Virus record (IMG/VR): IMGVR_UViG_3300048112_000458
Location: 1-25,271 of that record
DNA: 25,271 nt
Reading direction: 5' to 3' (one strand)
DNA from: a virus
The translations under genes and the position numbers were made by a program. The stretch's first letter is position 1; every line of letters begins with the position of its first letter. The notes beneath the pieces were generated by a model that searched no databases, was not told the origin of the DNA, and worked only from the letters and a program-made list of their open reading frames with translations. Positions 1 to 25,271 of the stretch are shown piece by piece.

Positions 1-279
1 CACATTAATAGAACTAGTAATGTCAACCTCTGTTTCTGATCCCGATGCTGTGTGATATAGTTTATAGCCACCTTGGTACATGCTGTTTAGATCTACATTA
101 AATGTGAAATCTGCTATTACCCCATCACAGGACAACTCTAATGGTAAGTTACCAATGAAAAGACGCTTTGCGTTGGTAGCATAACCAAACTCTCCTGGCA
201 ATAGTCCATTTAATGGACCTACTGGAAGGTCAGCTAAGTTTCCAATTCTCTGTTGTTGCTTACTTGTAATTACTGTCAT
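1..279 (-). CDS. Virion structural protein, N-terminal 93 residues (partial)
   Basis: An open frame starts at an ATG and runs off the left edge of the window, so the C-terminus is missing. Residues 27-43 contain a LPGEFGYATNAKRLFIG block. This GE(L/F)GYAT-x-(K/R)LFIG pattern is typical of phage tail-fibre, whisker and tropism-determinant type proteins, where it forms a small beta structure near the N-terminus. A good ribosome binding site (GGAG, about 9 bases before the ATG) and a late-type promoter just upstream support the start. A role on the virion surface or tail is inferred from that motif and from late expression. The exact protein cannot be named from this fragment. Confidence 0.7.
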   Translation of the reverse strand, partial: MTVITSKQQQRIGNLADLPVGPLNGLLPGEFGYATNAKRLFIGNLPLELSCDGVIADFTFNVDLNSMYQGGYKLYHTASGSETEVDITSSINV

Positions 280-298
280 TGCTTTATCTCCGTAAGTG

Positions 299-306
299 TA
301 TTTATG
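299..306 (-). promoter_or_regulatory. T4-type late promoter (CATAAATA)
   Basis: CATAAATA matches the NATAAATA late element of T4-like phages, read by a gp55-type sigma factor. It lies about 20 bases before the ATG of the structural gene ending at 279, with a GGAG ribosome binding site between. The TAA stop of the upstream nuclease gene (302-304) is contained in the promoter element. Confidence 0.7.
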
Positions 307-976
307 CCAATTTATAAAATTCAGCTACACGCATTGCCCATTTTTTCTCCCATTCTTTAAACTCATCTGCTTCAACCTCAAATAGCTGAAACTCTCCTGC
401 CCTACTACACATAAAAATTGCAATGTTTTGTATTTCTGTTCCAAACATTTCATTGTGCGCAATGCCGTAGGCCGCTCCTTGTAAAAAATAGTCGTCGATC
501 CAAGATCTCTTTTTAGGCTTATTGGTTTGTTTAAAATCCATAATTGTTGGTTTGCCTTTCCACACACCTACCAAGTCTGTAGTACCAGCATAGAGGTTTG
601 CGGCACAGAGATTAACCTCTGCACCCCAAACCTCATCTAAGTTATCGTCAATATTTTTAATGACTTGTTCAGCCATCACCTTGGCCTGTAAAAGACCATC
701 ACCACTATATTCTTCATTTTTAACATAGGATTCAAGAATAGCATGCATAACAGTTCCCACATTAGCGGCTTCTGTTGTAATACGCTGTGCTTCTTCTGTA
801 CCTACTCGCTTTTTCCATTGTGCCAAGGCAGCTCTAGCTTCGGCTGGTTTTGTTGCGCTAAGGATGGTAGTAACGCTGGGTACTGGATCACCATATGGAT
901 TAGTGTATAGACGGGCACCGTCTACACTCTTTCGCTTGAGTTCAATATAGTTGTAAGGATTTGTAATATTAACCAT
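302..976 (-). CDS. RecB/Cas4-like PD-(D/E)XK exonuclease
   Basis: This 224-residue protein has the motif series of RecB-family nucleases. H78 lies in GTVMHAILE, E120 and D134 (GTTDL) precede the D147-F-K149 catalytic pair, and Q166-x3-Y170 (QGAAY) is the family's QxxxY motif. The PSVTTIL block at 33-39 is typical of phage members. These are metal-dependent DNA nucleases, here likely acting in DNA processing or host DNA degradation; the exact substrate is inferred. No ribosome binding site precedes the ATG. A sigma70 promoter lies immediately upstream with its -10 six bases from the ATG, suggesting leaderless early expression, unlike the late genes on either side. The start is supported because the conserved region begins soon after it. 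Confidence 0.83.
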   Translation of the reverse strand: MVNITNPYNYIELKRKSVDGARLYTNPYGDPVPSVTTILSATKPAEARAALAQWKKRVGTEEAQRITTEAANVGTVMHAILESYVKNEEYSGDGLLQAKVMAEQVIKNIDDNLDEVWGAEVNLCAANLYAGTTDLVGVWKGKPTIMDFKQTNKPKKRSWIDDYFLQGAAYGIAHNEMFGTEIQNIAIFMCSRAGEFQLFEVEADEFKEWEKKWAMRVAEFYKLA

Positions 977-982
977 GTACTC

Positions 983-1010
983 AGTATATACTACTGCGAC
1001 AGTTTGTCAA
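983..1010 (-). promoter_or_regulatory. Early sigma70 promoter of the nuclease gene, leaderless spacing
   Basis: TTGACA (1010-1005), a 16-base spacer and TATACT (988-983) are followed by six bases (GAGTAC) and then the ATG at 976. The expected +1 is the A of the ATG. The -35 and spacer overlap the 3' end of the upstream SGNH-like gene, whose TAG stop is at 993-991. Confidence 0.75.
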
Positions 1011-1704
1011 TAACTTTAGGTGTTAAAATGTAATTTTCTAGTACCCATTTGTTACCTTTTAAAGTCCAATGATCATCATCTTGACCAATAACATATCCTT
1101 TTTTCCAAAAGTATGAACCGCCATAGTCTGCCTGTTTAAGATCATCAGCCATTTTATTCCATACATTATCATTACCTAGATAACGTTCTGCTTCTGAACC
1201 TTTATGGAATTTTAATAGAAAAAAGTTTTCAAAATTATACATCTTTTCTACATTTTGGTAAAACTTTTTTATATAATCATAACGATGCTCACTTGTTGCT
1301 TGTTCAACTACTAATGGCACAGATTGGTTTAATAGTGTGTCGCTGGATGGATGCGGAGGATGCATTTTTACTACTGGAGGATTGCTGGACCATATATGCT
1401 TAGAGTTTAAATCCATTAAAGTATAATTATCAGAAACTTGTTCAGTATCGAAACAATGATTATCGTCTCCAATAAGATATTGTACACGATGTAGGTAAGT
1501 TGTGCTGAAGAAGACAGTGTCAACACCACGCTCAAAGGCATCCAGTAAAGACCATTGTGCATGGTCTATGCCTCTACCACCTAAGGCATAATTATAATAT
1601 TGATGTTGTGGAAATCGTTGTGAAAGTTGAAAACTCCAATGGTTTTTTTCAACGTGTTTTTGTCTATAAGCACTAAAGCTACAGCCAACTATTGCAATTT
1701 TCAT
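991..1704 (-). CDS. SGNH/GDSL-hydrolase-like protein (copy 1)
   Basis: The 237-residue protein begins MKIAIVGCSFS, placing S9 at the SGNH block I serine position. A GG pair follows at 42-43 (ALGGRG), and D209-x2-H212 near the C-terminus (DDDHWTLKG) is the block V Asp/His pair. This order suits the SGNH hydrolase fold, whose members remove acyl groups from lipids or sugars. The block III Asn is not clear, so catalysis is unproven. The ATG at 1704 is preferred over a TTG 27 bases upstream, because it starts exactly at the first beta strand and sits four bases after the preceding stop. It is the last gene of a late operon starting at 3445. A second, diverged SGNH-like gene lies at 9703-10485. 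Confidence 0.6.
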   Translation of the reverse strand: MKIAIVGCSFSAYRQKHVEKNHWSFQLSQRFPQHQYYNYALGGRGIDHAQWSLLDAFERGVDTVFFSTTYLHRVQYLIGDDNHCFDTEQVSDNYTLMDLNSKHIWSSNPPVVKMHPPHPSSDTLLNQSVPLVVEQATSEHRYDYIKKFYQNVEKMYNFENFFLLKFHKGSEAERYLGNDNVWNKMADDLKQADYGGSYFWKKGYVIGQDDDHWTLKGNKWVLENYILTPKVIDKLSQ

Positions 1705-1708
1705 ATGT

Positions 1709-2329
1709 TTACCAGAATATATTCCAAACAAATGTTGTTTGGGTAAGAGTATTAGTTGTTCTGGTTACTTTATAACCTAAATTGGTGAAGTATTTTTCAA
1801 CTTGCGCCATTTGTGTTTCGTGGGCTCTTGATGTTGATACACCTTGCCATGAATTAAAATACGATACGCTAGGAGGATTACTTACTGTATACATTCCTTC
1901 AGTTAATCCTAACAGTAATGATGCTGTTGAGCCTTGGTTAATTTCATATTGCCAAGCTGTGGCGGCTGATACTTCAAAGTCAAGTACTATGTAATTGTTA
2001 TCTTTTCTTGCAGTTACACCTGGAACAGCGGCATCATTAATATCTGCGATAATAGCATTTAAATTAGTGCCACTTGCTCCTAGTGTAATTGTACTATTGT
2101 TTAGTATTAATACATCACCCGGATTAATTACTGGATTGTTTACTGTACCTATTTTCGATCCAATAGGAGTACTTGCTGTCATTGTAGTATTGTCATTTAC
2201 AATTGCTTCATAATGACCTTGTCCTGACGCAGTAATAATCGCCTTCATGATAGCAGTGCATTCATCATATACTATCATATCCTGTTGGCTCTTGGCTCTT
2301 GATTGGGCGGCGTTTAATCCTACTGTCAT
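1709..2329 (-). CDS. Probable virion structural protein
   Basis: A 206-residue protein. An N-terminal helical stretch (NAAQSRAKSQQDMIVYDECTA) precedes a Thr/Asn/Ile-rich beta region at about 45-145. A C-terminal segment, VEKYFTNLGYKVTRTTNT, ends in aromatic residues. The middle resembles the repetitive beta domains of phage and flagellin-type surface proteins (INPGDVLILNNSTITLGASG). It resembles, from memory, structural proteins of T4-like marine phages, but no specific virion position can be assigned. Its ATG overlaps the previous stop by four bases (ATGA), showing translational coupling within the 3445-991 late operon. Confidence 0.6.
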   Translation of the reverse strand: MTVGLNAAQSRAKSQQDMIVYDECTAIMKAIITASGQGHYEAIVNDNTTMTASTPIGSKIGTVNNPVINPGDVLILNNSTITLGASGTNLNAIIADINDAAVPGVTARKDNNYIVLDFEVSAATAWQYEINQGSTASLLLGLTEGMYTVSNPPSVSYFNSWQGVSTSRAHETQMAQVEKYFTNLGYKVTRTTNTLTQTTFVWNIFW

Positions 2330-2661
2330 TTGTTTAACTCTTTATCAATTTTTTTATTAGCTAATTTGCTAACTGTTTTTTTGTCTTTTTCTGGGTTATG
2401 TTCTTGCCCAGCCATTGAGTCGTCACTTGTACTGTTAAAGTAAACGATGTTGTCTTTAATATTTTTGACTATAGCGAGGTTGTCTAAAATATCAAATAAA
2501 ACATCTGCGTGTACATCGATTCCTTGGTTTTGTAAACCTTTTACCAAAGTATCTAACGGAATACTATCAATTTGCTCAGCGTCCATAATAGTCAAAAAAT
2601 CGATTATTTGACTTTCTATTTCGTTTTCAGCAAGTATAGAGATAATTTCCGATAATCTCAT
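2326..2661 (-). CDS. Hypothetical protein, probably late
   Basis: A 111-residue protein I do not recognise. Residues 1-75 are predicted mostly helical and acidic, with regular hydrophobic spacing (LSEIISILAENEIESQIIDFL). The tail from about 78 is Lys/Asp-rich and probably disordered. It is second in the late operon, one base after the stop of the 2663-3445 gene and overlapping the next gene by four bases. The position suggests a small assembly or virion-associated protein; this is inference only. Confidence 0.55.
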   Translation of the reverse strand: MRLSEIISILAENEIESQIIDFLTIMDAEQIDSIPLDTLVKGLQNQGIDVHADVLFDILDNLAIVKNIKDNIVYFNSTSDDSMAGQEHNPEKDKKTVSKLANKKIDKELNK

Positions 2662-2662
2662 T

Positions 2663-3445
2663 TTATTTTTTTAGTTGTGCAAATGCCTTTTTTAGGATAT
2701 CTGCGCTAACTTTACCTTCACTTTGTGCCTCTTTTACCATACGCATTGCTGTTAGATATGTATCTTCTTTCATTTCACGACCTTCGCCGTCTGAGTCCAT
2801 ATCTGCTGCATCTGCTCCGCCGAAATCATCAGCTGGTTCATCTGTCATTGCGTCTGGATCTACGTCAGATACATCATCCATATCACCCATTGGTGCTTCT
2901 GGTTCCATATCCATATCCATGTCTTGTGCTGGTGCTTCGCCTTGTGCTACTAGTACTGCATTGTTTAATTCGTCATTTGCAGACTTAATTGCGTCTAATG
3001 CACCTTGTAATGCTGCTTCTGCTGATTGGTTAAATGCATCTGCTTCTGCTGTACCTACTTGATCTTTCATTGCATTATGAATGCTCATTAGATCTTCAAC
3101 TTGCATACTTGCAAGATTCTCTGCCATCTTTTGCAGATCGTCAGCCATTTGTTTTGCTGCTAGTAGAACTTCTGCTGTGTCTAAATCTTGTTCCATTAGT
3201 TCTTCTGTTTCAACTACTGGCTCAACCATGCTTAAACCTTCTTGAATAAGAAGAAGTTTTTGGAATATTTTGTTTTCTACGCCCTGTCCACTTTCTTTAA
3301 GTGATGCAAGACGGTTTGCTGTTGCTACTTTAATTGCTTCTAATTTCGATGGAGAAACTGAAAAATTAAAGTCTGAACCGAAGACTTCACTAAGATTTCT
3401 CTGTAGTTTTGCAAGTCTGTTCTCTTGTAATTGTTCTAAATTCAT
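2663..3445 (-). CDS. Acidic coiled-coil protein, possibly scaffold-like or virion protein
   Basis: A 260-residue protein with long predicted helices at about 1-60 and 75-165, rich in Ala, Gln, Leu and Met. A strongly acidic Asp/Met/Pro tract spans about 173-220 (a DMDMDMEPEAP segment is visible). A final basic helix ends LKKAFAQLKK. Helical proteins with acidic tracts are common among prohead core and scaffold proteins, but no family could be matched with certainty. A late-type promoter and a GAGG ribosome binding site lie before the ATG. It is the first gene of the 3445-991 operon. Confidence 0.55.
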   Translation of the reverse strand: MNLEQLQENRLAKLQRNLSEVFGSDFNFSVSPSKLEAIKVATANRLASLKESGQGVENKIFQKLLLIQEGLSMVEPVVETEELMEQDLDTAEVLLAAKQMADDLQKMAENLASMQVEDLMSIHNAMKDQVGTAEADAFNQSAEAALQGALDAIKSANDELNNAVLVAQGEAPAQDMDMDMEPEAPMGDMDDVSDVDPDAMTDEPADDFGGADAADMDSDGEGREMKEDTYLTAMRMVKEAQSEGKVSADILKKAFAQLKK

Positions 3446-3477
3446 TGTTTATAAACCTCGCTAATTGTGTTATATTG

Positions 3478-3485
3478 TATTTATC
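3478..3485 (-). promoter_or_regulatory. T4-type late promoter (GATAAATA)
   Basis: GATAAATA lies 33 bases before the ATG at 3445, in the gap after the stop of the 3497-4084 gene. It opens the four-gene late operon 3445-991. A GAGG ribosome binding site lies between it and the ATG. Confidence 0.7.
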
Positions 3486-3496
3486 TTTTTTTTAAA

Positions 3497-4084
3497 TTAA
3501 ATGATTTTTTTAATGTTGGCTTTAAGAGAACGCATCTTACTAATAGCAGTGCCATGTTTTGCACTATAAACATCTTGTTTAAAACTTTCAGTAACCTGTT
3601 TCATTTTGCGTTTGTATATTGCCGCCTCATTTAATTGATTTGCATATCTTTCGTCTAGTTGGGTAATTTTATCAATTTTTGCATCATTGCAATCATCTTT
3701 TAATAATTCTTTTACAATACCCATTGCAGACTCAAATAATGCTAACCCTTCATATAGTTGTTCATCACCTTCCATTACAGTATAGTATGTCTTTTTAAAC
3801 CCATGTAATGTACTATTGTCTACTACTACTTTAAAATCCTGAATACTCACATGTGCTTCTTCGTTGATTGGTTTTAAAGTTTTTATTTTATCTTCTTTAA
3901 TCACAAGATTGCTAGCCGCTGTCGTGGTTGCTTCTTCTAATTTAGATAAGATGTTATACATCTCATCTACTTCAGGTCTACCAGTACGACTGCCAGGATT
4001 AGCTTTTTTAAATTTTTCAGGTGCTTGGTGAGCATCCTGTAATTTTTGTAGAATATCTTGCATTTCTTTTGAATCTTGTGACAT
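3497..4084 (-). CDS. Hypothetical protein, late operon
   Basis: A 195-residue, mainly helical protein I do not recognise. The N-terminus (MSQDSKEMQDILQKLQDAHQ) is amphipathic. A Gly/Pro/Arg linker (NPGSRTGRPEVDEMYNIL) leads to a mixed alpha/beta middle and a basic helical C-terminus ending ANIKKII. The leading short helix, linker and second helix could be a docking segment. It is last in the 5569-3497 operon and overlaps the preceding stop by one base (TAATG). Late expression and neighbours suggest a virion or assembly role; this is not shown by any motif. Confidence 0.55.
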   Translation of the reverse strand: MSQDSKEMQDILQKLQDAHQAPEKFKKANPGSRTGRPEVDEMYNILSKLEEATTTAASNLVIKEDKIKTLKPINEEAHVSIQDFKVVVDNSTLHGFKKTYYTVMEGDEQLYEGLALFESAMGIVKELLKDDCNDAKIDKITQLDERYANQLNEAAIYKRKMKQVTESFKQDVYSAKHGTAISKMRSLKANIKKII

Positions 4085-4296
4085 TATAGGCTCCCCTTGA
4101 CTTTTGAATAATATGTTTTTTTCTCAACAATACGTTTTTGAAATGCGCCGCGACTCACTAGCTGTTGGGCAATATATGCATCTCTAGGAGAAAGGTCATC
4201 TTTACATACCTCTTCATGCATTGCACATTCATATACTTTATGTTCTAAATTACTTAACATTAATGTATCACCGCCAGGTGTCTCTATCATTCTCAT
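4084..4296 (-). CDS. Small hypothetical protein, 70 residues
   Basis: A 70-residue protein joined to both neighbours by TAATG one-base overlaps, so it is very likely a real gene. Its pattern of two or three helices followed by a basic strand pair (SRGAFQKRIVEKKTYYSKVKG) would suit a small winged-helix fold. No diagnostic motif confirms this. Function unknown; late operon. Confidence 0.55.
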   Translation of the reverse strand: MRMIETPGGDTLMLSNLEHKVYECAMHEEVCKDDLSPRDAYIAQQLVSRGAFQKRIVEKKTYYSKVKGSL

Positions 4297-4997
4297 TATC
4301 CAAGCCCACTCAATTTCTTTAAACGTGCAATCTCTGCGGCATTCTGAGATGCCATATTTTGTGCTTGCCCTGCTGCTTGTGCATTTTGTCCACGTTGAAC
4401 ATCATCTGGATCAGGATTACTTGGCATTCTACTTGCGCCTTGTCCTGTTGCCGCTTTATTTGCGCCTGCTACTGAACGTTGAGCTCCTGTAGCATCTCTT
4501 TTTTCATCCTGTGCGCCAATTAACGCACGTCTGTTTTGAACTGCGCCAGTAGATGATCTAACAGTTGCTCTACTTGGCTGTGAAGTGCCAGTTGTTCCGT
4601 ATGCTTCATCTGTTTTTGATGGCTGATCATAACCTCTCCATTCATCATACGACATATACATGTCAGTATCTGGATCGTAATACTTGCCTTCTTTTGGATC
4701 GTAATAAACTACTTTGCCACTTCGTGTCATAATAGGGCCTTCAAGACCATTACGCTCTACATATTTTTCTGGCATATCAGGCAATTGTTCCCAACCTTCT
4801 GATACTGAGCTTATGTCAATTAAATCTGTGAACATTTTATCGTCTTCGTCCTTAACTGCATTTACTATTTTTAACGTCTGTGCAAAGCTAAGATCAGTAA
4901 GTTGCTTACTTACATCTTTTGAGTCCAAGTCTACACCAAACTTTACGTTTGCATATTCTATAATTGTATCAATGATACTGCTGTTTGATATTTTCAT
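4296..4997 (-). CDS. Hypothetical protein with OCRE-like Tyr/Asp motif and disordered tail
   Basis: A 233-residue protein in three parts. Residues 1-65 form a helical domain. Residues 95-120 carry aromatic octad-like repeats, VVYYDPKEG followed by KYYDPDTDMYMSYDEW. From about 125 to 220 it is a low-complexity Gly/Ala/Gln/Arg-rich tail, probably disordered, with a short final helix (AAEIARLKKLSGLG). The Tyr-Tyr-Asp-Pro repeats resemble the OCRE repeat of eukaryotic RNA-processing proteins, but no relationship is claimed. The ATG overlaps the previous stop by four bases. Function unknown; late operon. Confidence 0.55.
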   Translation of the reverse strand: MKISNSSIIDTIIEYANVKFGVDLDSKDVSKQLTDLSFAQTLKIVNAVKDEDDKMFTDLIDISSVSEGWEQLPDMPEKYVERNGLEGPIMTRSGKVVYYDPKEGKYYDPDTDMYMSYDEWRGYDQPSKTDEAYGTTGTSQPSRATVRSSTGAVQNRRALIGAQDEKRDATGAQRSVAGANKAATGQGASRMPSNPDPDDVQRGQNAQAAGQAQNMASQNAAEIARLKKLSGLG

Positions 4998-5281
4998 CTT
5001 CTTGCCCTGTTTAACCTTGCTGCAATTTTACTTGCACTATTTGTTCTTTTTGTTCTCTGTGCTTTTTTAAGCATTCGAGATCCTTTAGAGGCTTTTGTAC
5101 GTTTTAGTACAAAACGCTTTTTTAAATCAATCGGTGCAGCACATTGTTGTGGATTTGCAACCACTCGTCCTTTGCGCTTACCAACAGTACAGCGAAATTT
5201 TTTAGTTACTGTTTTTCCTCTACGAGCAAAAACCACTTTAGCTTCACTAACTACTGTATTATATGATTCATTTAAAAGCAT
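4994..5281 (-). CDS. Small, highly basic conserved phage protein
   Basis: A 95-residue protein with a very high Lys/Arg content. The core VVFARRGKTVTKKFRCTVGKR contains Cys31 and is followed by Cys47 (NPQQC), a possible metal or disulphide pair. A basic helical C-terminus (KKAQRTKRTNSASKIAARLN) suggests binding to DNA or RNA. I recall similar short basic proteins in T4-like marine phages, without an assigned role. It starts three bases after the coiled-coil/membrane gene and overlaps the next gene by four bases. It may be packaged with or bind phage DNA; this is inference from charge. Confidence 0.6.
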   Translation of the reverse strand: MLLNESYNTVVSEAKVVFARRGKTVTKKFRCTVGKRKGRVVANPQQCAAPIDLKKRFVLKRTKASKGSRMLKKAQRTKRTNSASKIAARLNRARR

Positions 5282-5284
5282 TTA

Positions 5285-5569
5285 TTATTGCCCCATCATT
5301 GGAGTTACTGTCTGTAAATTTAGTAATAGCAATACTACCGTACTTAATAGTCCGGCAATAACAGTACCAGCCGCACCAATAACTAGCTTATTGCTCGATG
5401 CTTTATCTGTTACCTGTTTTTCTGCCATCACACTAATGGTATTAGACAAGTTATCCACTTTATTCTCTAATCTGTTTAATTTCTCTTCCAAAACGCGATA
5501 CCTCTCTGCACATAAGTCTACATGTGCCTCGAGATTTTCACGCTCAAGTCTTGACTGTTGTATTGCCAT
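5285..5569 (-). CDS. Coiled-coil plus C-terminal membrane segment protein (XhlA/holin-like topology)
   Basis: A 94-residue protein. Residues 6-50 form a heptad-patterned coiled coil (RVLEEKLNRLENKVDNLSNT). Residues 61-86 are one hydrophobic membrane segment (LVIGAAGTVIAGLLSTVVLL), with a short polar tail. This layout matches XhlA-type haemolysin/holin accessory proteins and some tail-associated proteins. A role in lysis is plausible given late expression, but no endolysin is visible beside it. First gene of the late operon from the 5643-5650 promoter. Confidence 0.55.
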   Translation of the reverse strand: MAIQQSRLERENLEAHVDLCAERYRVLEEKLNRLENKVDNLSNTISVMAEKQVTDKASSNKLVIGAAGTVIAGLLSTVVLLLLNLQTVTPMMGQ

Positions 5570-5642
5570 ATTTTGTTCTCACAATCTTTAGCATCGTCCC
5601 ATAATGAGCTGATTTTCGTATATCGTACTCGTGTACTAAGTG

Positions 5643-5650
5643 TATTTATG
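5643..5650 (-). promoter_or_regulatory. T4-type late promoter (CATAAATA)
   Basis: CATAAATA lies 74 bases before the ATG at 5569 and opens the five-gene late operon to 3497. The TAA stop of the upstream 5646-6065 gene is inside the element. The downstream bases (CACTTA) match those after the 299-306 promoter. Confidence 0.65.
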
Positions 5651-6065
5651 TGATATCTATTTTTTCCACATAGGTATTACGAGTAGAATTACTTAAACAA
5701 TCAATAACATTCTGAAATAATATACTTTCATTCAAGCCAGAGTATACAGGTACACCATGCAAATCTAAATGAGCATGATGTAAAGTATCGTTTTCTTTTT
5801 TCCAAACGTCTGGGGTCTCTATTTCAAACATTAATTTCCATACGTTTTCATTTTTATAATCAGATCCAAATTTATAATCAGTCAATTCACAATTTTCATT
5901 AGAAGTGACATTAAGCGAAAACAATTGAGTTCTCAAACTTAATGCTTGTAAGAAAGAATTATAGTTTTGATATTGTTTATACTTCATGCTTGTGCCTTTA
6001 GCAGTTGTATGTTTGCTTTCAGTCACATCTATGAGGGTATAAACAACAAATGAGTTGTTTAACAT
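5646..6065 (-). CDS. Conserved phage hypothetical protein
   Basis: A 139-residue mixed alpha/beta protein. It contains VVYTLIDVTESKHT followed by a KQYQNYNSFLQALSLRTQ helix and several Trp/Phe-rich strands. I believe proteins of this layout are widespread among T4-like marine phages, without a known function. It overlaps the previous stop by one base (TAATG) and its own stop forms part of the next late promoter. It belongs to the operon 8234-5646. Confidence 0.55.
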   Translation of the reverse strand: MLNNSFVVYTLIDVTESKHTTAKGTSMKYKQYQNYNSFLQALSLRTQLFSLNVTSNENCELTDYKFGSDYKNENVWKLMFEIETPDVWKKENDTLHHAHLDLHGVPVYSGLNESILFQNVIDCLSNSTRNTYVEKIDIT

Positions 6066-6820
6066 TATAGCTTCACACTTTTTCCTAAAGCGTACCCTGC
6101 GGCAGCACCGGCGGCGGTGGCAATAATTGCACCTTTAATGCTACTTTTTTGTTTATCGGTTACTACTAAATTGTTATCTTTTGCAAACTCGCTAAACATA
6201 GGATATAAATCACTACGCCTTGCACTTGTGCGAAAATAACGTTGTAGCTGTGTTCCAACAAGCTGACGTTGTTGAGTGGTTAGAGTGTCCCAATCCTGTG
6301 TTAATCGTCTTGCGGCTCTTAACTTTGGATCTTGTATTTTTAAATCACGTTCTAATTTATAAAAGAATGCTTTTGCTTGTCCAGAATCAACATTTCCTGT
6401 TTTTACTTGATTTAAAAATCTTTTAATTCTTATTTGATCTACATTTACTTTGCCCATAAGCATTGCATCTTTTTCTTTGGTCAGTAGTTCAGGATGCATT
6501 GCACTATAGGCAGTTTGATACAAATCAGTTCCACCAGGACTTGGTGAATTAAAGTTTCCACGTGTCATAGTTCTACGTGCATATTCTTTAGCAACAGGAG
6601 CATAATTATAATCATTGCTCATCGCATAAAGACTTAGTAAACTTACGAATAAATGGTCTGTTAGGCTTCGAGCACCTTCTCTACTAATTTGTTCGCGACT
6701 TCTAAACATACGTGCTTCGCCCAAGCCTTGCATAAATTCAAGACTTTTAGACTCTTCTTCCATCAAATGTCCGCCTTGTATAGCGGCGTATTGCTGTAGT
6801 GTGTATTTTTTATCACTCAT
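6065..6820 (-). CDS. Helical protein with C-terminal glycine-rich membrane segment
   Basis: A 251-residue, Arg/Gln-rich helical protein. Its C-terminus has one hydrophobic Gly/Ala segment (IKGAIIATAAGAAAGYALG) resembling the glycine-zipper segments of membrane-inserting proteins. No catalytic motif was found. The ATG at 6820 is chosen because it forms a TAATG junction with the upstream stop, as at several other junctions in this window; an in-frame ATG at 6835 is possible. It is expressed in the 8234-5646 late operon. A virion or membrane-interacting role is inferred. Confidence 0.5.
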   Translation of the reverse strand: MSDKKYTLQQYAAIQGGHLMEEESKSLEFMQGLGEARMFRSREQISREGARSLTDHLFVSLLSLYAMSNDYNYAPVAKEYARRTMTRGNFNSPSPGGTDLYQTAYSAMHPELLTKEKDAMLMGKVNVDQIRIKRFLNQVKTGNVDSGQAKAFFYKLERDLKIQDPKLRAARRLTQDWDTLTTQQRQLVGTQLQRYFRTSARRSDLYPMFSEFAKDNNLVVTDKQKSSIKGAIIATAAGAAAGYALGKSVKL

Positions 6821-7989
6821 TAATTTGGTGTCCATCTATGTCTTGGCACTAGTTTAGTTTTACTGTTTTGTGCAACATAACCTTCTCCGCCTCGCTCACC
6901 TGCTGTTGTTGCAATGATATCTGACGGAGCATCATCTAGTTGATCAATAACATCATTTTTTGCTGCCATAATTGTATTTACTAATTCAAAAATTGCTGCT
7001 AATGAATTAGGATTTTCATCGTTCATTGATGCAATTTTTGCTTGTTTATTATTACTTACTTTACTATTTGCAAGCCAATTAAAAAATCCTTTTGTATTAA
7101 TGTCTTTTAAATTTTTAGCTTTTGTTAATTGATTAACAAACGTATATATGATTTTATCTAAGTCAGATAATCCTTTAACTGGTGCCAAAAATCCATCAAT
7201 ATGAGATTTATTTTTGCTTGCTACAGATCGAATAGTATCTGTAATTTTTGTATCAACTTTAGGTTGATGTGTTACGTATGTTTGTCCAATTACAAATACA
7301 TCATTACTGCCAAACTGGCTAACATCTTTAATAGGAGAACTTTGCTTACTTCCAAACTCTGGATAAACTGTGTGTAATGTTACACCAATTTTACTAGTTG
7401 CAATTTTTTTTCCGATGTCACTTGAAGCATCAACTGTATATGTTACTTTGTTTGGAGTAAACACAATACTACCATCTGTTGTTTCAAATGGCTTTCCTGG
7501 ATGGTATAATAAATCACCGTAAACATAACCCTGGAAGTCCTGTGGGAAGTCTTTTTTTACTGTTTCGAACATAACTGCCATACTGTTAGCAAATTCTGCT
7601 CTCCATTCTTCGCCTTTACCAGTGTTTAAAATAAAGTCTTTTAGATCTTCACTACTAGTACTTTTTCGTTTTCCCCAACCATTTTTTCCTACTAGTACAA
7701 ATGTACCGTCTGGTTCTCTACCATAATATACTGTTGGGTTGCCGTCCCATTTAATGGCTACATCACCACTGTCTTTAGAAAAGCCATCTAGTATGTCTGC
7801 CGCCTTCATTGCACCATCAGTGCCATAAAAGTAAACATAATCTTCTAAATGATTATATTCACGTCCTTTATTATCTTCTCCTAGGTGAGAAGCATCTGGA
7901 GTAAACAGATCATTTTGGGTAATGCGGTGCATACGTGAATTACGATGCTTCCTACGCTTTTTACCAACTATAATATCTTTTATTTTCAA
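6820..7989 (-). CDS. Ligase-like nucleotidyltransferase family protein
   Basis: A 389-residue protein. Residues 78-84 read AIKWDGN, a Kx(D/N)G motif like motif I of DNA/RNA ligases, with K80 as candidate adenylated lysine. YVYGDLLYHP (155-164) could be motif III, and GSIVFTPNKVTYTV (173-186) is a conserved block. EGYV (369-372) followed by TKLVPRHRW (378-386) fits motifs IV and V. The region 245-360 looks like an inserted helical segment. I recall large phage families with this K(F/W)DG core and no assigned function. Activity is inferred. The start is a TTG overlapping the previous stop as TTGA; the next ATG would remove 19 basic residues. It is late-expressed with virion-type genes. Confidence 0.6.
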   Translation of the reverse strand: MKIKDIIVGKKRRKHRNSRMHRITQNDLFTPDASHLGEDNKGREYNHLEDYVYFYGTDGAMKAADILDGFSKDSGDVAIKWDGNPTVYYGREPDGTFVLVGKNGWGKRKSTSSEDLKDFILNTGKGEEWRAEFANSMAVMFETVKKDFPQDFQGYVYGDLLYHPGKPFETTDGSIVFTPNKVTYTVDASSDIGKKIATSKIGVTLHTVYPEFGSKQSSPIKDVSQFGSNDVFVIGQTYVTHQPKVDTKITDTIRSVASKNKSHIDGFLAPVKGLSDLDKIIYTFVNQLTKAKNLKDINTKGFFNWLANSKVSNNKQAKIASMNDENPNSLAAIFELVNTIMAAKNDVIDQLDDAPSDIIATTAGERGGEGYVAQNSKTKLVPRHRWTPN

Positions 7990-8234
7990 CCGTTTTTCCT
8001 CAGATTTTGAATACCACGGACGAATCTAATATCGTCTTTGTTTTTGATACTAAGGATTATTCTTTTATTGAAGTCAGCCGCCGCCTCACTACCGAAATCT
8101 TTTTCAATAGTTTCTAATAGATTAATAATACTATTAATAGCATTCTTTCCTCTACTCTCCAGAAGGAAGCTCTTGTCGCCACTTGGCGAAATGCTATTGA
8201 TTTCTTCTAGAAGGCTTTTAGTTTGTTTCTTCAT
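7986..8234 (-). CDS. Small hypothetical protein, first gene of a late operon
   Basis: An 82-residue, mostly helical protein (NAINSIINLLETIEKDFGSE; FNKRIILSIKNKDDIRFVRGI). The pattern resembles small proteins seen beside prohead genes in T4-like marine phages, but this is from memory and no function is known. A strong AAAGGGGA ribosome binding site and a late-type promoter precede the ATG. It is translationally coupled to the ligase-like gene by TTGA. Confidence 0.55.
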   Translation of the reverse strand: MKKQTKSLLEEINSISPSGDKSFLLESRGKNAINSIINLLETIEKDFGSEAAADFNKRIILSIKNKDDIRFVRGIQNLRKNG

Positions 8235-8251
8235 AACAATCCCCTTTAGTG

Positions 8252-8259
8252 TATTTAGC
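8252..8259 (-). promoter_or_regulatory. T4-type late promoter (GCTAAATA)
   Basis: GCTAAATA is followed by CACTAAAGGGG and the ATG at 8234. It is a one-base variant of the late element, correctly placed with a ribosome binding site. It lies in the gap after the gp41 stop (8273) and opens the operon 8234-5646. Confidence 0.55.
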
Positions 8260-8272
8260 AGAAATAGCGATA

Positions 8273-9664
8273 TTAGTCCTGTTTTCTGATAATACTACGT
8301 AGCTTGTCTGTTCTATCAATAGCCTTTTCAACAATAGCATTTTCACTAAGATTAACTTTATCTGTTACTTCATTTTTTCTAGTTAATTTATCATAAATTG
8401 CACTAGTTTGGTTAGTTGGTGTTGCATCCTCATCATCCTCTAAATCAGTAATTCTTAAACCTGAAATATCAAAAGCCAGATCAACTTTACTTCCAACTCC
8501 ACTACTACTACGTGTTTTCATAAATTGCACCTGATAACGTCCACGCTCACGCATTGCTTGACTAGTAAAGATACCAATCACATTATCTGCTGTTTGGATT
8601 TTACTAAGTCCCCCACTAATATGGCTGTGATCAAATTCAATTTCTTCTACAGCGGCACGGTTCAACTGTGATGCTGTCGCAAATAGCAAGTCGTGTTCAG
8701 TAGCAAAGTTACGTAATTCTTCACTTACAAATTTATCTTTAATAAACAAATCACTTGGCGGTACTTTACGTTGTGCTGGCATCATAAGATCCAAATAATC
8801 TACTACTAATGCATCAATTTTAATATCATTTTTTACTTCATATTCTTTAATATAGCTGTTCAGATCATTTACTGTAATGCCATTTGGAAGTTGTACAATT
8901 TGTAAACTGCCTGCAGTTTTACCTTGCATACGCACTTTTAAATCAACATCATCTACATTCTTAAATACATCCTTTGTATTCATTCCTGTAATCATACTGT
9001 CTAAACGCATACTACATAATTCTTCACTAAGCTCTAAACTTACATAAACAACATTGTGTCCACTTATACTCCAGTTGAGTGCCAAGTTTTGTAAAAATAA
9101 ACTTTTACCACCACCTGATGCCGCCGCAAATATGTTTAGTTCTCCTCGGTTAAATCCACCATACAATTTCTGATCAATAGCTTGCCAACCTGTACTTGTA
9201 CCTCCTCGCTGATTACGCACTCGTTCAATACGTTCAGCTGGGCTCTCCCAATAGTTTGTTCCTAAATGCTTCGCCAATCCTAGCTGTACTGCATCTTTAA
9301 CCATCTTTTCAACAGCACCAAATTCACCTTTTTCAAGCAAGTCTGTACTTTTTAGGATTGCGCCTTCAAGTGCTTTGTGTCTACAAAATTTCTCAAACTC
9401 ATCTACAAACCACTTTTTATGTCTGTCATCAACCTTATCTCCCATGCCTTCTAGTTTTAAACCAGTTGTTGCTTCAATTTGCATTGAATCAGGGAGAGCT
9501 CCATATTGTTCGGCATGAGTTCGGATAAACTCTACACCTTTACGTAACGTTCTGTCAAAATATTCACTGTCAATAATATTATTAACTCGCACAAATAGAT
9601 CTTGATCTTGTGCAAGGAACTCAATAAAAAGTTTCTGTAATTCAAGAGTATAATCTTCAGCCAT
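8273..9664 (-). CDS. 41: Replicative DNA helicase, T4 gp41 (DnaB-type)
   Basis: A 463-residue protein with the RecA-fold of DnaB-family helicases. It has an N-terminal helical domain (1-130), Walker A ASGGGKS (182-188), the catalytic Glu region VYVSLELSEE (207-216), Walker B VVDYLDL (287-293) and the TASQLNR motif around 330-336. Length is close to T4 gp41 (475). It forms the hexameric 5'-3' helicase of the primosome with gp61. Expressed in the minus-strand early module with primase, it also has its own sigma70 promoter overlapping the end of the SGNH-like gene. A loader (gp59) is not visible in this window. Confidence 0.93.
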   Translation of the reverse strand: MAEDYTLELQKLFIEFLAQDQDLFVRVNNIIDSEYFDRTLRKGVEFIRTHAEQYGALPDSMQIEATTGLKLEGMGDKVDDRHKKWFVDEFEKFCRHKALEGAILKSTDLLEKGEFGAVEKMVKDAVQLGLAKHLGTNYWESPAERIERVRNQRGGTSTGWQAIDQKLYGGFNRGELNIFAAASGGGKSLFLQNLALNWSISGHNVVYVSLELSEELCSMRLDSMITGMNTKDVFKNVDDVDLKVRMQGKTAGSLQIVQLPNGITVNDLNSYIKEYEVKNDIKIDALVVDYLDLMMPAQRKVPPSDLFIKDKFVSEELRNFATEHDLLFATASQLNRAAVEEIEFDHSHISGGLSKIQTADNVIGIFTSQAMRERGRYQVQFMKTRSSSGVGSKVDLAFDISGLRITDLEDDEDATPTNQTSAIYDKLTRKNEVTDKVNLSENAIVEKAIDRTDKLRSIIRKQD

Positions 9665-9684
9665 TCATTTTTCCATTTTCTTTT

Positions 9685-9713
9685 AATATACTACAAAAAA
9701 CATTATTTGTCTA
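9685..9713 (-). promoter_or_regulatory. Sigma70 promoter of helicase 41
   Basis: TAGACA (9713-9708), a 17-base spacer and TATATT (9690-9685) precede the gp41 ATG at 9664 by 20 bases. The -35 lies in the last codons of the upstream SGNH-like gene. The leader contains GGAAAA before the ATG, a weak ribosome binding site. Confidence 0.6.
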
Positions 9714-10485
9714 TCAGTTTTAATGTAGCGGGTTTAATTACATTATCCCATAACCATTTGTGGCCTTCTTCGTTTGCATGATTACAAGCACATCGCATAT
9801 TGTTTGGTACATTTACATTAGACCATGGATTGTCAAGCAACCAGTAATCACCTAAAATTTGTTCTCCATAATCGTGTACATACTTATATTCAGGATTATA
9901 ACGGGGGTCTCCAAATAATAGTTCAAGAGGATGACTATAAATCCAAAATTTAACTATAGGACAACGCTGTTCTACCATACTAATTATGGCTCGATTACAT
10001 CCAAAGAAATCTAACATTTGGTTATAGGTTAATACATATTCATTTGCCCAAGATGAAAATCTATAGAAAGGTCCGCTTTTCCACATCTTTTCAGTATCAG
10101 TTGTTAGGCAATAAAAAGGTGTCTCAAATTCATTTTCGTAATCATCTTTATCTACAAATCTATGATATATGTCTTTCCACTCTGTTGGTGCAGGTTGATC
10201 TGGATTCAACGTACTAGGTATAGTAACTGTTGCTTCTACATTACGACCTTCAAATAAACACAGGTCCCAAGTTTCATTAGGATGGTCTGCCAAATACGCC
10301 GTAACAGCCCACAGCTGAGCCTGTGGTGTAACACCGCCCTGTGCAATAACAGTAGTATCCCATCCTAATTCAGTTTTAAAATAATCATGATACCTTCCTT
10401 GCATCATGCGCTCTACATTTTTGTCGTCCTTGTGTCGACGACAAGATGCTTCAGAGTGACTTGTTCCTATAATTAAAACTTTCAT
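9703..10485 (-). CDS. SGNH/GDSL-hydrolase-like protein (copy 2), between primase and helicase
   Basis: A 260-residue protein beginning MKVLIIGTSHS with S9 in block I. G50-G51 (AQGGVT) fits block II, FEGRN (78-82, N82) block III, and N235-H236 with EEGH (239-242) block V, where the usual Asp is Asn or absent. All four SGNH signature residues (S, G, N, H) are therefore plausible, with substitution of the Asp. Family members act as esterases or lipases on acyl groups; a substrate is not visible. Its ATG overlaps the primase stop by four bases, so it is co-translated with primase. It is much diverged from the copy at 991-1704. It may be an insertion in the conserved 41-61 order. Confidence 0.6.
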   Translation of the reverse strand: MKVLIIGTSHSEASCRRHKDDKNVERMMQGRYHDYFKTELGWDTTVIAQGGVTPQAQLWAVTAYLADHPNETWDLCLFEGRNVEATVTIPSTLNPDQPAPTEWKDIYHRFVDKDDYENEFETPFYCLTTDTEKMWKSGPFYRFSSWANEYVLTYNQMLDFFGCNRAIISMVEQRCPIVKFWIYSHPLELLFGDPRYNPEYKYVHDYGEQILGDYWLLDNPWSNVNVPNNMRCACNHANEEGHKWLWDNVIKPATLKLIDK

Positions 10486-11498
10486 TTACAATACCTTTGT
10501 GCTAATACTTTTACTTTAGTACTATTATTCACTGCACTATCTAAGATAGTCCTAACAGTAAACAATTGTCCGTACTTAACCTGTGCATCAGCGGCATCTT
10601 TGCATCCATCCCAATCAGGAAAACTGACACTCCATCCTCTTTCTAGAGCAGTATTCACAGCCCTGTATCCTGCTTTGTCAGCATCAGGTAGCAATACTAC
10701 TGTCTTCTGCAAACTATCAATTATGTTAGCTTGATCTTCATTAATATTATTACTGCCTATCGCTACGCCATCAGTAACAATTGCATCCAAAATACCTTCA
10801 GTTACAATAACAATATCTTTATCACTTGTTTGTCTATCCATACCATAAACAAAGTTTTTAGGAGGCTGTTTATTATAATATTTGGGCATTCCTTCTGGAG
10901 GAGTTCCAACCCATCTAGCAGTATATCCAACAACAGTTTCTTTATGAGTAAATGGAATTACAAAACGCTTTGACATCCTAGCTGGTTGTTTGACAGGAGT
11001 ATACATTAGTCTAGGATCTTCTATATTAAATCCACGTTGATGTAAATATTCTGCCGCACTAATCCAATCACTGTCTGGCTCTGGATATTCCATAAAAGGA
11101 ATTGTTCCTTCTGGTAACTCTATCTCTGGCCAGTCTATTACTACTGGACGAGTTCTATTTTGTTTTTTTAATAAAACCTGTGCTAGCTCATCCTGTTGCA
11201 TGAGTTCTAGTTGCAATCTTTGTATGTCACTTTCTTCTGCGCCTAACTGCATCATCAGTTTTTTGAGACGATAGCTTAGGGTTTTTCCAGTTGTCCATCC
11301 AGTAGTAAATCCGCAATTAAAACAATTGTACTGAAATTTTTCATCTGACTCAAAACGAAAACCACCTCTGCGTTTGCTGTCAGGGCGGCTTTCTCCATTA
11401 TGTATACACATAGGACAATTACCAGATGTCCAACCACTAGGGTTAGAACTCCATCCAGCAGGCACTAGTGTCTTGATGTAATCAATAATAAGCGACAT
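10482..11498 (-). CDS. 61: DNA primase, T4 gp61 (DnaG-type zinc and TOPRIM)
   Basis: A 338-residue protein. The zinc-binding residues C28-x2-C31 and C59-x2-C62 flank a Gly/Arg-rich loop. A TOPRIM domain starts at IVTEGILDAI with E234 and includes DADKAG with D272 and D274, the metal-binding carboxylates of DnaG-type primases. Length matches T4 gp61 (342). It makes RNA primers for lagging-strand synthesis with gp41. A sigma70 promoter directly upstream lacks room for a ribosome binding site, so expression may be leaderless. It overlaps the next gene by four bases. Confidence 0.93.
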   Translation of the reverse strand: MSLIIDYIKTLVPAGWSSNPSGWTSGNCPMCIHNGESRPDSKRRGGFRFESDEKFQYNCFNCGFTTGWTTGKTLSYRLKKLMMQLGAEESDIQRLQLELMQQDELAQVLLKKQNRTRPVVIDWPEIELPEGTIPFMEYPEPDSDWISAAEYLHQRGFNIEDPRLMYTPVKQPARMSKRFVIPFTHKETVVGYTARWVGTPPEGMPKYYNKQPPKNFVYGMDRQTSDKDIVIVTEGILDAIVTDGVAIGSNNINEDQANIIDSLQKTVVLLPDADKAGYRAVNTALERGWSVSFPDWDGCKDAADAQVKYGQLFTVRTILDSAVNNSTKVKVLAQRYCK

Positions 11499-11504
11499 AC
11501 CATT

Positions 11505-11533
11505 ATATTACAGGCGGATTACAGTTTTGTCAA
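11505..11533 (-). promoter_or_regulatory. Sigma70 promoter of primase, near-leaderless
   Basis: TTGACA (11533-11528), a 17-base spacer and TAATAT (11510-11505) lie six bases from the ATG at 11498. A better TATAAT exists at 11507-11502 but with a 20-base spacer and only three bases to the ATG. The promoter lies in the 3' end of the late structural gene. No Shine-Dalgarno sequence is present. Confidence 0.55.
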
Positions 11534-12326
11534 TCGTTCCGTTACCGGTTTTTTCCCATTTTGGACGGAACCACTGTATGTTACTTTGAAACACAAATGG
11601 TTCAATTCCTGTAAAATTTAAAAAGCTATGATAAAAATTCTGTACACCTAGCTCAATTTCAAACCAATCGCCGCTCGCTGGTTGGTTACTTGTTGAACCT
11701 TCTAACCAAAATTTACCAGTATAATCTGTAGCATAAATGCCAAATGTAACTAGTCCATTTTTCTTGCCATAATAAGTTGGCCCATACATAATACTACCAT
11801 AACAAATATCGTCAATTTCATGACACGTGTCATCAACCTGTGTTGCTAATGGCACCGGTTGTGCATCATCCGTTATTTCCACTGTTAGGTTTGGTCGCAT
11901 ATTTAGGTCTGAATATAGTGGAAGCTCTAATCCTCTATCATTTGTATAGGTTAAAACTAAGTCACAAACGCTTCCGTGTTCACCATAAATATTATTAGCA
12001 CGGACTGTCATACGGCATAATCCTTGTGTTGGATCTAATAGTGCTAGCTTTTGCTTAAGAATTACTCCGCCATTTTCTCGATTAACAAGAGAAGCATGTA
12101 ATTCCATATTATGTAATAATACAGGTTTACGATCCTGATTTTTTACATAAAAATAAAGCTCATTATCTAGTCCTACGAACAGTCTAAGTTTACGATAATT
12201 TAGTGGAGCATTAATTGTTGTTCCTCTATTGCCGCCATACTTTGCCTGTCCAGTTGCTACACTGTGTTGTCCTAGTAAATAAAGGTCTCCAGTTTGATCA
12301 ATGCTGTATGATGTAGAATAGTTCAT
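11508..12326 (-). CDS. Virion structural protein, beta-rich
   Basis: A 272-residue, beta-strand-rich protein. It opens with a Tyr/Ser/Gln-rich segment (SIDQTGDLYLLGQHSVATGQ). The C-terminal third (FGIYATDYTGKFWLEGSTSN, then DWFEIELGV and WFRPKWEKTGNGTIDK) looks like the jelly-roll modules of phage surface proteins. The layout recalls virion proteins of T4-like marine phages. The start at 12326 is preferred over an in-frame start 36 bases upstream, because an AGGAA ribosome binding site and a late promoter sit just before it. It lies between early modules but is late-expressed. Confidence 0.65.
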   Translation of the reverse strand: MNYSTSYSIDQTGDLYLLGQHSVATGQAKYGGNRGTTINAPLNYRKLRLFVGLDNELYFYVKNQDRKPVLLHNMELHASLVNRENGGVILKQKLALLDPTQGLCRMTVRANNIYGEHGSVCDLVLTYTNDRGLELPLYSDLNMRPNLTVEITDDAQPVPLATQVDDTCHEIDDICYGSIMYGPTYYGKKNGLVTFGIYATDYTGKFWLEGSTSNQPASGDWFEIELGVQNFYHSFLNFTGIEPFVFQSNIQWFRPKWEKTGNGTIDKTVIRL

Positions 12327-12343
12327 GTATAATTCCTTTCTGG

Positions 12344-12351
12344 TATTTATC
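12344..12351 (-). promoter_or_regulatory. T4-type late promoter (GATAAATA)
   Basis: GATAAATA followed by CCAGAAAGGAATTATAC and the ATG at 12326, with a ribosome binding site in the leader. It drives the structural gene 11508-12326 and is back to back with the late-type promoter at 12373-12380 on the plus strand. Confidence 0.7.
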
Positions 12352-12372
12352 AGAAAAGACAAAAATGTAGGT

Positions 12373-12380
12373 ACTAAATA
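12373..12380 (+). promoter_or_regulatory. Late-type promoter (ACTAAATA), leaderless spacing
   Basis: ACTAAATA is followed by GTTACG and the ATG at 12387. The late +1 is expected five or six bases after the element, at or one base before the start codon. No proper ribosome binding site is present. It is a one-base variant of NATAAATA, so the call is moderate. Confidence 0.5.
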
Positions 12381-12386
12381 GTTACG

Positions 12387-12761
12387 ATGTTACAAAAATA
12401 CCAAGACTTACTTGAAGAATATCCGTTCTTGACATTAATCAGTTACGGAAACAATGAATACTTAGGAATCATCCAGAACGTAGATGTTCAGGTTGCTAGT
12501 ATGTATGTCTATGACAGATTACAAGAAGTGGATAGAAAGCGTGAGTTTTTAAAATTAGGTGAGGAATGGTGGTGGGAAACAAATCGAATGTTGCCTATTA
12601 ATATTTCGCTACTGCATAGATGGAATTTTCAAGACTGTGTTCAGAGTTTTGTAGTTAAGCAGATGGAAATTATTGCAGGACCAGAAGTAAAACTAAGTAA
12701 TAGTATAACAAAAAGAATTAAACGACGAAGTATTAATTTAGTTACTAAAAAACGTTCATAA
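12387..12761 (+). CDS. Conserved phage hypothetical protein (WWWETNR motif)
   Basis: A 124-residue protein on the plus strand, one of only two genes on that strand here. A conserved-looking core reads GNNEYLGIIQNVD, then REFLKLGEEWWWETNRMLPI with three consecutive Trp at 61-63. The C-terminus is Lys/Arg-rich (ITKRIKRRSINLVTKKRS), suggesting contact with nucleic acid or an acidic partner. I recall this core in T4-like marine phages, without a function. It has no visible ribosome binding site, with a late-type promoter six bases away. Its stop converges with and overlaps the DnaE-like gene by six bases. Confidence 0.6.
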   Translation: MLQKYQDLLEEYPFLTLISYGNNEYLGIIQNVDVQVASMYVYDRLQEVDRKREFLKLGEEWWWETNRMLPINISLLHRWNFQDCVQSFVVKQMEIIAGPEVKLSNSITKRIKRRSINLVTKKRS

Positions 12762-13337
12762 AATTCCTTCTTTAATCATATTCAATTGTAACATAATTGC
12801 CTGAGCATATGCATACGCATGTGCTTTTTTAAAGAAGTACCCTTCTGTTGAATCCTCAGGCTTTATCCAAACTTCATTTAAAATAATATTCCAATCAGAT
12901 TGTACAAGATGCTTTTTGGCTGGACGTATCAAGCCCAACACTGCCGCTAATTTTGGCAAACTATCTGGTTTTAATTTGTTTACAATATTAAAATGCCTAT
13001 GTATGTGAAAACATTTTTTAACAATATTAGGATCTTCTAGCATCGCCCAATCAGTTTCTTGTTGCATTAAATAATCTAACTGTGCTTGTGAATTAATTTT
13101 TTCGTAAAGAGAAACATTTAGAATATCTAATTTAAAATACCCCATATCTTCAGCTTGCTTATAATCAATTGTAGCTAATCCTGTAATAGGATCATCTGGT
13201 ATTTTATGAAAATATACACCAGTATTATGCTTTTTATTTTTCTTAACACCTTCAATCATAGCAGGAGTATTACGAAGTAATCGCAAAATCCTGTCTCGAT
13301 TGGCAACGTCAATATCAATATCGGTAGTAGTAATCAT
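12756..13337 (-). CDS. Miniature DNA polymerase III alpha (C-family) core-like protein
   Basis: A 193-residue protein whose motifs follow the order of bacterial PolIII alpha (DnaE). DIDIDVANRDRIL (6-18) matches the palm PD(F/I)DxDF-xxx-RDxV motif with carboxylates D8 and D10. HNTGVYF (37-43) matches HAAGVVI. TIDYKQAEDMGYFKLDILNV (56-75) matches the block ending KxDFLGL, with D71 at the third catalytic Asp. LIRPAKKHL matches the YRPGP region, and FFKKAHAYAYAQA matches FNKSHAAAYAL. The intervening spans are much shorter than in DnaE (about 1,100 residues). Polymerase activity is not established. The ATG at 13337 forms an ATGA overlap with the preceding gene. It is last in the uvsW operon. Confidence 0.62.
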   Translation of the reverse strand: MITTTDIDIDVANRDRILRLLRNTPAMIEGVKKNKKHNTGVYFHKIPDDPITGLATIDYKQAEDMGYFKLDILNVSLYEKINSQAQLDYLMQQETDWAMLEDPNIVKKCFHIHRHFNIVNKLKPDSLPKLAAVLGLIRPAKKHLVQSDWNIILNEVWIKPEDSTEGYFFKKAHAYAYAQAIMLQLNMIKEGIL

Positions 13338-14008
13338 AGTTCTGCCTCTGATAAAATATCTTGTACCCACGTAAAATCTTGCACTTTACGTTTTGTTCTG
13401 ATGTTCCAATATTCTGGATCAATAAAGTCACTGATCATGTCAAGCTGTTCATTATTCATCTTGTTTAGTAAATGTTCACTTTTACGTGTTCCATAAATTA
13501 CCCAAGGAGAGACTTTACCACTGCATACATGGAACACTGCTAAGTTTGGATTTACTTCTGTAAAATAATTGTTATACGATGTATTATTTTCTGTTGCCCA
13601 TTGTTCCATAAACATAATAGTACGTTCTACAGCTCTATCAACAGTCTCTTCTTTGAGTCGTTGCTTAATATATTTGGTAAGTGTTGTATCACTAGCCCAA
13701 CGATCTATCTTTATTTGGTTGCGTATTAAATAAGTTGCAAAGTCTTTGATATCATCTATTTTTAAATCTATACAATAACCAGCAAATTTTACAAATGCAT
13801 TGTAATATTGACTAGATGCAAAGTCATCAAATGTTTTTTCTTTTTTGCTATTGGTTCCTATTCTATAAAATAGCTGATATATACTAAGTGCAATGCGTAC
13901 ATCTTTGTCATCTTTATTCATATATCTACGTTTTTGCTCGCACATATGTACAGCAATTGTGCTTTCTTTTTTAAATACTTTTTTACAGTATTCACACTTA
14001 AACGTCAT
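13334..14008 (-). CDS. Zinc-finger-containing conserved phage protein
   Basis: A 224-residue protein starting with a zinc-finger-like motif: C5-x2-C8, H21 and C23 (a C2HC arrangement) in a basic context. The rest is a helical and aromatic domain containing SQYYNAFVKFAGYCIDL. GKVSPWVIYGT near 163-173 precedes a final FTWVQDILSEAEL. Similar proteins occur, as I recall, in T4-like marine phages, without an assigned role. The zinc finger suggests nucleic-acid binding. It is joined by ATGA overlaps to both neighbours. The SPWV motif recurs in the previous gene (14005-14469), perhaps an ancient relationship or shared partner. Confidence 0.6.
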   Translation of the reverse strand: MTFKCEYCKKVFKKESTIAVHMCEQKRRYMNKDDKDVRIALSIYQLFYRIGTNSKKEKTFDDFASSQYYNAFVKFAGYCIDLKIDDIKDFATYLIRNQIKIDRWASDTTLTKYIKQRLKEETVDRAVERTIMFMEQWATENNTSYNNYFTEVNPNLAVFHVCSGKVSPWVIYGTRKSEHLLNKMNNEQLDMISDFIDPEYWNIRTKRKVQDFTWVQDILSEAEL

Positions 14009-14469
14009 TTTAATATCTTTTTAATGTCTGCAGGTTTATATCCATATTGCTCTAGCAAATCTGTCAATTCTTCTTTACTATGTTGATTTACAAGGATGTC
14101 AATTTCATCACCATTAAGATGCTTGTAAATCTCTCCCAAAGTTTGATGTGCTTTAGTACTGTCTCCACCTTTTTTGCCTGGAGCAATCCAAGGATGGAAC
14201 ATTATTTTTCCTAGTCCAACAGTTTGCATTAATTTAAATTGCAATTCGCTGTGATGTCGTAATGTATTGAAATGAACATTTACTAGTTCATTTGTCCATT
14301 CTAAATAATGTTCTTCAAAGTCAGAAATGTCATGCTTTACATTGCTTGTGTATCTCATCAATACCCAAGGACTTAGTTTTTTCTTTTCATCATCAGTCAA
14401 ACTATCATACCAAGATCTATTTTTAGTATCAATAGCCCGCATTTCTTCTTTGATGGTCAGTTTAGTCAT
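14005..14469 (-). CDS. Conserved phage protein, possibly related to clamp-loader small subunit gp62 by layout
   Basis: A 154-residue helical protein. YDSLTDDEKKKLSPWVLMRY (21-40) leads to helices with FNTLRHHSELQFKLM, then FHPWIAPGKKGG and a C-terminal helical region ending KKILK. The order (SPW/Y-type strand, Asn-rich helix, Lys-rich turn) recalls the general layout of T4 gp62, but sequence identity is not evident and the link is speculative. I recall conserved homologues of unknown function in marine phages. ATGA overlaps with both neighbours show coupling. Confidence 0.55.
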   Translation of the reverse strand: MTKLTIKEEMRAIDTKNRSWYDSLTDDEKKKLSPWVLMRYTSNVKHDISDFEEHYLEWTNELVNVHFNTLRHHSELQFKLMQTVGLGKIMFHPWIAPGKKGGDSTKAHQTLGEIYKHLNGDEIDILVNQHSKEELTDLLEQYGYKPADIKKILK

Positions 14470-14579
14470 TTATAATTTCCATCTATATCGTAATGCTTAT
14501 TATTATATCGAGCCCACATCAGACAATTCCACCAAGGATATCCTTGTTTCCTTAATTTCTTGTACCATGCCCAATACAC
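14466..14579 (-). CDS. 37-residue Trp/Tyr-rich small protein
   Basis: This short frame exactly bridges the gap between the 14579-15079 gene and the 14005-14469 gene. It starts with a GTG sharing one base with the upstream TAG (TAGTG), and its TGA overlaps the next ATG (ATGA). The product is aromatic and basic, with five Trp and six Tyr, for example WAWYKKLRKQGYPWWNCLMW, predicted as an amphipathic helix pair. The double overlap is the same junction style as every other gene in the operon, which argues it is real. Function unknown. Confidence 0.6.
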   Translation of the reverse strand: MYWAWYKKLRKQGYPWWNCLMWARYNNKHYDIDGNYK

Positions 14580-15079
14580 TACCAAAGCTCTCCAATATTA
14601 AGTACTTCAGGTACCTTATTTGATTCTTTAATAAACAAGGCACATGGGGGTTCAGGATCATCATTTAATGGCACACATAAAAAATGTCCAAATTTTAGTT
14701 TTGGTGCATACCATTTAACATCAGTATACACGTTTACAATACTAACGTCAAGATATTGTGGAAGATAACCAGTGAGGGGATTAATTGTAAATGCATTAAA
14801 TCCTCTATCGTTTAAACTCATTAAACTTACTACTTCTGGATCACCTACCATTGGATCACAAATAACCATACTCCAATCTAAGGGTATCCTAATTTGATTT
14901 TCTCCAATTTGTAATACTGCGGCTGGACTATAAAAACTCTCCATAAAAATAAGAGGAATAAAATAATAGTCAACAAATTTTGGATTACTATAATCTAATA
15001 TTGAAAAACGAAGATCTTCTACCTGCTCTGGAATGTCATCTAGTTCGTATGCCACATTTTCTAAAGTTAAAATTTTCAT
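14579..15079 (-). CDS. Conserved phage hypothetical protein
   Basis: A 166-residue alpha/beta protein. The middle contains IRIPLDWSMVICDPMVGDPE and SLMSLNDRGFNAFTINPLTG, with conserved-looking Asp, Trp and Pro. A second half has YTDVKWYAPKLKFGHFLCVPL. I recall similar proteins in T4-like marine phages beside uvsW-type genes, with no function. The ATG at 15079 is chosen because it overlaps the uvsW stop as ATGA. It is the second gene of the uvsW operon. Confidence 0.6.
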   Translation of the reverse strand: MKILTLENVAYELDDIPEQVEDLRFSILDYSNPKFVDYYFIPLIFMESFYSPAAVLQIGENQIRIPLDWSMVICDPMVGDPEVVSLMSLNDRGFNAFTINPLTGYLPQYLDVSIVNVYTDVKWYAPKLKFGHFLCVPLNDDPEPPCALFIKESNKVPEVLNIGELW

Positions 15080-16530
15080 AACCAATCTACTTTCTCTAAT
15101 GTGAACGGATAATTAGCATCTTTGTAGAATTTTTTTCTTTCTGTTAGATGCTTCTTACTGTATTTTGCAGTACTGGCAATGTCCCATATTTCTACATGGT
15201 CCTTGTCAGCTGCCTTTCTTACTCCTCGACCAATACTTTGGATCACTCTGACAAAAGACTTGCCAGGCTCCAAAAGTACAAGATTAAATATACGAGGTAT
15301 ATTAATACCAACAGCCGCAACACCGTATGTTGCAATCGTGATATTGTTATTAGTTTCATTAATTTCGTCATATGCGTCTTTTCTATCGGTACTCTTCATG
15401 GCACCTTTTACAAATTTACTATCAGGAATATTACTCTGCAATAATTCTCCTGCCTTAATCCTATCAACTAATACAAGTGTATTTCCACTTTGACTCAAAC
15501 GCAAAATCATTTCACTTATATAATCCATACGATTTTGGTCAGTTGTTAAATACGACAATTCACTCTGGTAATTGCTATATTCACTAACCTCTTTGAGCTG
15601 TACAATGTTAACATGACAATTACTTAACACGCCCATGTCTTGTAGTTCACTAGCGGCTAACTTGTTAACTACTTCTCCCAGACATGCCTGTAGGCTTGTT
15701 TTTGAATGATCTTCTTTAGGAATGGTTCCAGTCAACCCCCAACGTAAAGGAATGTGTGCAAACTCTTTTGTTAGCATTTCTTTCAATACGTCAGCCTTAG
15801 CTTGGTGTACTTCGTCAACCATAACACATACAACATCTTCAGCAAAGTCTTGTAGGCTTAATTCACTATCGCCTTCGCGATACCTTTTCTTAATACTATT
15901 AAGACTTTGCCATGTGCAGATTGTATGTGTTTTTCCTAATTCTTTTTTATCCCCATAGTATACTCCAACGTCTAAACCTAGATTAACATAATCATCATAT
16001 GTTTGTCTAACTAGATCTTTGTTAGGAACAATTACTATTGATCTACCATATTGCTCTACATTGTAACTTAGTGCCGCTGTAATTAATGTTTTACCAGCAC
16101 CTGTTGCAATTTCTTGCAAACATTGCGGAGTTTCTAAAAACTTGTTAACAATGTCAATTTGGTAGTCACGTAACGTTACTGGCTCACCTTCTACTGGATG
16201 ACCTTTGGGCCAGTTTTTATGTTGAAATGTGGTCTCATCTACCTTTTCAAAAGAGAAGGTTTGATGTTGTGATCGCCTATCATCAATTTGTATTTGGTAT
16301 CCATTGTCCATTACTATGGGCAAAATTCTATCAAGCAAATTAGTATATGTTACTCCGCCAACTGTAAAAAAGCTCACACATCCATCCCATCTACCTAGCT
16401 TATATGCTGGTACGTGATAGGCATAAGGCATGAAAAATTTAAGCTCTTTCTCACACTTTTTTCTAGTGTTAAGATCTAAGCCTTCAATCTTACAGTTAAC
16501 TTCGTCTTTAAGGATAATTGTACAGTTCAT
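15076..16530 (-). CDS. uvsW: UvsW helicase (SF2, recombination and fork remodelling)
   Basis: A 484-residue SF2 helicase. An N-terminal DNA-binding region (1-110) has YKLGRWDGCVSFF at 43-55, as in T4 UvsW. Motif I ATGAGKT is at 142-148, the Walker B DEVH at 239-242, motif III GLTGT follows, and motif VI QSIGRGVRKA lies near the C-terminus. Length is close to T4 UvsW (about 500). It unwinds R-loops and branched DNA, turning origin-dependent into recombination-dependent replication. A near-consensus sigma70 promoter sits six bases before the ATG, giving leaderless expression with no ribosome binding site. In T4, uvsW is late-expressed, so early control here would differ. Confidence 0.93.
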   Translation of the reverse strand: MNCTIILKDEVNCKIEGLDLNTRKKCEKELKFFMPYAYHVPAYKLGRWDGCVSFFTVGGVTYTNLLDRILPIVMDNGYQIQIDDRRSQHQTFSFEKVDETTFQHKNWPKGHPVEGEPVTLRDYQIDIVNKFLETPQCLQEIATGAGKTLITAALSYNVEQYGRSIVIVPNKDLVRQTYDDYVNLGLDVGVYYGDKKELGKTHTICTWQSLNSIKKRYREGDSELSLQDFAEDVVCVMVDEVHQAKADVLKEMLTKEFAHIPLRWGLTGTIPKEDHSKTSLQACLGEVVNKLAASELQDMGVLSNCHVNIVQLKEVSEYSNYQSELSYLTTDQNRMDYISEMILRLSQSGNTLVLVDRIKAGELLQSNIPDSKFVKGAMKSTDRKDAYDEINETNNNITIATYGVAAVGINIPRIFNLVLLEPGKSFVRVIQSIGRGVRKAADKDHVEIWDIASTAKYSKKHLTERKKFYKDANYPFTLEKVDWL

Positions 16531-16536
16531 ATTATT

Positions 16537-16564
16537 ATTATAATGTCTTTCAGTTAAATGTCAA
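16537..16564 (-). promoter_or_regulatory. Near-perfect sigma70 promoter of uvsW, leaderless spacing
   Basis: TTGACA (16564-16559), 16-base spacer, TATAAT (16542-16537), then AATAAT and the ATG at 16530. Both hexamers are perfect consensus. The expected +1 is the A of the ATG. It lies back to back with the late-type promoter of speD. Confidence 0.85.
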
Positions 16565-16574
16565 GCGTTACCTA

Positions 16575-16582
16575 AATAAATA
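16575..16582 (+). promoter_or_regulatory. Late-type promoter of speD (AATAAATA)
   Basis: AATAAATA lies within CCTAAATAAATAG, 47 bases before the speD ATG at 16630. The leader holds a small inverted repeat (AAATAG / CTATTT) and an AAGGAAG ribosome binding site. A second overlapping candidate, CCTAAATA, starts at 16571. Confidence 0.6.
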
Positions 16583-16629
16583 GTAGTATCAAATAGTAAA
16601 TCCTATTTGTGTAATCAAGGAAGAACTTA

Positions 16630-17022
16630 ATGACTAAAATTGTTCATAAGCATATCATTCTTCGTATAGAAGCAAAATCACCACCAAATGAAAGTGAATT
16701 GCGAGAATGGATGGAAGGCTTAGTTAGCAAAATTGGTATGAAACTTTTAGCTGGTCCTATAAGTGCTGATATTACTACAATAGAAGGCAATATGGGTCCT
16801 ACGTGTGTTTGTGTTATTGAGACATCTCATATGGCATGTCATGTATGGAATGAACCAGATCCTGCTCTTATTCAACTTGACGTATATACTTGTGGTCCTT
16901 TTAATCCTGATGATGTTTTAGAACATATTGCGGTTTGGGATCCAGTAAAGGTAGAGTACAAGTATTTAGATAGAGAGCATGGACTTCATACTATTGGAGG
17001 AAGTGTACCTACAAAAGCGTAG
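16630..17022 (+). CDS. speD: S-adenosylmethionine decarboxylase-like proenzyme (SpeD family)
   Basis: A 130-residue protein of the short prokaryotic AdoMetDC class, which makes decarboxylated AdoMet for spermidine. The core ETSHMACHVW puts S66 at the self-cleaving, pyruvoyl-forming serine and H71 five residues on. C88 (DVYTCG) is the catalytic Cys; T. maritima SpeD has S63, H68 and C83. The residue before the serine is Thr65, where the classical enzyme has Glu (ESH). Phage relatives, from memory, share this change. The +20 to +22 spacing to Cys is retained. It has its own late-type promoter and ribosome binding site. It may raise polyamine for packaging of phage DNA; this is inference. Confidence 0.82.
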   Translation: MTKIVHKHIILRIEAKSPPNESELREWMEGLVSKIGMKLLAGPISADITTIEGNMGPTCVCVIETSHMACHVWNEPDPALIQLDVYTCGPFNPDDVLEHIAVWDPVKVEYKYLDREHGLHTIGGSVPTKA

Positions 17023-17026
17023 TCAC

Positions 17027-17356
17027 TTACTTTAGATAGAGAAGTAAAATATATAAGCATGTCATACAGACGGCAATGCTAGTGGACAGGCTGACCCAAA
17101 AACTATAATGCATTATCATATATGCAAATATAGGAAAGAATATCAAACTTACTGCTACGAATAATATTGTTTCTTTAGCCAACTGACTAAAGACTTGAGG
17201 TTGTACTCCGCCATAATGCATAAAGATTACACTAATAATACTACCTAATGGTACACCCAGAATAAGAGCACCTATAGTAGGATTTCCTTTTTGTGCGGCA
17301 GAGACAACACTGGCGACAATTATGCCGCCAAGTATCGCTTTTATTAAAAATTCCAT
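17027..17356 (-). CDS. GlpM/DUF3147-like small membrane protein
   Basis: A 109-residue protein with about four membrane segments. The N-terminal half (MEFLIKAILGGIIVASVVSA, then GNPTIGALILGVPLGSIISV) matches the layout of the DUF3147/GlpM family of small inner-membrane proteins, whose function is unclear. The ATG at 17356 is favoured over an upstream in-frame GTG at 17383, which would place the start within the AAA+ gene. It is convergent with speD (four bases apart), and a perfect TATAAATA lies five bases before the ATG. A late membrane function, such as permeability or lysis support, is speculative. Confidence 0.6.
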   Translation of the reverse strand: MEFLIKAILGGIIVASVVSAAQKGNPTIGALILGVPLGSIISVIFMHYGGVQPQVFSQLAKETILFVAVSLIFFPIFAYMIMHYSFWVSLSTSIAVCMTCLYILLLYLK

Positions 17357-17361
17357 GTAAT

Positions 17362-17369
17362 TATTTATA
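17362..17369 (-). promoter_or_regulatory. Consensus late promoter (TATAAATA), leaderless spacing
   Basis: Perfect T4 late consensus, followed by five bases (ATTAC) and the ATG at 17356. T4 late transcripts begin about six bases after this element, so the transcript should begin at the start codon. The TAA stop of the upstream AAA+ gene (17367-17365) is inside it. Confidence 0.7.
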
Positions 17370-18225
17370 CACGGCGCATGCACGTAACTTCAGCAGTTCG
17401 CTTCCACTTGCTTGCCATTGACTTTTTAAGATCTGCAAGTTTAGTAACCATACGCAAACTAATTTCACGCATCTTGTCTTTGTTATCTATCATGAAGTTC
17501 ATCACTTCATCTTGCTCATCTTGTGTAAACTGATATTCGTTAAGCATACCATCTTGCACAATTTGCTTACAACGTAAAACTTTTTCACGTGTAGTATCCA
17601 TTGTAAGGTCGAGATAATGACAACGTGACATAATAGCATCCAAGTGATCTTTAATCTTACCACGTACTTTGTCAAACTTGAGGTTAGTAATAAAAATTAC
17701 ACTACCTTTAAACTCAAATGTATCTGGAATACCTTCTCGGCGTAGCAATGCACTGTCTGTGTTCCAGCTCAGTTTACGCTTCTTGCTAGAGTCAAGTGCC
17801 GCTTTGAGCAAGTTAAGTGATGTCTCATCATACAACACAGTATCACAATCATCTAGTACAAGCACATTGTTACGGTCTGCATTCTGGTATAGTACTTTAT
17901 ACAAACCAATTGCAGAGCTGGCACCTTTAATAACCTCAAATCGTAGCTTGTTACCTGCTAGCTTGTCAAATAAACTGTTCTTTTCAAGAACTGCTTCTAC
18001 ACCAAACGACTTACCAACACCTGGAGGTCCAGTTACAACCATACCACGCACAACACCGTCAATTGATGCTTGTGTCATATCGTCTAGAATCTCAAACCGT
18101 TCACGCATACGCTCAATGATTTGTTCATCTGTTTCATTTGGGTTATCAACCGCATCGTTGACAACTTCTGCAATTTTTTCGGCTTTTTTATTTTTACGAA
18201 CTTTTTGAAACTTCATTGCAGTCAT
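17365..18225 (-). CDS. AAA+ ATPase
   Basis: A 286-residue AAA+ protein. It has a basic N-terminal helix (residues 1-20), Walker A GPPGVGKS (66-73), Walker B VLVLDDCD (121-128), sensor-1 ITN (179-181) and a candidate arginine finger at R201 (MSRC). A C-terminal helical lid follows. It resembles the single AAA+ ATPases of T4-like marine phages of unknown partner; clamp-loader gp44 is less likely given the motif spacing and neighbours. The ATG at 18225 has an AGGAG ribosome binding site. An early sigma70 promoter containing a 16-base palindrome lies upstream. Its stop lies in the late promoter of the following gene. Confidence 0.8.
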   Translation of the reverse strand: MTAMKFQKVRKNKKAEKIAEVVNDAVDNPNETDEQIIERMRERFEILDDMTQASIDGVVRGMVVTGPPGVGKSFGVEAVLEKNSLFDKLAGNKLRFEVIKGASSAIGLYKVLYQNADRNNVLVLDDCDTVLYDETSLNLLKAALDSSKKRKLSWNTDSALLRREGIPDTFEFKGSVIFITNLKFDKVRGKIKDHLDAIMSRCHYLDLTMDTTREKVLRCKQIVQDGMLNEYQFTQDEQDEVMNFMIDNKDKMREISLRMVTKLADLKKSMASKWKRTAEVTCMRRV

Positions 18226-18257
18226 CTTTATCTCCTAATTTTCTAACTTACTTATAC

Positions 18258-18286
18258 ACTCTACAGTAAGACGTCTTACTTGTCAA
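18258..18286 (-). promoter_or_regulatory. Sigma70 promoter with 16-bp palindrome in the spacer
   Basis: TTGACA (18286-18281), a 17-base spacer and TAGAGT (18263-18258). The spacer holds a perfect palindrome, AGTAAGACGTCTTACT (18280-18265), abutting the -35. The weak -10 fits a regulated promoter, perhaps with an activator or repressor at the palindrome. A leader of about 30 bases carries AGGAG before the AAA+ ATG. Confidence 0.7.
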
Positions 18287-18324
18287 CTAAAAAGCGAACA
18301 TTTTTATTTAACGAAATCAAACAC

Positions 18325-18831
18325 TTAAGATAATTTTTCAAAAAAGTTTAAAGTTTTTTTAAATTTATAAAAGCATTCATTAAATTTTTTGGGATCGTTT
18401 TGCCATTTAACCATACCTGCCAGGTACATCATTGTAGGGGGCTTTAGTTTGTACACGTTTATAGGATGACGATTAATTATATTTCTCATCTGGTCAAATG
18501 TATCAAGATGTTGATATTCCAGACACACAAGACTATAGTCAAAATATTGATCTTTATATCCTTGTCCGTGTATTATGCCCACACATCCAGGATCAGAAGC
18601 GTCACACTTGACAAACTTATCTGTGTAAATTTGTCTCCAGTTTATTTTATTTTGAATGAAAAATGTTATATCGCAGTTAATAAAGCCCTGATTGCAACCA
18701 TTTATATAAAAGTAAGTCAGCATTTGATCTAATGCAAAATTATACTTTTTATATACTTCGTGGTCTATTCCTGCTAATTTATGAGCTTTATTAACTGATA
18801 ATATAGCATGCTCAAAGTTAGGGTCCAGCAT
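18325..18831 (-). CDS. Hypothetical protein, Cys/Tyr-rich
   Basis: A 168-residue protein I do not recognise. It has a helical N-terminus (NFEHAILSVNKAHKLAG), then a Cys-bearing region with C46, C53, C75 and C82 (INGCNQ, INCDI, VKCDAS, PGCVGI). A basic aromatic C-terminal helix follows. Four Cys in this spacing could bind a metal. It overlaps the preceding gene by 14 bases, so it is part of the operon from 20448. A role is not visible. Confidence 0.55.
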   Translation of the reverse strand: MLDPNFEHAILSVNKAHKLAGIDHEVYKKYNFALDQMLTYFYINGCNQGFINCDITFFIQNKINWRQIYTDKFVKCDASDPGCVGIIHGQGYKDQYFDYSLVCLEYQHLDTFDQMRNIINRHPINVYKLKPPTMMYLAGMVKWQNDPKKFNECFYKFKKTLNFFEKLS

Positions 18832-19522
18832 TAAATTTTACTCTATTGAGCATTGTTTCTTTGCAACCAGTGTACTTACTATTTTCATGTTTGTTAACTG
18901 TACCCACAATATTGATAGTTTTATCTTTAATAATATCACTGATGTCGGGTTGATCTCTCCACCAAAACTTAATTACATCACGACCTGCATATACAGTAGT
19001 AATCATATAAACACTACTCGTCTGGATATATTTTACATCCAAAACTTCTACAGATAACTTGTAGCGTTCTCCTTTGTTACCAAAATAGTTACTACTATGT
19101 TTTAGCTGAGCCATTTTATCGCCAATTTTCTCACGTTGTTTGTCAACTGTCAAACTATGAGGTAGGCTGGCAATAATACTAATAAGAAAGTTTTCTGAGA
19201 CATTCTCATCACGAAAGCATTTAATGATATTTTCATCAAAGCTACTTACACTGCCAGCCATTTTTTTAAGCATCATTTTACTGTTAAATGTATCAATCAA
19301 ATCAGTGGCTGATTTGATTGTTTCTGGATTAAACGGCTCACTGGAATTAAGACGAGCCTTTACCGCTGTCTTATTGTCTTTAATTTCTTTGACAATATTT
19401 CCGTCATCATCATATTCAGTATGTCCTGCACCACTACGTACAAAACCTTGGTCTTCATAGACGATGATTGCCGCTGATACTACATCAACAAGTTCATAAG
19501 TTGCTTTTACTTTAGTGGCCAT
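18818..19522 (-). CDS. OB-fold-like nucleic-acid-binding protein, putative
   Basis: A 234-residue protein. The N-terminal half is mixed, with repeated Asp/Lys segments. The C-terminal 90 residues (YKLSVEVLDVKYIQTSSVYM, then INIVGTVNKHENSKYTGCKE and TMLNRVKF) form a strand pattern like OB-fold domains seen in phage single-strand-binding or replication proteins. The GTVKKHxx-x-GxKxTxLxRVK-like ending is the main support. The ATG at 19522 forms TAATG with the hydrolase stop, so a further upstream start is not used. Function in DNA metabolism is inferred. Confidence 0.5.
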   Translation of the reverse strand: MATKVKATYELVDVVSAAIIVYEDQGFVRSGAGHTEYDDDGNIVKEIKDNKTAVKARLNSSEPFNPETIKSATDLIDTFNSKMMLKKMAGSVSSFDENIIKCFRDENVSENFLISIIASLPHSLTVDKQREKIGDKMAQLKHSSNYFGNKGERYKLSVEVLDVKYIQTSSVYMITTVYAGRDVIKFWWRDQPDISDIIKDKTINIVGTVNKHENSKYTGCKETMLNRVKFNAGP

Positions 19523-20034
19523 TAGGCTGGTTCCTTTACCATTTCCTGAGCTTGATCCCACAACGGAGAATCAGTTGCTCTTGTCATTACTTCCAGAAGT
19601 TGTGCTTTTTCCCGAAGGAAAACTCTAGCAAAACTAGGATCATTCTGCACTATATCCTCGCTGTTGTCAATCAAATCAGCCAATTTAATTTCCTGTGCTT
19701 CTGGACTTGCAAAGCTCAACCGACGAGCATCGATTGCCTTACGAGTTGCACGATTTCCATCTTCTGGCTTACTTGTATCAGTAAGTTCAAGAACAAACTT
19801 AAACACAACAGGACCGAATTCGTCAAGGATTTGAGGACCGGTTACTGCGGTATCTTCAATAACATCGTGCAACCATGCCGCCGCAATCATCTGCGGAGAA
19901 CCGCCAACTTCAGTGACCATGTCAGCAACACGAGCAGGGTGTACAATGTAATCATCTCCACTGTACTTTCTTTTTTGTCCTACCGCGGCGTGTGCCGCAG
20001 TAGCAAAAACTCTAGCTTTTTCAACAATATCCAT
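19522..20034 (-). CDS. HD-domain hydrolase, RelA/SpoT/MESH1-type (putative (p)ppGpp hydrolase)
   Basis: A 170-residue protein with the HD-hydrolase signature of the SpoT/MESH1 group. RKYSGDDYIVHP (22-33) carries R22 and H32. WLHDVIEDT (54-62) carries H56-D57 and E60-D61. IKLADLIDN (116-124) carries D120 and N124. These residues match the Mn-binding and guanine-recognising sites of small alarmone hydrolases. No synthetase domain is present, so hydrolysis only. Such an enzyme could lower host (p)ppGpp and relieve the stringent response; this is inference. The region is visibly richer in G+C than its neighbours, consistent with later acquisition. A ribosome binding site AAGGAG precedes the ATG. 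Confidence 0.75.
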   Translation of the reverse strand: MDIVEKARVFATAAHAAVGQKRKYSGDDYIVHPARVADMVTEVGGSPQMIAAAWLHDVIEDTAVTGPQILDEFGPVVFKFVLELTDTSKPEDGNRATRKAIDARRLSFASPEAQEIKLADLIDNSEDIVQNDPSFARVFLREKAQLLEVMTRATDSPLWDQAQEMVKEPA

Positions 20035-20045
20035 TTAGATACTCC

Positions 20046-20387
20046 TTATTTCAAGTAATGAGGACCAGTCCACGCTACACTGTAGTTTTCAAACACGTTG
20101 CCACGTGCGGCATTTCGAGCAGGTGCATTCCAACCAGCGGCTTTAAGTATGTCGCCTTTTTTGAATACCTTATCGTTATCAGTGTTAACAATAAACCCCC
20201 ATACACTATTCTCTTTAATAATTTTAATGTACTTCTTACCGTACTTTACTTCCATATTATCTTCGAAGTTAGCAATGGTTTTTGCAAAATAACTACCTGG
20301 CTCAGGATTACCACGTCCGCCTGCTGTAGCGAATTTAATGTAGTCTGCTTTAATTTTACCAATTAGTGTTTCGATTTGCTGTTGCAT
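20046..20387 (-). CDS. Conserved small early phage protein
   Basis: A 113-residue basic protein. Its core KYIKIIKENSVWGFIVNTDND is followed by FKKGDILKAAGWNAPARNAARGN and a tail ending VAWTGPHYLK. This pattern is, as I recall, frequent in T4-like cyanophages and Pelagibacter phages, function unknown. First gene of the 20448-18325 operon, with a palindrome-containing promoter and a GGAG ribosome binding site. Its early position suggests an auxiliary role. Confidence 0.65.
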   Translation of the reverse strand: MQQQIETLIGKIKADYIKFATAGGRGNPEPGSYFAKTIANFEDNMEVKYGKKYIKIIKENSVWGFIVNTDNDKVFKKGDILKAAGWNAPARNAARGNVFENYSVAWTGPHYLK

Positions 20388-20419
20388 TAGTAACTCCTGT
20401 TTTTTTAACTTACTCTTAT

Positions 20420-20448
20420 AATATATAGTAAGACGTCTTGGTTGTCAA
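20420..20448 (-). promoter_or_regulatory. Sigma70 promoter with shared palindrome in the spacer
   Basis: TTGACA (20448-20443), a 17-base spacer and TATATT (20425-20420) precede the ATG at 20387. The spacer carries AAGACGTCTT in ACCAAGACGTCTTACT (20442-20427), identical to the 18265-18280 palindrome at 14 of 16 positions and at the same place relative to the -35. It lies directly after the uvsY terminator. Confidence 0.75.
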
Positions 20449-20450
20449 CA

Positions 20451-20479
20451 AAAAAAGGCAAGATAAAATCCTGCCTTTT
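20451..20479 (-). terminator. Rho-independent terminator after uvsY
   Basis: On the minus strand AAAAGGCA pairs with TGCCTTTT around an eleven-base loop, followed by more T. It lies 27 bases after the uvsY stop and immediately before the next promoter, closing the recombination operon. Confidence 0.8.
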
Positions 20480-20505
20480 CAATAACTTGTAATTTTTTTT
20501 AATTT

Positions 20506-20964
20506 TTATAAAGAAATATCTTCTAATCCTGCGGCACGAAGTTTAACAATATTGTTGATCTGAAACTGTTTTGCCTCAAGTGCTTTAATGACACCCATAA
20601 ATTTATTACGTATAAGACTAAAGTCGTTGATGAGATATTGAAGAGACACAACATCTTCCTCCCCATCAACAAACTTTTCTGCATCTCTACTACTTAATTG
20701 CCGGTTGTAGCTTTCAAGATACTTTCTAAATGTCTTACTACGTAATTTGCGCATTTCTGTATTCAAATATTCCAATATGGCTTCTACCTCTTGTAACTGG
20801 TTAAATCGATGTTCTACAACTCCAGGCATGTCTCTACTTTGTCTTTCAAGATTGCCTTTCATGCCACATTCTAGTCTAGCTGAATCAATCTCACGTTCAA
20901 AGTGTGAGATTGCCTCAACAATCTCACTCATGTTTGTTGTAACTTTACGATACCATTTACTCAT
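20506..20964 (-). CDS. uvsY: UvsY recombination mediator
   Basis: A 152-residue helical protein matching UvsY. The segment RKYLESYNRQLSSRDAEKFV, the LINDFSLIRNKFMGVIKALE helix and the ending KLRAAGLEDISL fit the conserved part of T4 UvsY (137 residues). It loads UvsX on gp32-covered single-stranded DNA. The ATG at 20964 gives a TAATG junction with the upstream acidic gene; a TTG nine bases upstream is less likely. Order here is gp32 - uvsX - acidic protein - uvsY, so the presynaptic machinery is in one transcript. Confidence 0.88.
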   Translation of the reverse strand: MSKWYRKVTTNMSEIVEAISHFEREIDSARLECGMKGNLERQSRDMPGVVEHRFNQLQEVEAILEYLNTEMRKLRSKTFRKYLESYNRQLSSRDAEKFVDGEEDVVSLQYLINDFSLIRNKFMGVIKALEAKQFQINNIVKLRAAGLEDISL

Positions 20965-21236
20965 TAATACCAATCATCCTCGTCATCTTCTTCATATTCT
21001 TCAAAAACATCTTCATCTTCTTCTTCCAGTTCCATAAAAGAATCCAACGCCTCGCTTAAATATTCACAATGCTCAGATATTTCTCCAATGTGATTCTTTA
21101 CATCAAATCCATAATCAGCTAATGAATTAATAGTTGATTCTGCATATGATTTTCTATCACCAATTTGTGTAATGAGCGCCATGCCATTATCGTACAAATT
21201 GAAAATAAATTCAAAGTCACCGTCACTCAAGTTCAT
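20964..21236 (-). CDS. Small acidic protein between uvsX and uvsY
   Basis: A 90-residue protein. A helical N-terminal part (NLSDGDFEFIFNLYDNGMAL) is followed by an extremely acidic tail from about 69, mostly Glu/Asp, ending DDWY. Its ATG overlaps the uvsX stop by 14 bases and its TAA overlaps the uvsY ATG, so all three are co-translated. Acidic tails of this kind in DNA-binding contexts can mimic DNA or mask binding sites on a partner. A modulator of UvsX/UvsY/gp32 is the natural guess, but no known family was recognised. Confidence 0.6.
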   Translation of the reverse strand: MNLSDGDFEFIFNLYDNGMALITQIGDRKSYAESTINSLADYGFDVKNHIGEISEHCEYLSEALDSFMELEEEDEDVFEEYEEDDEDDWY

Positions 21237-22329
21237 TTTCTAGTTGCTCCACTTCTACTACTTGCTCTTCGCCAGAAGCGTCTTGTATGGCTTCTGGTTG
21301 CATATCCCATTCAGTCATAATAAGATCCAGTGCGCCGTCCTTGTTTAAATTCCAAGGCTTACGGAACATCTTAATAACTTCTCCAGTTACTGGACTAGTA
21401 TACTCCAAACTGTTTCCTGATTTCTTTAGAGCACCTTTGCCCTCAAAAAAGTCAACAAGTCCACTATAGGGACTCATACCAGTTTCATATGGAATTTCCA
21501 CTTGTACACTTTCAAACGGTTTACTGTAACGTGTTTTCATAACCTTACATGCCGCTCTAATACCATGTACATCGCTTGTTTTGTTTCCGTCTGCGTCTAC
21601 TTTTAGTTTTAGTTTACGCATTGCAATCACAATACTTGATGCATAGATAAAGCCTTGTCCACCTGAGATCTTATCATCTGGATCAAACATATCCTGCGAT
21701 GCATACGTGTGGTTAGTACATACCATGCCTACGTTATAATCTCCAAACATGTTTACACAGTTACGAACAAGTGCAGTTAGAGCTTTGGGTTTACGACCCA
21801 AGTCGCCTTTCATATCACCTTTTGCAAACTGGTCAACATCAGTAGGAGTAAGCATCATGCCTAACGAATCAAGAACAAATAGTACCTTAGGTCGTTCTTC
21901 AGATTCTTTATCAGCATACTCTGCTTTATAATCTCGCATAAAGTCACTAATAACTTTTGCAACATCATCAATCATTGCAACATTAAGTTTAAGTAACTTA
22001 TCCTCTGATGTGTCTACATCTAATGCGTGTAGCCATTTTTCATCAAGAGCATTCTCTGAGTCAATTAGTACTACAAAGATACCTTGCTCTTGCGCCATAC
22101 GTACTACATTTCCACTCGCAATAAAACTTTTACCAGCGCCTGATTCTCCGGCTAATACTGATACTTTACCTAGAGGAAAACCTTTATGAAAGTCTCCACT
22201 AATTAGTTTGTTGAGTGTATAATTACCTGTGCTAATCCACGTGTCTGGATCTCGAAATCCAGTGCTAAGTCCCGGCACAGATTTAGTAATGCTTTTGCGA
22301 AACTTGCTCACGTCAAATGGTTTTGCCAT
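21223..22329 (-). CDS. uvsX: UvsX recombinase (RecA family)
   Basis: A 368-residue RecA-fold protein. Walker A GESGAGKS is at 61-68, DSENALD at 90-96 contains the catalytic Glu, and Walker B VLFVLDSLG at 149-157 follows. CTNHTYAS and KISGGQGFIYASSI support RecA loop features. Length is close to T4 UvsX (about 390). It catalyses strand exchange in homologous recombination and recombination-dependent replication. A ribosome binding site (GGAG) precedes the ATG, and no separate promoter was seen, so it probably reads through from gp32 across the intergenic hairpin. Confidence 0.95.
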   Translation of the reverse strand: MAKPFDVSKFRKSITKSVPGLSTGFRDPDTWISTGNYTLNKLISGDFHKGFPLGKVSVLAGESGAGKSFIASGNVVRMAQEQGIFVVLIDSENALDEKWLHALDVDTSEDKLLKLNVAMIDDVAKVISDFMRDYKAEYADKESEERPKVLFVLDSLGMMLTPTDVDQFAKGDMKGDLGRKPKALTALVRNCVNMFGDYNVGMVCTNHTYASQDMFDPDDKISGGQGFIYASSIVIAMRKLKLKVDADGNKTSDVHGIRAACKVMKTRYSKPFESVQVEIPYETGMSPYSGLVDFFEGKGALKKSGNSLEYTSPVTGEVIKMFRKPWNLNKDGALDLIMTEWDMQPEAIQDASGEEQVVEVEQLENELE

Positions 22330-22355
22330 ATTACGTCTCCAATATTATTAATATA

Positions 22356-22377
22356 GGAGGCGACTATTGCCGCCTCC
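22356..22377 (-). other. Strong hairpin between gene 32 and uvsX
   Basis: GGAGGCGGC pairs with GTCGCCTCC around an AATA loop (9 bp including one G-U), 11 bases after the gp32 stop and 26 before the uvsX ATG. No T-run follows, so it is not a canonical terminator. It could be an RNA-processing or stability element, or an attenuator setting the gp32:UvsX ratio. Confidence 0.65.
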
Positions 22378-22387
22378 GTTAATTATT

Positions 22388-23389
22388 TTACTTACGATTG
22401 CGAATAGCGGCCAAGATATCTTGTGCGCTTGGTGCTTCGCCACCAGCTTCAGCCGCTACTGGTTCTGCTGGAGCAGGAGCAGGAGCCGCTTCTGCTACTG
22501 GAGCAGGTGCTGGCTGTGGTGCTGGAGCCGCTTCTGCTACTGGAGCAGGTGCTGGCTGTGGTGCTGGTGCAGGACGAGCTCCTCCACTTGGTGCATCTAC
22601 ACCGTATGGACGATAAAAGTCTGCAAAGCGTTCCGGATCATAAAGTTGTCCATCAACACTAGCTTCGAACATTTCAAAGATAGCATTTAGTTCTTCTGCT
22701 CCTGGTTTCTTAGGAAGGAAGTCGTTTAAGTTATACAGCCCATTTGTTGTTACTGCATCACGCTCTTCTTGATTAAGAGAACGTTCTCTACGAGCCCAAT
22801 TAGATGTTGAATAGTCTGCATATTGACCTTTACTAGATTTAACAATCTTAAAGTCAGTACCAGCTTCAAAATCTGTAGGAATTTCCTGAAACTCAGGATC
22901 CATAAGAGCTGAACTAATAATTTTATAAATTTGTGGGGACATAACAAACCTACGAATTGGATTCTCTGGTTTGTTTTCTTCATCCATGTCTGTTTGTACA
23001 ACTAGACCTTGGAAAATATAGCTACGCTTTTTCCAATACTTACGAGCCATGTCTTCCATAGTTGTATCTTTAAACCATGGACGGATTTCAGCATGTACTG
23101 GACATGTTTCGTTCCACATTTCTACACATGGAACCTGCACAGTTACAGGCTTGTTTTCGTCGCCGCCCTTTACCCCAGAAAAAGGCATACGAATCATTTG
23201 ACGTTCTTTCCAAAAGAACGGATTGCCTTCATCTGAATCTGGTAGGAAACGTAGTGTTGCACTTGAACCTTCTTGAATGTTCCAATGTGCAAAGATAGCG
23301 TTATCTCCGCCACCTTGTGTTCCGCGGTTGCCGCTAGAACGATTTTCTTGTTCGAGCAATTTTGCTCTGATTTCTGCTAGTGATGCCAT
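22388..23389 (-). CDS. 32: Single-stranded DNA-binding protein, T4 gp32, with Pro/Ala-rich tail
   Basis: A 333-residue protein. The N-terminal basic segment (LAEIRAKLLEQENRSSGNRG) corresponds to the cooperativity region. The core has a zinc-binding candidate set C88, C96, H99 (PCVEMWNETCPVH) and aromatic DNA-contact strands (KYWKKRSYIFQGLVV). From about 268 to 315 it is Pro/Ala-rich with two 14-residue repeats (APAPQPAPAPVAEA), and it ends SAQDILAAIRNRK. T4 gp32 (301 residues) instead ends in an acidic tail that binds partner proteins. A strong sigma70 promoter and an A-rich leader with a GGAG ribosome binding site precede it. T4 gp32 represses its own translation through its leader; whether this applies here is unknown. 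Confidence 0.93.
   Translation of the reverse strand: MASLAEIRAKLLEQENRSSGNRGTQGGGDNAIFAHWNIQEGSSATLRFLPDSDEGNPFFWKERQMIRMPFSGVKGGDENKPVTVQVPCVEMWNETCPVHAEIRPWFKDTTMEDMARKYWKKRSYIFQGLVVQTDMDEENKPENPIRRFVMSPQIYKIISSALMDPEFQEIPTDFEAGTDFKIVKSSKGQYADYSTSNWARRERSLNQEERDAVTTNGLYNLNDFLPKKPGAEELNAIFEMFEASVDGQLYDPERFADFYRPYGVDAPSGGARPAPAPQPAPAPVAEAAPAPQPAPAPVAEAAPAPAPAEPVAAEAGGEAPSAQDILAAIRNRK
22485..22568. repeat. 42-bp tandem direct repeat inside gene 32
   Basis: Two adjacent copies of a 42-bp unit (22485-22526 and 22527-22568) agree at 41 of 42 positions. They encode the repeated APAPQPAPAPVAEA segment of the gp32 tail. Near-identity at silent sites points to recent duplication, and copy number may vary among relatives. 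Confidence 0.9.
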
Positions 23390-23466
23390 AGTTTTTCTCC
23401 TATATTAGCCTATGTTAGTTTTGTGTTGTGTAACCTATTGATTACTATTGTCTTATTAGCCTCTTC

Positions 23467-23495
23467 AGTATATGATTTATAGTGCTGACTGTCAA
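23467..23495 (-). promoter_or_regulatory. Strong sigma70 promoter of gene 32
   Basis: TTGACA (23495-23490), a 17-base spacer and TATACT (23472-23467), giving a leader of about 70 bases before the ATG at 23389. The leader repeats GGCTAATA twice, the second copy just before the TAGGAG ribosome binding site. It contains few stable pairings, and gp32 could bind it. Confidence 0.85.
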
Positions 23496-23511
23496 CACTT
23501 TTTTGTAAAAA

Positions 23512-24798
23512 TTATGATATTTTTTTACGTATGCCGAAGATAATATCTTCGTCAATTTTTAGAGCATCCTCTGCCATTGCCGGTGCTTTATTGGCTGTTT
23601 TTTGTAAATAGCCAACCATTTGCGCAACCAACTTCTGATGCTTTGGTTCCATTTTCCAAATCATCTCACTTAGTTTTGCCATGTAATTAGCAGCGGCATC
23701 ATTTTTCGATCTCATTGATAAGAAGTTAAGCATTTGGCTTAGTTTTGCCAGAGCACCCTGTCCACCTGAATATTTCTTCGGGTCTTCATTATTTGGGTGC
23801 TCTGGATCATTCTCATCAAATTTGATACCAAAATCAACTTTGTCTTGAAACATTTTCATAAATGCTGACAGCGTCTCACGCTCTAAGCTAATTTTGTTTT
23901 CCTTTACAGTTATGATACGAGCTACCTTGCTTAGTACTGTATCAAAATCTTCTGTAAATGTATTCTTTAAAAATTTGTCAGTGATGTTCGTTTCTTCGTC
24001 AATATCGTCTACGTCCTCTTGAACTTCAAAGCTGTTATAACCTTTGTTGGTAGATAGATTATTGATCTGATCTTTATGTGAACGAAGTTGTTGTGTCACT
24101 GTTTCAACAATATCTGTATTATCTTCGTTTACTAGACCTTTTACCTTAACATGTTTTAAAAATTTGTTAAGGCTTGAGATCTCCTCGCACATATTTAGGA
24201 TTGATTCACCTATTGTGTCGTACGGAGTACCTCCCATGCTCACGTGCTTTGTCATTGCCTTAGCACCTGCCATATACTTGTGCGGAAATTTAAATTTCTC
24301 GCCTTGTGAATTTTCAATGAATAAGCTATGAATGTGTCTGCTACGGCTACCGCGAACTTCTTCATTCACTGCTTTTGTGTGTTTAATAATTAGCTTTGAT
24401 TCGCCAATTGGCAAATAGCTAGTTTTGATACTACCATATGCTTTACCAAATGTCTTTTTTGCTTCTGTCACACTCTGATGTGAGAAATCTTTTGGGGTTA
24501 GTTTTTTGTCAAATCGTTTCACTGTAAATTCACCTAAATGTTTATGAGCTACATCTTTAAGCACCGAGATTAATTCCTTGTGCTTAACTACGTCAAATCC
24601 TGCGCCGGCTTGTACGATAACTTCTACACGAGTATCTTCGTATCTTAAACTAATCATAAGATCATCAGCATCCATGTAAAAACGAGTCGCATTATTAGCG
24701 TCTGTCGTTGCGTTGCCATCCATCTGGTATAGTGCAACATGGAAGTTTGATCCTTTTAGGATATCAAAAATTTCGTTACTTAATGAAGTATTATTCAT
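23512..24798 (-). CDS. Conserved phage protein, probably virion or assembly related
   Basis: A 428-residue protein with several blocks seen in T4-like marine phages (from memory), such as GESKLIIKHTKAVNEEVRGS, then SRHIHSLFIENSQGEKFKFP and HVSMGGTPYDTIGESILN. A N-terminal alpha/beta region is followed by a helical C-terminal half (residues about 210-420). No catalytic motif was found. It directly follows the terminase gene and has its own late promoter and an AGGAG ribosome binding site, suggesting a late assembly or virion role. Function unknown. Confidence 0.6.
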   Translation of the reverse strand: MNNTSLSNEIFDILKGSNFHVALYQMDGNATTDANNATRFYMDADDLMISLRYEDTRVEVIVQAGAGFDVVKHKELISVLKDVAHKHLGEFTVKRFDKKLTPKDFSHQSVTEAKKTFGKAYGSIKTSYLPIGESKLIIKHTKAVNEEVRGSRSRHIHSLFIENSQGEKFKFPHKYMAGAKAMTKHVSMGGTPYDTIGESILNMCEEISSLNKFLKHVKVKGLVNEDNTDIVETVTQQLRSHKDQINNLSTNKGYNSFEVQEDVDDIDEETNITDKFLKNTFTEDFDTVLSKVARIITVKENKISLERETLSAFMKMFQDKVDFGIKFDENDPEHPNNEDPKKYSGGQGALAKLSQMLNFLSMRSKNDAAANYMAKLSEMIWKMEPKHQKLVAQMVGYLQKTANKAPAMAEDALKIDEDIIFGIRKKIS

Positions 24799-24818
24799 AT
24801 GTAGCTTCTCCTTACTTG

Positions 24819-24826
24819 TATTTATG
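24819..24826 (-). promoter_or_regulatory. T4-type late promoter (CATAAATA)
   Basis: CATAAATA, followed by CAAGTAAGGAGAAGCTACAT and the ATG at 24798. It lies nine bases after the terminase stop, behind a short GCCTTCAGGC inverted repeat. Confidence 0.7.
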
Positions 24827-24835
24827 CCTGAAGGC

Positions 24836-25271
24836 TTATAAAAAGCTCATTGGCATTGGCTCGTCATAGTCATCATCGTCAGATGCATCTAAATAATCAA
24901 ATGCAGTTGGTTCATACTTTGTAATCTCTTGAGCCATTCTGGTAATTAGTACTAATGACATTACCAAATCGTCTGTTTCACCATCTTTTGCTGCATATGT
25001 ATTACCACGAGCAATAAATGTTTTAAGTTCATGTAACAAGTTCTTACTTGCTACTTGTAATTTTTCTGTTTCAATCCAATGTTTTAATTTGGAACATGCG
25101 GCTATTTTAGTTTTATGTGTAGTTGTAAATCCACGTCTTACTTTTACACTATTTCCACGTTTTCTAGGTTCTGTTAAAAATGTTCCAGGTATATTTTCTT
25201 CACCCAAATCGTCAACAGCATACAATGCGGCTTCACCCAGAGTGTTATTTTCAATACTATAATACATTTCT
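24836..25271 (-). CDS. 17: Terminase large subunit gp17, C-terminal part (partial)
   Basis: The open frame continues past the right edge (the codon before the visible Met encodes Glu), so this is the C-terminal end of a larger protein. The visible 144 residues fit the nuclease domain end of T4 gp17. ENNTLGEAALYAV is followed by RKRGNSVKVRRGFTTTHKTK, and then GETDDLVMSLVL, where the Asp pair matches the terminase nuclease motif. An acidic tail (DASDDDDYDEPMP) closes the protein. Large terminase cuts and packages DNA into the prohead using ATP. The ATPase half lies outside the window. Confidence 0.87.
   Translation of the reverse strand, partial: EMYYSIENNTLGEAALYAVDDLGEENIPGTFLTEPRKRGNSVKVRRGFTTTHKTKIAACSKLKHWIETEKLQVASKNLLHELKTFIARGNTYAAKDGETDDLVMSLVLITRMAQEITKYEPTAFDYLDASDDDDYDEPMPMSFL

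Follow-up and report, generated by a model that had tools for sequence, protein, structure and literature searches.

The window, i.e., the entire stretch of viral DNA analysed here, is a fragment of 25,271 bases. Its setting is that of a T4-like jumbo phage: according to Pfam and PHROG, UvsW, UvsX/RecA, gp32, a primase and gp41 are all present. At positions 12756-13337 of the minus strand lies an intact open reading frame (ORF) which starts with ATG and encodes 193 aa plus a stop. A sequence-only reading of this DNA had placed the gene in the uvsW operon; it belongs to a same-strand run downstream of uvsW. It has a 4-bp start/stop overlap with its upstream neighbour and shares its orientation with uvsW, three small genes and those for primase and helicase. 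The relevant features are:

8273-9664, minus strand: gp41/DnaB-like replicative helicase (phrog_19 4e-67, DnaB_C 1.2e-19)
10482-11498, minus strand: gp61-like DNA primase (phrog_47 1.8e-29, Toprim_2)
12387-12761, plus strand: small gene, 124 aa, tail-to-tail with the C-half gene (PHROG match, phrog_11637)
12756-13337, minus strand: C-terminal half (C-half) of a split DnaE-type (C-family) polymerase palm, 193 aa (ORF and translation, phrog_11778, hhalign, AlphaFold2 plus VIA-align)
12819-12821, minus strand: codon H173, equivalent to the DnaE steric-gate His, E. coli H760
12915-12926, minus strand: codons R138-P139-A140-K141, region of the DnaE RPG motif (E. coli R639-P640)
13125-13133, minus strand: codons K69-L70-D71, equivalent to E. 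coli K553 and the catalytic D555 (hhalign)
13308-13322, minus strand: codons D6-I7-D8-I9-D10, equivalent to E. coli D401/D403 (catalytic) and D405
13334-14008, minus strand: upstream gene, 224 aa, with an N-terminal C2H2-like zinc finger (below the Pfam cut-off), phrog_11058; overlaps the start of the C-half gene by 4 bp
15076-16530, minus strand: UvsW-like helicase (Pfam ResIII 9e-20, phrog_16 2e-72)

This arrangement is conserved. The block reads uvsX ... uvsW ... zinc-finger protein, C-half, inverted small gene ... primase, helicase, and the neighbours recur at 79 to 94 of 97 C-half loci. The zinc-finger neighbour (phrog_11058) is present at 92 of the 97, a homologue of the phrog_11637 gene at 94, usually right after the C-half gene and on the opposite strand. 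The strict retention of an inverted gene inside a same-strand block is unusual. In one related record (G004, the record of locus L138) uvsW is found in two pieces about 1.3 kb apart (50679-53430; query residues 5-249 and 236-483), which suggests an intron or an insert. Beside uvsW of the window, on the opposite strand (16630-17022, plus), an S-adenosylmethionine decarboxylase is encoded (PF02675, 9e-12; TIGR03330 below cut-off), a possible indication of polyamine synthesis by the phage. The HD_4 protein at 19522-20034 (minus) resembles RelA/SpoT in its hydrolase portion (spoT_relA 6.7e-21, which is under the cut-off for full length) and is possibly a small alarmone (ppGpp) hydrolase. A B-family polymerase was not found among the ORFs of the 25-kb fragment scanned with Pfam.

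The kinship of the 193-aa protein with the alpha subunit of DNA polymerase III (Pol III alpha, DnaE) is visible in profiles. With Pfam the window protein yields a sub-threshold DUF only, and a PDB search with the single sequence gave no match; profiles alone succeeded. PHROG 11778, named 'DNA polymerase', matches at 8.9e-62 over 188 residues. When a 13-sequence family profile is compared with the PDB at E<=10, exclusively Pol III alpha chains are retrieved, seven in number. These matches are individually weak (best E 0.084), and they keep the motif order, i.e., DIDID, palm strand and RP region, FKKaHA helix. An hhalign comparison of the C-half family (87 relatives) with a nine-sequence DnaE alignment places residues 36-141 on E. 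coli 510-642. In the version of this comparison that was run with controls, the probability is 96% and the score 76; 30 column-shuffled controls score at most 26. A profile match to Pol III alpha had been set beforehand as a check, and the one obtained is far above chance. The DnaE motifs, which the sequence-only reading had recognized in their proper order, are located at residues 6 (DIDID), 37 (HNTGV), 67 (YFKLDILNV), 136 (LIRPAKKHL) and 169 (FKKAHAYAYA). The DIDID end was placed by local and structural alignments; the global hhalign misplaced it. In the protein of a relative, phage RAS14, Pfam recognizes the Pol III finger domain PF17657 above its cut-off.

IMG/VR contains at least 554 matches to the C-half. 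Among genome contigs, a scan picked up only nine relatives; they belong to metagenome-assembled genomes from several phyla and are most likely phage contigs that were binned along. When viral sequences were scanned with a full-length phage DnaE as query, close DnaEs alone were retrieved.

In E. coli DnaE the metal ligands are D401, D403 and D555; DnaE typically has a further Asp, D405, in place of which PolC carries Asn (PMC3919608). A check of the E. coli numbering identifies D401 and D403 as the first two Asp of PDFDVDF. Thus, the catalytic set of the phage protein is D6, D8 and D71, and D10 corresponds to D405. It had been claimed that all three catalytic Asp are kept; this holds, although the residues are not D8, D10 and D71 as originally assigned. 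D6, D8, D10 and D71 are invariant in 87 of 87 C-half sequences, and the same is true for K69 and for R138, P139 and K141. H173 occurs in 86 of the 87, the remaining sequence having a gap; its E. coli counterpart H760 is the steric gate (PMC8485763). In the profile alignment the DIDID region pairs with MPDIDIDF of M. tuberculosis DnaE1, and the steric-gate regions align as FKKsHAi / FNKSHSa. The median pairwise dN/dS of the C-half is 0.08 (44 pairs, non-independent): the gene is under purifying selection. The suggestion that the protein might be a structural decoy is rejected in view of the invariant catalytic residues and a dN/dS near 0.08.

A side issue concerns the C-half gene of Atu_ph07 (NC_042013.1; locus L009, 7986-8558). 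Its RefSeq start (L009 8067) is downstream of DIDID, and without a stop the reading frame extends back to an upstream ATG, so that DIDID is included. Through this mis-start, two of the catalytic Asp seem to be absent from the annotated protein.

An AlphaFold2 model of the C-half, calculated with 70 sequences, has a mean pLDDT of 91.2. The best 12 PDB matches of this model in Foldseek are all Pol III alpha or PolC. Using VIA-align, the modelled residues 1-193 align with PolC 968-1297 (Z 10.3, 191 residues, 3.4 A), with Taq Pol III alpha 458-840 (Z 10.3) and with E. coli alpha 397-783 (Z 8.7), scores which pertain to a predicted structure. C-family polymerases occupy the first 14 rows (Z 6.4 to 10.3), and the best unrelated chain follows at Z 3.7. 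The fold, too, had been proposed as a check, and the model aligns to PolC, Taq and E. coli alpha over 191 of 193 residues. The positions of the Asp residues in the model follow from its alignment to the PolC and Taq structures. E. coli 397-783 comprises 387 residues compared to 193 in the C-half, i.e., about half has been cut out. The motif matches skip E. coli ~415-505 and ~645-735, which we take to be thumb and fingers, respectively. Accordingly, the C-half has no thumb and lacks most of the fingers. A PHP domain is not matched by Pfam in the C-half or in its partner described below. The protein is indeed too short for a complete C-family polymerase, as had been stated: GS motif, thumb, most of the fingers and PHP are missing.

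The palm of DnaE also needs a GS motif, which is located before the Asp pair. This motif (GRGSS) is not part of the C-half polypeptide; it resides on a separate protein, the N-half. The notion of a self-contained minimal enzyme had therefore to be abandoned, because the C-half is only one half of a split palm with the GS motif on a second protein. The N-half was traced in nine complete relatives, Phosso, Atu_ph07, Paride, RaK2, CBB, Vibrio 2.275.O, SCTP-2, RAS14 and XacN1. In nine out of nine PF07733 is above cut-off (profile positions ~13-98), with one N-half each. The N-half has about 175 residues, matches PHROG 11127 'DNA polymerase' and has the C-terminal end GxGRGSSxxSYxLxLIGxHxVDSxxYxLDxxEFLx-stop. 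GRGS is invariant in 88 of 88 N-half sequences. By hhalign residues 104-176 correspond to DnaE 320-392, far above shuffled controls. Modelled with a pLDDT of 93.1, the N-half can be superposed on E. coli 278-393; in Taq and PolC the alignment runs up to residues 455 and 964-965, respectively. In the list of structural matches for this model every row is a C-family polymerase; N-half residues 1-81 are outside all matches listed. Inside the 25-kb window the N-half has no match.

How do the two halves relate to each other? In E. coli, Taq and PolC, respectively, the N-half ends at 393, 455 and 964-965 and the C-half begins at 397, 458 and 968. Since these end points lie on the same chains, the halves abut without overlap at a seam of few residues; in DnaE numbering it is three to four residues from the end of the N-half to the start of the C-half. 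The lengths of the proteins can be set beside this. In 79 of 88 N proteins the chain ends 33 residues after GRGS begins, the number of residues ahead of DIDID is most often 5 (47 of 87 C proteins), and the stretch from GRGS to the Asp motif in E. coli amounts to 40 residues. In one single-chain phage DnaE both profiles match in order, the N profile at 381-416 and the C profile from 425 onward. Adjacent or fused halves were found neither among 97 C-half and 90 N-half loci nor in a later set; wherever a single ORF matched both halves, it was a full-length phage DnaE.

The two genes travel together. A tblastn search of 50,697 phage records gave 63 records for the C-half and 60 for the N-half (67 when a different N query was used), and 59 records are shared among the best 60 of the 63 C-half records and the 60 N-half records listed. 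Among these records the exception with a C-half only is a record of 109 kb; the lone unmatched N-half record may be among the three C-half records beyond the best 60. From 12 long IMG/VR records seven have both halves, three the C-half only and two the N-half only. Both N-only records, one of them G003, are also devoid of uvsW and hence may be incomplete; in G003 the whole uvsW block is probably missing. The co-occurrence partly reflects the shared ancestry of one phage group. A B-family polymerase exists in all nine complete relatives, in agreement with the earlier assignment to T4-like phages which use such an enzyme. In RaK2, Paride and Atu_ph07 the N-half gene precedes that of the gp44 clamp loader by a few genes. 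N-half and C-half genes are separated by tens to hundreds of kb (in RaK2 they are at 148852-149370 and 115150-115791, in Phosso at 97210-97743 and 321328-321903, respectively); thus an operon argument for a complex is not available.

Taken together, the window protein is probably the C-terminal half of a DnaE-type palm which T4-like jumbo phages encode in two pieces, and which is predicted to pair with the N-half in a minimal, dNTP-using polymerase. The C-half would contribute D6, D8 and D71, the three Asp that bind metal, together with the K-x-D strand, the RP-x-K motif and the helix bearing the steric gate; the N-half would add GRGSS, which would hold the dNTP triphosphate. If the halves dock like their counterparts in a one-chain DnaE, the rebuilt site would combine GRGSS with three Asp that bind two metals and a His that shuts out ribose. 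The product would be a minimal palm devoid of PHP, thumb, most of the fingers, HhH and clamp-binding parts. Use of dNTPs is to be expected because the steric gate is kept. As there is no thumb and no clamp-binding motif and most of the fingers are gone, synthesis is expected to be distributive and short, e.g., primer extension or gap filling. Since thumb and most of the fingers are missing, templated synthesis as such is uncertain. The enzyme may work beside the B-family replicase in recombination-dependent replication. What the data show are homology, fold, catalytic residues, complementary halves, their co-occurrence and purifying selection; physical association, activity, template dependence and role of the split polymerase we infer.

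This very absence of the parts which hold duplex and template, combined with invariant active-site residues in both halves, would also fit a heterodimer with an intact nucleotidyltransferase site which operates without a template and adds one or a few nucleotides to the end of a DNA, to a protein or to a small molecule. We consider this unlikely, though it ranks first among the alternatives. The steric-gate His and the O-helix motif, which serve dNTP selection in templated synthesis (PMC8485763), are kept, and both genes are located among replication genes. The chances are smaller still for a non-catalytic part of the replisome, or a remnant with a DnaE fold, acting for example as an accessory factor of the B-family polymerase. 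Much of a polymerase is missing, and with a B-family replicase in all nine relatives examined a second polymerase is not obviously needed. However, a scaffold needs neither an Asp triad conserved in 87 of 87 sequences nor GRGS in 88 of 88, nor a steric-gate His retained wherever the position is spanned, nor a dN/dS near 0.08.

Last in rank, and quite improbable, is the view that each half acts alone or with other partners and that the match to adjacent parts of DnaE is mere history. The genes are far apart, never adjacent or fused in the loci searched, which speaks for this view. But neither half has a complete active site, the C-half being without a GS motif and the N-half without an Asp triad. 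Moreover, they co-occur in 59 of 60 records listed and abut exactly in DnaE coordinates. Whether the predicted pair of half-palms, about 180 residues each, without a thumb and with almost no fingers, indeed constitutes an active DNA polymerase, i.e., a dedicated second polymerase beside the B-family replicase, we judge to be evenly balanced. If active, it would be the smallest C-family polymerase known to us.

An active enzyme formed by the two halves would reveal how small a portion of a replicative polymerase catalysis requires, and that a palm divided between the GS motif and the catalytic Asp can still function. An exact seam and a residue map make this testable with two small proteins. 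The finding also raises the puzzle why many jumbo phages which possess their own B-family replicase keep the core of a bacterial-type polymerase.

Compared to bacterial DnaE (E. coli, Taq, M. tuberculosis) the likeness comprises the palm fold, the Asp triad, D405, K553, the RP motif and the steric-gate His, all in order. The difference is that the phage palm is made of two polypeptides and lacks thumb, most of the fingers, PHP, HhH, clamp-binding, OB and C-terminal domains. PolC from G. kaustophilus (3f2b) is the best structural match with Z 10.3 over 191 residues. However, PolC carries Asn at the D405 position and the phage protein Asp; thus the latter is DnaE-like, and a PolC-like origin of the C-half is disfavoured.

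Parts of this enzyme have been reported before. In the CBB paper a truncated Pol III alpha of 172 aa is described (PMC5259590), by its size probably an N-half as well; the Pol III alpha subunit of the Atu_ph07 paper (PMC6102473) is the N-half according to its locus tag (gp316). The passages on split Pol III alpha in Iyer et al. (2021; PMC7824862) describe, for jumbo phages of group 2.2, a minimal Pol III alpha that accompanies the B-family enzyme and comes as two proteins, an N-terminal one that binds NTP and a C-terminal one that binds Mg and template, with the genes far apart. According to these passages the halves likely reconstitute the enzyme, and the split enzyme is proposed to model the ancestral Pol III core. 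A biochemical test of a split Pol III alpha was not found in the literature searched; further papers could exist. C-half and N-half match PHROG 11778 and 11127, respectively, and the library names are silent on their being halves of one enzyme. With respect to the split Pol III alpha as portrayed in those passages of Iyer et al., the window encodes an orthologue of the C-terminal piece; the same passages give neither a seam nor a residue mapping, both of which were computed here. Thus, the split family was already known and the window adds a member to it; new are the exact seam, the folds of both halves, the steric gate and the near-perfect co-occurrence.
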